A DNA stretch of 64,000 nt. Source: Sulfuricurvum sp. (GTDB taxonomy: Bacteria > Campylobacterota > Campylobacteria > Campylobacterales > Sulfurimonadaceae). Numbering within the stretch: the first letter of the stretch is position 1; each line of letters opens with the position of its first letter. Under the pieces are notes generated by a model. That model had not been told where the DNA came from, did no database searches, and saw only the letters and a list, made by a program, of their open reading frames with translations. Below are positions 1-64,000 of the stretch, piece by piece. The DNA lies in assembly GCF_028681615.1 (NCBI RefSeq), contig NZ_JAQUHV010000009.1:1-64000 (forward strand), given 5' to 3'. The position numbers and the translations under genes were made by a program.

Positions 1-15
1 TTCGTCAATTTGCAT
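1..15 (-). CDS. Possible start of a divergent gene (partial)
   Basis: The complementary strand reads ATG followed by four sense codons (MQIDE) before leaving the window. The upstream bases contain only a weak AGG-like ribosome site. It would be divergent from the YfgM-like gene at 139. Too little is visible to name it. Confidence 0.25.
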
Positions 16-138
16 GGTTAACCTAAGTTGTGATAAATTTATGAAAAATAATTGTACCCTAAAAATAGGTTTACAAAACTTTAACGTAGGGTAAGATATC
101 ATTGCTCTAATTAATGATTGTGAAAGACAGGAGCTGTT

Positions 139-735
139 TTGAGTCTAAAAGAGAATATGAGTGCCCTCAAAGAGGAGCTGAGTTCTGAAGAAAAATTTTT
201 CGAAAGTGCTATCCGGACTGAACGTTTCGTCAAACGGTATCAAAAACCTTTAATTGCTGTAGTCGCTGCTTCGTTGTTCGCAGTAGGTGGTGCGATCGGC
301 TACCAAATGTATATAAAGTCAAAAATTGAGAGTTCCAATACGGCATTTAATGCTTTGTTGGCTAATCCTGCGGATAAAAATGCAGAAGCGACACTTAAAA
401 ATGACAACCCTAAATTGTATGACGTATGGCAGCTTTCACGCGGTATTGCACAAAATGATGTGACAGTGTTAGAAAAGTTGGAGAACTCTGACGCCTTTGG
501 CGTTTCTGATATCGCCACATATGAAGCTGCAGCGATCAAAGGCGATTCTAAAGCTCTTGATATGTATACGAAAAAGCAAGGCGCTTTATATAAAGATATT
601 GCTTTACTTGAACTTGCCGTCAATGCAATCGAAAAGGGTGATACGGCGTCGGCACATAAACATCTTTCTCTGATTCCCGAAAATTCACCTATCTACAGTA
701 TAGCGCAGTCGCTCTCGCATTACGGAGTAAAATAA
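139..735 (+). CDS. YfgM-like membrane-anchored TPR-type protein
   Basis: This 198-residue protein has a cytoplasmic N-terminus, one membrane segment at about residues 37-58 and a mostly helical, alanine-rich remainder typical of the YfgM/TPR_21 family. E. coli YfgM is an ancillary subunit of the Sec translocon that helps periplasmic chaperones. The TTG start at 139 is preferred because an AGGAG ribosome site lies five bases upstream; the internal ATG at 157 has none. The stop codon overlaps the ATG of the lipoprotein at 735, so the two are translated as a pair. The E. coli order yfgM-bamB supports both assignments. The family assignment rests on topology and context rather than a conserved motif. 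Confidence 0.6.
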   Translation: MSLKENMSALKEELSSEEKFFESAIRTERFVKRYQKPLIAVVAASLFAVGGAIGYQMYIKSKIESSNTAFNALLANPADKNAEATLKNDNPKLYDVWQLSRGIAQNDVTVLEKLENSDAFGVSDIATYEAAAIKGDSKALDMYTKKQGALYKDIALLELAVNAIEKGDTASAHKHLSLIPENSPIYSIAQSLSHYGVK

Positions 736-1733
736 TGAAAACGACCTTTATCGCGTTATCAGCCGCAATGGCTGTTCTTTTCAGCGGGTGCTCTCACAAA
801 GAGGTATTCAAACCGGAGCATGTAAAAGGCGAATGGCGCAGTGCCGGACATTTGAGTGCTTCTATTAACCAGGTGACACAATCGGCAGCTGTTCTGGAAA
901 ATGGACATCTTCTCTCTAAAGACGGTGAAAAAATGTTGAAAATCCCAAATGACTACAGCCTGATTAACATAAGCGATTCTTGGGTAATTACTGCGAGTCC
1001 GGAAGGCAATATGGTACTGTTCCCTCAAGACGGTACCGATTCAAAAATAACGTTTGATTTCAAACGAGGGGTCGCTGCAGCAAGTATTCAAGGTGATATT
1101 GTTGCCGTTTTATTTACGAATAATGAGATGGCGCTTTACTCTCTTGAAAGTAAAAAGCTTCTTTTTAAAGAGCCTTCTAATGCTCCGATTGCAGTTGATG
1201 CACGAATCGCAAATCCTTATTTCCTAAAAGAATTGGTTATGTTTTTGACGCTGGACGGCAAGATTGTGATTGTCAATTCAGAGACAAAACAAGTTTTACG
1301 CTCCGTCGTTGTCAGTTCGGATGAATACTTTAATAATATTACCTATATGAATGTTATCGACAATAATCTTGTCGCTTCAACCGGAAATACTGTTTTAGCA
1401 CTTTCGCAAAAAGAGGCTCGCGAAAAGTATGAGATTCGAAACATTGCCTATACTGCTGACGGTATCTGGCTGACGACGAAGCAAGGGGAAGTAATTGCTT
1501 TGAGCCCGACTCTACAGTTTAAAGCGAAGAAAAAATTCCCGTTTGCTCACTTTGTGGGAATCAGCGTACAAAATGACCGCGTGTTTGTTTTAGAGCAAGA
1601 AGGGTATATGATCGCTTTGAGCAAAAATCTTTTAACGTACGATGTATTTGACATTGATATGGACAGCGATAATAAAATCTTTGTGGGAGACGGTCAGTTC
1701 TATTTTGATGACCGCTATATCAATCTCAAATAA
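735..1733 (+). CDS. BamB-like beta-propeller lipoprotein
   Basis: The 332-residue product begins with a lipoprotein signal peptide whose lipobox is LFSGC, with the lipidated Cys at residue 19. The rest is made of recurring beta-rich blades, for example around VVLENG, ITASPEGNMVLF and AYTADGIWLTTKQGEVIALS, as in PQQ-like propellers. BamB is the outer-membrane lipoprotein of the BAM complex that inserts beta-barrel proteins. The gene directly follows the YfgM-like gene, which matches the yfgM-bamB arrangement of Proteobacteria. A different propeller lipoprotein cannot be excluded, because BamB sequences diverge strongly outside Gammaproteobacteria. Confidence 0.6.
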   Translation: MKTTFIALSAAMAVLFSGCSHKEVFKPEHVKGEWRSAGHLSASINQVTQSAAVLENGHLLSKDGEKMLKIPNDYSLINISDSWVITASPEGNMVLFPQDGTDSKITFDFKRGVAAASIQGDIVAVLFTNNEMALYSLESKKLLFKEPSNAPIAVDARIANPYFLKELVMFLTLDGKIVIVNSETKQVLRSVVVSSDEYFNNITYMNVIDNNLVASTGNTVLALSQKEAREKYEIRNIAYTADGIWLTTKQGEVIALSPTLQFKAKKKFPFAHFVGISVQNDRVFVLEQEGYMIALSKNLLTYDVFDIDMDSDNKIFVGDGQFYFDDRYINLK

Positions 1734-2566
1734 TGTCGGGAGAGCTTGACGCTTTTATCGAATATATAACGGTTATCAAAGCGCTTAGCCCTCGAACGAT
1801 CGAGGCCTATCGCCATGATTTGACCGAGATTGAAAACACGTCACTCAAAAATCTTACTGAGATCGATTCAGGCACCGTTTTTCGTATCCTTGGGACGATA
1901 ACCAACAAACGGACGCTCAACCGGAAGCTTTCAGCATTTAACTCATTTTTAGACTTTTGCCACCGTAATCGGTACGATCATACATCATCCAAATTCCCCC
2001 TCTCAAAAGTCCCGAAAAACCTTCCGAAATATTTATCGTATGAGACGATCCAATCCGGATTGCAATGCATTGATCGCAGTGAGTGGATCGGAATGCGTGA
2101 TTACGCCCTCATCCTTTTTTTGTATGCGACGGGTGCCCGCATCAGTGAGGCTCTGATTGCCGAAGAGGGGGATATTGAGGGGGAGTGGCTACGTATCCGT
2201 CACGGAAAAGGGGAAAAAGAGCGTTATGTCCCTATCGCTCATGAGGCATTGAAAGCGATTAGAATCTATCAGGAGTCATGCCCTTATACACGTCAAACAC
2301 TTTGGCTTAACTATCGCGGAGAGCCGCTCAGCCGAATTTCCGCTTTTAAAATTACGCAAAAATACCTGGGCGTTTCTCCCCATGCACTGCGCCACTCCTA
2401 TGCGACGGCCTTGATACTCGGCGGAGCGGATTTACGTGTCGTTCAGGAATTACTGGGTCATGCTTCACTGCTAACGACCCAGATTTATACGCATGTGCAA
2501 AAACAAAATCTTCAAGAGACAGTATGCAAACATCATCCGATGGCACATACAGCGATTAAAGGATAA
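1733..2566 (+). CDS. Xer-type tyrosine recombinase
   Basis: This is a 277-residue site-specific recombinase. The N-terminal SAM-like core-binding domain covers about residues 1-95. The catalytic domain carries the full set Arg136, Lys159, His217-x-x-Arg220, His243 and nucleophile Tyr252. Its place in a housekeeping run (TAATG overlap with the preceding gene, coaX four bases downstream) suggests a chromosomal Xer enzyme for dimer resolution rather than a phage integrase. Campylobacterota usually rely on one recombinase, XerH, but that protein is normally about 350 residues. This one has XerC/D length, so no symbol is given. Confidence 0.8.
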   Translation: MSGELDAFIEYITVIKALSPRTIEAYRHDLTEIENTSLKNLTEIDSGTVFRILGTITNKRTLNRKLSAFNSFLDFCHRNRYDHTSSKFPLSKVPKNLPKYLSYETIQSGLQCIDRSEWIGMRDYALILFLYATGARISEALIAEEGDIEGEWLRIRHGKGEKERYVPIAHEALKAIRIYQESCPYTRQTLWLNYRGEPLSRISAFKITQKYLGVSPHALRHSYATALILGGADLRVVQELLGHASLLTTQIYTHVQKQNLQETVCKHHPMAHTAIKG

Positions 2567-2570
2567 ATAA

Positions 2571-3188
2571 ATGACTCTTTGTGACATTGGTAATACGACG
2601 GTGGATTTGTTTTATGAGGGTAAGCATACTAAGTATAATGCAACTGATTTTGACCCATCGTCAATCCTAGACGATATTTATTTCGTCAGCGTAAACCGTG
2701 TTTTCAATGAACGAATCAAAAATCAATCTAACTGGCACGATGTAAGTGCACTGATTGACTGGAATCACTATTATCCTACGATGGGAATTGACCGAATCAT
2801 GGTGTGTGAATCGGTTCATGAGGGGGTAATCGTCGATGCGGGGAGTGCCATTACGGTTGATGTGATGAATAGCGGGGTCTATCAGGGCGGGTTTATATCA
2901 TTAGGACTCCGATCGGCGCAAGAAGCCTATGCAAGACTCTCTCCTGCATTGGACGTGTCATTTAACTTTGAGGTAGATTTGACTATAATGGCGAAAAATA
3001 CTCCCGATGCTCTTACGGTCGGTTTTTTGGCTCCGCTAATCGAGAAGATTGAGAGTCTCGGAAAACCGCTTTATCTAACCGGTGGTGATGCACGGCTGTT
3101 GTCCCGCTTTTTTACGGAGGCGACAGTGGAAGAAGATTTGATCTTCACAGGGATGAAAAAGTTGATTGATAAAGGGTCTAAATGCTAA
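2571..3188 (+). CDS. coaX: Type III pantothenate kinase
   Basis: The 205-residue protein phosphorylates pantothenate in the first step of coenzyme A synthesis. It shows the ASKHA-fold signatures of CoaX: the phosphate loop DIGNTT at residues 5-10, GIDR at 72-75 and DAGSAITVD at 89-97. The family is often near 250 residues, so this is a short member, as is common in Campylobacterota. AAAGGA precedes the ATG. The stop overlaps the start of hisG (ATGCTAA), implying coupled translation. Confidence 0.88.
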   Translation: MTLCDIGNTTVDLFYEGKHTKYNATDFDPSSILDDIYFVSVNRVFNERIKNQSNWHDVSALIDWNHYYPTMGIDRIMVCESVHEGVIVDAGSAITVDVMNSGVYQGGFISLGLRSAQEAYARLSPALDVSFNFEVDLTIMAKNTPDALTVGFLAPLIEKIESLGKPLYLTGGDARLLSRFFTEATVEEDLIFTGMKKLIDKGSKC

Positions 3189-3802
3189 GTGTCGCACTCC
3201 CAAAAGGGCGAATTGCCGAAGATACGCTGGAGATTTTCGAAACGATTTTCGGAAGCAGTTTTAAATTTGATGATCGTAAATTGATCTTGCAAACTGAAAA
3301 TTTCAAATTTTTGTTGGTACGCAATCAAGACGTTGCAACCTATGTCTATCACCAAGCCGCCGATATCGGTGTAGTAGGTCTCGATACTCTCGAAGAGCAG
3401 GGGTTGGATGTGATTCGTCTCCTCGATTTGCAAAAAGGCAAATGCCGTGTGGCTATCGGAATGCGTGCCGGTGAAAAACCTGATTTTTCCAAAAGCGAAA
3501 TCAAAGTAGCGACGAAGATGGTTAACATCACCAAACGCTATTTTGCTGAGCGTGCAGTCGCTGCAGACATAATTAAACTTTACGGTTCGATCGAACTCGC
3601 TCCGTTGGTCGGATTGGCGGATATGATTGTCGATGTGGTAGAGACGGGCAGTACCATGAAGCAAAACGGGCTCGAAGTTGTTGAGACGATTATGGAGTCG
3701 ACGACCCATTTGATCGCGAATAAAAACAGCTTTTTTGAGAAGAAAAGCGAAATATTGGATATATACGAAAAAATTAATGCCCTCTTGTATGGGGAAAAAT
3801 AA
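3182..3802 (+). CDS. hisG: ATP phosphoribosyltransferase, short form
   Basis: HisG joins ATP and PRPP in the first, feedback-controlled step of histidine synthesis. The 206-residue length is that of the short form, which lacks the C-terminal histidine-binding domain and normally needs the HisZ subunit; no hisZ is present here. Recognisable parts are the N-terminal LPKGR, GVVGLDTLEE near residue 65 and the PRPP-binding DVVETGSTMKQNGL at 151-164. The start lies inside the coaX stop region behind AAAGGG. No other his genes are adjacent, so histidine genes are scattered in this genome. Confidence 0.92.
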   Translation: MLSVALPKGRIAEDTLEIFETIFGSSFKFDDRKLILQTENFKFLLVRNQDVATYVYHQAADIGVVGLDTLEEQGLDVIRLLDLQKGKCRVAIGMRAGEKPDFSKSEIKVATKMVNITKRYFAERAVAADIIKLYGSIELAPLVGLADMIVDVVETGSTMKQNGLEVVETIMESTTHLIANKNSFFEKKSEILDIYEKINALLYGEK

Positions 3803-3868
3803 AAAATTCACTATCGATTAACAATAAATGCATACAATTGCCATAATTAACAAGCAAAAAGGATAGTT

Positions 3869-4396
3869 ATGTCAAGTCTCTCTATATCGCGTTTAGCGCT
3901 TGTGCTGTTATGTACAGGTTCAGCAGTGATGGCCGATAGTTTTTCAACCGTGGAGTATGTCAAAGTAAGTCAATCGACTCCGATCATGACGACAATCCAA
4001 GAACAGGTTCCAGGTGAGAAATGTTATGATGTCCAAGAACAGGTAAGTTCAGGCGGCGGTGGCGGTGGCGGAAACAGCGTTGTCGGTGCAGTTGCAGGCG
4101 GAGCATTGGGCGGTGTTTTAGGACACCAAATCGGCGGTGGAACCGGTAAAACCGTAGCAACGGTAGGCGGTGCTATTTTAGGAACATTGGCAGGACAAAA
4201 CGTTGCCAATAATTACGGTGGAAACGCTCCGGCAACTTACCGCACCGTCCGCAGATGTGAAACGGTTAATACGGTACGAACACGTCAGGTATTGAGTGGT
4301 TATACAAATGTCGCCAGATATAAAGGCAAAGAGATCAGTGTTGAGAGTGCTGAACCTCTTAGACAGATTCCTGTTACAGTCACATACAGCTATTAA
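3869..4396 (+). CDS. Glycine-zipper 2TM envelope protein
   Basis: The 175-residue product has a signal peptide (cleavage likely after VMA at residue 22) and a Gly-rich double-pass segment at 71-110 with the GxxxG spacing of the glycine-zipper 2TM family, which includes 17-kDa surface antigen and SlyB-like proteins. Such proteins sit in the cell envelope. A poly-Gly run at 62-68 links the exported N-terminal part to the zipper. It stands alone between hisG and gap, with AAAAAGGA before the ATG and a hairpin after the stop. The exact function is unknown. Confidence 0.75.
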   Translation: MSSLSISRLALVLLCTGSAVMADSFSTVEYVKVSQSTPIMTTIQEQVPGEKCYDVQEQVSSGGGGGGGNSVVGAVAGGALGGVLGHQIGGGTGKTVATVGGAILGTLAGQNVANNYGGNAPATYRTVRRCETVNTVRTRQVLSGYTNVARYKGKEISVESAEPLRQIPVTVTYSY

Positions 4397-4403
4397 TTCA
4401 TAA

Positions 4404-4426
4404 TTCAGTCTCAAAATGAGGCTGAA
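4404..4426 (+). terminator. Hairpin after the glycine-zipper gene
   Basis: TTCAGTCTC and GAGGCTGAA form a nine-pair stem (one G-U) around a five-base loop, eight bases after the stop codon. There is no strong T-run, so it may be a weak terminator or a 3' stabilising hairpin. Confidence 0.5.
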
Positions 4427-4500
4427 ATCTTCCCTACGTAACTCTTTTGTAAAGTTTTTTCGTTAAAATAAATATATAGATATTTTTAGTAGGAGACTTC

Positions 4501-5496
4501 ATGGCACTCAAAGTGGCAATTAACGGTACAGGAAGAATTGGGATTATTGTAGCCAAGATTATTGCAGAGCGCAGTGATATTGAGTTGGTTGCATTAAACA
4601 CAACGGCAAAACCGGAAATGCTCGAATATCTGCTCAAGTTTGACAGTGTCCATCGCGGTATCGAAGCAAAAGTAATTGATGAAACGACTATTGCCATTGC
4701 CGGTAAAAATGTCCGTATGTTTCGTGAGCGGGACATTGACAAAGTAGATTTCGGAAGCTGCGGGGCTGAAGTAGTGATCGAATGTACCGGTGTATTTTTA
4801 GATCAGGAAAGCTGTCAAAAACACCTCAAAAACGGTATCAGAAAAGTGATCATGTCTGCACCTGCAAAAGATGATTCTCCGACCTATGTGTATGGAGTAA
4901 ATTCAGACAGCTACAAAGGTGAAGCGATTATTTCCAATGCCAGCTGTACAACCAACTGTCTTGGACCGATTTGTAAGGTTTTAGATGATGCATTCGGTAT
5001 CGAAAACGGGTTGATGACAACGATTCACTCGTATACAAACGATCAAAATATTTTAGATGTCAAGCATGCAAAAGATCCTCGTCGTGCCCGTGCTGCAGCC
5101 CTTAATATGATCCCGACTTCTACCGGTGCAGCTAAAGCAATCGGCAAAGTCATGCCTCAATTACTCGGAAAACTCAACGGCTATGCTATGCGTGTACCGA
5201 CTCCGGATGTATCGGTGGTCGATTTGACGGTTAATTTGCGTACGTCAGTTACGAAAGACGATATCCATGCTGCATTTAACGCTGCGGCCGCCGGTGCATT
5301 CAAAGGGCTGATCGAAGTCGATAACGATAAACGGGTCTCATGTGATTTTATCGGTTCAACCTACAGCTCGACGTATGTTCCGGATATGACGAGTGTCGTG
5401 GATGGAAATACGGTTAAAGTATTGGCTTGGTATGATAATGAATGGGGTTACAGCAGTCGTCTTGTTGATATGACAGTTCTTATCGGAACGCACTGA
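4501..5496 (+). CDS. gap: Glyceraldehyde-3-phosphate dehydrogenase
   Basis: This 331-residue enzyme oxidises glyceraldehyde-3-phosphate in glycolysis or runs in reverse in gluconeogenesis. The nucleotide-binding loop is NGTGRIG at residues 8-14, and the catalytic Cys149 lies in ASCTTNC. The residue after the second strand, an Asp in most NAD-specific enzymes, is Asn33 (ALNTT), which hints at relaxed or NADP use. A clear AGGAG precedes the ATG. The stop overlaps the pgi start (TGATG), so the two sugar-phosphate genes form an operon. In an autotroph the pair would serve hexose synthesis. Confidence 0.93.
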   Translation: MALKVAINGTGRIGIIVAKIIAERSDIELVALNTTAKPEMLEYLLKFDSVHRGIEAKVIDETTIAIAGKNVRMFRERDIDKVDFGSCGAEVVIECTGVFLDQESCQKHLKNGIRKVIMSAPAKDDSPTYVYGVNSDSYKGEAIISNASCTTNCLGPICKVLDDAFGIENGLMTTIHSYTNDQNILDVKHAKDPRRARAAALNMIPTSTGAAKAIGKVMPQLLGKLNGYAMRVPTPDVSVVDLTVNLRTSVTKDDIHAAFNAAAAGAFKGLIEVDNDKRVSCDFIGSTYSSTYVPDMTSVVDGNTVKVLAWYDNEWGYSSRLVDMTVLIGTH

Positions 5497-6737
5497 TGTT
5501 GCAGTATACGAACCATTTCGATACGAAAACACTTGATCCCTTTACACTTGAAAAAGGGTTTGAGGCGGTTCATTATGAAGTAGAAAATAATGAAGTAGGG
5601 TATTATCATCTTCCTAAAGGGTCTCAAGCACTTGTAGAAGAACTCAATACGACACGAGATGAGATTGACCGGCGATTTAATACCATAGCTGTTATCGGTA
5701 TCGGCGGTTCTTCACTCGGGATTAAAGCGATCGAGCGTTTATTACGCCCCAGTACGCCCAATGCCAAAAAAATTGTTTACCTTGAAAATTCTGATCCCAT
5801 CAGTATCATAAGCGAGATGGAAGAGATCGATAAGGCAACAACCCTTTTTATCGTTATCTCCAAATCGGGCGGGACAGTAGAAGCCCTTTCTATTTTTAAA
5901 CGTTTAATCGTCAGTTTTGAACTAACTTTGGAGTGTTCTGACCAAATTTATATCGTCAGTGATGACAACTCTATACTTTCGCGTTTTGCGGAAGAATATC
6001 ATCTTCGTCGATTTGTCATTCCGGATAATGTCGGAGGACGATTTTCCGTCTTGAGTGCCGTCGGTGTTGTTCCGCTTACTTTGGCAGGATTTAATACGGC
6101 TGCGATTCTCAAAGGAGCCCAAAGCTTTTTAGAGCGTTTCTGGGATCGAAAAGAAGAACATATTCTGCAAAAAGCGTCGTATTATGTATCCCATAAAGAT
6201 CAATATCCGATGAATGTTTTATTTGCCTATGCGGATTCTTTTGAAGAGTTTGGCAAGTGGGTCGTACAATTATGGGGTGAGTCACTCGGAAAGCGTAACC
6301 GTTACGGCGAGCGTGTCGGTTTAACACCGATTTCGTTAATCGGTTCTGTGGATCAACACTCCTTCTTACAGCTTATTATAGAAGGGCCGTTGAATAAAAC
6401 GGTTACATTTATGCATGTTGAGTCTTCTGCAGACCATTTGATGATTCCGGAACTCTCGTTGAAATTCTTGGAAAAAAGTGATTTTATCAATGGTAAAAGC
6501 TTTAACGACCTTATCAATGCTCAGTGCAAAGCAACCATGCAAAGCGTCTTAAAAAGCGGTGTCAGTGTAGATGAAATCACATGGAAGAAAATAGACGAAA
6601 CATCGGTAGGTGAGATGATAGTCTATTATGAGCTATTAACTTCGATATGCGGTGCTCTAATGGAAATCAATACCTACAACCAGCCGGGTGTTGAGCTTGG
6701 GAAAACAATTTTAGCAGGGTATTTTCAAAAAAAATAA
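5496..6737 (+). CDS. pgi: Glucose-6-phosphate isomerase
   Basis: The 413-residue protein interconverts glucose-6-phosphate and fructose-6-phosphate. It is the short form found in Campylobacterota (the E. coli enzyme is about 550). Visible signatures are IGIGGSSLGIKA near residue 70, the phosphate-binding SKSGGT near 127, NVGGRFSVLSAVG near 180 and QLWGESLGKR near 260. Translationally coupled to gap, and followed directly by a terminator hairpin. Confidence 0.93.
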   Translation: MLQYTNHFDTKTLDPFTLEKGFEAVHYEVENNEVGYYHLPKGSQALVEELNTTRDEIDRRFNTIAVIGIGGSSLGIKAIERLLRPSTPNAKKIVYLENSDPISIISEMEEIDKATTLFIVISKSGGTVEALSIFKRLIVSFELTLECSDQIYIVSDDNSILSRFAEEYHLRRFVIPDNVGGRFSVLSAVGVVPLTLAGFNTAAILKGAQSFLERFWDRKEEHILQKASYYVSHKDQYPMNVLFAYADSFEEFGKWVVQLWGESLGKRNRYGERVGLTPISLIGSVDQHSFLQLIIEGPLNKTVTFMHVESSADHLMIPELSLKFLEKSDFINGKSFNDLINAQCKATMQSVLKSGVSVDEITWKKIDETSVGEMIVYYELLTSICGALMEINTYNQPGVELGKTILAGYFQKK

Positions 6738-6758
6738 AAACGCTCTTTATGAGCGTTT
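6738..6758. terminator. Bidirectional terminator between pgi and the MCP gene
   Basis: AAACGCTC and GAGCGTTT form a perfect eight-pair stem around TTTAT. It begins just after the pgi stop, and on the other strand it overlaps the stop of the convergent MCP gene. A-rich and T-rich flanks suit termination in both directions. Confidence 0.7.
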
Positions 6759-8195
6759 ATTAAGTATTTCTTGCTCTGACTCTTTGATCAGGGAATCCAT
6801 AAGAGTGAAGAGTATTTGACTTGCATCTTCCATGGATTGGAAATTTTTGATAACTTCATCTTTATGCTCAACAGAATGGTCTCCATTTTCAATAAATTGA
6901 AGATTTTTATGCACTTCAGTGTGAACCGTTTCATGTGGTTTTTCAATCCCTTTAAAGCTTGGAAGATGAGAAAAACGCTCTTTTCCCGGACCACTTTCAT
7001 ACCATTTTCCGAGACGACAGCTATGATGGTCACTAAATTTAGCTTCAGACTGACCATTGACAATTGTTTTGTATGCATTTGATTTAAACATAATATGATC
7101 AATTTTTGCTAATGTAACAAAAGTGGTATTTTCAATTACTGTTGCTTGTAATGATGTACTAAGTGCATCTTCATTGAAGCTGCTAAGGGTCACTCTAAAT
7201 GACTCAATTGCACTGCTTGATTCGTTGGCTATATCACTCATATCTTCGGAATTTGTATGGATTTCAGTGGTTTCTTGTTGTAAGGTTTGGACAGCTATGG
7301 CGATTTCACCGGTCGCTTTTTGTGTCCGTTCGGCAAGTTTTCGTACTTCATCGGCAACGACAGCGAATCCACGTCCGTGTTCTCCGGCGCGGGCCGCTTC
7401 AATAGCGGCATTCAGAGCCAATAAGTTGGTTTGATCCGCAATATCTTTGATCAAATTGACAACAGAACTGATTTCATTGGTTTTTTCATTGAGTGCATTA
7501 ATGGCTTCAGCAGAGGTTTGAACCAACTCAATGAGTCGACTGAGCTTTGAGATAATAATTTCCAATTCATGGACTGTTTCTGATGCGTTGTGAGATGTGG
7601 ATTGACTTATTTGCGTGATGTTTCCAAGTCGTTGAATTGTATTTTGAAGATCTTGTTGGATTACATCTAGTCCCCCTCCAACTCCGCTACCAATTTTACC
7701 GAGAGAGCTATTTAAGACAGATTTTTGGATATGAAGGTAGGTTAAATGCATTGCATCTATGGCTTTATTAACAAAAGTGCTTGCTTCTTTATACTCTCCC
7801 TGCAATCCTTGTGTATTGATGCGACGATAATATTCATCACGGCTGGAAGCTTCAACACCGGCACGAATTTCACGGATAAATACCTCCGTTTGATCAAGCA
7901 TGTTGTTGGTATTCCAACATAAGTCGCTGAGTTCTCCATGATCTTTGATGTGGGTGATCCGGTTTTCCAAATATCCTTTTTCTGCCCCTTTGATTACAGA
8001 AGCAACTTCATGGATCGTCTCTTGGGTTTTTCGAATATTGATAAAGATAAACCATGCCAAGGCGAAGTTGAAAATATTGAGAATACGGACCCAACTCCAT
8101 CCGTCCATCACTGTTTCGAGGATCAGCGCAATAATAAATAGTGCTATCGAGGCAAGGTTGGCATATTGTACTTTAGAGAGTGAGGATAAATTCAT
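6747..8195 (-). CDS. Methyl-accepting chemotaxis protein with C-terminal CZB domain
   Basis: The 482-residue receptor has two close membrane segments (about residues 11-30 and 36-53) with almost no periplasmic loop. A linker and the MCP signalling hairpin follow, with its conserved tip [20 protein letters not shown]. The C-terminus (about 365-440) is a chemoreceptor zinc-binding domain, seen as [10 protein letters not shown] followed by LPSF and a second His pair. Lacking a sensor domain, it probably takes its signal from the overlapping PAS protein upstream, as CetA does from CetB in Campylobacter energy taxis. It overlaps that gene by 23 bases. Confidence 0.85.
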
Positions 8196-8661
8196 CGTAG
8201 GACATTCCTTTATCTTGTAATAATTGGTTCAATACTGCTTCAGATGCTGAAACCCCACCTTGTCGCTCTTTTTGAAGTAAAGTTTCATAAAAAGGGCGGA
8301 TAACATTAAGCGCTTTATCAGAGGGCTTTCTGCGTACGGAGTGATAATTGCTAATGGCTCGATTCGCATCAAATGACGGGGTGACATGGGCAAATACCCA
8401 ATAATAATCTCCCTGTTTCGTCTTGTTTTTGACATAGGCAAAAATCTCTTTACCAGCTTTAATTCTACTCCAAAGGAGTTTGAAAATAATTGCGGGCATA
8501 TCTTCGTGACGTAATATGTTATGAGGCTGATCGATGAGCTCTAGCTCACTGTATCCGGACATTTGAATAAAAAGAGCATTTCCATAGGTTATTTTACCGT
8601 TTAAATCTGTTTTCGAGACGATAAATTCTTCTTCACCGAATGTTAATTCTTTATTGGACAT
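8173..8661 (-). CDS. PAS-domain energy-taxis sensor (CetB/Aer-like)
   Basis: This 162-residue soluble protein is essentially one PAS domain. It contains [14 protein letters not shown]-type strands, the core motif LRHEDMP typical of Aer and CetB, and a closing HSVRRKPS strand. Such PAS domains bind FAD or haem and report redox or oxygen state. The ATG at 8661 is chosen because AAGGG lies six bases ahead; an in-frame ATG five codons earlier overlaps that site. Overlap with the MCP gene indicates a stoichiometric receptor pair. The bound cofactor cannot be read from sequence. Confidence 0.8.
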
Positions 8662-8699
8662 AGAAAACCCTTGCAAAAAAGTATCAGAAACTGTTTATG

Positions 8700-10052
8700 T
8701 TAGTCTAACAACCATTTCCTGAATGTTTTCCCTTTTATCGGTCGACTGACGAATTTTTGGTAAATATTTTCAGCTTTGTTACGAGGAATCGCAACATAAC
8801 TGAGATGATCAAGTTGATCGATTTTACCAATCTCTTCTTGTGTCAATCCGCATTCATTGATAAGCGCACCGACGATATCACCTGCTCGGAGTTTCTCTTT
8901 TTTTCCGGCATCGATGCAGATCGAACGCATCAAGGTTTTAATAGAAAACTTTTCTTTAATCTCTGGAAGCTCAATAGGGGTCACAGAACGTTTGAGTTCT
9001 ATAAAACGATCATACTGATAATGATTGACAAGCGTAATTGCAATACCGTTTTTTCCGGCACGCCCTGTTCGTCCGATGCGGTGTGTATAGCGCTCATTTT
9101 GAATCGGTACTTCATAGTTGATGATCGCATCGAGTCCCTCGATGTCGATTCCACGTCCCGCAACATCGGTGGCGACCAATATAGGAGCACTCAAATTGCG
9201 GAATTGGATAATCGCTTCGTTACGGTCAAATTGTTCCATATCGCCATGTAAGGTAAGTGCATGGATGCCAATACGGTTTAGATCATCGCATAAGGCGTTT
9301 GCGTCGACTTTCGTGTTGCAAAAGATAATCGTATTTGCAATGTTGTGAAGATGGAGAACTTTGGATATGGCCGGAAGCTTATCGTTGCACAGATAGGCGA
9401 TCTCTTCAATTTTCGGTTGACTGACAGCATGCTCCGTTTTGAGCATTACGGGTTCTTTCATAAACTCCGATGTAATCGTTTGAATCGATTCGGGAAACGT
9501 GGCCGAGAAAAGGAGAGTCTGACGCGTTGAAGGAGTAAATCCCAAAATCGAGGTGATGTCTTCGATAAACCCCATATCGATCATTTGATCGGCTTCATCC
9601 AGTACAACCGTTTGTATTTGAATCGGGTCGAATGCATCCATTTGCAGCAGTTTTAAAACGCGTCCGGGAGTACCGACAATGATATGGGCTCCATGCTTAA
9701 GCGAATGGATCTGCCCGCGCATCGGAACACCGCCGCAGAGGGTAAGAATCTTGATATTGCCGATTTCAGAGGCAAGTGAACGGAGTACTTTTGCAACTTG
9801 TTCTGCAAGTTCGCGGGTAGGGCAGAGGATAAGGGATTGGATACCGAATGATTTAGGATTAATCCGTTCCAAAACCCCTAACCCAAAGGCTAAGGTTTTA
9901 CCGCTTCCGGTCGCTGCCTGTGCAATACAATCTTTTTTGTCCAAAATGACAGGAAGTGAAGAAGATTGAATCGGAGTCATTGCGGTGAATTCAAGGCGTT
10001 TTAATGCCTCTTTGAGAGGTTTACGTAAGGCTAAGGTTTCGAATGAGGACAT
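8700..10052 (-). CDS. dbpA: ATP-dependent RNA helicase DbpA
   Basis: The 450-residue DEAD-box helicase shows the Q motif FTAMTPIQ at residues 22-29, Walker A AATGSGKT at 46-53, PTREL, DEAD, SAT and HRIGRTGRAGK in order. The last 70 residues form the DbpA RNA-binding domain (ICIDAGKKEKLRAGDIVGAL), which in E. coli recognises hairpin 92 of 23S rRNA during 50S ribosome assembly. The gene is alone between the PAS gene and a hairpin that separates it from acnB. Confidence 0.9.
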   Translation of the reverse strand: MSSFETLALRKPLKEALKRLEFTAMTPIQSSSLPVILDKKDCIAQAATGSGKTLAFGLGVLERINPKSFGIQSLILCPTRELAEQVAKVLRSLASEIGNIKILTLCGGVPMRGQIHSLKHGAHIIVGTPGRVLKLLQMDAFDPIQIQTVVLDEADQMIDMGFIEDITSILGFTPSTRQTLLFSATFPESIQTITSEFMKEPVMLKTEHAVSQPKIEEIAYLCNDKLPAISKVLHLHNIANTIIFCNTKVDANALCDDLNRIGIHALTLHGDMEQFDRNEAIIQFRNLSAPILVATDVAGRGIDIEGLDAIINYEVPIQNERYTHRIGRTGRAGKNGIAITLVNHYQYDRFIELKRSVTPIELPEIKEKFSIKTLMRSICIDAGKKEKLRAGDIVGALINECGLTQEEIGKIDQLDHLSYVAIPRNKAENIYQKFVSRPIKGKTFRKWLLD

Positions 10053-10097
10053 TGTGTCGCTTTGTAATGTAGATATGCGATTATAGCACAGATGGGG

Positions 10098-10120
10098 GAC
10101 CCCCCCACTGTAGGGGGGTT
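10098..10120. terminator. Very GC-rich hairpin between acnB and dbpA
   Basis: A run of C and a run of G form a six- to eight-pair stem around ACTGTA. It lies between the end of acnB and the start of dbpA, both leftward. A preceding G5 run can also pair with the same C run, so two alternative structures are possible. There is no T-run, so the termination role is tentative. Confidence 0.5.
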
Positions 10121-10131
10121 AGAGAGGTTGG

Positions 10132-12741
10132 TTATACAGCTTTAATCGTGACGCCGTATTTTTCTTCAGCCACGTTACGTGCTTGAAGTGAATACGAAGC
10201 AATCTCATTAAAGTTGAGATATTTATAGACTTGATCGGCTTTTCCTGCCAATTTCTCAGGTACGATGCTCATATATTCCGCTACGCTCGGGATACGTCCG
10301 AGTTTCGCACATACCGATGCAAGTTCAGCTGATCCTAGGTAAACTTGAGTCCCTTTACCAAGACGGTTGTCGAAGTTACGGGTAGAGGTCGAGAATACGG
10401 TTGAACCCTCACGTGAACTTGCTTGGTTACCCATGCAGAGTGAACATCCAGGAACTTCCGTTTGTGCCGCGATCGCTTTATAAACGTCATAGTACCCTTC
10501 GTTGATGAGTTGTTGCTCATCCATACGGGTCGGTGGTACGATCCAGAATTTTTCGACAGCAATTTTGCCTTCGCCGCGCATTACCTCACCCGCTGCACGG
10601 TAGTGACCGATGTTGGTCATACAACTTCCTAGGAATACTTCATCGATTTTCTCTCCCGCCACTTCACTGAGTAATTTAACATTATCAGGATCGTTCGGAC
10701 AAGCAAGGATCGGCTCAGTTACTTCTGCAAGATCGATTTCGATGATTGCTGCATATTCCGCATCCGCATCCGGTTCCATCAATGACGGAGCGGCAAGCCA
10801 CTCTTTCATTTTATCGGCGCGGCGTTGAAGCGTGCGAGCATCTTCGTAACCGTCTTTAATCATCGCTTCGATCAACGTCACGTTTGATTTTAGGTATTCG
10901 ATAACCGGTTCTTTATTCAAACGAACGGTACATGCCGCTGCTGAACGCTCAGCCGACGCATCGGAAAGCTCGAATGCTTGTTCCACTTTCATGTTCGGAA
11001 GACCTTCGATCTCTAAAACACGTCCGTTGAAAATATTTTTCTTCCCTTTTTTCTCAACCGTGAGCAACCCTTGTTTGATTGCATAATACGGGATAGCGTT
11101 AACGAGGTCACGTAATGTGATACCCGGTTGCATTTCACCTTTAAAGCGGACAAGGACGGATTCCGGCATTTCAAGAGGCATAGAGCCGGTAACCGCTGCA
11201 AACGCAACAAGACCTGAACCTGCAGGGAAACTGACACCGATCGGGAAACGGGTGTGAGAGTCACCGCCGGTTCCTACCGTATCCGGAAGAACCATACGGT
11301 TCAACCATGAGTGAATAACTCCGTCCGCAGGGCGAAGGGCAACACCGCTGCGTGAGCTGATGAATGCAGGCAACGTTGCGTGCAATTTCACGTCTGAGGG
11401 TTTCGGATACGCTGCCGTATGACAGAAAGACTGTAATACGAAATCAGCCGAGAAGCCGAGAGCCGAAAGTTCTTTGATCTCATCGCGCGTCATCGGTCCG
11501 GTAGTATCTTGGCTACCTACGGTGCTTGTCATAGGCTCACAATACATTCCCGGGCGTACACCTTCCATGCCGCATGCTTTCCCTACCATTTTTTGAGCAA
11601 GGGTATATCCTTTACCGGTATCAGCCGGTTGGATAGGGGTAGCGAAAATAGTTGCAGGAGCCATACTGAGCGCAGCACGTGCTTTAGCCGTCAAGCCGCG
11701 ACCGATAATCAATGGGATACGCCCGCCAGCACGTACTTCATCTTCGATCGTATTTGGACGAAGGCTGAATGTCGCGATTTGGACACCGTTTTTAGAAATG
11801 GTTCCCGCTTTGGTATCGATATCCAATACATCGCCTGTTTCCATTTGGCTTACATCGGCTTCGATCGGAAGTGCACCGGAATCTTCACATGTCGCGAAGA
11901 AGATCGGAGCGATGATACTTCCGATGACGACACCGCCGGTACGTTTGTTCGGGATACCGGGAATATCGTCACCCATGTGCCATTGAACGGAGTTCGCTGC
12001 GGATTTACGGCTTGAACCCGTTCCTACGACGTCACCGACATACGCGATTTGCATCCCTTTTTCTTTAAGTTCAGCAATTTTTGCGATACCTTCCGGCATT
12101 TTTGCGCTCAACATGGTTGTCGCGTGAAGAGGAATATCCGAACGGGTAAATGCCGCACTCGCAGGAGAAAGGTCATCGGTATTGGTTTCACCCGGGAATT
12201 TGAACACGACTACGCTGAATTTTTCAACAAGAGGTTTTCTAGCGGTAAACCATTCTGCATCTGCCCATGATTGAAGTACTTCTTTTGCGTATTTATTGGT
12301 TTTTGAAAGATCAACGATATCATTGAATGCATCGTATACTAAAAGAGTATGTTTCAGTTCATGTGCCGCTTCGTTTGCGATTGCTTCGTTGCTAAGTGCA
12401 TCGATAAGTGGTTTAACGTTGTAGCCTCCAACCATTTTACCGAGGATTTTGATCGCCGCTTTTTTGTGATCATCGCTGTTAATATCGCTGTTGTCCGCTA
12501 AGAAAGCTTTTACTTCACCTTGAACGACTTGGTGTAAAAATGCAGCCTTAACATGTGCGCCGTCGTCAACACCCGGATTGACACGTTCTGCCAACATAGT
12601 GACCAACTCATCATTTTTAGAACTTTCGCTTGTAATGAGTGCTACCAATTCAGTAACTTGCTCTTTTGTAAGTGGGAATGGAGGGATCCCTTGAGCTGCG
12701 CGTTCCGCTACGTGTGCTTTATATTCGTCCATAAAAGCCAT
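10132..12741 (-). CDS. acnB: Aconitate hydratase B
   Basis: The 869-residue enzyme isomerises citrate to isocitrate in the (reductive) TCA cycle. It has the AcnB domain order: N-terminal HEAT-like domain, swivel domain early in the chain ([13 protein letters not shown]) and the catalytic domains with the 4Fe-4S cysteines in [10 protein letters not shown] and PGCSLCMGN. AcnB is the usual aconitase of Campylobacterota, many of which fix CO2 by the reverse TCA cycle. The roughly 230-base gap upstream, towards ftsK, is A+T-rich and should hold its promoter. Confidence 0.96.
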
Positions 12742-12951
12742 AGTGACTCCTGTGCCAGTTAATTTTGAATGATTATATCAGAAGAAAAAAACACTTTCGA
12801 ACAAATGTTACACAATTACACATTTGTTTTTAATAAAAGAGTGCATAATGTGTATTATAGTAACAATATTAATTCTAAATGCAAAAACATAAGAGATTAG
12901 CTAACATAAAAAAGAGGTAGAAAAGTTACAAATAAGAAAGAAAGGGGAGTG

Positions 12952-12968
12952 GTTCTCCAAAGGGGAGA
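12952..12968. terminator. Small hairpin after ftsK
   Basis: TTCTCC and GGAGAA form a six-pair stem immediately after the ftsK stop on the leftward strand, followed by a pyrimidine-rich tract. A weak terminator is likely. Confidence 0.4.
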
Positions 12969-12969
12969 A

Positions 12970-15210
12970 TCAAAAAGGGTCGTTGGCGATGATATCGCGA
13001 TTACCTTTGGCATTCGGAGCGGAGAGGATACCGTTGTTTTCAAGCTGTTCAATAAGGGTTGCTGAACGGTTATATCCGATTTGCAATCGACGTTGAAGGT
13101 AACTGATCGATGTTTTTTGCTCACTCAGGACAATATTTTTAGCTTCTTCATAAAGCTCATCGAGGGGTTTATTATCCGTTGTATCATTGTTGATTTTCGC
13201 CACACTGCCGTTATCCGCCAAATACCGGCGATCATAATCGGGCTCACGCTGTGCTTTGAGGAAATCGACTACTTTTTCAATTTCATTCTCTGTACTCCAC
13301 GGAGCATGCAGCCTGACAAGCCCGCTCATACCCGGAGGGGTAAAGAGCATATCCCCGCGTCCGAGAAGCGATTCCGCACCCATCCCGTCCAAAATGATTT
13401 TACTGTCGATTTTTTGTCCTACTTTATAACTGATGCGCGACGGGAGGTTGGCTTTGATAAGGCCGGTTACGACATCGACACTCGGACGCTGTGTCGCTAC
13501 GATGAGATGGATACCGCTGGCACGCGCCATTTGCGCGAGCCGTGCGATCGAGTATTCGACATCTTTACCGCTGGTCATCATCAAATCGGCAAGTTCGTCG
13601 ATAATGACGACGATATACGGTAATGGATCCCGTTTTTCGGCTTTTGCTTTGTCATTGTAGTTTTCGATGTTTTTAGTGCGGGTATCGCTCATCAAATGAT
13701 ATCGTCGCTCCATCTCATAGACCATGTTGTTGAGCGCTGAGATCGCCTCTTTCGGTTTTGTAATGACCGGAGTGAGTAAGTGCGGGATATCATTGTAAAT
13801 AGAAAATTCCAACATTTTCGGATCGATCATCAGAAGTTTGAGCTGATCCGGAGAATTTTTATAAAGAAGGCTTAGAATCATCGAATTAATCCCGACACTT
13901 TTACCGCTCCCGGTCGTCCCTGCGATAAGAAGATGGGGGAGTTTTTTAAGATCCGTAATAAACGGCTTACCGACAATGTCTTTCCCTAAGATCAGAGTGA
14001 GGGGAGAAGCCGCCTCTTGGAAAAGTTTGCTTTCCAACATTTCACGCAAATAGATGGTTTCGACCGATTTGTTCGGGATTTCAATACCGACAACGTCTTT
14101 GCCCGGGATCGGAGCTTGGATACGGATGGTCTGAGCACGCAGTGCCATCGCGAGATCATCTTGGAGCCCTAAGATTTTGGAGACTTTGATGTTTGCGGCA
14201 GGTTTAAACTCAAACGTCGAAACAACAGGCCCGGCATAAGTGCGTACGACGTCTCCGTCGATATTAAAATGTCTTAGTTTGTCTATAAGATCTTTAATCT
14301 TGTCATCAAGCTCGGCTTCATCGACCAAAGTCTGTTTTTTAGGGGGATTTTGGAAAAAATCAGTTGGCGGGAGTTTAAAGTTTTTAGGTTTTTCACTTAC
14401 CCCTTTATCGATTTGTTCCAGCAGCATTTTATTCTCTTCGAGCTCATCGATGACGAGGGCATGCTGTTTGCTCTCTTTGACTTTTTTAGCCATACTGAGA
14501 ATGGTAGACTCTTTCGGAAGCTCTTCTACGGTTTTCGGCGCTTCGGAGACGGGAGAAGAAGATTCTGAAGGCTGTATAGGTTCTGTATGGGAAACACTTT
14601 CTTCTATTTTGGAAGATGCGTTATCGAAAAGAGAATACGGTTCTTCGAATTCATCATCGAGTGCAGAAAGAGGTGTTTCGATAATAGGTTCAGATTTTAG
14701 TGGTGAGGGAGGCGTAGTTGTTTTCGTTTGAGGCTGTTTAGGAGTTCTAAGCGGTTTATCCATGTATTCTTTAAGGGGTTGTGCCAGTTCTGAGAGGCTT
14801 TGTTCCATGACCAATACGACGGAAACGGCCACCATCATTAACCACAAAATCCATAGTCCGAATGTTCCGATGTAAACCGATAAGAAATCAACCATACTTC
14901 CGATGAATATGCCGCGATACATCCCCTCGACCACCATTGCCTGAAAAAATAGCATAGCAATAAATAAAAGGATAAAAATGCCCGCCATTTCAAGACGTCG
15001 ATAGAGCTCTCCGTCGTATTTATACGAGTAAAACAGCGGTATCATTAAGAGTAATAAATAGACATAAGCGACATAGCCGAAAATCCAAACATTGGCTTGG
15101 GCAAACATTGCCCCGTACGCACCAATAATGGATGCATCGCCGATGATGGTTGCAATGCCTAAATAAAATAAAATGCCGAAACCGGCTATAAACAGTGTAT
15201 CGCGTAAAAT
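12970..15210 (-). CDS. ftsK: DNA translocase FtsK
   Basis: FtsK anchors at the septum and pumps chromosome termini, activating Xer recombination. The membrane part has four or five segments, followed by a Pro/Glu/Ser-rich linker. The motor domain has Walker A GTTGSGKS and Walker B IDELADLMM, and a winged-helix gamma domain (GYNRSATLIEQLE) binds KOPS-type sequences. The first ATG in frame (15108) leaves out about 34 codons that encode another convincing hydrophobic segment (DTLFIAGFGILFYLG). Upstream of that, before a TGA at 15226-15228, only ATT (15208-15210) or CTG (15193-15195) could start. ATT lies six bases after AAGGA and is preferred here, giving 746 residues. Confidence 0.9.
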   Translation of the reverse strand: MLRDTLFIAGFGILFYLGIATIIGDASIIGAYGAMFAQANVWIFGYVAYVYLLLLMIPLFYSYKYDGELYRRLEMAGIFILLFIAMLFFQAMVVEGMYRGIFIGSMVDFLSVYIGTFGLWILWLMMVAVSVVLVMEQSLSELAQPLKEYMDKPLRTPKQPQTKTTTPPSPLKSEPIIETPLSALDDEFEEPYSLFDNASSKIEESVSHTEPIQPSESSSPVSEAPKTVEELPKESTILSMAKKVKESKQHALVIDELEENKMLLEQIDKGVSEKPKNFKLPPTDFFQNPPKKQTLVDEAELDDKIKDLIDKLRHFNIDGDVVRTYAGPVVSTFEFKPAANIKVSKILGLQDDLAMALRAQTIRIQAPIPGKDVVGIEIPNKSVETIYLREMLESKLFQEAASPLTLILGKDIVGKPFITDLKKLPHLLIAGTTGSGKSVGINSMILSLLYKNSPDQLKLLMIDPKMLEFSIYNDIPHLLTPVITKPKEAISALNNMVYEMERRYHLMSDTRTKNIENYNDKAKAEKRDPLPYIVVIIDELADLMMTSGKDVEYSIARLAQMARASGIHLIVATQRPSVDVVTGLIKANLPSRISYKVGQKIDSKIILDGMGAESLLGRGDMLFTPPGMSGLVRLHAPWSTENEIEKVVDFLKAQREPDYDRRYLADNGSVAKINNDTTDNKPLDELYEEAKNIVLSEQKTSISYLQRRLQIGYNRSATLIEQLENNGILSAPNAKGNRDIIANDPF

Positions 15211-15252
15211 AGGAGATCCTTGAAATCAGGTTGAAAGTGGTTTTATTATAGC

Positions 15253-15279
15253 AAAAAAGGGGACAGAAAGCCCTTTTAT
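15253..15279 (-). terminator. flgL terminator
   Basis: On the leftward strand AAAAGGG and CCCCTTTT form a stem just after the flgL stop, ending in a T6 run. This is a standard intrinsic terminator. Confidence 0.75.
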
Positions 15280-15288
15280 TGCAGATTG

Positions 15289-17391
15289 CTATAAATAGTT
15301 AACGAGTGAAAGTTTGGACACTTTTGAGATATTTGATAATAATGCCTGATAATTAAGACTCAATTGCTGCATTTTGAGTGTCGCTTCTGCGATATCCGTA
15401 TCAATAACATCGGATTGCAATGTTTTTGTACTGATGATCAGCATATCCGTCCGATCGGAAGATGCCTGCAATACTTGCGAATACGAACCTGCTTCAGTTT
15501 GGAGTCGGCTGACATGGTCGCTTAGATCATCCAGCATCTGTATTGAATTTTGAACACCGATATCTCTTTGACCGGTTGTAGTTGTGCCGTCCGCTCGTTT
15601 TTTACCGGCTTCAACGGATTGTATCATCTCCTCAATTTGGGCAAAAAAATCTGTTTTTGCATCACGGACTTGCAATGCGCTATTGTCATTAAAAGACAAT
15701 GCACTACCGGATGATATTGTACCTGTCAGAAGAGGATAGGTATTCGATGTTGAATCATACAGGGCTATTGAAGCTTTCGTGGTAGGATTAGTTTTGTCTT
15801 CAATTTTGATTCGACCTGCATAATCTAGTGTTGTAGATGATAATACATTTGATGCTGTAATTGCTGTATCATAAGCTGTTGCTGTATTAGCAGTCGGTAA
15901 TGTTCCAGATGTCGCAATGTTAATAACATCCATCATTTGTTGATAAGTCATTTGATCTGCATCAACTGCACTTCGAGGAGCTGTTGCCGTAAAAATGTTA
16001 AAGTTTGTTACACCACCATCAAGTGAAAATGTTGAACCGGCTGATGATAAATTGATTTGTGCGGTGAAAGCAGCTCCAGTTACATTCTTACCTTGAATGA
16101 CGAACTGTTTCCCATCTAAAGTTGTTTCTCCGCTTACTTCTATCAATTTAGTAGAACTGGTTGCAAACGAATTATCAGCATTTACGATTTGAGAAACATT
16201 TGATGTCAGGATTGCCCCGTCTTGCGTAAAGTTCGTTCGATCGTAATTGATCCCTTCTATGGTATTAGGTGTACCGGTAGGGGTTGTGAAACCGCTTTTT
16301 GTAAATTCTTTGATGTACAGACCCGGTGTCGTAATTGCTGCCGTTTCGAAATCGGTTGTGCCCGATTGAAGATTATCGATGTTGGTCACATCGGCTGCCG
16401 CTCCGCCGCTAAAATCCACCGCACCGACCAGATGAAAATCGAGTTTGCTCGATCCTGCTGATTTATCGGAAACTTCTATTTGGCCGTTGGCATTAATCGT
16501 TACATTGACTTGGTTCTCGGTCGGATTTGTTTGATTCGGGTCATACGCGAGGGCGATTTTGTGGGTCAAATCATCCATTGTGTCGGTCATATTCATCTGG
16601 ATTTTTGATTTAAACGTACTTCCGTCAGTGCGCGTTCCCTGAAGATAAAAATAACTTGGGTGGGCAGCGTCATTGGTCGTAATGCTGTCCGTATCCCCCA
16701 TGAGATCACGTATCGTGCTTGATCCGCTAATATAAGTTTCGGTGGAAGCGCTGCGAGATATTGCCGGATCTTTCATGATATCCGGGTACAGATCCGTTAA
16801 ACTCATTTGGCGGACATTGGAAGTCACCATACGGCTGATTCTATTTTCACTTCCTAAAAAGAGTTGTGAACCGCTGATATTGTATTTTTGTTTTACCCCT
16901 GACCCTAAAAAAGCTTCAAGATTTTGATCATTCCCCTGATACATACCGTTTGCATCGATAGGCTTGACAGAGGTAGCCGTGCCGGAAAAGAGGTATTGTC
17001 CTCCTATCGACGTATTTGCCAAGGTTAATAGATGATTTTGAAGCCCGCGAAGCTCTTTTGCGATCGCTTGGGTACTGGTATCGGAATTTGTGTCATTTGC
17101 GGCATTGATCATTTTAACTTTCATGGATTCGATCGTTTTTACGATTTCTCCGATCGTCGTGTCCGTTTGGGTCGAAATTTTATAGGCGCTTTGGGCACTC
17201 GTTTTGACTTGAGTCAGAGTTGTGATCTCGTTGTCCAAACGGAGTGTATCAATCGCTACTCCCGGATTTTCATACGAATATTGTATTTTCATACCGGAAG
17301 AAATTTGTTTATTGACATCAAACAATTGTTGGTTAAGTTTATTATTTTCGCCGTATATATTATTGTAATATGATCCCGCTGTGATTCTCAC
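15289..17391 (-). CDS. flgL: Flagellar hook-filament junction protein FlgL
   Basis: The 700-residue protein has the conserved flagellin-like N-terminus (MRITAGSYYNN, then QISSGMKIQYSYENP and RLDNEITTLTQ) and the C-terminal helix pair (DTDIAEATLKMQQLSLNYQALL). A long Thr/Ser/Asn-rich, variable middle lies between them. FlgL (HAP3) joins hook to filament. Its length matches the large FlgL of Campylobacterota rather than the 317 residues of E. coli. The start is GTG with AAAGGA six bases ahead. A sigma-54 promoter lies about 35-50 bases upstream. Confidence 0.88.
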   Translation of the reverse strand: MRITAGSYYNNIYGENNKLNQQLFDVNKQISSGMKIQYSYENPGVAIDTLRLDNEITTLTQVKTSAQSAYKISTQTDTTIGEIVKTIESMKVKMINAANDTNSDTSTQAIAKELRGLQNHLLTLANTSIGGQYLFSGTATSVKPIDANGMYQGNDQNLEAFLGSGVKQKYNISGSQLFLGSENRISRMVTSNVRQMSLTDLYPDIMKDPAISRSASTETYISGSSTIRDLMGDTDSITTNDAAHPSYFYLQGTRTDGSTFKSKIQMNMTDTMDDLTHKIALAYDPNQTNPTENQVNVTINANGQIEVSDKSAGSSKLDFHLVGAVDFSGGAAADVTNIDNLQSGTTDFETAAITTPGLYIKEFTKSGFTTPTGTPNTIEGINYDRTNFTQDGAILTSNVSQIVNADNSFATSSTKLIEVSGETTLDGKQFVIQGKNVTGAAFTAQINLSSAGSTFSLDGGVTNFNIFTATAPRSAVDADQMTYQQMMDVINIATSGTLPTANTATAYDTAITASNVLSSTTLDYAGRIKIEDKTNPTTKASIALYDSTSNTYPLLTGTISSGSALSFNDNSALQVRDAKTDFFAQIEEMIQSVEAGKKRADGTTTTGQRDIGVQNSIQMLDDLSDHVSRLQTEAGSYSQVLQASSDRTDMLIISTKTLQSDVIDTDIAEATLKMQQLSLNYQALLSNISKVSKLSLVNYL

Positions 17392-17424
17392 GTCAAATCC
17401 TTTTGTGCAAGCTTAAGCATTGTT

Positions 17425-17441
17425 AAGCAATAAAAGTTCCA
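17425..17441 (-). promoter_or_regulatory. Sigma-54 promoter of flgL
   Basis: The leftward strand reads TGGAACTTTTATTGCTT, matching TGGCAC-N5-TTGCW with GG and GC exactly ten bases apart. In Campylobacterota, hook-stage flagellar genes are transcribed with RpoN and FlgR, so the match is biologically expected. Confidence 0.75.
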
Positions 17442-17539
17442 TACTCTATTATCGGCAAAAAGTTACAAATGATTAGTAAAAGTACTTTTACGTATCTTTA
17501 AGCAAACGGTGCCTATAATTCCGTCCTCTTCAAACAAAT

Positions 17540-17623
17540 GCCAGTGTGGTGAAATGGTAGACACGCCGGATTCAAAATCCGGTGGCGCGAGTCGTGGCGG
17601 TTCGAGTCCGCCCACTGGTACCA
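17540..17623 (+). tRNA. tRNA-Leu (anticodon CAA)
   Basis: An 84-base class II tRNA. The acceptor stem GCCAGTG pairs with CACTGGT. The D-loop contains GGTAGAC, the anticodon loop is TTCAAAA (anticodon CAA), there is a long variable arm, the T-arm is GGTTCGAGTCC, and CCA is encoded. The 3' end directly borders the genomic island, so it is the likely attachment site. Confidence 0.95.
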
Positions 17624-17747
17624 CCCCCTTATTCGAATCAGTCCAAAATCATCCAAAAAATCCTATACAAACCCCTTATTTAGCCACTTTTCCTATTTTT
17701 CTAGTCCAAAACGCTCCGAGCCAATCCATCTATATCCGAAAGCCTAA

Positions 17748-17838
17748 TGTACTTTTTAATGTACTTTACAATCAAAGTACATTGTGCTAATCTACTGTTA
17801 ATATGTTTCAAATTAAGTACATTTAGCAGAGGTACATT
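17748..17838. promoter_or_regulatory. Repeated AATGTACT/AGTACATT operator sites upstream of the integrase
   Basis: Between the tRNA and the integrase start are at least five copies of the half-site: AATGTACTTT twice in tandem, AAAGTACATT, AAGTACATTT and GGTACATT, the last abutting the ATG. Direct and inverted copies suggest binding by a regulator or by the integrase itself. The rest of 17624-17747 shows no gene. Confidence 0.6.
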
Positions 17839-17901
17839 ATGGCAAATAAGAAAGTAGCACCGCTTACCTGTACAACCGTTTTTAAAATGATAGTAATTTG
17901 A
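17839..17901 (+). pseudogene. 5' fragment of the island integrase, cut by the prophage
   Basis: ATG plus nine codons (MANKKVAPLT) match the usual start of P4-type integrases. The frame then enters prophage DNA at 17869 and stops after ten foreign codons. Joining codon 10 (ACC) to GAT at 51762 restores KVAPLTDTEIKKLKP, the expected N-terminal arm-binding sequence. Confidence 0.88.
17864..17868. repeat. Target-site duplication TTACC, left copy
   Basis: TTACC immediately before the prophage TGTACA end. The second copy is at 51757-51761. A 5-bp duplication is the hallmark of Mu-type transposition. Confidence 0.85.
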
Positions 17902-17970
17902 ATTTAAAATGATAGTAACGTACCTTTTTTAAGCTAAATGTGAACAAATCACTATCATTTCAAATTCAAA
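17881..17970. repeat. Terminal repeats near the prophage late end
   Basis: TTTAAAATGATAGTAA occurs twice, at 17881-17896 and 17903-17918 (22 bp apart). An inverted copy, ACTATCATTTCAAATTCAAA, lies at 17951-17970. Sites of this kind within 100 bp of a Mu-type end are probably transposase-binding sites; that role is inferred. Confidence 0.6.
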
Positions 17971-18012
17971 AATAAAACTATACAGACTGATAATTTGGGT
18001 AGGTAATAGGTG

Positions 18013-18018
18013 TATAAT
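18013..18018 (+). promoter_or_regulatory. Probable -10 box of the 74-residue gene
   Basis: TATAAT in GTGTATAATTAC, 25 bases before the ATG at 18043, with AGGAGG between. It suggests this prophage gene is transcribed on its own in the lysogen. Confidence 0.5.
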
Positions 18019-18042
18019 TACTCATAAAGTAGGAGGTATAGA

Positions 18043-18267
18043 ATGTTTTATCAGGAAAATATAACAGATGAAAATAGACAAAACATGCTTAAAATGCTTG
18101 GATGTAAAACTACAAAAGAGGCCATGTCGCTTCTTAATGCTCATCCAAGTGAGCAAACAAAATATGAGTTTTATATAGAAAATACAGAACTCTTAAGAAA
18201 GATGGGATTGCATTATGTAATAAGTGATAAACTTGAACACCAATTACAGAAAATGCAAACAACTTAA
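18043..18267 (+). CDS. Small hypothetical protein at the prophage late end
   Basis: The 74-residue acidic, helical protein is not recognised. It is preceded by a strong AGGAGG and a TATAAT box, and is transcribed towards, and convergent with, the leftward late operon. A separately promoted gene outside the lytic operons at the end of a Mu-like phage is typical of lysogenic-conversion (moron) genes, so expression in the lysogen is plausible. No motif supports a specific function. Confidence 0.6.
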   Translation: MFYQENITDENRQNMLKMLGCKTTKEAMSLLNAHPSEQTKYEFYIENTELLRKMGLHYVISDKLEHQLQKMQTT

Positions 18268-18310
18268 ATTCAAATCTAAATAACTGCAATATTCATCAGT
18301 TACAATCAAT

Positions 18311-18331
18311 AACTTGCATTTTAAATTCAAA
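18311..18331 (-). repeat. Inverted copy of a 21-bp repeat also found at 42235
   Basis: The complement of these 21 bases is identical to 42235-42255 ahead of the RecA-like ATPase gene. The core TTTGAATTTAAAAT also occurs near 17897 and at 51361. Confidence 0.7.
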
Positions 18332-18338
18332 TCATAAA

Positions 18339-18369
18339 AACTATTAGGAGGCATCGCCTCCTAATAGTT
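18339..18369 (-). terminator. Terminator of the leftward late operon
   Basis: AACTATTAGGAGGC and its exact complement form a 14-pair stem with a three-base loop. The stem overlaps the dam stop and is followed on the leftward strand by T5. It is a strong intrinsic terminator. Confidence 0.85.
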
Positions 18370-19134
18370 CGTAATAAACACCTCCCGAACCGCCTTCTTA
18401 CTTCCCGCTCCTCGAAGGGTATAGTTGATCTCTTTAGTAGATATGATCTTCATGTCTGCATAGAGCTCTCTTACCAGTTCACAATCATTATAGCTCAATA
18501 AGAACTTACCATTTATCCCATGAAGCAGCTCTGACAATTGCCGGTGTTCTGCTTCACCAAAACCGCCCGTATGCTGATAGTAACTCTCAGTCGATACATA
18601 GGGTGGATCACAGTAAAAGAACGCATCATCGGCATCGTATGTCCGAATTAGCTTATCGAAGCTCATATTCTCAATCGTGACAAACTTCAACCGTTTAGAC
18701 CACTGTCCGAAGTCCTTATAGATGTCTTTGGGACGTCTGCTCTTGGCGTTCATGGCGAATGTAGTCCCCTTAGCTCCAAAGCTCTGAGATAGGAGATAAA
18801 AATATAAAGCAGCGCGCTCGATATTATTTGTCGGATTCATTCGTCCGGAGAGGATATCGGAGAATACTTCACGGCTGATCAATAGCCGGTTGAGATACGA
18901 AGATAAGGATTGAGGTCTCGTCCGGATAATACGGTGTAGGTTGATCAGCTCACCATTGATATCATTGACTACTTCAGCTTGTTTTGTAGAACATTGCTTA
19001 CGATACAAAACGTTAAGAGCACCTCCGAATACTTCGACATATAGACGGTGTTCCGGGAACATGGCCACAATATCATCGGCCAGTTTAGATTTACCCCCGA
19101 TCCATGCGAACGGGGCTTTGATAGGATGATGCAT
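18361..19134 (-). CDS. Phage DNA adenine methylase (D12 class)
   Basis: The 257-residue N6-adenine methyltransferase has the SAM-binding motif FAWIGGKSKL at about residues 9-18 and the catalytic DPPY motif followed by VSTESYY near 176. This is the alpha-type order of Dam/DpnM enzymes. Campylobacter Mu-like prophages also carry a Dam gene, probably to protect phage DNA or alter host expression. It is the last gene of the late operon, set apart from the spanins by a hairpin. Target specificity (GATC or other) cannot be told from sequence. Confidence 0.88.
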   Translation of the reverse strand: MHHPIKAPFAWIGGKSKLADDIVAMFPEHRLYVEVFGGALNVLYRKQCSTKQAEVVNDINGELINLHRIIRTRPQSLSSYLNRLLISREVFSDILSGRMNPTNNIERAALYFYLLSQSFGAKGTTFAMNAKSRRPKDIYKDFGQWSKRLKFVTIENMSFDKLIRTYDADDAFFYCDPPYVSTESYYQHTGGFGEAEHRQLSELLHGINGKFLLSYNDCELVRELYADMKIISTKEINYTLRGAGSKKAVREVFITNY

Positions 19135-19233
19135 TAATTGCCTTTCACCATGTCATATTTACATGGCCAATCTAAGATACTCGGAATAATTCCGGTACCG
19201 CTGCATCTTTTGTGGTTGGTGTAGCGGGGGCAT

Positions 19234-19267
19234 TTGACGTTCATATATCATGAAATATGAACGTCAA
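19234..19267. promoter_or_regulatory. 13-bp inverted repeat between the spanin and dam genes
   Basis: TTGACGTTCATAT and its perfect complement flank an eight-base loop (ATCATGAA). No T-run follows on the leftward strand, so an operator, or a hairpin that lowers dam expression, is as likely as a terminator. Confidence 0.6.
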
Positions 19268-19287
19268 GGTGTTTTGAGGTTCTGATC

Positions 19288-19542
19288 TTAGCGACAAACT
19301 CCGGCATTTTCTTTATACTTCATCGCATACTCGACTACAGATACAAAATCATAAGCAAGTACATACTCAATACAGTCCCTATCCGTCTTGTCACACGTAT
19401 CCTTTGGATTGATTAGATCAGGGTACTTTGGCTCTTCAAATTGACACTTTTGCGGTAGATTAATGATCTGCGGCTGTGGCTGCACTGTTGAACACCCCGA
19501 CAGCGTCAAAATCCCAAAAAGGGCTAGTAGCGTTGCTTTCAT
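19288..19542 (-). CDS. Outer-membrane spanin (Rz1-like lipoprotein)
   Basis: The 84-residue lipoprotein has a short signal peptide and the lipobox LTLSGC with Cys at residue 17. A proline/glutamine-rich stretch (QPQPQIINLPQ), typical of o-spanins, follows. It starts inside the inner-membrane spanin gene in another frame, the classic Rz/Rz1 overlap. It has four further cysteines in its C-terminal part, unusual for an o-spanin and perhaps forming disulfides. With its partner it would fuse the inner and outer membranes at lysis. Confidence 0.75.
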   Translation of the reverse strand: MKATLLALFGILTLSGCSTVQPQPQIINLPQKCQFEEPKYPDLINPKDTCDKTDRDCIEYVLAYDFVSVVEYAMKYKENAGVCR

Positions 19543-19864
19543 TCTTATCTCCTCTTTTTTTTATTTCAATATCCCGGTACACAGGGGTTAGTGCTTTCTC
19601 TATCTTTGTGAGACGCTCTGGAAGCTGCTCTTTCTTCTTCTCATCCGCTTTGGCGAGTTCCGCCGCTTTGCTCTGAATAGAAATGATCTTGCCAGATGAC
19701 TCTTTTTGTGATTGAAGTGCCTCATTTTTAGATTCTAATACGGGTATAACCGCCAACTTCAGGTACATAATCCAAACCGTTAATACGGCTATGATCAGTG
19801 CTGATATGATCAATGCACCGGTCTTGATCTTTTCGATCATTTCAGACGTTAAATTTTTAAACAT
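19460..19864 (-). CDS. Inner-membrane spanin (Rz-like)
   Basis: The 134-residue protein has an N-terminal membrane segment at about residues 15-35, then a charged coiled coil through residue 95 (SKNEALQSQKES, ELAKADEKKKEQ). That is i-spanin architecture. The last 83 bases overlap the lipoprotein gene in a different frame. It sits directly after the endolysin gene, as expected in a lysis cassette. The assignment rests on topology, overlap and position, since spanins share little sequence. Confidence 0.72.
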   Translation of the reverse strand: MFKNLTSEMIEKIKTGALIISALIIAVLTVWIMYLKLAVIPVLESKNEALQSQKESSGKIISIQSKAAELAKADEKKKEQLPERLTKIEKALTPVYRDIEIKKRGDKNESNATSPFWDFDAVGVFNSAATAADH

Positions 19865-19876
19865 AAGTTTCCTTTC

Positions 19877-20461
19877 TCACCAAAATCGGATTGCATCGTT
19901 TTTAGATATAGAGTACATTTTTCCGTACTGGTACACTTTGAGAGAGTAGTCATAATTGATATCACAATTAGAGACACATTCTCTCCTCCCGGATGGGTAT
20001 GTAAAGCAGCTCTGTCCACGTCGACATTGAGCCTTTGCAAGCTCCCAATTCTCAGAACCGGCACGCCCCAACTCTTTTATGATGTAGTCTCCGCCGTTGT
20101 AACGCTGGTATGTCACCCAAAGGCCGTATTTAGGTACCCAAAACTGCTTCATCAATATCGCTTGACCATTGAGCTGATCCGGTACTGTAGCAAGGGATTT
20201 AATCCCATTCTTTTGAAGAGTATCTTTATGCCATCTCCATGTGATCTGAGCTAACCCCTGTGATCCGACTCCGTCGCGGCTAACGATATCTCTGCATCCC
20301 GATTCCTGATGAAGCTGGCCAACCCCATACCAGTACGGATACTTGGTACCAAATTGCAACCAGTGATAGCGCCGAACCTCTTGAACATAGGATTGGCACC
20401 GCTGAATTGCTCCGCCTGCATAAAGAGCAGAACATAGGATCAGCAATGCAATGATTCTCAT
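19877..20461 (-). CDS. Secreted lytic transglycosylase endolysin
   Basis: The 194-residue protein has a signal peptide (about residues 1-16) and a lysozyme-like SLT fold. The likely catalytic Glu53 lies in GQLHQESGC, with GSQGLAQITW and YNGGDYI as the usual later motifs. Having its own export signal, it may be a signal-arrest-release or Sec-exported endolysin not fully dependent on holin. The start at 20461 is preferred over longer frames because a signal peptide begins there and GGTGGAT lies ahead. Eight cysteines suggest disulfide-stabilised activity in the periplasm. Confidence 0.8.
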   Translation of the reverse strand: MRIIALLILCSALYAGGAIQRCQSYVQEVRRYHWLQFGTKYPYWYGVGQLHQESGCRDIVSRDGVGSQGLAQITWRWHKDTLQKNGIKSLATVPDQLNGQAILMKQFWVPKYGLWVTYQRYNGGDYIIKELGRAGSENWELAKAQCRRGQSCFTYPSGRRECVSNCDINYDYSLKVYQYGKMYSISKNDAIRFW

Positions 20462-20462
20462 A

Positions 20463-20813
20463 TCATCCACCCATCGCAAAGCAGTAAGGGATAATGATAT
20501 ACATGCTGTACGATGCAACGAAGAGTTGCCAGTTATGATCGTTATTCCAGTTAATCTTAGGTAGCAGTGCTTTACGTATAACATGAGCCACTAAAATCCC
20601 TGATACGGTCAGAAGCGTTTTTAAGATTACCATCTGCATAGGGTTTGACATCGTGTCATATATGCCGCTTATGAAGACATACCATATGATTATCAATAGT
20701 ATCAGTACAGGCCATAATCGAATCATCTCTTTAAAAATGAGCACGGTCATTTTCAAGAATAACCCGACGATATACAAAGTAATCTTTCTGATTACATCTT
20801 TTAGATTTTTCAC
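20463..20813 (-). CDS. Holin-like membrane protein
   Basis: The 116-residue protein has about three membrane segments (near residues 13-27, 33-51 and 63-80) plus a hydrophobic C-terminus. The start is GTG behind AAGGATAAGAA. It sits between the late control gene D and the endolysin, where phages of this type keep the holin. No sequence motif identifies holins, so the call rests on topology and position. Confidence 0.55.
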   Translation of the reverse strand: MKNLKDVIRKITLYIVGLFLKMTVLIFKEMIRLWPVLILLIIIWYVFISGIYDTMSNPMQMVILKTLLTVSGILVAHVIRKALLPKINWNNDHNWQLFVASYSMYIIIPYCFAMGG

Positions 20814-20822
20814 TTCTTATCC

Positions 20823-21767
20823 TTAGTTTTCAAATTCCACGCTTACCGTGTACCCACTCTCTCCCCATACATGGCGTACTTGCTGTACACTAAATTTTGA
20901 CGGCCATCCGGGAGGGATATTAGATAGGTTTAGCAGTGATCCAGCGATGATATTTACTCCCTCATAGTCAAAACCTCCGCGTGCCATCCCTCTATTAGCC
21001 GCTTCGAGTTTGGCTTTGGCTTTTGTACGGGCATCACTTTCATCTTTAAACACCCCCTCGATATGCAGAGCAGGCTTTCCGCTTCCTACTGTTACCCGCT
21101 TGTTATGGTTCTCTTTGGTACTGTGCCACATAGCTGTGACTGACTTATAGAATGTTTTATCAAGCGTCTCAAACCAAAGCCCTTTTGTTGATTTAGCATC
21201 GATAACTGCATCCGGTAATTCGTCTTCTTGATCGCTCCATTTTTTCGGACGAAAGAGGATCGTATTATTTTTGATAGCGAATGTCGCTCCCAGCTCTCCA
21301 GCTAAACGGCGCATAAATGCAATATCAGACTCATGAGTTTGGCTCTTATAGCTATAGGTATGTTTTGGGAAGCTATTTTTGATGTTCAACCCGTTCCGTG
21401 CAGCAATCTTTTGTAAAATTTGATCGAGTGTGACGTTGTCGTAAGAGGTCGTAATTTTCTCTTTGATATCATTTCCGAAATCGATCGGTGTTGCTGTAAC
21501 ACTAACCTCCATCGTCTCGTATTCCAATCTGGATTTTAGAACGCTGAACGATCCGATATACCAAATATTATCCCGGTATCCAATCCATACTTTGAGTATA
21601 TCTTTGAACGATGGTGGAGTAAATGATTCACCCTGAAATTTGATTGTAAACCCGTCTGCCGTATCATCTATATCATCGGAGTACTCGATACTAACTAAAG
21701 ACGTCCGCAAACTTTCGGTCATATCCTTACCATTAACCATGATCTTAAAATCTGGAATCTTTACCAT
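20823..21767 (-). CDS. Tail protein D (late control D, baseplate hub)
   Basis: The 314-residue protein matches the P2 gpD / Mu gp44-type hub family: an N-terminal beta domain (PDFKIMVNGKDMT), a middle with the LysM-proximal segment DQILQKIAARNGLNIK and a C-terminal VRHVWGESGYTVSVEFEN strand pair. The hub links tail tube and spike. It overlaps the LysM-domain gene by seven bases. 'Late control' is a historic name; a structural role is expected. Confidence 0.85.
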   Translation of the reverse strand: MVKIPDFKIMVNGKDMTESLRTSLVSIEYSDDIDDTADGFTIKFQGESFTPPSFKDILKVWIGYRDNIWYIGSFSVLKSRLEYETMEVSVTATPIDFGNDIKEKITTSYDNVTLDQILQKIAARNGLNIKNSFPKHTYSYKSQTHESDIAFMRRLAGELGATFAIKNNTILFRPKKWSDQEDELPDAVIDAKSTKGLWFETLDKTFYKSVTAMWHSTKENHNKRVTVGSGKPALHIEGVFKDESDARTKAKAKLEAANRGMARGGFDYEGVNIIAGSLLNLSNIPPGWPSKFSVQQVRHVWGESGYTVSVEFEN

Positions 21768-21961
21768 AGGTTGACTCCATTCTCCGGTTGTTCAGGTACC
21801 TCGATATCGGGAAGGTAGACTTTATCTCCAGTATCTAAGATTGGCTTTGACATTAAATGCACGTTGCTCATCAGCACCTCGTTCATGACGTCGAGCGTTT
21901 TATAGTACTGATAAATGATCTGATCGAGACGGTCCCCGGTAGTCGCAACAGTGTGCTTCAT
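21761..21961 (-). CDS. Tail protein X (LysM-like)
   Basis: The 66-residue protein corresponds to P2 gpX: a single LysM-like domain (HTVATTGDRLDQIIYQYY ... GDKVYLPD). In this tail family the domain caps or bridges the hub. It lies between the U and D homologues with overlapping ends, the standard P2 order. Confidence 0.85.
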   Translation of the reverse strand: MKHTVATTGDRLDQIIYQYYKTLDVMNEVLMSNVHLMSKPILDTGDKVYLPDIEVPEQPENGVNLW

Positions 21962-22338
21962 GATCTGACCCTTTTAAGATCGATATTAAAATCCACTTTA
22001 ATCGATTTACCATCATCTAGGAAAACGGATCGATCTTCGCTGATCTTCGTTATCTTGAAATCTCCGAGGATATCTCCATACCCCATAACAAATGGGACTG
22101 CTTGCTTCTTATCAGCTATCGCTTCGAGGGCAGAGAGAGGTTTGAGACCACTTTTAAGTGTGATCAAATTTCCGCTGATATTGATCTCTTCGACATCTTT
22201 ACCGATGCTTTGAGACCCTTCATAATTCTGAGCTTTCGGGATATCTGCAAAGCCATAGCTTACCGTTCTACTCAATCGATTAAAATCTTTATCGGATATA
22301 CTAAAGGCAAAATCTCCAATCATCGCCATCGTTTTCAT
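21958..22338 (-). CDS. Tail protein U
   Basis: The 126-residue protein is the gpU homologue of P2-type tails, recognised by MAMIGDFAFSI, the YGFADIPKAQNYEGSQ strand and the C-terminal IKVDFNIDLKRV. It is a tail-tip component that works with the tape measure. Four-base overlaps on both sides show a translationally coupled run. Confidence 0.82.
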   Translation of the reverse strand: MKTMAMIGDFAFSISDKDFNRLSRTVSYGFADIPKAQNYEGSQSIGKDVEEINISGNLITLKSGLKPLSALEAIADKKQAVPFVMGYGDILGDFKITKISEDRSVFLDDGKSIKVDFNIDLKRVRS

Positions 22339-24374
22339 GAATAGCTCCGGTCGTTTTTATCATTGGCTGATTTTCTTTGAAGTTTGTCGACTTCAACTGC
22401 CAACTTTTTAATATCTTGATCAGATCTAATAACCGCATTTGGGAGGGATATATTTGTGTTAAATGTATTACTCTGAGCTGTTTGTTTAGCAGTGACCATT
22501 CTTGCTTCAGTGACACGTGGATTACGCACGGCAACACGTACAGGTACATGTGATGGAGTAGGTTTAACCCCCATCACTGTAGATGCAAAATGATCCATTT
22601 TTTTAGGAAGCATCGAGCTGTCATTGTTGGCAAAAAATCCGGCAACTGAACCTACTTTATCCATCATCCATGTGAACTTTTCGCCGATCCATCCGAAGAA
22701 CTCGACGAACGGTTTTTTAATATTGTCTACTATCATACTGAACACAGACGATATTGCCCCCCAATTATTGATAATAATCCCAAGCGGAGTCCAAGCAAAT
22801 AGCGTTTTTATAATTCCAAATCCAATCGAAGCAACTGTTTTTATTCCATTAAAAATACTGTCAAAATATGGAGAAATAACTCCCCAATTTGATATGATGA
22901 TCCCGATTGGTGTCCAGCTAAAAAGGTTTTTAATGACTGTCCATGCTATGGAGAAATGAGACTTAATACCACCCCACATTCCACTAAAAAAACTTTTAAT
23001 TGGAGTCCAGTTCGATATGATCAAATAAGCAGCTCCTGCGATCAGCGCTACCCCTCCGATTACCCACCCGAACGTCACCATAGATGTAATCCCTAAAAAT
23101 GAGAGGGCTGTGGCTACTGCTCCGATTGCAATTCCAAGTGTTCCGAGTACTCCGGTCACTACCGTAAACCCTACGATAGCTACTCCGACAAATTTAGCTA
23201 CGCCCGGATACTCTTTTGCAAATGATGCCAATGATGAAGTTGCGTTATTGAACCACTCAGTCATACCTTTGAGCTCAGGAGCTAAACTCTCTCCGATCAG
23301 TGCCATAAGATTGCTTGCAGTTCCGGTAAATGCTTCCCACATATTCCCAAGCGTTTGAGATGAGTTTTTAACACGTGCATTGAGATCGGCTTGCTCGGCG
23401 AGTTTTTTGTTGAATGCTGCTAATCCTTTTGTTCCATTATTGATCAGAACATTGACCATTCCGGATGCTTCGCCTTTTCCGAATATCGATTCGACGATAC
23501 CGAGACGAGACGAGTCGCTTTTGATCGCTTTGAGTTTCTCCAGCTCACTCATCATATTTGCGGTGCCTTTAAAGTTCCCTCCGGTATCGGTGAAGTTCAG
23601 TTTGATTCCAATCGCATCGAGATTTTTATTGCCTTTATATGAAACGGCATCTTTGATGACATTTCCGAGATTGGTACCGACTGTTTCACCTGAAAATCCT
23701 GCTTTGATCAACATCCCTACCAATGGCTCTACATCTCGTGCGGCTTTGAGCCCCATAAGACCAAGCCCCTTCATAGTCGCCCCGATTTTTGAAAACGCAA
23801 AACTCATCTCTCCGACTTGCACACCCATGTGAGAGAGTCGCTGAATATCATCGATGAAAGGTAGAAGCTCATCATCCGCAATTCCAAGAGCCTCTTTAAA
23901 CTTTGCCGTTTCAGTCGCTGCTTCTTCATAAGGGATCTTTAATACGACACCTAGATAAGCGGCAGATTTGAGAGCACCTTCTACGATACTTTTTTCTTCG
24001 ACTCCAAGTGATTTGAGCTGAGAAGCCATTTTATAGAAGTCGGCAGTCGTTCCTGGAAGAGCATCACCGAGCTTCACTGCCTCATCATTGATTGACTTAA
24101 AAAACGGGCTGATGCTTCCATCACTCTTCATGAGCGTGTTTTCGAGTTGCGTCCGCGCATCTTCTAAATCAACAAAAGACTTTATAATATCATCAGTAGT
24201 TCCCCGTGTATATACAGAAGCACCTTTGAGACCGGTACCGATTCCGGATGTAGCGATTCCGAACTCTTTGGTACCTTTTGTAATGTTAGACAGAGAGCTT
24301 TTGAAAGATGAGAATACAGGACTGAACTGATCTCTTGCTGTTAGCAAAATACCAAGTGTTAACGTTTTATCCAT
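22335..24374 (-). CDS. Tail tape measure protein
   Basis: The 679-residue protein sets tail length. The N-terminal two thirds is helical with Gly/Ala-rich TMP core (ADFYKMASQLKSLGV, LSHMGVQVGEMS). A hydrophobic region (about 395-460) has several potential membrane segments used at genome injection. Downstream are three repeats of the type SWTPIGIIISNWG (near 490, 530). The ATG overlaps the stop of the E' frame, so translation is coupled to the chaperone frameshift region. Confidence 0.9.
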   Translation of the reverse strand: MDKTLTLGILLTARDQFSPVFSSFKSSLSNITKGTKEFGIATSGIGTGLKGASVYTRGTTDDIIKSFVDLEDARTQLENTLMKSDGSISPFFKSINDEAVKLGDALPGTTADFYKMASQLKSLGVEEKSIVEGALKSAAYLGVVLKIPYEEAATETAKFKEALGIADDELLPFIDDIQRLSHMGVQVGEMSFAFSKIGATMKGLGLMGLKAARDVEPLVGMLIKAGFSGETVGTNLGNVIKDAVSYKGNKNLDAIGIKLNFTDTGGNFKGTANMMSELEKLKAIKSDSSRLGIVESIFGKGEASGMVNVLINNGTKGLAAFNKKLAEQADLNARVKNSSQTLGNMWEAFTGTASNLMALIGESLAPELKGMTEWFNNATSSLASFAKEYPGVAKFVGVAIVGFTVVTGVLGTLGIAIGAVATALSFLGITSMVTFGWVIGGVALIAGAAYLIISNWTPIKSFFSGMWGGIKSHFSIAWTVIKNLFSWTPIGIIISNWGVISPYFDSIFNGIKTVASIGFGIIKTLFAWTPLGIIINNWGAISSVFSMIVDNIKKPFVEFFGWIGEKFTWMMDKVGSVAGFFANNDSSMLPKKMDHFASTVMGVKPTPSHVPVRVAVRNPRVTEARMVTAKQTAQSNTFNTNISLPNAVIRSDQDIKKLAVEVDKLQRKSANDKNDRSYS

Positions 24375-24746
24375 CTTGTCTCCTTCCCATATCTTTAGCT
24401 TCGTCCATAAAACATAACAAAAGCTCTAAATCCATATCTGCCATATCGCTATAGCTAAAATGGAGCCAATGCCCCACGATTGCCATAGCACTGATACAGT
24501 CTTCTCGACTGATTACAAAAAACTATTGCGCTCTTTTGTTAAATTCATAAAATCATCTGCATCGAGGTCTTCTACTTCATCGATAGTCATCATGCAAAGA
24601 TTTGCAATGAGTACAGCCTCTTGTTTAGCCGGGTTATTACTTGCTTCTGATGCAGTAATTAGGTCTCTTGCCTTTGGACGACGCATAGTTACCTCTTTGT
24701 CATCATGCAGTTTGATTTTTTTCTCTTGGATACGTACATTTTTCAT
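24367..24746 (-). CDS. Tail assembly chaperone E-E' made by -1 frameshift
   Basis: The gpE frame ends in AGT TTT TTG TAA. The heptamer TTTTTTG (24516-24522) is the slippery site used in P2 gene E. After a -1 slip the frame stays open for 49 codons (VISREDCISAMAIVGHW ... GRRQDG) and ends at 24367, overlapping the tape-measure ATG. The long product is the chaperone form that binds the tape measure. The conservation of site, frame and position makes a real frameshift likely, though it has not been shown for this phage. Confidence 0.82.
24513..24746 (-). CDS. Tail assembly chaperone E (unshifted product)
   Basis: The 77-residue protein matches the phage tail E family: a short beta part (VRIQEKKIKLHDDKEVTMRRPKARDL) and a C-terminal helix pair (MMTIDEVEDLDADDFMNLT). 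It acts only in assembly and is not in the virion. It lies between tube and tape measure as in P2 and Mu. Confidence 0.82.
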   Translation of the reverse strand: MKNVRIQEKKIKLHDDKEVTMRRPKARDLITASEASNNPAKQEAVLIANLCMMTIDEVEDLDADDFMNLTKERNSFL

Positions 24747-24759
24747 TTATTCCTCTTTT

Positions 24760-25260
24760 TTATTGAATGTGATTTCGAAGTTCGGTATAGAGATCTACAC
24801 CGTCGATGATACAGATCATATTGTCGACATCGATGTCGATCTTTTTGACCCCATTGATCTCAAGCGAGTATGCAGTAACTGCAATGTCCAATGTCATCTC
24901 TACCTCTTTAGAGCGGTCCGGTATCGGAGTGTCCAATACCTCAACACGACCTTTTAGCATGATCAATACAGGAAGTATTGAGACTCCCTGTGTCATTGAG
25001 CCTTTACAGACAAAAGTCGGAGCTGTGCCGAACTGTTTAGACGTAGCAGTGAATGCTTCAGCGTTGTACTCATTTAGAGTGATCTTCGCACTTAGAGCTT
25101 TGATCAGAGCAATTACATCTTTCTGAGCCATAGCTCCGTCGCGTTCACCAGTCTGAAACTCGATTTTAGGAGTCTCCAGTTTTTTGCTAACTCCGAGGTT
25201 ACCGATCCCATCTACCAAGATATTAAAATCTCTCCAATATTGACGTTCTTTTATTCCCAT
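24760..25260 (-). CDS. Major tail tube protein (FII)
   Basis: The 166-residue protein is the P2 FII-type tube subunit, recognised by YWRDFNILVDGIGNLGVSKKLETPKIE at the N-terminus and the C-terminal IDIDVDNMICIIDGVDLY. It polymerises inside the sheath encoded just upstream. Position and length agree with the family. Confidence 0.88.
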   Translation of the reverse strand: MGIKERQYWRDFNILVDGIGNLGVSKKLETPKIEFQTGERDGAMAQKDVIALIKALSAKITLNEYNAEAFTATSKQFGTAPTFVCKGSMTQGVSILPVLIMLKGRVEVLDTPIPDRSKEVEMTLDIAVTAYSLEINGVKKIDIDVDNMICIIDGVDLYTELRNHIQ

Positions 25261-25270
25261 CTTCTACTCC

Positions 25271-26365
25271 TTACCCGTTGATGATCGTGAGTAATACATC
25301 TGCATAATCGTCTACATAGACGAGCTCGATGTTCAGCTCTTTGATTGTCGGAATGTTTTGGAAACGAACCGTCAAATAAAATTTACCGGTACTCACTGTT
25401 GCTTTTGTATTCTTCGTACTATCGAAATAGACCTCGAACCCTAAACCAACACCGTTTCCGATTAGTTCACGCATAAACTCTTCGATGGACTGTTTAACGG
25501 ATAGAAGTTCATCGGCTTGACGATCACGTGCCCACTTCGACGCACTCATCATTGCACGTAGCATTCGGTAGAATGTTCGAACACGCTCTAGTGATTGCCA
25601 AATAGGATCGATATCGGTAGTTTCAAATCCGTATGATCTCCATCCTACATCGCGTAAGATTGATGCGATACCGGCATTACGAAGACGTCGAGCTTCACTA
25701 TCTTGACCATCGGCATAATCAATGAGACGATCTGTAGAACTGATACCTTTTACAATACGGTTAGATGCAGATTCAGCCCATCCAAATGGATTTGATGCAT
25801 CCATAGCAGCGATCAGACCTGCGTATGCGGCAGACCCGGTAGTTACCATCCCGTTGATAGTAATAGATTCCGGACCGATGAGTAAAACAAAACGGCTGCC
25901 GAAGTTAGCGGCATAAGCGAGTGCATCCACTTCGTTCATCGCTGTTACATCGATGATAGCAGTACTCCATAGCCGTGTTGCCACCGCATCCATAGCAGTA
26001 CCGATCGATAACGTCCCCGACCATTCTGGACAAACGATCAGGTCAGGGCGATATCCGGTAAATGCATACGCGGTGTTTAGCGCTGTAACGCCTGCGATCA
26101 CATCCGCTTCGACTGCTGTATCCGCTAAAGCGTTGATGATAATAGGGCAGGTTACGCCCTGAGCATCGATAGAAGCCAATGCTTCTCGAATCGTTCCGGT
26201 TGTAGCTGCAGCAAAAGCGGTGATAGCCAGTTCCACATTCCCGAAAAACTGTAACCCAAGTGTCCCCGCATCCGTTGTTCCGACGATGGCGATAGGTGTG
26301 GTCGATATGACCGTAACCGGACGCGCAGCATCAGCACTGATGTCTCCATTAATTCCGAATAACAT
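25271..26365 (-). CDS. Tail sheath protein (FI)
   Basis: The 364-residue contractile sheath subunit starts at an ATG behind AAGGAGG. The family features are an early PVTVISTTPIAIVGTT strand, the middle GYRPDLIVCPEW, and the C-terminal TVRFQNIPTIKELNIELVYVD that forms the inter-subunit handshake. It proves a myovirus-type contractile tail. Confidence 0.92.
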   Translation of the reverse strand: MLFGINGDISADAARPVTVISTTPIAIVGTTDAGTLGLQFFGNVELAITAFAAATTGTIREALASIDAQGVTCPIIINALADTAVEADVIAGVTALNTAYAFTGYRPDLIVCPEWSGTLSIGTAMDAVATRLWSTAIIDVTAMNEVDALAYAANFGSRFVLLIGPESITINGMVTTGSAAYAGLIAAMDASNPFGWAESASNRIVKGISSTDRLIDYADGQDSEARRLRNAGIASILRDVGWRSYGFETTDIDPIWQSLERVRTFYRMLRAMMSASKWARDRQADELLSVKQSIEEFMRELIGNGVGLGFEVYFDSTKNTKATVSTGKFYLTVRFQNIPTIKELNIELVYVDDYADVLLTIING

Positions 26366-26729
26366 TTGTTACCTCCTTAGATTTTGATAACATCCATGAT
26401 GCAGTAAATTTTAATTCCTCAGCCTCTTTATAAAAGCTGTTTTCACAATGTTTTTGATCTCTAAACAAGAAGTTGATGAACTGCATAAAATAGGTGGCAT
26501 ATCTATTTCCTTCTCGATGCAGGTAATATGTCCAGCTTGAGACTTTCCAATCCTCTTGAGAGTAAAGTATGCTTCCACCGGCTTGATCAAAACCGCAGGC
26601 AATCACACTAAAATACTCTTTGATACTCTCCATCCGATATACTTTACGTATCGTATTGAGTGTGATAATTATCGGTGCAAAAGTAGCGACTACAATTATG
26701 GCGATCAGCATGAGAGCGAATGACTTCAT
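26349..26729 (-). CDS. Hypothetical membrane-anchored protein in the tail operon
   Basis: The 126-residue product has one N-terminal membrane segment (residues 5-25) and a basic, aromatic-rich soluble part. It overlaps both the tail-fibre assembly gene and the sheath start. It is not recognised. Its place among fibre genes with a membrane anchor would fit superinfection exclusion or a host-interaction role, but this is only positional inference. Confidence 0.55.
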   Translation of the reverse strand: MKSFALMLIAIIVVATFAPIIITLNTIRKVYRMESIKEYFSVIACGFDQAGGSILYSQEDWKVSSWTYYLHREGNRYATYFMQFINFLFRDQKHCENSFYKEAEELKFTASWMLSKSKEVTNVIRN

Positions 26730-27148
26730 GATAGAATCTCCATAGCACGTCCTGAAGCTATCAGATTGATATGTTCAAGATAGGCCAATGCATCCTTCAC
26801 TGACTGAAGGTTTCGATCTACATAAGTGAGACGCAGATCATTGATCAGTTCAAAGAAATCCTGTACTACCGCATCAGTACTGGTTTTGATCGCAATGCGT
26901 TCTTCCGAGGAGAAAAGCATTTTAAATTCGATAGGTGAGAGAAGTGGAACTTTATTGACCACTACTGTATCGATGACTGCGTCGATAACTGGATTCACCC
27001 ATACTCCATCGATCAGTTCGGCCCCAACAACCGCACTATCCGGTACGTCAGTATTGTAATTTATAGCGATATCCGGGTGGAACAGATCAACGGGGTCCCC
27101 ATTTGCGATATCTCTTATTTTTCCGTTTTCAATCCATGCTTTTTTCAT
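26726..27148 (-). CDS. Probable tail fibre assembly or fibre-associated protein
   Basis: The 140-residue protein begins KKAWIENGKIRDIANGDP, a style typical of small fibre-associated proteins that describe their own beta turns. It has a helical C-terminus with LSPIEFKMLFSSEERIAIK, the phrase common to phage tail-fibre proteins of the XkdW/DUF4376 kind. ATG 27148 follows AAGGAGCAAACA. It directly follows the glycine-rich fibre gene. A chaperone or collar role is inferred. Confidence 0.55.
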   Translation of the reverse strand: MKKAWIENGKIRDIANGDPVDLFHPDIAINYNTDVPDSAVVGAELIDGVWVNPVIDAVIDTVVVNKVPLLSPIEFKMLFSSEERIAIKTSTDAVVQDFFELINDLRLTYVDRNLQSVKDALAYLEHINLIASGRAMEILS

Positions 27149-27158
27149 TGTTTGCTCC

Positions 27159-28097
27159 TTACCATTCAATGATAACTAGACCTTGGCCTGCCATTGAACT
27201 AGAGCTTGCACCTGCTCCGGCACCGGCTCCTATCCCTCCGTTACCGCCGGAGCTTGATGCCGAGCCTCCACCACCGCCACCGGTTCCTCCTGCGCCGGCA
27301 GCAGTACTTGATGATCCGCCGCCACCACCGCCAATCCCACCGTTATTAATGCCATGTCCTGCACCGCCTCCACCGGTGAACCCGTCAAATGGAAATCTGA
27401 TAATTGCATTGATATCATTTAAAGTACCGGCTGCAGCAGATGATATACCTTTAATATCAGGGGCTGGAATTGTGTTTATCGGAAATCCGAACGGGCTTCC
27501 TCCACCTGAATCCGATGTTGTAAATGCACTAACAGAGCCTAAAACACCGCCCCCTCCGGAACAGGCTAAAGCATAGCTTGACCCTCCGTTACCGAGCTGT
27601 GAACCTGCACCGCCTCCGCCAGTGTTATTTGCATTGCCTGAGTTGCCTCCATTTGCTCTGAAGTCACCTCCAATACCAACTCCGCCCATTGCACCTATAC
27701 CTGATGCTCCTGCACCTCCTCCCGTAGCGGAAATTAAAGACCCGAACGATGATGTCCCTCCTGGAGTAGCAGGGGTAGCAGTTATTCCGGTTATTCCTCT
27801 TGCACCTACAGTGACAGGAAATGTATCCGCTGGATTGACTGTAAAGATACCGTGAGCATACCCTCCGCCACCGCCTCCGGCTCCGCCAGAATATGCCCCT
27901 CCGCCACCACCCACAACACGGACTCTAATCGATGTGATACCGGATGGCACAATAAATGTCCCATTTACGCTGAAAACTGTCCAAAGCCCATGTCCAAATT
28001 CACCCATATACCCAGCAGGAACTACTTTTGTACCTGCGATTGTTGGTGTATTGAAAATATTTTGTGGGGAAAATTCACCCGATATACTTCTACCCAT
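27159..28097 (-). CDS. Glycine-rich tail fibre/adhesin protein
   Basis: In this 312-residue protein, residues 60-305 are dominated by GGGGAG-type runs with Ser, Ala and Asn between them. The N-terminus (SPQNIFNTPTIAGTKVVPAGYMGEFGH, then TVFSVNGTFIVPSGITSIRVRVVGGGG) is the start of the glycine-rich fibre-tip domain seen in T-even gp38-like adhesins and many tail fibres, which fold into polyglycine sandwiches. It probably binds the host receptor. The long G+C-rich repeat creates a proline-rich open frame on the other strand that is not a gene. Confidence 0.7.
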   Translation of the reverse strand: MGRSISGEFSPQNIFNTPTIAGTKVVPAGYMGEFGHGLWTVFSVNGTFIVPSGITSIRVRVVGGGGGAYSGGAGGGGGGYAHGIFTVNPADTFPVTVGARGITGITATPATPGGTSSFGSLISATGGGAGASGIGAMGGVGIGGDFRANGGNSGNANNTGGGGAGSQLGNGGSSYALACSGGGGVLGSVSAFTTSDSGGGSPFGFPINTIPAPDIKGISSAAAGTLNDINAIIRFPFDGFTGGGGAGHGINNGGIGGGGGGSSSTAAGAGGTGGGGGGSASSSGGNGGIGAGAGAGASSSSMAGQGLVIIEW

Positions 28098-28414
28098 TAC
28101 ACAACCTCCTCAAACCCGTGAATTCTCACGCTAATACCAGTTGATGATGCATAACATACGATTTTCTCATTCTCTCCGCATACGATTCCGCTGCGCTCTA
28201 AAACACCGTTTGCCGGGATTGGCGCATCATATTCGACATATTCTGCATTTGTAGGAACATCGGTAGAAGCTATCGCCATGCGAACCTTCACCTGTACTGA
28301 TGATCGGTTTACAAATCCGGCGTTTATAGTCGATACTTTTCCGACGGGTACTGTATAAACTTTCGTGTTTGTTGTTGCCGCTAAATCGGCGTTACCAAGT
28401 CTTCCACTCGCCAT
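28097..28414 (-). CDS. Small beta-rich fibre-region protein
   Basis: The 105-residue protein has beta character (TKVYTVPVGKVSTINAGFVNRSS, VKVRMAIAS) similar to small baseplate/fibre accessory proteins of tailed phages. It overlaps by one or a few bases with the fibre genes on both sides. A structural role in the fibre is likely, but the family is not certain. Confidence 0.55.
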   Translation of the reverse strand: MASGRLGNADLAATTNTKVYTVPVGKVSTINAGFVNRSSVQVKVRMAIASTDVPTNAEYVEYDAPIPANGVLERSGIVCGENEKIVCYASSTGISVRIHGFEEVV

Positions 28415-29004
28415 TAAATGCCTCCGATAAAATAAGATTTAGGATTGATATTATGTTTGTGATCTATAAGAGCATATATGGCATCTGCATCGCTCTGAGT
28501 CAAATACTGTGGATGCGGATCAACTTTATTTTCATGATCAAGAATAGATTGATTCACATAGGAAATTGTTGCGGTTACAACTGACGCATCTATTTGTATC
28601 GTCACATTTGCTGCGTTTCCGACGGATAAGATCATCTTCACATATAGATCACGCCCGGCACTCTCGATCGGTGTCGGTTTATAGATCTCGGGGTACGAAG
28701 CTACCGCAAAGAGCGTTCCGTCGGTTAGGATGACACCGACTTCACGCACCGTAAACCCTCCTATATCAGGAGGAATCGTGCTCTCGATCACTACCCATTC
28801 AGGATGAACTGCATCGGTCGAAATGCCATTGATCGCGCGGTGATGTACCTCATGCGTCAGTGCGGTTTGCGCCGGATCAGGGACGATGATCGATCCATTC
28901 CCATCACCATAAGCGATATGAGTGATCGTGACAGGCGTTCCACCTGATTGAGCAGCGGCAAGTGCTGCCAAACCTGCATTAGTGATTACTGTTGAATAAC
29001 TCAT
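28414..29004 (-). CDS. Tail fibre protein (gpH-type N-terminal domain)
   Basis: The 196-residue protein has the N-terminal baseplate-attachment domain of P2 gpH/Mu S fibres (TNAGLAALAAAQSGGTPVTITHIAYGDG and GGFTVREVGVILTDGTLFAVAS). It ends shortly after with a His-rich motif (DHENKVDPHPQYLT ... DHKHNINP). It is short; a full fibre would carry a long receptor-binding part, which seems to be supplied by the next two genes. Confidence 0.82.
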   Translation of the reverse strand: MSYSTVITNAGLAALAAAQSGGTPVTITHIAYGDGNGSIIVPDPAQTALTHEVHHRAINGISTDAVHPEWVVIESTIPPDIGGFTVREVGVILTDGTLFAVASYPEIYKPTPIESAGRDLYVKMILSVGNAANVTIQIDASVVTATISYVNQSILDHENKVDPHPQYLTQSDADAIYALIDHKHNINPKSYFIGGI

Positions 29005-29546
29005 ACTGCCTCCGGATATAGGGTTGTCGTCTCAGAACTGATCACCACCATCGCCATGTAAGGCGTGTTTTCTGATCGCGAAACTGAAGCCCCCACCGAT
29101 GTCAGGTGTGATCGCACCGGCTTAACCGGAAACACCACCTGTTCAACCAAACTAAGATCACGCATGTCGTATCCGACATCGGGGACATCGACGACTATTT
29201 TGAACGTATGGACGTCCATCCCCGTCGTTTGATGCCATTCGGTAATCGTCGGTGTCAGCCCGATAGAATTGACCGCAAGATTGACCGCCCAGCGTGTCCC
29301 TTTGTGCCGCTTGATATCAATAGATGAGGCTATAAGGCGGCGCTTATCTGCTTCACTGAGCGCATCACTCCAAAAATCGACGCTGTAAAAGTTCGCCAAT
29401 ACCGGCAAAAATCGAGCATCACAGCGAGACGGGTCGAGCAGTGGAGCCATCCATAAACTCTGGAATAATCGATCATGCACCTCTTGGGATACGAGATCAA
29501 GGTTATGCTCCTCTTGGGTATAGGGTGGTGGGATTAAATCAGCCAA
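29001..29546 (-). CDS. Baseplate/tail protein I
   Basis: The 181-residue gpI family member has the conserved start LIPPPYTQEEHNLDLVSQ and the motif KRHKGTRWAVNLAV. It is part of the baseplate wedge and connects the fibre to protein J. It overlaps J and the fibre gene by four to eight bases. Confidence 0.85.
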   Translation of the reverse strand: MADLIPPPYTQEEHNLDLVSQEVHDRLFQSLWMAPLLDPSRCDARFLPVLANFYSVDFWSDALSEADKRRLIASSIDIKRHKGTRWAVNLAVNSIGLTPTITEWHQTTGMDVHTFKIVVDVPDVGYDMRDLSLVEQVVFPVKPVRSHLTSVGASVSRSENTPYMAMVVISSETTTLYPEAV

Positions 29547-30606
29547 TAGACACCTCCACTAAAGATGAGATTGCAACCTCTGACGCACTAACGGTAACAT
29601 TCGCTGTCGGAGCGATCAGCTGCACGTCTATTACCCCATCGACGGACAGTGCCGAAATGATCATCGATAGCGTGACGCTATGTCCGATTCGAATACTGTT
29701 TAGTCGTTCCCTCAAACGGGACTCTGCAGCTGATAATGTCGATGGAGCATCAGCAAGCGGATCGAGAATCAAGACTGCATTAACATTGAAATTTACGACT
29801 GTTGCGGCAGCTACAAAAACCGAATCGGTAAGCGGTCGTACACGATCAGCACTTAGTGTATCTTCAACACGGGTAATCATTGCTGCATCGACACCAACAA
29901 TACTATGCAGTAAGACATCTACATATCCGGGAACTGCACTCGATACAGATACATCATCGATTCGCTCATCGGCACGGATTGCCCATGCTTTATAGCTGTT
30001 AATACTACCCGCTGTTGTCTGATCTTCAAACGCAAGGGCAATTCGTTCTCTTAGTTCAGAATCACTCTCTGGATTGCTTCCATTTGAAAATGCAGTAGTC
30101 TGTTCTACCGAACTCAAATATGCTTTAGGAACCATCGTTGCTGAAATCAGCGCATCACTGGAAGCGGAATAGATTTGTAGTTCTGCTGTTCCGGAAACTT
30201 CGAGTGATCCAGTAGGAATTGTTACAGTACCCAGCAGAATCGATGTGCTTCCATCATTATTTATCATCTCAAGCCCGGATTCAAGTACATAGTCATATCC
30301 TAAAACTGTATTGATCGTGAATTTGACCGTGGCGGTAGGTTTTGATCCTGGTAAACGTGTAATCCAAAAAAACGCCGCAATGAAATCTAGGTTTTCAGCC
30401 GTAGCAGATTGCCAAAAGCTACCGGCAATCTGAGCATTAAAGTGAGTCCGTAAAAGCAGTTCACGATAAGCGAATGCTTCAAGTACCGGCATGATCGTGT
30501 CGGATTCATTGGGGACATATTCAGGAACGATACCCTGATAGATCGTGACCATATTTTCTTTGATAGTTTCAAAGGTTTTGATCTCGCACATCGGAGGAAT
30601 AATCAT
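29539..30606 (-). CDS. Baseplate protein J
   Basis: The 355-residue protein is the gpJ/Mu gp47 wedge protein. The segments PNESDTIMPVLEAFAYRELLLR, ENLDFIAAFF and SNPESDSELRERIALAFE are the family signature. It lies between W and I, as in P2 and Mu. Confidence 0.88.
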   Translation of the reverse strand: MIIPPMCEIKTFETIKENMVTIYQGIVPEYVPNESDTIMPVLEAFAYRELLLRTHFNAQIAGSFWQSATAENLDFIAAFFWITRLPGSKPTATVKFTINTVLGYDYVLESGLEMINNDGSTSILLGTVTIPTGSLEVSGTAELQIYSASSDALISATMVPKAYLSSVEQTTAFSNGSNPESDSELRERIALAFEDQTTAGSINSYKAWAIRADERIDDVSVSSAVPGYVDVLLHSIVGVDAAMITRVEDTLSADRVRPLTDSVFVAAATVVNFNVNAVLILDPLADAPSTLSAAESRLRERLNSIRIGHSVTLSMIISALSVDGVIDVQLIAPTANVTVSASEVAISSLVEVSIG

Positions 30607-30881
30607 TATGCTACCCCCGTTATCGTGTCACCGTTGGACAGAGTAATAGTAAATCCGAACTTACCGTTGACTGCATCGAGTGATGTCAGTTCCGCTTTGC
30701 TAACTTTGACATCTTCCCACTTCTCAATCGCCTCTTTAGAGTACTTTGCAAACAAAAGTCGAGTCTCTTGATTAAATTGGCGATCACGCAGTTTGTAGAG
30801 CTCCGATCCATACGTCGGCATACCGACCCGCTCGCCGAGCCGTGTTGTCAAAATACGGGTAATGCGTTGTGCTCGGTTCAT
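30606..30881 (-). CDS. Baseplate protein W (gp25-like)
   Basis: The 91-residue protein has the gp25-like wedge fold, with the typical start QRITRILTTRLGERVGMPTYGSEL and a C-terminal beta hairpin. It matches T4 gp25/P2 W in length and order. It overlaps V and J. Confidence 0.85.
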   Translation of the reverse strand: MNRAQRITRILTTRLGERVGMPTYGSELYKLRDRQFNQETRLLFAKYSKEAIEKWEDVKVSKAELTSLDAVNGKFGFTITLSNGDTITGVA

Positions 30882-31411
30882 GGACGTACTCCCGTATCTG
30901 ATGGTCCGGAAGTAACACCTGTATGAACATGGTCTGACAATGACCCTTTTTCATCGGTGATGGTTCCGCTCACATTCAGGTTTCCATTTATGGTTACGTT
31001 TCCGGTGATGGCAGTATTTGCCGTCACAGTGATTCCGGATGGAGCAGTAATATCAATCGATCCACTGGCATCGATAGTGAGCACTTTGGCTGTCACATCA
31101 TAGGTGATTATGGTTCCGTCTGAGAACTCGACAATAGAAGTGTGATCGTTGGCAGATGTCGGCTCTTTGAGGTCTTTATTGAAGATAGATCCAAGTACTA
31201 TACCGCTATCTCCTTCACCGAACGGGGAGAGTACAATTACCTGCTCACCGACTTTTGGAGGTATCCATACACGGATATGAGAGTTTGAAACCATTTTATA
31301 CGGAATCCAATCCGTAACCCGCTCAAAGATTTGAACACGCACAAGTGCTTTACCATCCGGATCGATATTTACGATAGTTCCAAGTTGGATTAAATTATCA
31401 GTGCTTGGCAT
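30878..31411 (-). CDS. Baseplate spike protein V
   Basis: The 177-residue protein has an N-terminal OB-fold (GTIVNIDPDGKALVRVQI) and a repetitive beta-helical stem (GITVTANTAITGNVTINGNLNVSG). Near the end is the motif HVHTGVTSGPSDT, which places metal-binding histidines at the membrane-piercing tip in P2 gpV and Mu gp45. It is the first tail gene of the leftward late operon after the small membrane protein. Confidence 0.9.
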   Translation of the reverse strand: MPSTDNLIQLGTIVNIDPDGKALVRVQIFERVTDWIPYKMVSNSHIRVWIPPKVGEQVIVLSPFGEGDSGIVLGSIFNKDLKEPTSANDHTSIVEFSDGTIITYDVTAKVLTIDASGSIDITAPSGITVTANTAITGNVTINGNLNVSGTITDEKGSLSDHVHTGVTSGPSDTGVRP

Positions 31412-31640
31412 GCTCGCTTCTTTTAATCAGATGGTTTTTTATAATTTCAGGATCAGCCACTTCAAGAACTATCGCCTCAAGGAGATCGATCTGCTTTTGT
31501 TGAGCAGTGATGATGATTTTTAGCTCTCCAATTTGGATTTGTTGATTTTTGATTGTTATGTAAGCAGCTCTTAGAAGAGGAATGATAACTACGGCTAACA
31601 CCAATTGTATGAGTGGCAACCATCTATTCAACTCTTCCAT
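31398..31640 (-). CDS. Small single-span membrane protein leading the tail operon
   Basis: The 80-residue product has one membrane segment (residues 7-27) and a coiled-coil tail. AAAAGGA lies before the ATG. It is the first gene after the divergent late promoter region and overlaps the V gene. It is not recognised; a second holin or antiholin with this topology is possible. Confidence 0.6.
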   Translation of the reverse strand: MEELNRWLPLIQLVLAVVIIPLLRAAYITIKNQQIQIGELKIIITAQQKQIDLLEAIVLEVADPEIIKNHLIKRSEHAKH

Positions 31641-31658
31641 TCAGCCATCCTTTTTTTA

Positions 31659-31778
31659 TGTCAGCCGAATGATGCCGGAAGCGCGTTCCGGTTTTCTATT
31701 CAACTCCTTGTTTCATCTTCTTGTTTCATGGGGGTGAGTGGCAGGGTGGGAGAGTAGGGCGATACTATACGGCTGACA
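31659..31778. promoter_or_regulatory. Divergent late promoter region with paired CGGCTGACA elements
   Basis: The 183-base gap between the divergent late operons carries CGGCTGACA facing right at 31770-31778 and its inverted twin (TGTCAGCCG) facing left at 31659-31667. Each copy therefore has the same orientation towards its operon. A second small inverted repeat (GCCGGAAGCGCGTTCCGG) lies at 31674-31691. This is the expected site of late activation by the Mor-type protein at 40431. Confidence 0.6.
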
Positions 31779-31823
31779 ATTCGAAATTTGCAAGAATCGA
31801 CAATATTAAAATAAGGAGTCCAT

Positions 31824-32267
31824 GTGATCGCAGTATTTCAAAACGCTCTTATCGAATATTTGAAAACTGCCGGTTTCAATACCAAAGACTATTTTGGAGA
31901 GTTTGCCCGTCCGAGTGAAGCCAAACTGCTCAAAACATTCTTACCGGGAATCATGGTCGATTTTGTCGATTCAAAACCTGATGGACTCCAGAGAGAAAAC
32001 GTGACTTTTTCTTTATATATCGTTCACGCTACCTACTCAAAACAAGAGAACCTACGAACACAAACCGACCTCACCTTATTGGACTATATTTGGTCAATTC
32101 GAAAATTGATCATCCGAAAATCGATAGGCGGATCCGACCCGATAGAGATCACCCGGATTAAGAAGATATACGACGATGCAAAAGACTCCGCATATTTGAC
32201 CGTCTATCAGATGGTAATCACTGCAACACTCAATGATCCAACCCCACTCGACGAGGAAATAGAATGA
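31824..32267 (+). CDS. Phage protein Gp37-like (DUF1834)
   Basis: The 147-residue protein belongs by sequence style and Mu context to the Gp37/DUF1834 group near the head-tail joining genes (YSKQENLRTQTDLTLLDYIWSIRKL). It starts at GTG right after AAGGAGTCCAT. It is the first gene of the rightward head operon, which is unusual since in Mu gp37 follows the capsid genes. The block seems to have been rearranged. A tail-terminator or joining role is inferred. Confidence 0.65.
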   Translation: MIAVFQNALIEYLKTAGFNTKDYFGEFARPSEAKLLKTFLPGIMVDFVDSKPDGLQRENVTFSLYIVHATYSKQENLRTQTDLTLLDYIWSIRKLIIRKSIGGSDPIEITRIKKIYDDAKDSAYLTVYQMVITATLNDPTPLDEEIE

Positions 32268-33157
32268 AAAACAAAATGCTTATGATCGCCCTTAGTACTG
32301 CAGGAGCTACAGCCAATACGGATTATTTCGTACTCAAAGCTTCTATTGATATCACAAAGACTGCACCGTGGCAAAAAATCGGAGTAAGCGGTAAATGGAA
32401 CGGACATTCAGGTGGCACGTTCGAGATGAATCAAAATATCTTTGAACAGATGGTTTCCAATTATGAGCGCGGTGGTATCGATATCGTATGCGACTATGAA
32501 CATCAAACATTATGGGGTGATATTGCTCCTGCTTCCGGGTGGATTTTAAAAGAACCAATCTCACTTAAAGCAGAGAACGGAGAGCTATTCGCATTGATCA
32601 AATGGACGGATAAAGCAAAAGAGATGATCGCTAATGGTGAGTACCGTTACCTCTCCCCGGTGTTTGCACCCAACACGCTATCACAAACGGATGCAAGCAA
32701 CATCGGGTGGACACTCCATTCGGTCGCGCTTACCAATAAACCGTTCCTCGAAGAGCTCGGAGAGGTACGACTTAACAAACTCACACAGACCAACCACACA
32801 AAGGAGGAAGGAACAATGACAAAAGAAGAAGAGGCGGTGCTCACAGCTGAAAATGAAAAGCTTAAAGCTGAAAACGAAGCGCTAAAAACTGAAAACGAAA
32901 AACATGCAGATGCTCAGGCGGAAGCAAAAGTAGAGGCGGCAATCGCAGCCAAAAAACTGCACCCGGATCAAAAAGAATCGGCGTTAAAAATGTGTAAAGC
33001 AGATCCGGCAGGATTTGATACGTTTATGAGTACTGCCAAACCGATGATCCAAGTACCTGGTGATGATATGTTCGATAATAAAAACAACAATGGCGGAGCA
33101 GCTAAAGGTGAGCTATCACCTGAAGAAATTAAAGCCGCTACGGGAGATAATCAATGA
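32264..33157 (+). CDS. Mu I-like head maturation protease with scaffold
   Basis: In this 297-residue protein, the N-terminal 175 residues match the Mu I protease family (GKWNGHSGGTFEMNQNIFEQM, DIVCDYEHQTLWG, SPVFAPNTLS, SVALTNKPFL). The C-terminal part is a charged coiled coil (AENEKLKAENEALKTENEKHA), the scaffold. The protease trims the scaffold after capsid assembly. In Mu the scaffold is also made separately as protein Z from an internal start; the same arrangement is visible here at 32816. Confidence 0.85.
   Translation: MKNKMLMIALSTAGATANTDYFVLKASIDITKTAPWQKIGVSGKWNGHSGGTFEMNQNIFEQMVSNYERGGIDIVCDYEHQTLWGDIAPASGWILKEPISLKAENGELFALIKWTDKAKEMIANGEYRYLSPVFAPNTLSQTDASNIGWTLHSVALTNKPFLEELGEVRLNKLTQTNHTKEEGTMTKEEEAVLTAENEKLKAENEALKTENEKHADAQAEAKVEAAIAAKKLHPDQKESALKMCKADPAGFDTFMSTAKPMIQVPGDDMFDNKNNNGGAAKGELSPEEIKAATGDNQ
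32816..33157 (+). CDS. Nested in-frame scaffold protein (Mu Z-like)
   Basis: An ATG inside the protease gene, in the same frame, is preceded by AAAGGAGGAAGGAACA, a far stronger ribosome site than most here. It would make a 113-residue acidic coiled-coil protein identical to the protease C-terminus, the proper design for a capsid scaffold. Inferred from the Mu I/Z precedent and the ribosome site. Confidence 0.75.
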   Translation: MTKEEEAVLTAENEKLKAENEALKTENEKHADAQAEAKVEAAIAAKKLHPDQKESALKMCKADPAGFDTFMSTAKPMIQVPGDDMFDNKNNNGGAAKGELSPEEIKAATGDNQ

Positions 33158-33600
33158 TTTATACACGTCCACCGATCGTCGATGAAGTCATCGTCAAAAA
33201 AGAACGCGTTATTTATGCAACGGTAAATGTACCGCTTATTGTTGTTGAAGGGGATGAATATTTCATCGGTAAAGTTCTATCTTCTACAGATGGAGGTCAG
33301 ACTTTTGATGCTATCCCTGAAGCATGGGTAGCCGGGTCATACGATAGCACTCAGGTTGTATCGCATAACAATCATACGTTTACATCACTTATTGATTTCA
33401 ATGATGTCGAACCGGGAACCGATCCGCTCAAATGGGAAGATAACGGTGTATGGGATGCTAACGGTATCCTGATTGAAAACATCGATGTCACTGGTATGGC
33501 ATCCGTTATGATCACAGGTGTTGCAGTAGAGAACAAACTACTCGGCTACGATTCGGCAATGCGTCATACATTGTTCAAAAACAAAATCACAATGCAATAA
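33154..33600 (+). CDS. Putative head decoration protein
   Basis: The 148-residue protein lies between scaffold and major capsid, where Mu-like phages with gpE-type capsids keep a gpD-like decoration protein. The middle (SYDSTQVVSHNNHTFTSLIDFNDVEPGTDPLKWEDNG) resembles small carbohydrate-binding modules that have aromatic and PGT..W signatures. The C-terminus GVAVENKLLGYDSAM may face the capsid. The function is inferred from order and fold hints. Confidence 0.6.
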   Translation: MIYTRPPIVDEVIVKKERVIYATVNVPLIVVEGDEYFIGKVLSSTDGGQTFDAIPEAWVAGSYDSTQVVSHNNHTFTSLIDFNDVEPGTDPLKWEDNGVWDANGILIENIDVTGMASVMITGVAVENKLLGYDSAMRHTLFKNKITMQ

Positions 33601-33609
33601 GGATAAACA

Positions 33610-34584
33610 ATGACAGCAGCAGAAGCAGCAGCACGTTGGAATGTTAAAAATACAACAAAAACATTGTCTCAGATGAAAGTGACGAGTACACCGATCTTTG
33701 ATAAGTACTTCAGAAATAAAGCTCATGGGATTTTAGGTAGTACAACTACTATCAAAATTATGAAAGGTTCAGGGATGATCCTTCAGTCGGTAGCTCCGGA
33801 TGCAGAGCACTTGATCCATGAACGCCCGACTCTATTTGAAATTGCGGTCAAGCTTCCGCGTTTTGCACTTGAAAATAATATCAGCGCATCTACGCTCAAT
33901 GAGATTTCAAGCTTGGATGATCCATCCCAGCCGATTCAACTTGCTTCAGAAGTTGGAACTATCCAAAAAGAGCATCGCCTTAGCTTCGATACTACGATTG
34001 AATATATGTCTACCGGAGCACTCTTCGGTAAAGTAATGGATGGTACAGGTAAAACACTCTTCGAGTTTGCTTCAACCCGTCCTCAGGTCGAGTTTAAAAC
34101 CGGTAAAAAGTTACTTGATTCAATCACTGAAATTGATGATGCTATGGTTGAAGAGTTGGGAATGAATCCGGGCTATGTCATTAAATGTGGGCGCGGATTT
34201 TATAACCATGTCATGGCGTTAGCGGAAGCAGAAGATCTATTTACCAAAAAACTCGCCTCTATCGTTACAGAGGGTGAGACGATCTTCCTAGTTGTTCACG
34301 GTCGACGTTTTGAAGCATACACAGTGAAATATCAAAATACTCAAGGGCAACTTGTAACTTATGTAGGTACCAATGAGATGGCAGCTATTCCAAACAGTGA
34401 TACGTTCACCGATTGTATCTATGGTCGTGCAGATCATACGGCAGCAGTTAAAAGCCCTCCGACCCTTTTCTTTGGATCTACCGAAGAACTTCCAAAAGGT
34501 CGAGGCGTATCAGTATTAAGCGAAACAAAACCGCTCCCGGTATGTCTCAATCCAAACGCAGTCATTCGCGGCAAAAAACTCTAA
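33610..34584 (+). CDS. Major capsid protein (lambda gpE type)
   Basis: The 324-residue protein resembles the HK97-fold, lambda E-like capsid family (early FDKYFRNKAHGILGSTTTIKI, LENNISASTLNEISSLD, C-terminal SETKPLPVCLNPNAVIRGKKL). Mu's own capsid (gpT) is a different family, so the head module seems to be a hybrid. It is followed by a 140-base gap with a small TCCCC-TTTT-GGGGA hairpin, which may lower transcription into the downstream genes. Confidence 0.85.
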   Translation: MTAAEAAARWNVKNTTKTLSQMKVTSTPIFDKYFRNKAHGILGSTTTIKIMKGSGMILQSVAPDAEHLIHERPTLFEIAVKLPRFALENNISASTLNEISSLDDPSQPIQLASEVGTIQKEHRLSFDTTIEYMSTGALFGKVMDGTGKTLFEFASTRPQVEFKTGKKLLDSITEIDDAMVEELGMNPGYVIKCGRGFYNHVMALAEAEDLFTKKLASIVTEGETIFLVVHGRRFEAYTVKYQNTQGQLVTYVGTNEMAAIPNSDTFTDCIYGRADHTAAVKSPPTLFFGSTEELPKGRGVSVLSETKPLPVCLNPNAVIRGKKL

Positions 34585-34589
34585 TCGCT

Positions 34590-34604
34590 TTCCCCTTTTG
34601 GGGA
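34590..34604 (+). terminator. Small hairpin after the capsid gene
   Basis: TCCCC and GGGGA flank TTTT just after the capsid stop. The remaining gap to 34727 has two AAAACGTTT motifs (near 34625 and 34671) but no gene. It is probably a partial terminator that raises capsid over terminase levels. Confidence 0.4.
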
Positions 34605-34726
34605 TAAGCATGTAAATAGCCCTAAAAACGTTTTAAGTCTTAATCCGCGTCATTTATCGCCGAAAAGGTTTAAAACGTTTCTACGCGATTTTAAACACCT
34701 ATTAAACACTACTATGAGAGGGTCAC

Positions 34727-35110
34727 ATGATTACTATCGCAGACTTAAAAAAAGAACTCAGTACTACAGAGCTGACCCAACTAAGTGACCTCAATGGAAC
34801 CGGCACTGTCGATACTACAGTAGTAGATGAAGCCATTAACGATGCGATAGCCTTTATCTCTTCATTTCTCGTCATTCCCTCAAATCCAACACCATTCCTA
34901 AAAACCATCGCCGTCGATCTCGCCATCTACGAACTCAGAAAGCTTCACGACCTCCACGATCCGAAAGATCGCAAAGAGATCGAATCAGCTCTGACGAAAA
35001 TGGGCAAAGGGACGATCCCGACAACGATGAGCGAACCGCAAAAGCCTAAAGGCCATAGCAGTGCATTCCGTCATGGTGTCAAACCAGTTGATTTTGGAGG
35101 GTTTCGCTGA
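34727..35110 (+). CDS. Phage Gp36-like protein (DUF1320)
   Basis: The 127-residue protein has the DUF1320 pattern of Mu gp36: an N-terminal helix with LKKELS and LSDLNGTGTVDTTVVDEAINDAIAFI, then LKTIAVDLAIYELRKL. It acts in head completion or head-tail joining. The stop overlaps the start of the terminase small subunit. Confidence 0.82.
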   Translation: MITIADLKKELSTTELTQLSDLNGTGTVDTTVVDEAINDAIAFISSFLVIPSNPTPFLKTIAVDLAIYELRKLHDLHDPKDRKEIESALTKMGKGTIPTTMSEPQKPKGHSSAFRHGVKPVDFGGFR

Positions 35111-35598
35111 TGGCATCAAAAGCTCAAAAGATCGAGATCGCTCGTGCTCTTTACATCTCAGGACGTAATGAAGATGAAATCGCAACAATTATGGATTCAT
35201 CAAAACGGACTATCCAAAACTATAAATCCGAAGACTCTGCAGCAGGGTATGATTGGGACGTACTCAGAGCTGAGAAGCATATCTCTGCAGACTCTCCACG
35301 CCGTGGGTATCTTTACAGCGATTTTGTAGGGTATATGCATGAAACACTAAAAGAGGTGCGCGAGTCTACTATCACCTCTTCGGAGAAAGCGGACATGATC
35401 GTCAGGCTCTCCGATGCATTCTCGAAGATGAAGGGGATCATCCGGCACGAAGATCCGATCGCATTTAAACATGGTATTATCCAGCACGTTATCGTGACGA
35501 TAGGAGAGGCGATCAAAGCACGAGGCGATACTGCCATGCTCGAGCTTTTTATCCAAGTGATTGACGAGATCGGAGAGCGCATCGATGTCGCCATATAA
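35110..35598 (+). CDS. Terminase small subunit (Mu gp27, DUF1804)
   Basis: The 162-residue protein has an N-terminal HTH (RALYISGRNEDEIATIMDSSKRTIQNYKSED), then helical oligomerisation segments with TSSEKADMIVRLSDAFSKM. In Mu the small subunit chooses the packaging site at the phage end before headful packaging into host DNA. It overlaps the large subunit by 14 bases. Confidence 0.82.
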   Translation: MASKAQKIEIARALYISGRNEDEIATIMDSSKRTIQNYKSEDSAAGYDWDVLRAEKHISADSPRRGYLYSDFVGYMHETLKEVRESTITSSEKADMIVRLSDAFSKMKGIIRHEDPIAFKHGIIQHVIVTIGEAIKARGDTAMLELFIQVIDEIGERIDVAI

Positions 35599-37309
35599 TT
35601 CGAATGATCTGCGAGCACTTTTATCTGAAGCAAAAGAGTCATTCTTAGCCGACGGTGCGGATGAAAAAACCGCAAAACGGCTGACACGTAAAGAGTTTAT
35701 AAAGTGGCTTGATGGCTATACAAGCGAGTTAAAAGAGACGATCCGATCCAATGCCACACTTCCGGCAGATCAGCGAGACGAGCGAAGAGAACGTCAACGC
35801 CATGACTTCCATTTTTTCCGAACTACCTATCTTCCTCACTACTATTCGCTTCCGGGTAAGTCAGATCTTCAAGAACATCTTGAAGGTGTATATCGCCGAA
35901 TAGCAGACCGATGTTCTATCAGTAATGCCGCTGCATCGGCTATGGGTGAGAAGTTCGCCATTGCCGCACCGCGCGGTCACGGTAAATCGACTGATGTATC
36001 GGTAGCCTTCGTGATATGGTGTATCATCAATGATCTAAAGCATTTCATTACGATATTCTCCGATGCGATAGAGCTGACTGAAACACTCATCGAAGCGATC
36101 AAGGCCGAACTCTCTGAGAATGATAACCTCAAAGCTGACTTTCCTCATGCCACTGGTCTTGGTAAAGTATGGAAGATCGGCGATATCGTCACACGAAACG
36201 GTATCAGGGTCAAAGGCTTTGGGTCGGGTAAGCGTGTCCGTGGTATCAAGCATGGCGTTTATCGTGTAGACCTAGCACTCATCGATGACCTCGAAAATGA
36301 TGAGAACGTCCGAAGCCGTGATCAGCGAGATAAACTCGAATCATGGATAGATGAGGCAGTTGTAAACCTCGGAAGCGTCGATGCTAACATGGATATCATC
36401 TACATCGGAACTATCCTACACCGAGACTCGGTTCTATCGCGTAAGCTAAAGCTCGGCTTTTGGAACCCTAAAATATTTCGTGCGATTATTACCTTCCCGG
36501 ATCGTCTTGATCTATGGGAGCGGTACGCACAAATCTACAAATCACGCGGTACTGAAGAGGCACACGATTTCTACATGAGTCAAAAGCCGGAGATGGATGC
36601 GGGTGCTCGTGTCTTATGGCCGGATGCCGTTCCGATTGAAACCCTGATGCGTAAACGCTCTGAAGCTCCGAGATCGTTTGCCAAAGAACTCCAAAACAAC
36701 CCAAGCTTAGATACTCAAAACTTTAAACGCGAAACAATGCACTTTTGGCGTTCTCACCCACCTCTCCGGCAACTTACTATTTATGGATGGTGTGACCCGG
36801 CAGGAAGTGGAAAAAAATCGGACTTCACGAACATGACTATTTTCGGAGTTGATGATAAAGCCCTCAAAGGGTACGTCCTCGAATCGATCAATGAGGTGAT
36901 CGGATCAATAGAGATCATTAAGCGGGTAGTAACTTTGCAAGATCGATACGGGTGCAAGGTCTTTGGAGTAGAGACCAACGGAGGGCAATTCCATCTCAAG
37001 CCTTTTATTTTGAGAGAGGCATACGAGCGTGGTGTACACATGCCGCTCAAAGGTATTCATAACAGCGACAACAAAGATTCCCGTATCGAAGAGCTGGAAC
37101 TTCCTATTGAAAACGGAGAGATCTTACTTCACGAAGATCAGATTATTCTGATTGAGCAGCTTGAAGATCACCCCGAAGGTAAAAACGATGATGCTCCCGA
37201 TGGATTATCAGGAGTCTATCGCCTCAGTAAGCTTGCTAAAAAACAGCATGTATCTGCACCGCGCAGTAACCGCCGATCCATCCGACCTCGAAATTCCCAT
37301 AGGAGATGA
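35585..37309 (+). CDS. Terminase large subunit (Mu gp28)
   Basis: The 574-residue packaging motor has Walker A APRGHGKS at residues 128-135 and Walker B LALIDDLEND near 231. The RNase H-like nuclease carries acidic residues in GWCDPAGSGKKSD (near 403), GVETNGGQ (near 462) and NDDAPDG (near 538). The start ATG at 35585 follows GAGAGCGC and overlaps the small subunit. Full length, with all catalytic sites present. Confidence 0.9.
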   Translation: MSPYNSNDLRALLSEAKESFLADGADEKTAKRLTRKEFIKWLDGYTSELKETIRSNATLPADQRDERRERQRHDFHFFRTTYLPHYYSLPGKSDLQEHLEGVYRRIADRCSISNAAASAMGEKFAIAAPRGHGKSTDVSVAFVIWCIINDLKHFITIFSDAIELTETLIEAIKAELSENDNLKADFPHATGLGKVWKIGDIVTRNGIRVKGFGSGKRVRGIKHGVYRVDLALIDDLENDENVRSRDQRDKLESWIDEAVVNLGSVDANMDIIYIGTILHRDSVLSRKLKLGFWNPKIFRAIITFPDRLDLWERYAQIYKSRGTEEAHDFYMSQKPEMDAGARVLWPDAVPIETLMRKRSEAPRSFAKELQNNPSLDTQNFKRETMHFWRSHPPLRQLTIYGWCDPAGSGKKSDFTNMTIFGVDDKALKGYVLESINEVIGSIEIIKRVVTLQDRYGCKVFGVETNGGQFHLKPFILREAYERGVHMPLKGIHNSDNKDSRIEELELPIENGEILLHEDQIILIEQLEDHPEGKNDDAPDGLSGVYRLSKLAKKQHVSAPRSNRRSIRPRNSHRR

Positions 37310-38709
37310 TCATGAAACGTCTATTTAAAAACCTTTTTGCTTCAAAACAATCTACGCCTGAGAAAAGCAATCCACGTAAATCGGCAGCGGCTCCGGCAGT
37401 TGATATTCTTGTCAGCATTATGGATAATCTTCCGATACGTCATGAATGGTTAAGCCGTGAAGAACTCGATCGCATTGCACGGGACGCCACCGTAATCTCA
37501 TCGATTGGGAGCCGTAAAGCAGCTACTCTAAAAAAAGAGCTCATATTCTCCAGTGATAATGAGGATATGGCCAATAATCTCTATAGTGTATTTCATCCCG
37601 GAACGCTCCGTAAAGTTCTCGATGCTCCGTTTCAGGGTGCTGCTATTTTCGAGATCAATTGGAGTGAAAAGAACTCGGTGTTGGTACCTAAGCTCATAGA
37701 GCGCGATTACACACAGTTTATGATTAAGAACGAAACACTTTACTATGCACCCTATGGATCACCCGAAGAAATCCCGCAATACAAAGCGGTCTATGCTCTC
37801 TATGAAGACAAATATCACCGTCCGATGGGGACACCGCTTGCCGAGTCACTGTTTTGGTATGTGAAGTTTAAAAATGCTTCATTGCAGTTTTGGGTCAAGT
37901 TCCTCGAAAAATACGGTGTACCGTGGGCGATAGGTAAAACAGACGGTGACAAAGATATCTTAGCTGATGAACTCTATGCCATGCTCTCTGGAGATGCTGC
38001 CGTCATTGAGTCCGATGAAGAGATCGATATCAAGACCGCCGATAAAACGGGTGACTTTGATAAGATCACTGCCTATCTTGATGATCAGATCCGTGAAGCA
38101 ATACTCGGAGGCAATCTAACAGGGAACGTCAAAGGAGGAAGCTATGCTGCCGCCGAGACGCACAACGATATACGTGAAGATATCGCAATGGCAGATGAGA
38201 ATATGACGATCTCTTTGATTGAACGGGTAATCGAAGCGTTTATCACGATCAATAATCTCAGTATTTCTATCGAAGTAACGCTCAAAGATAAAGACGATCC
38301 GAACCTTTCATTGGCGGAGCGGGACGAGCGGATCACAAAAATGGGATATCGACCGACGCAAGAGTACATCGAGAAGACCTACAACATCACCGTTGAAGCC
38401 ATCGAACCCTCTAAAATCGCTAACCATGCTCTCATGAAAAAGCTTTACGCGCTGAGTGCTACTAAGCCGATCACGACGACCGATGAGCTAAGTGACAGCG
38501 TCGATGTTCACAAGATAGCACTCTCATTTCAAACTCAAATCGTGGATATTATCGATCAGGCTAACAGTTTCGAAGAGGCTATCGATCTTTTACATGCAGC
38601 CTATCCGGGCATGGATATCACAGAGTTGCAAGATACGATGGATATGGCATTGCAAAGCTCATACATTCTCGGCACTGCTGAAGTAGAGCGTGAGAGCGAA
38701 GAGGAGTAA
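37306..38709 (+). CDS. Portal protein (Mu gp29, DUF935)
   Basis: The 467-residue portal has the DUF935 features ITSIGSRKAATLKKE-like, PFQGAAIFEINW, and KFLEKYGVPWAIGKTDG with GGNLTGNVKGGSYAAAETHNDIREDI. Twelve copies form the DNA entry ring. It overlaps the terminase by four bases and precedes gp30, the Mu order. Confidence 0.9.
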   Translation: MIMKRLFKNLFASKQSTPEKSNPRKSAAAPAVDILVSIMDNLPIRHEWLSREELDRIARDATVISSIGSRKAATLKKELIFSSDNEDMANNLYSVFHPGTLRKVLDAPFQGAAIFEINWSEKNSVLVPKLIERDYTQFMIKNETLYYAPYGSPEEIPQYKAVYALYEDKYHRPMGTPLAESLFWYVKFKNASLQFWVKFLEKYGVPWAIGKTDGDKDILADELYAMLSGDAAVIESDEEIDIKTADKTGDFDKITAYLDDQIREAILGGNLTGNVKGGSYAAAETHNDIREDIAMADENMTISLIERVIEAFITINNLSISIEVTLKDKDDPNLSLAERDERITKMGYRPTQEYIEKTYNITVEAIEPSKIANHALMKKLYALSATKPITTTDELSDSVDVHKIALSFQTQIVDIIDQANSFEEAIDLLHAAYPGMDITELQDTMDMALQSSYILGTAEVERESEEE

Positions 38710-38711
38710 TA

Positions 38712-39875
38712 ATGCCTCCTCTCCCTAAACCGTCGTTTGCTTTTGGTCTCAAACCAGCTGCAGCGATAGAGTACCTCCGATCCAAAGGCTTTAAGCTCAC
38801 ATTTGATTATCAGGAGATGCAGCGCGAAGCTCACCATAAAGCGTTCACCGTTGCCAAAGTAACCCGCCTCGATCTACTCAGCGATATCCACTCATCAATT
38901 ACCGATGCTATGGAAAAGGGAACCCGCTTCGAGGATTGGAAAAAACAGATTATTCCAACGCTGGAGGCGAAAGGATGGTGGGGTAAAAAAGAGATCGTTA
39001 ACCCATCTACCGGAGAGGTAAAAGAGGTTATGATCGGTGGACGTCGCCTCAAAACGATCTTTAAAACTAACACGATGGTTGCCCGTGCTACTGCGCGATA
39101 TGATCAGCAGATGGCGAGCGATCTTCCCTATATGCAATATGTTGGTGGACTATCTGAGCATCCGCGTATGAGCCACATGGCAAAAAATGGGATTGTGCTT
39201 CTTAAAAGTGATCCATGGTGGCAATATAACTATCCACCGAATGCATGGCTATGTCATTGTGAGGTCAGAACATGGAGCGAAGCACAGATTAAACGACGTG
39301 GTTGGAGTGTTTCCACTGCTGCTCATGAGAACATTGCCTCTCCAGATTGGTCATACAATCCGGGAGCGGGTAACCGTGTCGGAAAGCTCTCGAAGATCAA
39401 TCTCGATCAAAGCCTCGATAAACTCCCAACGATACTCCCGAAACGAGAATACAAAGAGCTGAGTGATGCTGCTCTCAAGCAAAAGTTTTATGATGATCTA
39501 AGTATCAAGCCCGGAGATACATATATCGATAAGGTCGGTGATCCTACCGTAATCGATGATAGTCTGTTTCACTCATTCAGCGGACACTCGAAGATCACCA
39601 AGAAAGACCGACACCTCTTTATCGATGAGTTTGCTACCACTATTGATGATCCGGACGAGATTTATTTGGAATGGGATGATAAGGCAAAACGCCTCGTTAA
39701 AAAGATGATGCGGTACTTTACGGATGACAAAGGTAAGAAAAAAGCGCTCATGGCAGTGTTTGAATATCAGAGCGATAAAACTCAGGGAGTCAGTTTATAT
39801 TTGATTGATAGTCCATCGACAGTGGAGAAAAAGAGGGGAGAGAAGTTGATCTATCGAAAAGAAGGCACTCGTTAA
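38712..39875 (+). CDS. Mu F-like head protein with C-terminal nuclease-toxin-like domain
   Basis: The 387-residue protein has the Mu gp30 (F) minor-head domain in about residues 1-235 (RLDLLSDIHSSITDAMEKGTRFEDWKKQI, TNTMVARATARYDQQM, CHCEVRTWSEAQIKRRGW). After a linker, the last 135 residues (LFHSFSGHSKITKKDRHLF ... LEWDDKAKRLVKKMMRYF ... KLIYRKEGT) resemble the PBECR class of barnase/EndoU/RelE-like domains often fused to this head protein. In known cases the toxin-like domain is thought to be injected with the DNA. Catalytic activity cannot be judged by eye. Confidence 0.82.
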   Translation: MPPLPKPSFAFGLKPAAAIEYLRSKGFKLTFDYQEMQREAHHKAFTVAKVTRLDLLSDIHSSITDAMEKGTRFEDWKKQIIPTLEAKGWWGKKEIVNPSTGEVKEVMIGGRRLKTIFKTNTMVARATARYDQQMASDLPYMQYVGGLSEHPRMSHMAKNGIVLLKSDPWWQYNYPPNAWLCHCEVRTWSEAQIKRRGWSVSTAAHENIASPDWSYNPGAGNRVGKLSKINLDQSLDKLPTILPKREYKELSDAALKQKFYDDLSIKPGDTYIDKVGDPTVIDDSLFHSFSGHSKITKKDRHLFIDEFATTIDDPDEIYLEWDDKAKRLVKKMMRYFTDDKGKKKALMAVFEYQSDKTQGVSLYLIDSPSTVEKKRGEKLIYRKEGTR

Positions 39876-39965
39876 CCGCATCTTTACACGATGGAGTGCT
39901 CATTGCTCATTCCATGCGGCACGTCTTTTCGACTGTAATTATAATTATACCATAAAGGGGAGACT

Positions 39966-40442
39966 ATGTCGGAGATGATTTCGATTGAGATCACAGGGGA
40001 TGATAAGATAAATCATGCGCTTGCAGAGTTGCTTCATAAAGTACAAAATCTTGAGAATCCGTTCAATTCGGTAGGTTCCTATCTCACAAACATCATAGAA
40101 GAGAGCTTCGACAGTGAGACATCTCCAGACGGACATGCATGGCATCCCCTTGCCGATTCGACAAAGGCATACAAAGAAAAGCATGGTGAGAACAAGATTC
40201 TGCAAAGTAAGGACCGAAATACGCGAGAGAGTACAGGGTACAGTGCAGATAGCGATAGCATGATCGTAGGGGTCAATGCGTATAGTAAAGATCGCTATCC
40301 CTATCCGATAGTACATCAGTTTGGAACCGAAGACGGAAAGGTTCCGGCACGACCGTTTATGCCGATTACGCATGATGGGGAGCTATATGACAATGTTAAG
40401 GTTGAGGTGTTGGATATATTATTGGGGTATTTAGGAGAATAG
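39966..40442 (+). CDS. Virion morphogenesis protein G (tail completion type)
   Basis: The 158-residue protein matches the Mu G/P2 S family (DDKINHALAELLHKVQNLENPFNSVGSYL, DGHAWHPLADSTKAYK, HQFGTEDGKVPARPF). It joins heads and tails. It ends the rightward head operon and converges with the Mor-type gene, with a 12-base overlap of coding ends and no visible terminator between them. Confidence 0.85.
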   Translation: MSEMISIEITGDDKINHALAELLHKVQNLENPFNSVGSYLTNIIEESFDSETSPDGHAWHPLADSTKAYKEKHGENKILQSKDRNTRESTGYSADSDSMIVGVNAYSKDRYPYPIVHQFGTEDGKVPARPFMPITHDGELYDNVKVEVLDILLGYLGE

Positions 40443-40709
40443 TTGAGGGGTGCGTACTTCGCCGATGATCTCATAGATACGGCTAAGACTGAGATTATAT
40501 TTCATTTTTAGAGCTTTAGGGGAGAGCTTATTTTCAGTGTAGTCTTTGATGATTTCATTGTTACGTCCGTTGAGCTGCCACGATGGGACATAGATTGGCA
40601 TTCCGCCGTAATCTCGCATAAGTTCTTCATCGCTCGCTCCATCCTCACGGATACGGCGGGTAAACTCTTTGAAAATGTCTAAATTCGTTACGGTATCTTT
40701 TAAATCCAT
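40431..40709 (-). CDS. Mor-type transcription activator
   Basis: The 92-residue protein matches the Mu Mor/C family: a dimerising N-terminal part, the signature YGGMPIYVPSWQLNGRNNEII and a C-terminal HTH (LSPKALKMKYNLSLSRIYEII). In Mu, Mor turns on the middle operon and C the late ones. Only one such activator is present here, so it may drive both divergent late operons from 31.7 kb. The ATG at 40709 with GAGGGG ahead is preferred over the longer frame. Confidence 0.85.
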   Translation of the reverse strand: MDLKDTVTNLDIFKEFTRRIREDGASDEELMRDYGGMPIYVPSWQLNGRNNEIIKDYTENKLSPKALKMKYNLSLSRIYEIIGEVRTPQLFS

Positions 40710-40788
40710 TGCAAACCCCTCGCAGATGATGTATAATTCGGTTCTCACGCCTGAATTACATGCGTCTCTCACACGAGGGGCGTTTCTA

Positions 40789-41193
40789 TCACTTCATTTT
40801 TTCCAGTGCTAAAATCACCTTTTGAGCTTCGTTAAACTCCATTTGGTTCGGTGTCTCATACTCTTTTTTAATGATCCGCTTGCAAAACGACAGCAGTGCG
40901 GCATCGCTCTTATCCCGTGCTTTAGCTTCCCACAACTGCATCATCTTCCACACCTGTGCCGGAGAGGATTGTTTCGGGGTAAACGTCGGTAGAGTATCGC
41001 TATTCATATTCAGATAATCGACCAGTATGATCAGCTCTGACACACTCAACGCAACCGATGAGTCTTTGCCGAAAGCTCCCTTGATCATCTCGACGTATTC
41101 CTCTCTCTCATTGCGATAATAGTTCTGATACCGTATTGAGGTATGCACCTGCTTGACGAGTGACGCGTGGGCATTCTTTTGTCTTTGGGTCAT
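40789..41193 (-). CDS. GemA/Gp16-like regulatory protein (DUF1018)
   Basis: The 134-residue protein has the Gp16 pattern: a basic start, an oligomerisation middle and the conserved SPAQVWKMMQLWEAKARDKSDAALLSFCKRII segment. Mu GemA modulates host and early gene expression. It is the last large gene before the Mor-type activator, matching the early-to-middle order of Mu-like phages. Confidence 0.78.
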   Translation of the reverse strand: MTQRQKNAHASLVKQVHTSIRYQNYYRNEREEYVEMIKGAFGKDSSVALSVSELIILVDYLNMNSDTLPTFTPKQSSPAQVWKMMQLWEAKARDKSDAALLSFCKRIIKKEYETPNQMEFNEAQKVILALEKMK

Positions 41194-41220
41194 TTTTATT
41201 CCTTATTTGGTGATGTTTTA

Positions 41221-41318
41221 CCACTTAGACCACTTAACCACTAACCACACAAATACCACTAACTAAATGGCTATTTATGGGGTTTTGTAGGTGGTTGTGG
41301 TTATGTGGTTCGTGTGGT
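41221..41318. repeat. Mirrored CCAC / GTGG repeat array
   Basis: Five CCAC boxes (41221, 41230, 41238, 41245, 41256) face four GTGG boxes (41291, 41297, 41305, 41314) with helical-type spacing of six to eleven bases. They lie between the ATPase gene and gemA. The array could fold as a long imperfect hairpin or bind a protein. Confidence 0.6.
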
Positions 41319-41321
41319 AGA

Positions 41322-42224
41322 CTATAGGAGAAAGTAGAGTTTTAACTTGCCTTTGCCGTCTTTTACTTCCCAAAAGCGACCTGTATATTTAGCGAGATTG
41401 GTTCGAGCGAGTTTGTCGTCTTTGGCTTTTCCGATCTCGGCGAGGAGTTGGCTTTGACCGATACCGTCAGGATTCTTTTTGATCACCTCTTTGATCGAGT
41501 CGATGAATGATTGCTCTTCAGGTCGGATCATCGCTTGATCATAAGCAACAATGCTGAGGTCATAGGTCTTCTTATCGAGATAGAACGCTGAGTTCTCGAC
41601 ATGGAACCGTCCCGCTTCGACATCGAGCAAGAAGAGATCGTTATCTACAGTGCCGTTACATTGACGCATAAAGTACACATTGTCAGCCGCCGACTTAAAG
41701 ACTCCGGCTCCCTGATAGTTCTTCTCGTTTTTGTTCGTATGATGCAGCAGTATGACAGTCGCTCCGGCATTGCGTAATCGCTTCATCGCGTTCATAAAGC
41801 TTTTAGCCATCGCTTCATTATGTACGTCTCGAACGAAGTCGGTGATCGAGTCGAAGAAGAAGATGTAATCCCGATAAGCATCACCAATCGCACCCTCAAC
41901 GAGAAGCTTTAAAACCTCATGCGAAGTCATAGCGGCAGTTTCAGGGTGAACGTAGTCGAGCCGTTCAAATAACTCCTCGATGATCTTCGAAGCTCCACGC
42001 TCTTTCAGAGCAGAGAGCGGATTATCAAAGTCAAAGTACTGAATGATTTTGTCAGTGTTTTCATAAAGGTACTTTGCTAATCCGAGACTGTATCGACTCT
42101 TACCCTGCTTAGGCGGGGCAAAGTAGATCGTAATCGCTTGCTCGACCAAGAAGTTATCGATGATATAGTTAACTTCGTGATTAAAATGTTCGGACTTAAG
42201 TCCTTGACCGCGAAATGGATTCAT
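41322..42224 (-). CDS. RecA-like/RepA-type AAA ATPase
   Basis: The 300-residue hexameric-helicase-like ATPase has Walker A FAPPKQGKS at residues 35-43, Walker B YIFFFDSIT near 120 and the sensor LLHHTNKNEK. The C-terminal winged helix (GIGQSQLLAEIGKAKDDKLARTNL) could bind DNA. This family is common in phages and plasmids as RepA/DnaB-like replicative ATPases. In a Mu-like phage it may assist replication after transposition. The start at 42224 follows AAAGG; a longer GTG start at 42296 lacks a ribosome site. A 21-bp repeat lies in the leader. Confidence 0.78.
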   Translation of the reverse strand: MNPFRGQGLKSEHFNHEVNYIIDNFLVEQAITIYFAPPKQGKSRYSLGLAKYLYENTDKIIQYFDFDNPLSALKERGASKIIEELFERLDYVHPETAAMTSHEVLKLLVEGAIGDAYRDYIFFFDSITDFVRDVHNEAMAKSFMNAMKRLRNAGATVILLHHTNKNEKNYQGAGVFKSAADNVYFMRQCNGTVDNDLFLLDVEAGRFHVENSAFYLDKKTYDLSIVAYDQAMIRPEEQSFIDSIKEVIKKNPDGIGQSQLLAEIGKAKDDKLARTNLAKYTGRFWEVKDGKGKLKLYFLL

Positions 42225-42234
42225 TTTTTTACCT

Positions 42235-42255
42235 TTTGAATTTAAAATGCAAGTT
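42235..42255 (+). repeat. 21-bp repeat in the leader of the ATPase gene
   Basis: Identical in reverse to 18311-18331 near the prophage late end, and sharing the TTTGAATTTAAAAT core with 17897 and 51361. It overlaps the ribosome-site region of the ATPase gene, so a bound protein could control it. Confidence 0.65.
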
Positions 42256-42297
42256 GATTCAATCGCCCCCAGCTCACTGGAGGCTGTTAAATCCACG

Positions 42298-42501
42298 TCA
42301 TCGTTGACTCATAGCACATATCAATTGTTCTTTTCCATGTTGTCTATACATGCATACGATTACTGTTTTCTTATTTTCATCGAGCGTAGCGGATACCAAT
42401 ACCTTTTTTCCGTTATACTCTTTGAGTCTAGGATGTTTTTGTTTAGCTCCGAAATACTGGACTCCACTTCCGGATACTGTACGCTCTTCAAATTCACTCA
42501 T
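42298..42501 (-). CDS. Small early phage protein
   Basis: The 67-residue basic protein has alternating beta pattern (KVLVSATLDENKKTVIVCMYRQHGKEQLI). It overlaps the upstream gene by eight bases. It is not recognised; it may bind nucleic acid. Confidence 0.55.
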   Translation of the reverse strand: MSEFEERTVSGSGVQYFGAKQKHPRLKEYNGKKVLVSATLDENKKTVIVCMYRQHGKEQLICAMSQR

Positions 42502-42811
42502 CGATCTTCTCCTTATTCTCTTCCCTATCTAACCGTTCATACTCAGCCATAAGCAATGATGCCGCTATGACAATTTGCTTTTTACGGTCATGTTTATGTT
42601 TCTTAAAAAAAGTAGGATTCCAAGGGAAGAGAGAACGAATTGGGAAGATAGTGCTATTGGCTACTTTGAATATAGGGCATGAAGCGGCATAACAAGCTGC
42701 TGCATTTGCAAGTTCACCATTGATGTATTTATCATCATCTTCAGGCTTATAGCCTTCAATATTGATATGTCTTTGCCGCTCTTGATGTACATTTTCTAAA
42801 AAATTATCCAT
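42494..42811 (-). CDS. Early phage protein, conserved EHDD-like family
   Basis: The 105-residue protein has the pattern ERQRHINIEGYKPEDDDKYINGELANAAACYA, which recurs in many phages as a small helical, acidic domain of unknown function; some annotate relatives as nucleotide-hydrolase-like. Its C-terminus has KKQIVIAASLLMAEYERLDRE. It starts within the stop of the 50-residue gene upstream (TGAATG). Confidence 0.6.
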   Translation of the reverse strand: MDNFLENVHQERQRHINIEGYKPEDDDKYINGELANAAACYAASCPIFKVANSTIFPIRSLFPWNPTFFKKHKHDRKKQIVIAASLLMAEYERLDREENKEKIDE

Positions 42812-42964
42812 TCATGCTCCTTTTATCTTCGCCTCGATCTCAGCTCTCATCTTCCGAAGTGCTTCGATATTAGCATTGGATATCATCTGCTCTTGGCGCA
42901 TGACACATCCTGACTCATACCGTTTCTGACGAACGATCGCATCGACACGTTCAAAGGTACTCAT
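42812..42964 (-). CDS. 50-residue early phage protein
   Basis: This helical, charged protein (MSTFERVDAIVRQ ... RAEIEAKIKGA) is supported by tight packing: its ATG overlaps the stop of the zinc-ribbon gene and its stop abuts the next ATG. Function unknown. Confidence 0.6.
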   Translation of the reverse strand: MSTFERVDAIVRQKRYESGCVMRQEQMISNANIEALRKMRAEIEAKIKGA

Positions 42965-43677
42965 GCCCCGATCCCCAGTAGCTCATCAAGCGACGGTTCG
43001 ACCGTTTCAACATTGCTTCTCTCATACTCTCGCCCACGCTCATAGGCATCAGTTGCAAGTCGTTTGAGATAAGCTAGCGTTACGCATACGGTTGGATGTT
43101 TCTCAATGATCTCAGCATCTGTGACGATGATCTCTGCTTTCGGTTCCTGATCCGGAGTACTTGCAGACTCATTAGAACCTAACAATGTATCTTTGAGCTT
43201 CCGTTTAAATTCAGATCCGTTCATATGACTTGCATTTGTAGTTTCTGCTTTTGCTTTAGCCTCACATTCAATACAGGTGCTTTTCCGTTTGATACCTCGA
43301 CCCGGAAACTTTTTAAATGCTTCGATCGGCTTACTTTCATTACACGTATCGCAGCGTTGAGAGGTTGCAGACATGATCATATCTCCGACCTCTTCAGGAA
43401 GTGTCTTCGGTGTCGAATCAGTTTGTTCCGGTTCATCACTTACTTTTGCTGAGAACAGTTTACGAATCGATGTCGAAAGATCATTTGGTTTCATAATACG
43501 CGGGTTATGTTGTTTCCCATCAGGGGTGATTAGATAGCATAGGGCACTGATCTCACAACCGGCATTTTCAAGTGCCGTTTTCGATGGAGTTTCTTCAATC
43601 AGTTCATTGGCCAAGCAACCGCGTAAAAATCCTTGATAATAGTTGTCCGGAATCCAGATTGTTTCACTTTTTGACAT
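42961..43677 (-). CDS. Zinc-ribbon early phage protein
   Basis: In the middle of this 238-residue protein (about residues 108-137) is a CxxC...CxxC ribbon, CDTCNESKPIEAFKKFPGRG followed by STCIEC. This resembles the ribbon found near HNH nucleases in phages. The flanks are acidic and low-complexity. It probably binds DNA or RNA. The start overlaps the stop of the 83-residue gene. No nuclease residues are seen. Confidence 0.6.
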   Translation of the reverse strand: MSKSETIWIPDNYYQGFLRGCLANELIEETPSKTALENAGCEISALCYLITPDGKQHNPRIMKPNDLSTSIRKLFSAKVSDEPEQTDSTPKTLPEEVGDMIMSATSQRCDTCNESKPIEAFKKFPGRGIKRKSTCIECEAKAKAETTNASHMNGSEFKRKLKDTLLGSNESASTPDQEPKAEIIVTDAEIIEKHPTVCVTLAYLKRLATDAYERGREYERSNVETVEPSLDELLGIGA

Positions 43678-43915
43678 TGACCGCCTCCTCGATAGTATCC
43701 ATAGTTTTCAATTCAATGACACAGATTTCATTCTCCCAAGCATCATAGATGCGATAGCAGCACTTCTCCGTTTCTACATCAACTTCCATATCACAGAACA
43801 CATCGCTTCCGCTATGAGGCTCAAGTGCTTCATGGTGATACTCAACCTCTTCAAAAGTTACCGATCCATTTTTAACCCGACGGATGATCGGGGCATAAGA
43901 TGGTGCTTTGCTCAT
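43664..43915 (-). CDS. Small acidic early protein
   Basis: The 83-residue acidic beta-type protein (TFEEVEYHHEALEPHSGSD, CCYRIYDAWENEICVIELKT) overlaps the genes on both sides. It is not recognised. Acidic small early proteins in phages are sometimes anti-host-nuclease DNA mimics, but nothing specific supports this here. Confidence 0.5.
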   Translation of the reverse strand: MSKAPSYAPIIRRVKNGSVTFEEVEYHHEALEPHSGSDVFCDMEVDVETEKCCYRIYDAWENEICVIELKTMDTIEEAVNVKK

Positions 43916-44679
43916 GATTGGACTCCTTTTTCAATCTTTGCTCTAACCGGTACCGATGCGAGATCAAGTACGATAGTATTCAGCTCTCCGGAGATGTCTC
44001 CGTCTTTTCGCTCTTTAAAACGGATGTAGCTTTTCGTTCCGGCGATCTCAGTCGCATCATCGATCATTGCCATCGCTTCGAGCCACTTAGGATGCTCAAT
44101 TTTGTATGACTTGAGCGATATGATCTGCTTCGCGTCTACCTTACCGTTTCGCACTTCGAAGGCTCTCATGATCAGCGTTTGAATCTCAGCATCTGCAAAC
44201 TCTGTTTTCTCGGTGAGATACTCATCGATCTTTTCTTTTGCAAGAGTGAGCTTTTGATCAAACGTGATCAGCTTTGCTACTTGGATTTGAACCTCTGCCG
44301 TACCATCAAACGCTTTGAGGGTTACCGACCCGACTTCAGACCCTGAGAGTCGATCCATGCCGTACTCTTGGCGAAGCAGGTCTACAAATGAATAACAATC
44401 ACCGAATGATTTAGTTTTGAAATCAACCATCCGTTCATGTTCTTGTTTCGCTTCCTCAACCAGTTTGATTACCAGCTCATCTTCGAGCTTTTTATCAACC
44501 GATACCAGATCAGGATGAACCCAACCGCCTTGCTTATTGCGCCAGTGGCCTTGTTCGTTTTTTGTTGCCATAACTTTCTCCCAATATACATATCCATACC
44601 GCGTAGCTACTGCGACCTTGATAGGTTTTTTTATTCTAAGTCCCATTGGAACCGCCTCATATTTATTGGAGTCCTCCAT
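43912..44679 (-). CDS. DUF3164 family early phage protein
   Basis: The 255-residue protein has the DUF3164 start GHWRNKQGGWVHPDLVSVDKK, followed by a long helical part and RAFEVRNGKVDAKQIISLK. The family is almost restricted to Mu-like phages and is often found between B and GemA. It was once misnamed a sulfate transporter; it has no membrane segment. The role is unknown, perhaps DNA-binding. Confidence 0.8.
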   Translation of the reverse strand: MEDSNKYEAVPMGLRIKKPIKVAVATRYGYVYWEKVMATKNEQGHWRNKQGGWVHPDLVSVDKKLEDELVIKLVEEAKQEHERMVDFKTKSFGDCYSFVDLLRQEYGMDRLSGSEVGSVTLKAFDGTAEVQIQVAKLITFDQKLTLAKEKIDEYLTEKTEFADAEIQTLIMRAFEVRNGKVDAKQIISLKSYKIEHPKWLEAMAMIDDATEIAGTKSYIRFKERKDGDISGELNTIVLDLASVPVRAKIEKGVQS

Positions 44680-44713
44680 CAGACCGCCCGTCGGCGATCT
44701 TGAGAAACACTCT

Positions 44714-44878
44714 TCACTCAGGTTTAATATCTTTCATCTGATATGGATTGATTACACCTCCTATTTCGATATCTACTAACGTTTCACCGTTGAGCTTACG
44801 AAAACGGATGACTTTTCCTCTGAATCCGTCTGCCAATACAAAGTCACCTTCTTTGATCTCTTTTTCTTTTTCATCCAT
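44714..44878 (-). CDS. Small KOW/SH3-like early protein
   Basis: The 54-residue protein is an all-beta barrel by pattern (EGDFVLADGFRGKVIRFRKLNGETLVDIEIGG), like KOW or SH3 domains that bind nucleic acid. The ATG at 44878 overlaps the stop of the 33-residue membrane ORF. Confidence 0.55.
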   Translation of the reverse strand: MDEKEKEIKEGDFVLADGFRGKVIRFRKLNGETLVDIEIGGVINPYQMKDIKPE

Positions 44879-44972
44879 GTTTAGATACCTCCATAACAAT
44901 CCCGACTATTAATGCAGCACCTAACATAACGAGGATAAATTTTTCTGCTGATAAGTCTGATAACCAATTCAT
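44871..44972 (-). CDS. 33-residue membrane protein
   Basis: The short ORF (MNWLSDLSAEKFILVMLGAA ...) has one membrane span. Its ATG overlaps the stop of the preceding ORF and its stop overlaps the next ATG, which supports real coupled translation. Function unknown. Confidence 0.5.
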   Translation of the reverse strand: MNWLSDLSAEKFILVMLGAALIVGIVMEVSKHG

Positions 44973-45085
44973 CCCACCACTCCCGATAGATCACATATAA
45001 CTCCGATCAAAATCGCAACTGCTGCCATTATCAACCCGATCACTGTATGAACATTCTTTCTTTCCCAAATGTAGACTTGTTTCAC
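44969..45085 (-). CDS. 38-residue membrane protein
   Basis: GTG start behind AGGAGGG, a very strong ribosome site. One membrane span (IGLIMAAVAILIGVI) follows a basic start. It overlaps the HTH gene stop (GTGA) and the next ATG (ATGA). Two consecutive tiny membrane proteins in an early operon suggest superinfection control or membrane effects. Confidence 0.55.
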   Translation of the reverse strand: MKQVYIWERKNVHTVIGLIMAAVAILIGVICDLSGVVG

Positions 45086-45405
45086 TGTTTCCCTCCTATC
45101 GTGCAACTCGTACACTTATCTTTGACCTCCCGATATAGTCGATCAGGATGTACCTTTTCACTCATTGCCCACTCTCGGTACCGTTCACACGTTTGCGGAT
45201 GGATGACTCCTAGTGTAGGACACTGAGTATCATTCGAATCCAAGTGACCGTAAGCCAATCGGATCATCTCCAGTATCGGTTCAGGGTTTGGATAGGTACC
45301 GTTAAGCGTTTGATTGATCGTTGTTGCGCTGCGATTTATAGATTTAGCGACCTTACGCTGACCATTTAGGTCGCAGGCTTTCTTCAAGAGCTCTAATGAG
45401 GTCAT
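45082..45405 (-). CDS. HTH early regulator
   Basis: The 107-residue protein has a clear HTH at about residues 10-40 (LNGQRKVAKSINRSATTINQTLNGTYPNP), of the type in small XRE/LacI-like regulators. The C-terminal half has four cysteines (CPTLGVIHPQTC, CTSC). The start at 45405 is inside the preceding gene. It may act as a Ner-type early switch. Confidence 0.65.
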   Translation of the reverse strand: MTSLELLKKACDLNGQRKVAKSINRSATTINQTLNGTYPNPEPILEMIRLAYGHLDSNDTQCPTLGVIHPQTCERYREWAMSEKVHPDRLYREVKDKCTSCTIGGKQ

Positions 45406-45946
45406 CGCGTTTCTCCATATCGATTTTAAATACTCTTCTATCATCGCGACGCTTGGATGATCTTGGAAGCCGTTCCATGATCCCGTACTCAGTAAACTCA
45501 TCCATATAGCGGATCATTTTTGCAGAGTATATGTGGATATTTGAAATGACAGCGATCTGCTCACGAAACATCTCTTTATATTTCATCGCGTAGAGTAGGG
45601 CGAGCTTATCCGCCATCTGTACGGGGTGAGTACCATCGAGGATAAACTCTTCTCCGGTATTAATATCACGTACAATGTCGCATGGTTTTTTAAGGACGCT
45701 TGGGGATCGAACACCTGTATCTTTATTGAGTCGATACATACGATCTCTAAACGTATCGGTTCCGGCTTTTAGCTGCAGATATCCGCATAATTCAAAAGCG
45801 CGGAAGATAGGCATTAAAAAATCTTGGGAAACGTCCAATATCATCATCAAATCTCCGGCTCTGAATTGTCGATTTCTTCGCATAAACTCCCAAATCTGCT
45901 GTTTTTTACTTCGTCTTACTCGTTTGTACGCCAAGCCCATGTTCAA
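45353..45946 (-). CDS. Winged-helix early protein
   Basis: The 197-residue basic protein has an N-terminal winged helix (KQQIWEFMRRNRQFRAGDLMMILDVSQDFLMPIFRAFELCGYL) and a second helical domain ending in RSSKRRDDRRVFKI. It overlaps the B gene by 41 bases and the HTH gene by 53. It is a likely DNA-binding replication or regulation partner of the A/B transposition machinery. Confidence 0.6.
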   Translation of the reverse strand: MNMGLAYKRVRRSKKQQIWEFMRRNRQFRAGDLMMILDVSQDFLMPIFRAFELCGYLQLKAGTDTFRDRMYRLNKDTGVRSPSVLKKPCDIVRDINTGEEFILDGTHPVQMADKLALLYAMKYKEMFREQIAVISNIHIYSAKMIRYMDEFTEYGIMERLPRSSKRRDDRRVFKIDMEKRDDLIRALEESLRPKWSA

Positions 45947-46628
45947 CCCCGCTTGTTTTAAATGTGTTCAAATTGACACTTTCGATGCCGTTCATATCGC
46001 ACCAGTTCTCCAGTCGGAGCAGCATCACTTTAATTTGTCGTAGATTTGGATAGCGTTGGACGAATAAGTCCATCAAATCTGCTTCGATCTTTACGCTACT
46101 GAGCGCACAAAACTTTTCAACGTCCGCTCGCGGTATCGCTTCAAACTTGATCAGCTCTACAATTCGGCTGTAGTAGTGGTTATGCCGTTTAAACTTGGCA
46201 TTTGCCTCTTCCATACCGATAAAAAAGACGATGATCTGTGTTTCGTCATGCAGATCGCGGAGCAGTTCAAGCACCGGAGTCTTTTCAGCTTTTAGCAGTG
46301 CATCTACCTCGTCGATGATCACGATACGCGGATCGATCAAGAATGACTCTTTAACCCGTTCGTACATTTGCGAGCTATGCCCTTTAGTGTCGAGTCCCAA
46401 TTCAGTACATAGTTTGATGAGTAAACTTGTTTTACTCCATGTTTGAGCCGCTCTGAGCAATATCGCGTTCTCTTTCGCTGCGATCCGCTCTAGTCCGACC
46501 GTTTTTCCCAACCCGAAGTTCCCAAATCCTAGCCCCATGCGTGGTGCTGTAGTAGGCAAAGCCTTTAGATTTAAAAAACCAGCCAAAAGGTTGGTATAAT
46601 TTCGTGTTTCAATAAATTCTTCGATCAT
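45906..46628 (-). CDS. Mu B-like transposition ATPase
   Basis: The 240-residue AAA+ ATPase has Walker A GNFGLGKT at residues 36-43, Walker B VIIDEVDAL near 112 and an arginine-finger region RHNHYYSRI. MuB coats target DNA and delivers it to the transposase, and provides target immunity. The start at 46628 follows GGGAG; longer frames reach back into the transposase gene without a ribosome site. Confidence 0.88.
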   Translation of the reverse strand: MIEEFIETRNYTNLLAGFLNLKALPTTAPRMGLGFGNFGLGKTVGLERIAAKENAILLRAAQTWSKTSLLIKLCTELGLDTKGHSSQMYERVKESFLIDPRIVIIDEVDALLKAEKTPVLELLRDLHDETQIIVFFIGMEEANAKFKRHNHYYSRIVELIKFEAIPRADVEKFCALSSVKIEADLMDLFVQRYPNLRQIKVMLLRLENWCDMNGIESVNLNTFKTSGVEHGLGVQTSKTK

Positions 46629-46698
46629 GGTTGCTCCCTGAGTGTTTTTTAGTCCTTGTTCCAGCAAAGACTCGAACACGGAGCGACGATTCGCCCCG

Positions 46699-48876
46699 CT
46701 ATCCAATCTTCTTACGTTCATGTTCCCGATATGCGATGTCCCACAGATCAGGCTGTTTTTGTTTGAGTTTATCGGTTGATTCATCCACCATATCATGTTC
46801 TAAATCCCACATGAAGCGATCAACTAACTGATTAAATGTCGGTCGTCCGCTCGGCAGTAGTTTCTCTCCATTCATATTGATGATATTGGATTCTTCGAGA
46901 GCTTTTTCATCTGCCATAGCAAACGCTCTTACCCCGTCACTAACTGCACGTATCGTCTCAGTTGTTTTGGATACGGCGATAGTAGCCGCTCCACTCCATC
47001 CGCTTCTCTCTTCCATCGATGCTTCGATACGATCTCGAATCGTTGGATCAAGTCGGCGACTTGTCTCTTCCCAAGTTTCAAGCAGCTTGGCGTATTCTCT
47101 TGCGATCCGATGTCCGATCCGTTTACCTTCGGCGAGTTCAGCACGGCTTTTGCCCATGTACTCATAATCCTCAGCAACGCAGATCGGTTCATAATTCATC
47201 CGGTACACGCTTACATACCCCATGTCGGAGTGAGTCATGATCCGAACGATCTCCCCAACATATTCGGCTAACGCCACATGCTGATAGAGCGCACCATCGA
47301 GTCTAATACCTTTCTTCCCGACCTTACGCTCGAAGCTCTCTCCGAGGAGAAGATCGAGCATCCTCGAATCGCTGATACCTTTGACTGGTATCGCTTGTTC
47401 TTTCCATTTCGCTACAGGTGTTTTATCTTTAATACCGCTATGACCTCTGTGCTCATAGATATTGTCACACCATTTGTCAATAATCTTTTGGAGCTGATCG
47501 GCCTCTATCGGAAGCTTGAGTTCTAATCCAAGATTACTTTTTTTGATAGCGAATCGGTTTTCAAACTCTTTTTGTTCTGCCTTTCGTGCTTCCTCTCTCC
47601 ATTTCGCTTGAGACTCGATCTTATGGGCAAAGCCTCTCCGTGATTGGATCGCTGAACGCTCCGCTACCGAGTGACCGATATATCCATCCAGCTCTTCGAA
47701 GAGCTCACGGCTCAGTGTCCCGAACATCCGTTCGATATGCGGCTTCATATCACCGCTAAACGGCGGAACCGTTACCTTTGCGATACCGAGGTTGTAGCAG
47801 ATCGAGTCGAAGTGGTTGGATTGATAATCTTTCCCGTTATCCACGACGACGTTCTCAGGTATTCCCAATCGTAGGATTGCTTTACGAAGCAGCCGAGCAA
47901 TGCTGTAACTGCTTGATCTCTCATCCACCCAAAACACACATCGTCTCGAATAGATGTCGATCATTCCTAGTATCGCATACCGCTTGCCATCTCGACAGAT
48001 AATATCCGCAGGGGTAGAATCCAGTTCCCAATAATGGTTTGGATAAAGAGCCTTTTCACTCAAGCTACCCATAGCAGGCAGATAAGTGTTCTTCCATTTA
48101 TCCGCACTCTGTGCGAACGCATAGAGCGAATGGTTCTTGATCTTCCATTGATTGATGAAATTATTGAGTACGTCGTAGCTGCACATCGTCGCTTCACCAA
48201 ACTCATGGAGCATATTTTGATAGATGGCAGATACCCTCAGCGGGTTGTCACGACGGGCGAACATCCTCACCGCCATTTCTTGCATCTTCTCACTCATACT
48301 GACTGAGCCTTTAGCACGACCACGGGTATCGAGCAGTGCGACCAGTGGACTCTCACCTACTTTTCGCGCATCATCAACCGCTTTTTTCCACCGAAACAGC
48401 TTCGCTTCGTTTATACCGATAGGATCGAACCGATTGTCTAGACTTTGGATGTACTCTTTCGCACTAATCCTCCGATCCCGTTGATCATAACCCTCTACCA
48501 CCTCCATTTTTAGAAGCGTTTTGGTGCGTTGATCCGGTGATGCATTAAGATACGGCTTCATATTCGGAGCGATAACGACCGCCGTAATCACCTCTTTTTC
48601 GTTTTTTGAATTAGAAATAAGAGTATTTCGATCTTCCATTGAGCAAAATATCCCGCAATCGTCATATAGATCGATGTTATTATCGATCACTCCGCTGCGT
48701 AATGCCTCCATCAGATCATCATCACTCACCCCGATTAGCAGTTTTTTACCGCCACGACCGTTGCCTTTGATGTAGATATTTGGATATTGATCTGAGCCGC
48801 GTTTAACAGCTTTTGCAATACCTTCATATCCTACATTCAGTACAACTGCTGCCGTCCTTGCTTCCAAGTATTTCAT
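46699..48876 (-). CDS. Mu A-like DDE transposase
   Basis: The 725-residue transposase has an N-terminal winged-helix/HTH part. The RNase H-like catalytic core carries Asp in HYWELDSTPAD (near 287), Asp in VVVDNGKDYQS (near 344) and Glu in KPHIERMFGTL (near 380). The C-terminal beta barrel and domain III contact B. It cuts the phage ends and joins them to target DNA with a 5-bp stagger, which fits the TTACC duplication. ATG 48876 is preferred; GTG 48885 is also possible. Confidence 0.93.
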   Translation of the reverse strand: MKYLEARTAAVVLNVGYEGIAKAVKRGSDQYPNIYIKGNGRGGKKLLIGVSDDDLMEALRSGVIDNNIDLYDDCGIFCSMEDRNTLISNSKNEKEVITAVVIAPNMKPYLNASPDQRTKTLLKMEVVEGYDQRDRRISAKEYIQSLDNRFDPIGINEAKLFRWKKAVDDARKVGESPLVALLDTRGRAKGSVSMSEKMQEMAVRMFARRDNPLRVSAIYQNMLHEFGEATMCSYDVLNNFINQWKIKNHSLYAFAQSADKWKNTYLPAMGSLSEKALYPNHYWELDSTPADIICRDGKRYAILGMIDIYSRRCVFWVDERSSSYSIARLLRKAILRLGIPENVVVDNGKDYQSNHFDSICYNLGIAKVTVPPFSGDMKPHIERMFGTLSRELFEELDGYIGHSVAERSAIQSRRGFAHKIESQAKWREEARKAEQKEFENRFAIKKSNLGLELKLPIEADQLQKIIDKWCDNIYEHRGHSGIKDKTPVAKWKEQAIPVKGISDSRMLDLLLGESFERKVGKKGIRLDGALYQHVALAEYVGEIVRIMTHSDMGYVSVYRMNYEPICVAEDYEYMGKSRAELAEGKRIGHRIAREYAKLLETWEETSRRLDPTIRDRIEASMEERSGWSGAATIAVSKTTETIRAVSDGVRAFAMADEKALEESNIINMNGEKLLPSGRPTFNQLVDRFMWDLEHDMVDESTDKLKQKQPDLWDIAYREHERKKIG

Positions 48877-48885
48877 AGCGACCAC

Positions 48886-49257
48886 CTACGCCGCATTCTC
48901 TTCGAGATTGTCGAGCGGGTAGGTCGGTGAGTTCTGATAATCGATCCCTAAATCATCCATCGCCGATCTGAGTTTTTTCCCAGTCGCTCCGGTGAGTTTG
49001 TTACTCATATTCAGATAGCTGTTAAAGATCGTATCGATCTTAGGATCAGGTGAGATAAATCCCTCTTCCTCATCACCGATAAAACCGCTGATGATGAGAA
49101 ACCCTTTCGGTCGAAGTCCGTGCTTATTCCAAAGCTGACGAGTGATGTACTCACGATGAAGCTTTCGTTGAGCCTGTTCTATCGTGAGCTTTTTACCGTT
49201 TGCCTTGGCTTCCGCGACCGTAGCCATGATCATCTGCATTTGTTCGATTTCATCCAT
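48886..49257 (-). CDS. Early protein upstream of the transposase
   Basis: In this 123-residue protein the first 40 residues are a helix with EQMQMIMATVAEAKANGKKLT. The rest (REYITRQLWNKHGLRPKGFLIISGFIG) is not recognised. ATG 49257 follows AAAAGGAATTGCT; the longer upstream frame lacks a site. It occupies the Ner position of Mu but does not show a clear HTH. Confidence 0.6.
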   Translation of the reverse strand: MDEIEQMQMIMATVAEAKANGKKLTIEQAQRKLHREYITRQLWNKHGLRPKGFLIISGFIGDEEEGFISPDPKIDTIFNSYLNMSNKLTGATGKKLRSAMDDLGIDYQNSPTYPLDNLEENAA

Positions 49258-49398
49258 AGCAATTCCTTTTAAAAGATGGGGTAAAGTGGGGGTTACCCAC
49301 ACCGAAGTTCTCATATATGTATAGCCGTACATATTAAAAAACTTTGGAGTGGATAAAAATATGAAGGTCGTTAGATATGTTTTGCTATGAAGTGAAGA

Positions 49399-49677
49399 TT
49401 AATCCTTCACTTCTTCAAAGCTTCCAAATTGGATGCTATTTTTAGTTATTAGATGAGATAGATATCCGTATCCCTCGATAAAATCATCATCACCTCTTAA
49501 AATATGCCATGTAATATTGGCAATATGCTTTTCAAGCTGTGTAGGGAACTTATCAAAGTCAGAATCCTCATTGATATCTGTAATATATCTTTCATAGTTA
49601 TCCATGAGTTCTTTTGTTAGACGTGATTCATCTACTTCAATATCTACATAACACTCTATACATATTGTTTTTTTCAT
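49399..49677 (-). CDS. First early gene, small acidic protein
   Basis: The 92-residue acidic protein has a CIEC pair near its start (TICIECYVDIEVDES). ATG 49677 follows TTGGAGACATT. It is the first gene of the leftward early operon and lies just after a long hairpin. Function unknown. Confidence 0.55.
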   Translation of the reverse strand: MKKTICIECYVDIEVDESRLTKELMDNYERYITDINEDSDFDKFPTQLEKHIANITWHILRGDDDFIEGYGYLSHLITKNSIQFGSFEEVKD

Positions 49678-49686
49678 AATGTCTCC

Positions 49687-49729
49687 AATACTTTGATGAT
49701 CTCCCCGAAGGGGGATCATTCAAGTATTC
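49687..49729 (-). promoter_or_regulatory. Long hairpin in the early-operon leader
   Basis: AATACTTTGATGATC pairs imperfectly with its counterpart after a CCCC-GAA-GGGG tip, giving a stem of about 17 pairs with two bulges. It lies immediately ahead of the ribosome site of the first early gene. It may attenuate early transcription or protect the transcript. Confidence 0.55.
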
Positions 49730-49986
49730 ACTATATCCTCTCCCATCCCAAGTAACACCTATGACCTTTCATAGGCAGAATATAGTTGGCGCAAAGCCGT
49801 TCAGTATTTAACACCGACCGAAGTCGTGAGGCGCGGGTAGACCACCTCGATATTTGAAAAAACAACACGCTTTCAATTTCATATATATCAACCACAAATT
49901 ACGAATAGTGTATAATTGAACCCAAAAGCGAACACAGCCAAAAAAACAATGTGGAATGTTTTTGGCTTAGAGCATTATATAGTCAT
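49730..49986. other. Repressor/early control region without genes
   Basis: Nothing coding is convincing here. The stretch holds a TATAAT-like box in GTGTATAATTG near 49910 and a G+C-rich patch near 49790-49855 whose role I cannot name. It must contain the early promoter and, with the adjacent palindrome, the lysis-lysogeny switch. Confidence 0.5.
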
Positions 49987-50014
49987 TTGACATTGCTTGT
50001 CAAGTCGTTTGACA
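49987..50014. promoter_or_regulatory. Repressor operator
   Basis: TTGACATTGCTTGTCAA (49987-50003) is a palindrome with six-base arms. A third TTGACA half-site follows at 50009, 22 bp from the first. The sites overlap the probable promoter of the repressor gene 30 bases ahead, so autoregulation is likely. Confidence 0.7.
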
Positions 50015-50032
50015 ATAAAATAAAGGTGTTTT

Positions 50033-50647
50033 GTGGAAAAGACTGAAAATACAGAATATAGAAAAGCTATTTTAGAAGAGATGAAAGATTATTTCAATGT
50101 CCCAAGCATTGAACAAGTTGCCGTATTATTGGGATTTAGTGAGGCTACTGCAAGTACATGGAGATCAAGAGGTGCTTCAAATAATGCGATTACAAAATTT
50201 GAACTTATAAGGTCAAATGACAGTATTAAGACTGACCCAACTTTACTAAATATTCAAAGAGTTGCATTAAAAGCATCTGCCGGATGCGGAAATCACCTTG
50301 AGTCTATTGATAAATTTGAGGTAGTTGAGACTATGACGATATCTCGGTCACTACTCAAAACACAGCCAAACGGTACATTACGTCTTATTGGAGTTGATGG
50401 TTATAGTATGGTACCGATGCTCTATCCAGATTCACTTGTCCTTTTCGATGAGCATCCGGAATGGCGTGGTGATGGTCTATATATTCTTAACTGGAGAAAC
50501 GAGTTGATGGTTAAAATATTGCAGATCGATCCGTATGGAAAACTTCATATTAATAGTGCCAATAAAGACTATGAGAGTTGGGTTATTGATCCTGATGATC
50601 AGAGCGTATTCCATATCGTTGGAAAAGTTTTACGGATTATTATTTAA
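50033..50647 (+). CDS. CI-type phage repressor with S24 peptidase domain
   Basis: The 204-residue protein has an N-terminal HTH at about residues 25-48 (SIEQVAVLLGFSEATASTWRSRG) and a C-terminal LexA/CI autopeptidase domain with Ser125 in GYSMVPML and Lys161 in MVKIL. The probable self-cleavage region has AGCG at residues 83-86. This implies RecA-dependent induction by DNA damage, unlike Mu's own repressor, which lacks a peptidase. The start is GTG after AAAGG. Operator sites lie directly upstream. Confidence 0.88.
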   Translation: MEKTENTEYRKAILEEMKDYFNVPSIEQVAVLLGFSEATASTWRSRGASNNAITKFELIRSNDSIKTDPTLLNIQRVALKASAGCGNHLESIDKFEVVETMTISRSLLKTQPNGTLRLIGVDGYSMVPMLYPDSLVLFDEHPEWRGDGLYILNWRNELMVKILQIDPYGKLHINSANKDYESWVIDPDDQSVFHIVGKVLRIII

Positions 50648-50659
50648 GAAGAGGACAGT

Positions 50660-51355
50660 ATGGTAATTTTATTTTTTATTATTGGATTTATTGGTGCTTA
50701 CTTTGCATGGAAAAATATTTCAAAAAATTATATTGATAAAGGATATAGCAAATTAATATCTTATATTGCTGGCGTAATAGCTGGTCTTTTAATATGGTTT
50801 TTAATGCTTACGATTGGTGTTGCATTGTTTGAACCAAAGTCTATGCAAAATAATCAATCAGTAATAAAACATGTAAATACTGAAAAAGCTGTTTCAACTA
50901 CTAATGAATTATATATCACTAGCCATAATCTTACTGATGCCATGATAATGAGCGAGTCAAGCGATATATTATCCGCTACTGTTAACCAACAATACGCAGG
51001 ATCAACATTTGAAGCAGGTATGAAATATAACGTCGATGTAAATATAAAGTCATCAGTATTATGGGGTGGAGCGCAAGATTGGAATGGAGTTGCTATAAGA
51101 ATATTTGACCTTAGTAAAACACTATTTAAAAGATCTGATATAGGAAAAATATCATTTGTAGTTTGGAATTACGATCATACTTTAGATTGGGCACGTATTG
51201 AAGTAGATAGAACACAATTACCTAATAAATGGGACGAGTTGACCTATCTGGAATTCTTCTCGCATACTAAACCAATGAGCGGAAGCGTCGATGCAGAAGA
51301 ATGGCTTACTGAGTTTTATGCTAAATATAATAGTGCTCATCCATCTAACAATTAA
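50660..51355 (+). CDS. Hypothetical two-span membrane protein beside the repressor
   Basis: The 231-residue protein has two membrane segments (residues 2-19 and 34-58), then an extracytoplasmic beta-rich domain of about 150 residues with several Trp (WGGAQDWNGVAIRIFDL, VVWNYDHTLDWARIEVD). Thirteen bases after the repressor, it is probably co-expressed in the lysogen. That position favours superinfection immunity or a lysogenic-conversion role. No family is recognised. Confidence 0.6.
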   Translation: MVILFFIIGFIGAYFAWKNISKNYIDKGYSKLISYIAGVIAGLLIWFLMLTIGVALFEPKSMQNNQSVIKHVNTEKAVSTTNELYITSHNLTDAMIMSESSDILSATVNQQYAGSTFEAGMKYNVDVNIKSSVLWGGAQDWNGVAIRIFDLSKTLFKRSDIGKISFVVWNYDHTLDWARIEVDRTQLPNKWDELTYLEFFSHTKPMSGSVDAEEWLTEFYAKYNSAHPSNN

Positions 51356-51360
51356 ATATA

Positions 51361-51448
51361 TTTGAATTTAAAATTATATTTTGTCCATATATACGCCTAA
51401 TAGTGTCCATAAGTATGCGTCCATAAGTGTCCATATCTTATGTCCATT
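51361..51448. repeat. GTCCATA repeat array at the prophage early end
   Basis: Five GTCCAT(A/T) copies in the same orientation start at 51383, 51405, 51419, 51429 and 51442, after a TTTGAATTTAAAAT element at 51361. The array lies 310-370 bp inside the phage end. It may bind the transposase or another phage DNA-binding protein. Confidence 0.6.
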
Positions 51449-51582
51449 TACCACAACTTTACAACACACTAAGCCATAAAATCTTCGTGTGAATAAGCTG
51501 CTCACTCTTCACTAAAATTTTCATACCCGTATCCGCGCCATAAATGCCGTTAAAACGGTCGATTGATTGATATGCGTGTATT

Positions 51583-51627
51583 GATATTTTCTCGGTAATT
51601 TTCGTAAATGTAGCGGGTATTTTCGCA
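51583..51627. repeat. CGAAAAT-type direct repeats near the early end
   Basis: On the leftward strand, TGCGAAAATACCC, TACGAAAATTACC and CGAGAAAATATC follow one another at about one and two helical turns. Mu-type transposases bind repeated sites near their ends, so these are candidate L sites. No gene is seen in 51356-51722. Confidence 0.5.
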
Positions 51628-51756
51628 AAACTGCGCGTGAGTGAAGAAACGACGTGTTGCTTTGAAAATGAAACACAAGTGATTCGCGCATAAAACTCCC
51701 TATTTCAGGGATTAGCGCTCTTTTGGATTCACTCTCATTTCATCCTACCCCTCACA

Positions 51757-51761
51757 TTACC
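51757..51761. repeat. Target-site duplication TTACC, right copy
   Basis: Second copy of TTACC, directly after the prophage terminal ACA and in frame with the continuing integrase codons. Confidence 0.85.
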
Positions 51762-53042
51762 GATACCGAGATTAAAAAATTAAAGCCTAACATTGAAGAA
51801 AATAAAGATTACACAAAAGCAGATGGCAATGGCTTGCAGCTGCTTGTAAAAACGGATGGCAGAAAAATTTGGGAAATACGCTATACGATCAATGGTAAAC
51901 CTAAAAAGACTACGCTTGGAACTTATCCTACTGTTACTCTTGCAAAAGCACGAGTAATGCGTGATGAATATAGGAGTAAATCATTCGAAGGTATTGATCC
52001 GATCGATGAGCGTAAAAAAGCAAAAGAGATTATTGCCGAAAAAGAGGCTGAGAATCAGGCTATGTCAGAAGGGCAGTTTCATAAAGTTGCATATGGTTGG
52101 TTGAATAGTCTAACAAATGCAGAAAGTACCCATAAAAAAAGATTTACTTCTTTCGAAAATGATATATTTCCATTTTTCTGCACCTATGATAAATACAAGC
52201 ACATTGTCTCCTCAAAACATATCAAAGATATAACTCATCCGGAACTGTTGAAAGTATTATTGGAAAAAGAGAAGACGGCACCTGTTGTTGCTAATCGTCG
52301 CTATATTGACTGTAAACGCTTATGGCGATATGCGATCAATCACGGTCATACCGAAATCAATACCCCGGATAGAATAAGCATCGATGCTTTTAAAAAACAT
52401 GAAGTGAAGCATCGTCCAAAAATTACCGATGAAAAAGTATTGGGTGAAATGCTCAGAGCGATGGATAGTTATAAAGGTGAAGGTGGTGTCATAGTGCGAA
52501 ATGTCCTAAGACTTACCGCTTTGACAATGCTAAGAATAGGTAATTTGGCAACATTAAAATGGGATAACATCCATTTAAAAAAAGGTGTAATCATCATCAA
52601 GCGTTCTGAGATGAAAGTCAAAGATAAAAATTTGCCTGATTTTGTTTTACCTTTGTCTCGCCAAGCTATCGAAATATTGAAAGAAACTAAGGAATTGACA
52701 GGTTGGGGCGAATGGGTGTTCCACGGTATCAAAGACAGCCGATATCATGTGAATAAAGAGAGCGGTAATAAAGCATTACGAAAAATGGGATTTACGGATG
52801 AAGAGAGTGGAAGAAAACAGACACTGCATAGTTTTCGAGGAACTTATGCAAGTCTGGCGCGAACGCATCATAAAGACCACGGGGCAGTATTTGAAGCATT
52901 AGAGAGAGTTCTGGATCATCAAGAAGGCAATCAAGTTGTTCGAGCTTATGCACATATGGCTGATTACACTGAACAGATGAGGGAACTTTTACAGTGGTGG
53001 GCTGATTTCTTGGACGAGTTGAAAGTCAGAAAATATGAGTGA
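51757..53042 (+). pseudogene. P4-type island integrase, 3' part separated from its start
   Basis: About 428 residues of a DUF4102-type tyrosine integrase. It has the arm domain DTEIKKLKP ... GRKIWEIRYTINGKPKKTTLGTYP, the core-binding domain, and the catalytic residues Arg in TMLRIGNLATLKW, HSFRGTY, then LDHQ and the terminal Tyr in VRAYAHM. Its true start is at 17839, now 33.9 kb away. The frame stays open into the phage end, where a TTG at 51723 could in principle start a hybrid protein, but there is no good ribosome site or known promoter. The island is probably locked unless the phage excises precisely. Confidence 0.88.
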
Positions 53043-53073
53043 ATAATTTTATTTGAGATGCAATCTGACTTCT

Positions 53074-53292
53074 TCAATCTTCCAACTGAATATCTTTTAT
53101 CACACTTTTAAGCCGTTTATATTTTTCATTTTCTATGTAGAGGTCGAGCCACGATTCGACCCAATAGGGAAACTCTCTATCATTGCTTCCCCAACCATTT
53201 ACACTCTGATAATTTAGTCCAAATAAAGCAGCGAACTCTTTTCGAGAGAGTTTGGCATCATTTAGTTTTTGGTTAAAGCTATCTCTATCCAA
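53074..53292 (-). CDS. Small HTH regulator next to the integrase
   Basis: The 72-residue protein has an XRE-like HTH (SRKEFAALFGLNYQSVNGWGSNDREFPYWVESWL). It starts at TTG behind AGGGA, and its upstream region carries TATGAATACTA repeats shared with the divergent coupling-protein gene. It is likely to control that operon and itself. Confidence 0.65.
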   Translation of the reverse strand: MDRDSFNQKLNDAKLSRKEFAALFGLNYQSVNGWGSNDREFPYWVESWLDLYIENEKYKRLKSVIKDIQLED

Positions 53293-53302
53293 ATTATATC
53301 CC

Positions 53303-53398
53303 TATGAATACTAATTTTATCAAATAGTATACAAATGAATATAATAATAAGCTAAATGTAAGCATATGAATACTATAATTTAAAAATTAATATTCATA
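53303..53398. promoter_or_regulatory. TATGAATACTA operator sites between the HTH and coupling-protein genes
   Basis: TATGAATACTA occurs at 53303-53313 and 53365-53375. An inverted half TATTCATA lies at 53391-53398, and TAGTATA is near 53325. Their placement between divergent genes suggests binding by the HTH protein. Confidence 0.6.
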
Positions 53399-53419
53399 AG
53401 GATATTGAAGGAGTAAATC

Positions 53420-54952
53420 ATGGCAGAGATGGGATTTGTACTAAATAGTAAAAAATCTACCTCAATTGAGGTACCAATCGATGAATTCAAACATGCTCTC
53501 TTTATCGGAAAGACGGGAAATGGAAAAACTACCGGTGGAATCAATCCGATCATGGATAGCCGTATCAAAGCCGGATATGGAATGTTGATTTTCGATGAAA
53601 AAGGGAAAGAACACCGTGTCGTCAAATCCATCGCTGATTGTTATGGCCGCTTGAATGATGTCATTGAATTAGGCAAACCCCACGGAATCACCGTTAATTT
53701 GATGGATAATCTCAGTGAACGTCAACTAGAAAGTTTTATCCGACGTTTTTTGAAACGTTCAAAAGAATCGTTTTGGGAAGAAGGCGCAGTCAATTTATTT
53801 ATGCCGCTTGCCAAATGGTTGTTAGGCATGAAAAAACTGTACCGATTTGGAATCGATACTTTTGATATGAAGGCAATTGAATTAACATTGACCCACAAGG
53901 AAAGTAAAACGGAAAAAGAGTATGTATGGAGTATTGATATCAATCCTTTAACAGCAAAAGAGATTTCCACTTATTTTCATGATCCAGTGGCATTTGCAAT
54001 GGTGTCCCAAAAAAGCGGTGTCTATGTTGATATGTTGATCACGCATGTCCTTGAATCCATTGAAACGAATCATCTAAAAAATAAGGGTCTTAATGATCAA
54101 CTGCTTGTAGCCGAAAAGCTGATCGATGAGTTGAACGAGCTTCAAACAATCCTAAAAGGCAAAATGATCAAAGCAGACTTATCGGAATCCAGTGGAAATA
54201 ACGGGACCTACTTCATGGTCAGTTCTGTGATCAATATCCTAGCTCAAGACCGTTATGTCAATAATCCACACGCTGAGAGCATTGCATCATTATTGAATCA
54301 AGGGAAAATTATTGTTATCAATACCGAATCGTTCTCTACGCCGATTTTATCATCGTTGCTCGATCAGACACTCGAATCGCTGGCTACGCGTTCAAAATAT
54401 AAAAATGTACACCCGATTAGCATTATCATCGATGAAGCAAACCGCGTGTTATCGTCTGACAGCGACATTCGTATTGATGTGCTCCGCGAAAGTAAAGTCG
54501 AGGTGATCATGGCAGCACAGAATCACGAGCAGATGATTACGAAAATGGGTGGGGACCGATGGCTCTCATTTGCGCAAAATTTCAACACTCGACTTCATTT
54601 TTTAGGGATGGGACAAGGTGGTAGATTTAAATTGATGAATGAACTTGATGATCAAGAGTTTGAAGCAGAGCCTATGTTTTTTAATCAACATGATTTGGAT
54701 AATGTGGAATGGAAATATCAAAGCAATCACCAATTCTATAATCGCTACCTTGGCAATACGGAACATAAAATAATTGTCATGTACGATCATGCCCTATTTG
54801 AGAAAGAAGAAAAAATCATTCTGTATAATCTGACCGATCAAGCGATGAGTTTTGCTACCATCTACCCAACTGAAGCCAATGTTAAATCCACTGTTCTTCG
54901 AGACAGGGTTAAAGATTTGAAAAATAATCGTTTGTTTGGAGTGGCAGTGTGA
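53420..54952 (+). CDS. VirD4/TraG-like coupling ATPase (soluble)
   Basis: The 510-residue protein has Walker A IGKTGNGKT at residues 29-37 and a Walker B IIIDEAN near 336. DEKGKE at about 56 and the AQN motif near 362 are typical of HerA/VirD4 DNA pumps. No N-terminal membrane anchor is present, unlike most coupling proteins, so it may work with another membrane partner or recruit the relaxosome to a host secretion channel. AAGGAG precedes the ATG. A HerA-type defence or repair ATPase is an alternative, but the nearby relaxase favours conjugation. Confidence 0.8.
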   Translation: MAEMGFVLNSKKSTSIEVPIDEFKHALFIGKTGNGKTTGGINPIMDSRIKAGYGMLIFDEKGKEHRVVKSIADCYGRLNDVIELGKPHGITVNLMDNLSERQLESFIRRFLKRSKESFWEEGAVNLFMPLAKWLLGMKKLYRFGIDTFDMKAIELTLTHKESKTEKEYVWSIDINPLTAKEISTYFHDPVAFAMVSQKSGVYVDMLITHVLESIETNHLKNKGLNDQLLVAEKLIDELNELQTILKGKMIKADLSESSGNNGTYFMVSSVINILAQDRYVNNPHAESIASLLNQGKIIVINTESFSTPILSSLLDQTLESLATRSKYKNVHPISIIIDEANRVLSSDSDIRIDVLRESKVEVIMAAQNHEQMITKMGGDRWLSFAQNFNTRLHFLGMGQGGRFKLMNELDDQEFEAEPMFFNQHDLDNVEWKYQSNHQFYNRYLGNTEHKIIVMYDHALFEKEEKIILYNLTDQAMSFATIYPTEANVKSTVLRDRVKDLKNNRLFGVAV

Positions 54953-55016
54953 TTGATCGTAGAGGTGGAGATTATTTATAAAATAAAAACATCGCATGGT
55001 AGAGAGAGTGCGATAA

Positions 55017-55205
55017 ACACTCGTTTTCAAATATATATTTAACTTCAATTACTTCCGGATATTGGAGAAAGAAAACAAGATTCTTTTATACGACCTCGTG
55101 ACCAATCAGATATCATTTGTAACTCTATTGCCTGATGCAGAAAGGGTCAAAAGCAGAGTTTTCCGGGATCATTACAACGCATTAAAACTTGGAAATGCAT
55201 TTAGT
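55017..55205 (+). pseudogene. C-terminal remnant of a second coupling ATPase
   Basis: Without a start, the frame reads LEKENKILLYDLVTNQISF ... VKSRVFRDHYNALKLGNAF. This aligns over its whole length with the C-terminus of the intact ATPase just upstream (FEKEEKIILYNLTDQAMSF ... VKSTVLRDRVKDLKNNRLF). It is clearly diverged, so it is not a recent tandem duplication but the end of a related gene from another island, left as a scar. Confidence 0.8.
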
Positions 55206-55260
55206 ATTGTAGTGTAATAATACGTGAATTTTGAGAGAATTGAATAAATGGATAAGCAAA

Positions 55261-56445
55261 TCACTCAATTTGGAGGTTTAAAGATTGTTGACCTTTTTCT
55301 TTACTGTCTTTTTCACTATTTTCTTGGTATTCCTTGATCATCTTTTCGAAAAGATCCCAATCAGAAGTAAAATTAAATTTTTCTATTTTGACATAATAAT
55401 CATATTTCTGTTGAATTTTTTTCTTCAATTCAGAAATATTAGGTGACATATCAAGAAAATAGCTGCTTATCATTTCAAAAGCGATCAAATCATTGTCAAA
55501 TTGTTTTTTTAAGTCAGCCAAAATATTGTTTGATGAACTCATACTCCTAAATATTCCGTAAACAACTTTCTCAGCAAATATATATGCAAGAACAAATACT
55601 AATTGAGGGAATATGACTTTTTTATTAACTGTAGCTTTTAATAGTTGTTGGTCACTTGCTAACAGCATTAGCATATTTTTAATTTTGTCATATTTATTTG
55701 CAGAATTTCTTATCTCTTTAACTAATTCATCCATTTGATCGGCTATAACGCCTAGAAATGTGAATCTGTTATTTTCATTTTTTGATTTTTTGTGTAAATA
55801 ATATTGAAAAAAATCTAGATTAATGATTTGCTCTTTAAATTCATCTCGTATGTATGCAATGAGATAGTCAAAAGAGTTGTCAATCATTTCTTGAATAATC
55901 AACAACTCTTTATTATTATCATTATCCAATGACTCCCAATTAAATTTTAAGTCTAATAAAGCTGGCGATATTTCAAAACATGATGTATCAAATAAAATGA
56001 AATTTTTCAAACTTGTAAATAAAAGATATTCTAGTGAATGCTTATGAAGATCATCTTCTGTTGCTCTTTTGATAACAGATGACACATCAATAGATGTGTA
56101 TTTTGCGACATTTGGAAATGAGTCATGATTTACAAAATTTTGGGTGAAATGATTTTTAACATCTACTAAAAGCATTTGCCATAATATAAAAATGATCACT
56201 TGCCTAGTGTTTTCATTTTCCAAGCAAGTATTGATAAAATTCGTCTGATTACTTATATCGTTAGTCGGTGACTTTTTATTTTCTAACAAGTTTTGAAGTA
56301 ATTCAAGTCTTTGTTTTTGATCCATTTGGCAAAATATTGACATAAAATCGTTATTCAAAAATTCTGATTTGCATGCGGATTGTGATGATGAAAAACAGTT
56401 GTTTAATTCTTTTAATTGTGAAATAAATTCTTGAGAAATCTGCAT
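55261..56445 (-). CDS. A+T-rich hypothetical protein inserted in the mobilisation region
   Basis: The 394-residue protein is rich in Asn, Lys, Phe and Ile, mostly helical, without membrane segments or motifs that I recognise. It is the only leftward gene in this part. Its G+C content is visibly below that of its neighbours, and it is bounded by the coupling-protein scar on one side and a terminator hairpin on the other. All of this marks it as cargo. An anti-phage (abortive infection) role is possible for such solitary genes but cannot be supported by sequence. Confidence 0.7.
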   Translation of the reverse strand: MQISQEFISQLKELNNCFSSSQSACKSEFLNNDFMSIFCQMDQKQRLELLQNLLENKKSPTNDISNQTNFINTCLENENTRQVIIFILWQMLLVDVKNHFTQNFVNHDSFPNVAKYTSIDVSSVIKRATEDDLHKHSLEYLLFTSLKNFILFDTSCFEISPALLDLKFNWESLDNDNNKELLIIQEMIDNSFDYLIAYIRDEFKEQIINLDFFQYYLHKKSKNENNRFTFLGVIADQMDELVKEIRNSANKYDKIKNMLMLLASDQQLLKATVNKKVIFPQLVFVLAYIFAEKVVYGIFRSMSSSNNILADLKKQFDNDLIAFEMISSYFLDMSPNISELKKKIQQKYDYYVKIEKFNFTSDWDLFEKMIKEYQENSEKDSKEKGQQSLNLQIE

Positions 56446-56507
56446 ATAGACCCTTCTGTATAACTAAAAATATAACTTTTTAATTTGTTTTTTTATTGTT
56501 TTGTCAA

Positions 56508-56541
56508 ATAAAAAAACCGATTTTTTTTCGGTTTTTTTTTT
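56508..56541. terminator. Bidirectional terminator upstream of the mobilisation run
   Basis: AAAAAAACCGA and TCGGTTTTTTTTTT form an A/T-flanked stem around a T-run. It acts as an intrinsic terminator on the rightward strand and may work on the other. It lies between two divergent genes, so it may insulate the promoter of the run starting at 56607. Confidence 0.7.
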
Positions 56542-56606
56542 AGACAAGCTACCTCTCTTTTTGGTTAAATGACAACATCAAAACAATAAAGGAGTCCATA
56601 AAGTGT

Positions 56607-56900
56607 ATGAAAAAGTCACTTAAACAATACACGGAGCAACATGCTCCAAGAAAAAATGCATCAAAGTTGTTGCCATTCTATTCAGAAATGAAGGCAATGC
56701 GTGATCAAGGATATTCGTATCGACAAATATCTGAAGCTCTTCAGGAAAATGGCATAAATGCTTATCCCTCAGAAATAAAACGCTTTATGGATAGGCGTGA
56801 TAATCAGATAGGTCTTGTGCGTAATAACCCAGATGGTATTACTCACCAAAAAGATTACAAGGATCAATTCTTTGAAAAATTTGACAAAAAGGGCGAATAG
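56607..56900 (+). CDS. Small HTH-like mobilisation protein
   Basis: The 97-residue basic protein has a likely HTH at about residues 25-60 (SEMKAMRDQGYSYRQISEALQENGINAYPSEIKRFM). Small proteins of this kind sit ahead of ParA-like proteins in mobile elements and bind the origin region. The GTG of the next gene overlaps its stop (TAGTG). The role is inferred from order. Confidence 0.6.
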   Translation: MKKSLKQYTEQHAPRKNASKLLPFYSEMKAMRDQGYSYRQISEALQENGINAYPSEIKRFMDRRDNQIGLVRNNPDGITHQKDYKDQFFEKFDKKGE

Positions 56901-57661
56901 TGAAAGTCAGAAGAATTATAGTTGTTATTCAAAAAAAAGGTGGTGTTGGTAAATCAACGCTCGGTTTTCAGGTAGTTACGGCACTTGTCGATGGTGTTGC
57001 GTGTGTCATTGAGGTCGAAAATGATCATGATACATCTAAGGTATTTGTTAACAGCAACCAATTGCGTGGAAAAATGCGTGCCGTCAAATCTAAAGATTTT
57101 ACCAATACCTTGGCCGAAGCAATTTTTGATGCAGCAGAAAATGGTGGTGACATTATCATCAATGGCCATTTGAATGAAATCATCGATACGTTAAGAAACT
57201 CATCGTCGTATGATGAATTGATTTTTATTTGTCCATTTATGAGTGATCGTGCTCAAATTGAAAACATAACAGCAACAGTTGATGCTTTGAAGGGATACAA
57301 AGTTTTGGTGATTGGTAATTCAAGTAGTAAAGAGCAGTTTATTTTTTGGAATGGATCTGAGAAATATGGCCTTCCCGGTGTAAAAGTGGAATATAAAAAA
57401 CTTCCTACAGTCTACATTCCAAAAACTGAGGTATTTGATCTGTCATCAATGCTTGGCGAAACGATAACTGATACAGCTGTATTAGCTAGAGACTATACTC
57501 CAGATCAAATACGTGATTATTTGATCGAAAAAGCCAATGGTGATCGAGAATGGTTTAAAACACAGTTTTCCAGATATCACATTTCTGTAGCTTGCAAAAA
57601 CTTCATAGATAACGATTTGGCGGATATGAAGAAGGCGATTGAAATATTGAGGGATCTATGA
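56900..57661 (+). CDS. ParA/StbB-like P-loop ATPase
   Basis: The 253-residue protein has the deviant Walker A QKKGGVGKSTLG at residues 11-22 (signature Lys as in ParA/MinD) and a second switch region. It lacks the usual motif DxPP, having FICPFMSD instead. In MobF plasmids StbB-type ATPases tune plasmid segregation versus conjugation, and VirC1-type ATPases stimulate relaxosomes. It starts at GTG behind AAGGG and overlaps the next gene. Confidence 0.75.
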   Translation: MKVRRIIVVIQKKGGVGKSTLGFQVVTALVDGVACVIEVENDHDTSKVFVNSNQLRGKMRAVKSKDFTNTLAEAIFDAAENGGDIIINGHLNEIIDTLRNSSSYDELIFICPFMSDRAQIENITATVDALKGYKVLVIGNSSSKEQFIFWNGSEKYGLPGVKVEYKKLPTVYIPKTEVFDLSSMLGETITDTAVLARDYTPDQIRDYLIEKANGDREWFKTQFSRYHISVACKNFIDNDLADMKKAIEILRDL

Positions 57662-58257
57662 TGGATTTGGAACAATTTAGGTCGTCTGTTGACGACCTTT
57701 TTCATGCAATAGGAGTTCTTAAAAAGGAAAAATCTGATTTGGCTGAAATGATGCCAAAAGTTGAAAAAACGCTGACTGAAATTAATAAAATGAGCAGTTT
57801 TTTCCAAAAACCTATGCAGGAAGCATCAAAGAATGCGGTGGAGACCTATCAACAAATATTATCAAACAGCACGATCTCTATTAAAAATGAGACGGATGTT
57901 TTAATTGATGAATCAAGGCGTCTCAAAAAAGCGTCTTCTGGTATTAAAGAAGCAGCAGATCGCATCCGCGTTTTTTCAGTCTTTTCGGTAGGTTTGTCAG
58001 CAATCGGGATATGCTTGCTTGCAGGTGTGGTCGGATTGATTTACGGAATTCGCGAAGGGTATCCAATAGGATATGACAAAGGGTTTTCTGAGGGGACGAA
58101 AGCTCGAGAGTATCAGATTGAACACGAGTTTCTCGAGAGGATAGGCCTTAAGCAGAGTGAGGTCAAAAGAAATTCAGTTATTTTGCAACTTAAACCTGGT
58201 TATCAACTATTTGGGAAGCAACTTGAGAGTGGGTATTTCATTAGAGTTTACAAGTAG
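57658..58257 (+). CDS. Coiled-coil membrane protein of the mobilisation run
   Basis: In this 199-residue protein, residues 15-100 form coiled coils (KKEKSDLAEMMPKVEKTLTE ...), then there is one membrane segment (about 103-125, VFSVGLSAIGICLLAGVVGLI) and a cytoplasmic tail. It may anchor the ParA-like or coupling ATPase, which itself lacks a membrane segment. The pairing is inferred from order and topology. Confidence 0.6.
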   Translation: MMDLEQFRSSVDDLFHAIGVLKKEKSDLAEMMPKVEKTLTEINKMSSFFQKPMQEASKNAVETYQQILSNSTISIKNETDVLIDESRRLKKASSGIKEAADRIRVFSVFSVGLSAIGICLLAGVVGLIYGIREGYPIGYDKGFSEGTKAREYQIEHEFLERIGLKQSEVKRNSVILQLKPGYQLFGKQLESGYFIRVYK

Positions 58258-58266
58258 CCTTTTTGT

Positions 58267-58340
58267 AGCACTTTTTAGTCTAACTAGTGCTACGTGTAGC
58301 TGTTTTGTGGCACGAATATTTCACCTTTGTATCTGGTGTG
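58267..58340. other. Possible oriT region (inverted repeats ahead of the relaxase)
   Basis: The 150-base gap before the relaxase holds GTAGCAC...GTGCTAC around an A/T loop and CACCTTTGTATCTGGTG with GGTGTGG beside it. MobF origins combine such inverted repeats with a nick site nearby, and are usually upstream of the mob genes. No consensus nick site can be assigned by eye. Confidence 0.3.
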
Positions 58341-58407
58341 GATGTTTCATTGTTACATCGTTGTTCGTTTAAGTATTCTATATCTTACGCCCAAAGGAGG
58401 GATCGCA

Positions 58408-59868
58408 ATGCCGGTAGAGAGTTTCATGTTAACAGGTAAAAGAACTGATTATCACTTTGCTATTGATAAATATATCCACCATTCAATGTGGCTTGGTAAT
58501 TTATGTGATAGCTTCAATTTAACAAAAAAGCAAAAAGTGATTAAAAGAGATTTTGAGATTCTAAGTAGTGGAATAAATCCTATTACTAAAAAACAACTCA
58601 TAAAAGAAAATACTACAGGTAAAAAACGTTTTGGTATCGAAATAGTAATACCAAAGCCAAAAACTGTAAGCTTAGTTCAAGTTGTTGCATTCGAATGGGA
58701 CGAAAATTTGGCGATGGAATTGATGAATGTAGATATTAATGCATATACATCATTAATCGAATTTATAGAAAAAGAACATGTTTTATATAGGGTTCGTTCT
58801 GAAAAATATAGAGAAAAAATTCGAAGTAACTCGTGTATAACCGCAAATTTTATGCACTTGTTTAATTCAAGCGACGAACAACAGGCTCATACTCATTGGC
58901 ATTGTGTACTATTTCCATTCACTAAAAATAGAAATCAATATTATGCTCTTCAAAATCCATTGATCATCAGATCCTCAAAGCTTTATGGGGCTCTCTATCG
59001 AAGTGAATTGGCGAAGCGTCTGATTACTTGTGGTTACTCGCTACGACTCACGGATAAAAAATATGGTTTTTTTGAAATTGAAGGTATATCAGATCAAATA
59101 AAAACATTATTTTCTTCACGAAGCAATGAAATCGAAAAGTACAAGCTAGAGTTTAAAGCTCATTACCACAATGCACCTGGATACAAAATCGCTCATTTGG
59201 CTAAATTTAAGAACCGTCAAAAACAAAGTGAAAAAGATGTTTCAAAAATTATCAGAAGCAATGTTGAGAAACTTGAAAGCGCAGGCTTCACTTTTGAACA
59301 TATGTGTCGTTTAAAAATGAATGCAATGACTCACGAGCCAATTAATTTGGCAGAAGTAATTTATGAAATCTATCGCAAGGAGGGAGAAAAACTGTTTAAA
59401 TTCTCGAAGGAGCGAATCCTTAAAAATATAGCTATAAGAGCTATTGTACGAGGGACAGGTGCGTATATCGATGAAATTTATAAACCATTTCAAGGAGGTG
59501 ATTATGTAGAAGTCGTAAAGCGATTTATTAACCAAAAAATTCAAAAAAATGAAAGGATCCAAGATGATTCAGGAACTCGACGAGGAGTCGTTGAAAATTA
59601 TACTGGTGGAGTTTTCGAACTCTCAAAAAGAGGTTGTCAAAACGCTCGAAGAGCACACGAATATTTTGACAAATATTGTCAAAATCTTAACGATGCCATC
59701 TACATCGCCATCGATGAGAGAATATGTATTGTGCGCAGTGAACAAAATCGAGAGCGTGGAGAAACATTTGGGTCTTATTCCGGTACCGAAACCATGAGTG
59801 AAGATATATTGTTCAACCGTGAAGATGAGGTTTGGGATCAGCCCAATATTGTATTTAATCCAAAATAA
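58408..59868 (+). CDS. MobF/TrwC-type relaxase without helicase domain
   Basis: The 486-residue protein has the TrwC relaxase domain over about residues 6-290: candidate nucleophile Tyr15 or Tyr22, IPKPKTVSLVQVVAF at 81-95, the metal-binding HTHWH at 161-165 and the LYGALYRSELAKRL helix. TrwC and TraI proteins usually continue for 500-1,400 residues with a helicase; here only about 200 residues follow, with no Walker motif. The start ATG at 58408 is chosen for AAAGGAGG ahead. The last 100 codons overlap another credible frame (59564-59797). Confidence 0.82.
   Translation: MPVESFMLTGKRTDYHFAIDKYIHHSMWLGNLCDSFNLTKKQKVIKRDFEILSSGINPITKKQLIKENTTGKKRFGIEIVIPKPKTVSLVQVVAFEWDENLAMELMNVDINAYTSLIEFIEKEHVLYRVRSEKYREKIRSNSCITANFMHLFNSSDEQQAHTHWHCVLFPFTKNRNQYYALQNPLIIRSSKLYGALYRSELAKRLITCGYSLRLTDKKYGFFEIEGISDQIKTLFSSRSNEIEKYKLEFKAHYHNAPGYKIAHLAKFKNRQKQSEKDVSKIIRSNVEKLESAGFTFEHMCRLKMNAMTHEPINLAEVIYEIYRKEGEKLFKFSKERILKNIAIRAIVRGTGAYIDEIYKPFQGGDYVEVVKRFINQKIQKNERIQDDSGTRRGVVENYTGGVFELSKRGCQNARRAHEYFDKYCQNLNDAIYIAIDERICIVRSEQNRERGETFGSYSGTETMSEDILFNREDEVWDQPNIVFNPK
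59564..59797 (+). CDS. Overlapping coiled-coil ORF inside the relaxase 3' end
   Basis: The 77-residue frame (+1 to the relaxase) has AAAGGA before its ATG and reads as a regular helical protein (EESLKIILVEFSNSQKEVVK ... NKIESVEKHLGL). The relaxase frame over the same bases is rich in Arg, Cys and Tyr and less protein-like. Its stop overlaps an ATGA in the relaxase frame. It may be a real nested mob-accessory gene. Confidence 0.55.
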   Translation: MIQELDEESLKIILVEFSNSQKEVVKTLEEHTNILTNIVKILTMPSTSPSMREYVLCAVNKIESVEKHLGLIPVPKP

Positions 59869-59876
59869 GGAGTCAC

Positions 59877-60065
59877 ATGGAGCAAAATCGATTATTAAGG
59901 ATACGAGACGTCCAACAAAGAGTCTCATTGGGCCGTTCTACAATATGGCTATGGATCAAGCAAAAGCGCTTCCCATCAGGTTTTAAGCTCTCGAACAGTG
60001 TGAGAGTCTGGCATGAAAGGGATATTAACGATTTCGTGGAAGGAAAATGGAATGAGCAAAAATGA
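59877..60065 (+). CDS. AlpA-like regulator/excisionase
   Basis: The 62-residue protein has the AlpA pattern LLRIRDVQQRVSLGRSTIWLWIKQKRFPSGFKLSNSVRVWHERDINDFV. AlpA-type MerR-like proteins activate integrase genes and help excision of P4- and CP4-57-type islands. It is co-oriented with the relaxase, behind AAGGAG. Since the integrase is broken, its original excision role may be lost. Confidence 0.82.
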   Translation: MEQNRLLRIRDVQQRVSLGRSTIWLWIKQKRFPSGFKLSNSVRVWHERDINDFVEGKWNEQK

Positions 60066-60225
60066 TAAACAGGTAGAAGAGAAAGCTGCAACTCTCTCTT
60101 CTGTAAAAAGTTCTGACAAAAGAACTCCAAAATTATATCCTAAGTCGTTTTGGAAGGTGGCATTGCCACCTTCACTTGACATGCAAAATATTAGATTTAA
60201 AAAAATGGGGGTGATGTATGTTTAA
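60052..60225 (+). CDS. 57-residue hypothetical protein
   Basis: The short basic protein starts within the end of the AlpA-like gene, behind AAGGAAAATGGA, and its stop overlaps the SSB-like start. The tight packing supports expression. Function unknown. Confidence 0.45.
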   Translation: MSKNDKQVEEKAATLSSVKSSDKRTPKLYPKSFWKVALPPSLDMQNIRFKKMGVMYV

Positions 60226-60637
60226 TGTTGTCACATTATCTGGATATCTGATCAGGGATATAGCAATTACTACGGAAGAAGGTGAAATGTCAGCACGCAG
60301 TACTATTGCTGTTTTCCAAAAAAATGGGCAACTTAAAAACACCAATGAAGAAACATTGCTGATTGATCTCGTTTTTAGAAAAGATTTGATTGCTTTTGCA
60401 TTGGATAATTTACATGGAGGATCAAAAGTATTTGTCGATGGCAGAATTTATGAAAAAAATTCAAAACATTATGTCATTGTTGAATCTGTCCAGATATTAG
60501 ATTGTGTATCACAATCTTCGTCTTCGAATCTTTTCTGTATTGACAATATGGATTCTGAAGAAAATGGCAATGATCAAAACCTTTTTGAAGATTCGATTGA
60601 TATTGATGTGGGTGAAGGGGTGAAAATTAAACTTTGA
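60218..60637 (+). CDS. Single-strand DNA-binding protein, SSB-like
   Basis: The 139-residue OB-fold protein (FNVVTLSGYLIRDIAITTEEGEMSARSTIAV, LLIDLVFRKDLIAFALDNL, KVFVDGRIYEKNSKHYVIVES) has SSB pattern. Its acidic tail is replaced by GVKIKL rather than the DDxPF tip needed to recruit host proteins. It may coat the transferred strand. Island SSB genes often serve establishment in the new host. Confidence 0.8.
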   Translation: MFNVVTLSGYLIRDIAITTEEGEMSARSTIAVFQKNGQLKNTNEETLLIDLVFRKDLIAFALDNLHGGSKVFVDGRIYEKNSKHYVIVESVQILDCVSQSSSSNLFCIDNMDSEENGNDQNLFEDSIDIDVGEGVKIKL

Positions 60638-60645
60638 ACTGCTCT

Positions 60646-60680
60646 TTAACGTAGAAAGTCGTCTAGACTTTCTATGTTAA
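60646..60680. terminator. 15-pair hairpin after the SSB-like gene
   Basis: TTAACGTAGAAAGTC and GACTTTCTATGTTAA pair fully (one G-U) around GTCTA, nine bases after the stop. It is too A/T-flanked to judge as a terminator, and may also be an operator of the fic gene. Confidence 0.55.
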
Positions 60681-60710
60681 ATGCCAAACATTTGATTCGA
60701 ATAATGAATT

Positions 60711-60732
60711 AATCATATCGTTATATGATACA
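60711..60732. promoter_or_regulatory. Inverted repeat at the fic promoter
   Basis: ATCATATCGTTATATGAT, a near palindrome, lies about ten bases before the Fic start codon, over a TATGATAC -10-like box. A bound regulator would block expression; the winged helix of Fic itself could be the binder. Confidence 0.5.
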
Positions 60733-60740
60733 ATTAATCC

Positions 60741-61862
60741 ATGCAAACGTATCAAACCTATATTTGGCAAAATAGTAATTGGCCACACTTTACGTATGAC
60801 CTGACACCATTTCAGACTCTCTTACAAGAGATCCGATATCAACAGGGTCTGCTCGATGGTATTTGCAAGGGATTGAGTGAAGAGCACCTGCTTGAAATGC
60901 AAAGCGAAACCTTGGCTCTTGATGCCGTGACCACTTCTGAGATCGAAGGGGAAATACTCTCACGAGACTCGGTCCGATCATCCATTTTTAAAAAACTCGG
61001 TATTTCGTATGAAACACAAGACCGTTCTACTGTCCAAACCGATGGATTAATCGATATTCTTCTTGATGCCTCCAGAAACGCACTAAAAGCTTTTGATAAA
61101 AATAGATTATTCTCCTGGCATGCGGCACTTTTTCCAAATGGATACTCCGGTATGCATAAGATCAATGTCGCTTCGTACCGAGGCGATGAACCTATGCAAG
61201 TCGTATCAGGACGTATCGGTAAAGAAAAAGTTCATTATGTTGCACCGCCACGTGATAGAGTCGAAGAAGAGATGAAACGCTTCTTTGATTTTATCGATGG
61301 TCTAAATGACGAAAATGGTTATGTTCGCGCTGCAATCGCTCATCTATGGTTCGTCATCATTCATCCGATGGACGATGGAAACGGACGTATTGCTCGTGCA
61401 TTATCGGATATGATGCTCAGTCGAGCGGAAAATAGCTCTCTACGTCTTTATTCAATGAGTTCAGCTATCAATGATACACGACGCGGCTATTATGACGTTT
61501 TGGAACAAACGACTACCGGCACAATGGACATTACTGCATGGATAGGATGGTTTCTAAAAACCGTTCTTACCGCGCAGCAAAATGCCCATGGAACAATTGA
61601 AAAGGTTGTAGCCAAATCACGATTCTGGCAGCTTCATATTCACACCGATCTCAATTCTCGACAGAAGAAAGTACTCAATCGCCTTTTAGATGCCGGTAAA
61701 GAAGGATTCGAAGGCGGAATGAATGCCCGTAAATATGCTTCACTGAGTGATTGCAGTCGTGTTACTGCGAGCCGTGATTTGAGTGATCTATTGGACAAAG
61801 GATGCATCATCAGCCGTGGAGCCGGTGGACGAAGTACCGGTTATGATATTGCGTATAGCTAA
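60741..61862 (+). CDS. Fic-family protein (class II, with C-terminal winged helix)
   Basis: The 373-residue protein has the inhibitory motif SEIEGE at residues 66-71 in the N-terminal domain, the catalytic Fic loop HPMDDGNGRIAR near 208-219 and a C-terminal winged-helix (RKYASLSDCSRVTASRDLSDLLDKG). Fic enzymes transfer AMP to proteins; class II members are held inactive by their own N-terminal Glu. The loop has Met in place of Phe (HPFxDGNGR), which is tolerated. No separate antitoxin is seen, as expected for self-inhibited Fic. Target unknown. Confidence 0.88.
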   Translation: MQTYQTYIWQNSNWPHFTYDLTPFQTLLQEIRYQQGLLDGICKGLSEEHLLEMQSETLALDAVTTSEIEGEILSRDSVRSSIFKKLGISYETQDRSTVQTDGLIDILLDASRNALKAFDKNRLFSWHAALFPNGYSGMHKINVASYRGDEPMQVVSGRIGKEKVHYVAPPRDRVEEEMKRFFDFIDGLNDENGYVRAAIAHLWFVIIHPMDDGNGRIARALSDMMLSRAENSSLRLYSMSSAINDTRRGYYDVLEQTTTGTMDITAWIGWFLKTVLTAQQNAHGTIEKVVAKSRFWQLHIHTDLNSRQKKVLNRLLDAGKEGFEGGMNARKYASLSDCSRVTASRDLSDLLDKGCIISRGAGGRSTGYDIAYS

Positions 61863-61866
61863 AATA

Positions 61867-62100
61867 TTACGATGCCATTAACTGATCAAAAAATACTTCA
61901 TACATACTTTCATCCTCGCTGTCCATGACAAGAGCGATCCGTTTACCCATCTTCGTGTAGGTATCGAGTAGATAGACTTGTTCACCCTGATGAGAGTAGA
62001 GCGACGAGGTCATTTTAGAAAGACCATAGGCTTGGTGAGTCGGACGGGATCGCTGCGCATGAGCCCGCGCTGCTGTAGAAGAGAGATTGGTCTGCATCAT
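61867..62100 (-). CDS. Small hypothetical protein beside the WYL regulator
   Basis: The 77-residue protein is basic in the first half (RAHAQRSRPTHQAYGLSKM) and acidic in the second (LVMDSEDESMYEVFFDQLM). AGGAG lies ahead. It is leftward, after the 40-residue ORF, and both start from the gap shared with the WYL gene. Its function is not recognised. Confidence 0.6.
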   Translation of the reverse strand: MMQTNLSSTAARAHAQRSRPTHQAYGLSKMTSSLYSHQGEQVYLLDTYTKMGKRIALVMDSEDESMYEVFFDQLMAS

Positions 62101-62113
62101 AATATTCTCCTGT

Positions 62114-62236
62114 CTATGCTATGAATTTAAAGGTGAGGGTTTTAAGAGCATCATAAACACCCGCTTCAGTGTGCATTTCTTTGACTTTTAGAGTCACCCA
62201 TACTAGAGCCAGTGTTGTGATCATCAACGATTCCAT
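62114..62236 (-). CDS. 40-residue hydrophobic ORF divergent from the WYL regulator
   Basis: The ORF (MESLMITTLALVWVTLKVKE ...) has one short hydrophobic helix. AAAGGA lies before its ATG within a leader that resembles that of the 27-residue ORF at 63316 (both TAAAGGAT). Its position at the divergent promoter suggests WYL control. Confidence 0.5.
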   Translation of the reverse strand: MESLMITTLALVWVTLKVKEMHTEAGVYDALKTLTFKFIA

Positions 62237-62290
62237 AGCATTATCCTTTACGGTGTTAATTTAGATTTCGATATGATGCACTCATCATTG

Positions 62291-62304
62291 GACAACATAG
62301 TGTC
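62291..62304. promoter_or_regulatory. WYL-regulator operator, copy 1
   Basis: GACAACATAGTGTC, an imperfect palindrome GACA-N6-TGTC, 17 bases before the ATG of the WYL gene and between the divergent genes. It recurs as GACACAACGGTGTC at 63255. Confidence 0.55.
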
Positions 62305-62320
62305 TGTTTAAAGGATTCAT

Positions 62321-63250
62321 ATGGGACAAATTCATGACTACGATAAAATCCTTACCCGTTTAACTATCATCCTGCAGCGATTGTATGAGGGCGAAGTATT
62401 ATCGGTTCAAGAATTAGCCTCAGAGTTCAATGTATCCACGAAAACCATCCAGCGTGATTTCAATCAGCGCCTTATCCGTTTTCCAATAGAGAAGCAGGGG
62501 AGTAAGTGGAAGATGCAATTTGGTCATGCACTCACCAAAGAGCGAACCCCCGAAGAGGCACTGGTGTTGGAGATGCTGGGAAATATCGCCGAAGGAATAG
62601 GAAACGAATTCGGTGTCAAAGCCAAATCGCTCTTCTCCAAACTCCAAAACAATACTAAAAACCCCATCTACTCTAAAACCATTATCGAAGATATCTCCGA
62701 TAAACTTGGACACTTCCATATCATCGAACAAGCAATTATGGAGAACAAGAGGGTACGGTTTAATTACAACAACAAACTCCGTCATGTTCATCCCTATAAA
62801 ATTGTCTCCTTTGAAGGGTACTGGTATCTCTATGGTGAAGAGTTCATGGAGAGCAAACTCAAGACCTATTATTTTAAAGGGATCGATCATCTTGAAATTA
62901 CCGAAGAGAAATTCATTCCTAACGATGCAACGTACCGGATACTAGAACGTGCCATCAACGCATGGTTTGAACCCGACAAAGAACCTTTTGAAGTGACACT
63001 CAAAGCTTCCCCTGAAATCGCAAAATATTTTCACCGTAGACCACTCGCTAGTACCCAGCGAATACTAAAAACTTATGAGGATGGAAGCATGGTAATCGAA
63101 GTATTGGCAACTTCGGAACGAGAGATCATGCAAGAGGTTAAGAAATGGATGCCAGATCTCATCATCACCTCTCCAAAACCCTTAGCTCTTAAAGCCAAAA
63201 GTATTGCCGATAGCTTTTTGAATAAACAGATCGAAGAGTTGATTGGGTAA
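62321..63250 (+). CDS. WYL-domain transcription regulator
   Basis: The 309-residue protein has an N-terminal DeoR-type HTH (LSVQELASEFNVSTKTIQRDFNQRL at residues 27-51). The WYL domain has the name motif in FEGYWYLYGEEF near residue 165 and HPYKIV just before it. A C-terminal WCX-like part (EVTLKASPEIAKYFHRR) ends it. WYL regulators often control defence systems and respond to nucleic acids or nucleotides (BrxR, CapW). Here the neighbours are tiny ORFs rather than a known system. Confidence 0.88.
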   Translation: MGQIHDYDKILTRLTIILQRLYEGEVLSVQELASEFNVSTKTIQRDFNQRLIRFPIEKQGSKWKMQFGHALTKERTPEEALVLEMLGNIAEGIGNEFGVKAKSLFSKLQNNTKNPIYSKTIIEDISDKLGHFHIIEQAIMENKRVRFNYNNKLRHVHPYKIVSFEGYWYLYGEEFMESKLKTYYFKGIDHLEITEEKFIPNDATYRILERAINAWFEPDKEPFEVTLKASPEIAKYFHRRPLASTQRILKTYEDGSMVIEVLATSEREIMQEVKKWMPDLIITSPKPLALKAKSIADSFLNKQIEELIG

Positions 63251-63254
63251 AACG

Positions 63255-63268
63255 GACACAACGGTGTC
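63255..63268. promoter_or_regulatory. WYL-regulator operator, copy 2
   Basis: GACACAACGGTGTC, arms GACAC/GTGTC, starting five bases after the WYL stop and about 48 bases before the 27-residue ORF. An additional inverted repeat, CCTTTACA (63277-63284) and TGTAAAGG (63300-63307), follows. Confidence 0.55.
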
Positions 63269-63315
63269 GCACCTCTCCTTTACACTGCCATTATCAAAAT
63301 GTAAAGGATTGCACG

Positions 63316-63399
63316 ATGAAACTCACAATGGCTACACGCACTTCATGGATGAAGAGAACCAAAGAGACAATTACGCAATGGATTTTTTTTGCGTTGTAA
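63316..63399 (+). CDS. 27-residue basic-hydrophobic ORF
   Basis: The tiny ORF begins MKLTMATRTSWMKRTKE and ends in a hydrophobic stretch (WIFFAL). AAAGGA is ten bases ahead, within a leader shared in part with the 40-residue ORF. A cationic start with a hydrophobic end is the profile of small membrane-active peptides. Only its regulated-looking leader supports it as a gene. Confidence 0.4.
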   Translation: MKLTMATRTSWMKRTKETITQWIFFAL

Positions 63400-63501
63400 G
63401 TATTGGATTCATTAATGTATCAGCCTCTTGAAGCTATTATGAGGCGTTACTTATAATTTATATTTAATTTACAAACACGTATTTTATGACAAAGTAAAAA
63501 A

Positions 63502-64000
63502 ATGAAAAATGACCATTTACCATTTGAAGAAGCAAGAGCGTTTGTTAGAAATGTAGGATTACAAAATGCCCGTGAGTGGAAATTATGGTCCAAAGGCGAA
63601 CTTCAAAACCATGATAGAAGACCTGATTTTATCCCTTCTAATCCTGATATTGTTTACAAAAGATCTGGTTGGCTTGGCTGGAGTGACTGGTTAAAAGAAG
63701 TAAAAGAACAAAAATATCTCCCTTTTGAACAAGCTAAAGAATTTGTGCATTCACTAAATTTGAAAAACAACCAAGAGTGGATCAGATATTATCAAGGAAA
63801 ATTAGAAGGCGTGGAAAAACCGGACTATATTCCTTGGAACCCACAAATCGTTTATAAATCCGATTGGATTGGAATAAAAGACTGGCTTGGAACATCTTGG
63901 AGGGATTTTAAAGAGGCAAGGGAATTTGTTAGGAACTTAGGCCTTGGTGGAACTATTGAGTGGAGAGCATATTGCCAGGGTGTTTTAGAAGGATATGATT
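63502..64000 (+). CDS. Integrase-type repeat protein (partial, runs off the window)
   Basis: At least 166 residues are visible, open to the end of the window. They are built of repeats of about 60 residues: LPFEEARAFVRNVGLQNARE..W, then DFIPSNPDIVYK and GWLGWSDWL; LPFEQAKEFVHSLNL..W, YIPWNPQIVYK, WIGIKDWLGT; and a third beginning FKEAREFVRNLGL. This is the phage-integrase repeat unit (INT_rpt-like) found in some bacterial integrases and in long repeat proteins of algae and giant viruses. What domain follows is not visible. Confidence 0.75.
   Translation, partial: MKNDHLPFEEARAFVRNVGLQNAREWKLWSKGELQNHDRRPDFIPSNPDIVYKRSGWLGWSDWLKEVKEQKYLPFEQAKEFVHSLNLKNNQEWIRYYQGKLEGVEKPDYIPWNPQIVYKSDWIGIKDWLGTSWRDFKEAREFVRNLGLGGTIEWRAYCQGVLEGYD

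Follow-up and report, generated by a model that had tools for sequence, protein, structure and literature searches.

The analysed stretch of 64,000 nucleotides, referred to below as the window, carries a relaxase gene at 58408–59868. On the same forward strand, a tyrosine integrase, a soluble ATPase, an HTH–ParA gene pair and a coiled-coil membrane protein are encoded upstream of it, and an AlpA-type protein and a single-stranded DNA-binding protein downstream. The relaxase gene runs from ATG 58408 to the TAA ending at 59868 and encodes 486 amino acids. The start codon is located directly 3' of AAAGGAGGGATCGCA, a strong GGAGG ribosome site, and an alternative start, TTG 58327, which would give a longer protein, is likewise open. 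The product was annotated as a helicase-less MobF (TrwC-type) relaxase with the relaxase (trans-esterase) domain in residues 1–300 (58408–59307), followed by 186 C-terminal residues (59308–59865) without a helicase.

The first-pass annotation had assigned the protein to the TrwC/MobF type from its motifs, and this assignment held in the profile and structure comparisons. Residues 24–279 matched Pfam TrwC (PF08751) with an E value of 1.1e-35 and 124 bits (cut-off 25), and the score with the NCBIfam MobF equivalog NF041492 was 115 bits, which is above the cut-off of 100. A sequence search against the PDB returned TrwC at E 1.2e-12. The motif I tyrosines Y15 and Y22, corresponding by position to Y18 and Y26 of TrwC, were invariant across a 25-row MobF alignment, as were H161 and H165, and H150 was nearly so; a three-histidine metal site is thereby retained. 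Due to a 2-residue indel at the HTHWH metal site (161–165), which is gapped differently by HMMER and MAFFT, it depends on the alignment whether the metal pair is read as HTH or HWH. The mean pLDDT of the AlphaFold model was 67.5, with values of about 80–90 for most of residues 23–300 and below 50 for most of residues 340–486. The predicted structure was superimposed on TrwC with a Z score of 29.3 and an rmsd of 2.7 over 283 residues; the resemblance to TrwC/TraI was confined to residues 1–313, and all structural matches above Z 8 were relaxase domains. Residues 1–300 were thus confirmed by Pfam, NCBIfam, the predicted fold and the catalytic residues as a genuine TrwC/MobF relaxase domain. Since assignment to a MOB class is based on the N-terminal relaxase domain, the missing helicase bears on the variant and not on the MOBF class.

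The observation that the protein ends near residue 486 without Walker motifs was also borne out. The motif search detected no Walker A anywhere in the 486 residues, the Pfam and NCBIfam searches found no helicase domain in the relaxase, its C-terminal part included, and the predicted structure contained no helicase fold. A marginal match (E 0.005–0.008) to the segment preceding the helicase of full-length MobF proteins was obtained for residues of about 330–375 (or 297–375) and was not accepted as homology. For comparison, Walker A was kept in 45 of 46 MobF proteins, usually about 430–510 residues in, and the remaining one (L058) was cut by the contig end. Several apparent further cases were discarded. 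Five helicase-less MobF candidates from other phyla either had a Walker A of variant form (GxAGTAKT, GKAGSAKT) or were truncated at a contig end, L002/L025 was a full-length MobF relaxase truncated in the latter way, and L084, a short TrwC fragment in a phage-labelled record, was situated at a contig edge. A separate MobF-type helicase in the source genome was rejected as well, as the AAA_30 matches are located on other contigs; we read them as RecD2 or Pif1-like proteins.

MobF relatives were collected from Campylobacterota genomes and the GTDB contig collection. The majority of them were full-length proteins with Walker A, and helicase-less MobF relaxases of 508–544 residues were found at eight further Campylobacterota loci. 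Five of these belong to Sulfurimonas (L049, L050, L051, L052, L055), one to Campylobacteraceae (L053), one to another family (L140), and one to Sulfurospirillum (L054), whose gene is interrupted by a frameshift and located on a contig of low coverage; beyond the eight, L032 is a C-terminal fragment of a short relaxase. The relaxase of the window is therefore not a lone truncation; relatives in sulfur-oxidising Campylobacterota have the same loss. The attribution to Campylobacterota made in the first-pass annotation was supported. No close relatives of the window relaxase itself were recovered by a single-protein search of the genome and viral contig collections, by alignment-based scans of viral contigs or, beyond the loci named, by searches of Campylobacterota genomes. 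The best relative was about 30% identical, which is too distant for measuring selection.

A maximum-likelihood tree was calculated for 54 relaxase domains, all of the MOBF family. The Campylobacterota MobF relaxases formed a single group (98/94), except the full-length row L020, and the window relaxase was placed inside this MOBF group with a branch length of 2.64. Seven short relaxases made up a clade (99/97) within the group, the sister of which was the full-length L010. The short form looks derived, since the surrounding lineages retain the helicase. The grouping of all short forms together was disfavoured in the AU test (p-AU 0.0385), and a single origin was rejected on these grounds, a rejection made unsure by the long branch of the window relaxase. 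Accordingly, there was at least one loss of the helicase and probably a second, with long-branch effects making the latter unsure.

The very long branch and the missing close relatives would also be expected of a decaying remnant, i.e. a full-length MobF relaxase whose helicase half was deleted, so that only a functionless truncated protein is left. The low prediction confidence of the C-terminus and a decayed copy of an ATPase 3' end with two stops (54984–55211), 3 kb upstream, point in the same direction. Against this stand the intact reading frame, the strong ribosome site and the retention of all catalytic residues. No helicase debris was found 3' of the relaxase gene, where intact AlpA and SSB genes are located instead, and the short form is maintained at no fewer than eight other loci together with a conserved overlapping gene. 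We consider a remnant unlikely.

The overlapping gene had not been seen in the first-pass annotation and is an addition to it. In nine relatives, the 3' end of the short relaxase gene contained a second open reading frame of about 80–105 codons in the +1 frame. Codon position 3 was the least variable in the overlap, with a pairwise difference of 0.302 compared to 0.471 and 0.401 at positions 1 and 2, respectively. In the upstream single-coding part, the difference at position 3 was 0.53–0.62 (about 0.57) over most of the gene; a drop as seen in the overlap would be expected under selection on the +1 frame. The identity in the nested frame exceeded that in the relaxase frame in 15 of 15 pairs. 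All nine loci had a Shine-Dalgarno-like GAGG/GGAGG or a near variant in combination with a start codon, which was ATG except for TTG in L053; the typical arrangement was GAGGAGAAATxxGAAA-ATG. The encoded protein has two conserved amphipathic segments and the motif (E)PSLK(E/D)(L/M)MMLMLEQQE. It matched nothing in Pfam, and its profile gave no match in the full-length MobF loci tested. On this pattern of conservation, the nested gene is taken as real in the short lineage, and it would represent a conserved, apparently undescribed protein within a relaxase gene.

In the window, a probable nested gene of 82 codons was located at 59549–59797, in the same frame and place as in the relatives. The second ATG at 59564, which is preceded by an AGGA site and gives 77 residues, appears to be the better start. 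This frame was the top-scoring sequence of the window against the nested profile, yet its E value in the full search was 1.5. With an enlarged profile, it was aligned collinearly, and its score was reached by 4 of 2000 shuffles of synonymous codons in the relaxase gene and by 26 of 2000 residue shuffles. The length of the frame alone was not significant (383 of 5000 shuffles), and the predicted protein contains no transmembrane stretch. As judged from the sequence, 59549–59797 is a probable but not proven counterpart of the relatives' nested gene, with weaker support than in the relatives.

The short relaxase genes are preceded by a conserved hairpin, GCCACTTTT...AAAAGTGGC, with GGGTGT or its variants (GGGTGG, GGGTAG) in one or two copies 3' of it, an arrangement that we take to resemble the nic region of F. 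The window contains an 8-bp inverted repeat without mismatches at 58265–58293 (GTAGCACT-13 nt-AGTGCTAC), with GTGTAG directly 3' of it. By a rough estimate, chance alone would produce a repeat of this size in a few per cent of such stretches, and 58265–58293 is therefore designated only as a candidate oriT hairpin.

The HTH protein (56607–56900, 97 residues) is StbA-like by position and profile, and the ATPase encoded next to it (56900–57661, 253 residues) was identified as ParA/StbB-like by profile searches; the two genes overlap by one base. In most Campylobacterota loci with enough flanking sequence, an HTH–ParA pair was found, in either order, directly upstream of short as well as full-length MobF genes. 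The pair thus marks a MOBF system and not the helicase-less form. A ParA profile for which only Campylobacterota sequences were used detected StbB of R388 (E 2.7e-13), a ParA-like protein with a deviant Walker A, and StbB-like proteins from the MobF loci of Acinetobacter and Caballeronia were matched as well. In the case of the HTH profile, the match to R388 StbA was marginal (E 0.068), and adjacent genes of other MobF loci were matched weakly (E 2e-4 to 4e-4). StbA binds direct repeats near oriT, and no repeats of this kind were assigned in the window. In R388, conjugation is abolished when stbB is deleted, whereas without stbA its frequency is 50-fold higher and the plasmid becomes unstable (PMC3098194).

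The gene between the pair and the relaxase (57658–58257) encodes a protein with one transmembrane stretch (residues 110–128) and a coiled coil read from the sequence. The Sulfurimonas elements contain a protein of comparable build with undetectable homology to it, and no significant homologue was found in the short-relaxase loci. On the other side of the relaxase gene, an AlpA-type HTH protein of 62 residues (59877–60065; PF05930, E 9.7e-10) and a single-stranded DNA-binding protein of 139 residues (60218–60637; PF00436, E 4.2e-7) are encoded.

The Sulfurimonas short-relaxase elements (L022–L024, L049–L055, L140) share a downstream gene set which comprises a protein of about 80 residues, an HTH protein, a protein of about 572 residues without a Pfam match, a TrwB-like coupling protein and a Toprim protein. 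Outside the relaxase and the HTH–ParA module, the only gene of the window clearly common to these elements is the reverse-strand gene at 53074–53292, encoding a 72-residue HTH protein (E 4e-13 to its Sulfurimonas homologue). A 394-residue orphan is encoded on the reverse strand at 55261–56445, between the soluble ATPase and the relaxase module, and it gave nothing significant in Pfam, NCBIfam or PADLOC.

The soluble TraG/Mad8-like ATPase (53420–54952) had been proposed to be the coupling protein of a compact mobilisation system together with the relaxase, the ParA-like ATPase and the coiled-coil protein. Its TraG/TrwB-like motifs and its location, with the integrase on one side and the relaxase module on the other, are compatible with a self-contained system of this kind. 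The gene is, however, separated from the relaxase by 3.5 kb. Relatives of the ATPase were present in 29 of 397 genomes, scattered through Campylobacterota, and none of the ten loci inspected (L108–L117) had a relaxase beside it; the ATPase gene adjoined WYL regulators in three of them and ClpP together with a conserved partner of about 430–450 residues in others. The best match in the defence library, a weak one, was Mad8 of the MADS system. The ATPase has no transmembrane stretch and thus lacks the N-terminal membrane part of TrwB/VirD4, and the Sulfurimonas short-relaxase elements use a different, TrwB-like coupling protein (PF10412, E 4.7e-24), no such protein being encoded in the window. 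The assignment of 53420–54952 as a TrwB/VirD4 coupling protein was rejected, its membership in the relaxase system is doubtful, and a self-contained system coupled by it appears very improbable. The assignment of the HTH and ParA-like genes to the relaxase, in contrast, was supported. The ATPase family with WYL regulators or with ClpP and the 430–450-residue protein possibly represents an undescribed system, perhaps of defence. The decayed sequence at 54984–55211 is a second copy of the ATPase 3' end with 33% identity, and we read it as the remains of a former tandem paralogue.

The tyrosine integrase (51723–53042) is of the Arm-binding DUF4102 type (PF13356, E 6.8e-23; PF00589, E 8.2e-14) and probably marks the end of an integrated element to which the relaxase module would belong. 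No attachment-site repeats of at least 15 bases were found flanking the integrase and the relaxase, and the tRNA-Leu end was not repeated. A Mu-like transposable prophage with transposase, terminase, portal, tape measure and baseplate genes is located directly left of the integrase (20800–49700). To the right of the relaxase module, a defence island extends from 62321 to 64000 and into L166 (contig positions 63000–82198). It contains a WYL regulator, a DruE3-like helicase of 1624 residues with an 1184-residue partner, and type I restriction genes, among which hsdS and hsdR are separated by an inserted CBASS set (cyclase, phospholipase, E2). The island is possibly a cargo of the element.

Two families of VirB4-type ATPases were searched, and neither was detected in the source genome. 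A T4SS match was also missing in 20 of 24 genomes with full-length MobF, therefore, its absence is not diagnostic and was discarded as a feature distinguishing short relaxases. The integrase, the relaxase module and the lack of a detectable VirB4-type ATPase, the last being weak evidence, point to an integrative mobilizable element.

Helicase-less HUH enzymes often act as replication initiators which recruit a host helicase. Accordingly, the protein could be taken for a rolling-circle initiator of the excised element, with the SSB and AlpA proteins as partners, instead of a conjugation relaxase. The SSB and ParA-like genes nearby, the lack of a TrwB-type coupling protein here and the VirB4 result for the genome fit such a role. 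Nevertheless, the domain is specifically of the MobF type with two motif I tyrosines, the StbA/StbB-like upstream module is a conjugation module (PMC3098194), and the related short elements have a TrwB-like coupling protein. A role as replication initiator is thus regarded as improbable.

We find it reasonably probable that 58408–59868 encodes the relaxase of an integrative mobilizable element, in which the MOBF protein has been cut to its trans-esterase half and a short tail. The relaxase would bind the hairpin just 5' of its own gene, Y15 would cut one strand and Y22 would perform the second cut, the relaxase staying on the 5' end. A role in organising or positioning the complex may fall to the StbA/StbB-like pair and the coiled-coil membrane protein. 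Unwinding could be carried out by a host helicase of the RecD2 or UvrD type or by the machinery of a co-resident conjugative element, from which the secretion channel would presumably be borrowed as well; the dependence on a separate helicase, put forward in the first-pass annotation, is plausible. The relaxase genes of the related short lineage, and probably that of the window, also contain the +1-frame gene at their 3' ends, and its small helical product would be an accessory protein.

In comparison with known systems, the element shares an integrase, a relaxase and the lack of a detected secretion system of its own with integrative mobilizable elements, of which no canonical one with a MobF relaxase was known as of the 2017 review (PMC5704250). 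The relaxase has the fold, the two motif I tyrosines and the histidine metal site in common with TrwC of R388 and TraI of F and pKM101. In contrast to these, it has no C-terminal SF1 helicase, is 486 residues long compared to about 960 or more, shows 22% identity, and differs by the 2-residue indel at the HTHWH site. In the literature, MOBF relaxases are presented as carrying a helicase which is needed for transfer (PMC12857230), and a published helicase-less MOBF branch was not found in a search conducted mostly outside the subscription literature. A maintained branch of this kind would indicate that the fusion of relaxase and helicase is dispensable, and it offers natural material for identifying the helicase responsible for unwinding the strand during transfer.

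The upstream module corresponds to stbABC of R388 in that a MobF relaxase is accompanied by an HTH gene and a ParA-like gene which overlap (PMC3098194). Unlike in R388, the pair of the window is in the same orientation as the relaxase and directly upstream of it, and the third gene encodes a coiled-coil membrane protein. Nested mobilisation genes are represented by mobB in mobA of RSF1010 and by mbeB and mbeD in mbeA of ColE1. As in mobA and mbeA, the nested gene described here is a small accessory gene in another frame of the relaxase 3' part, whereas the relaxase family is MOBF, the nested protein has no Pfam match, and that of the window is predicted to lack a transmembrane stretch. Tentatively, the nested protein may functionally replace the helicase half by recruiting or loading a host helicase or by coupling the relaxase to a foreign channel. 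If so, a two-protein relaxosome convergent with mobA/mobB and mbeA/mbeB would have arisen in Campylobacterota on at least one occasion and perhaps on two.
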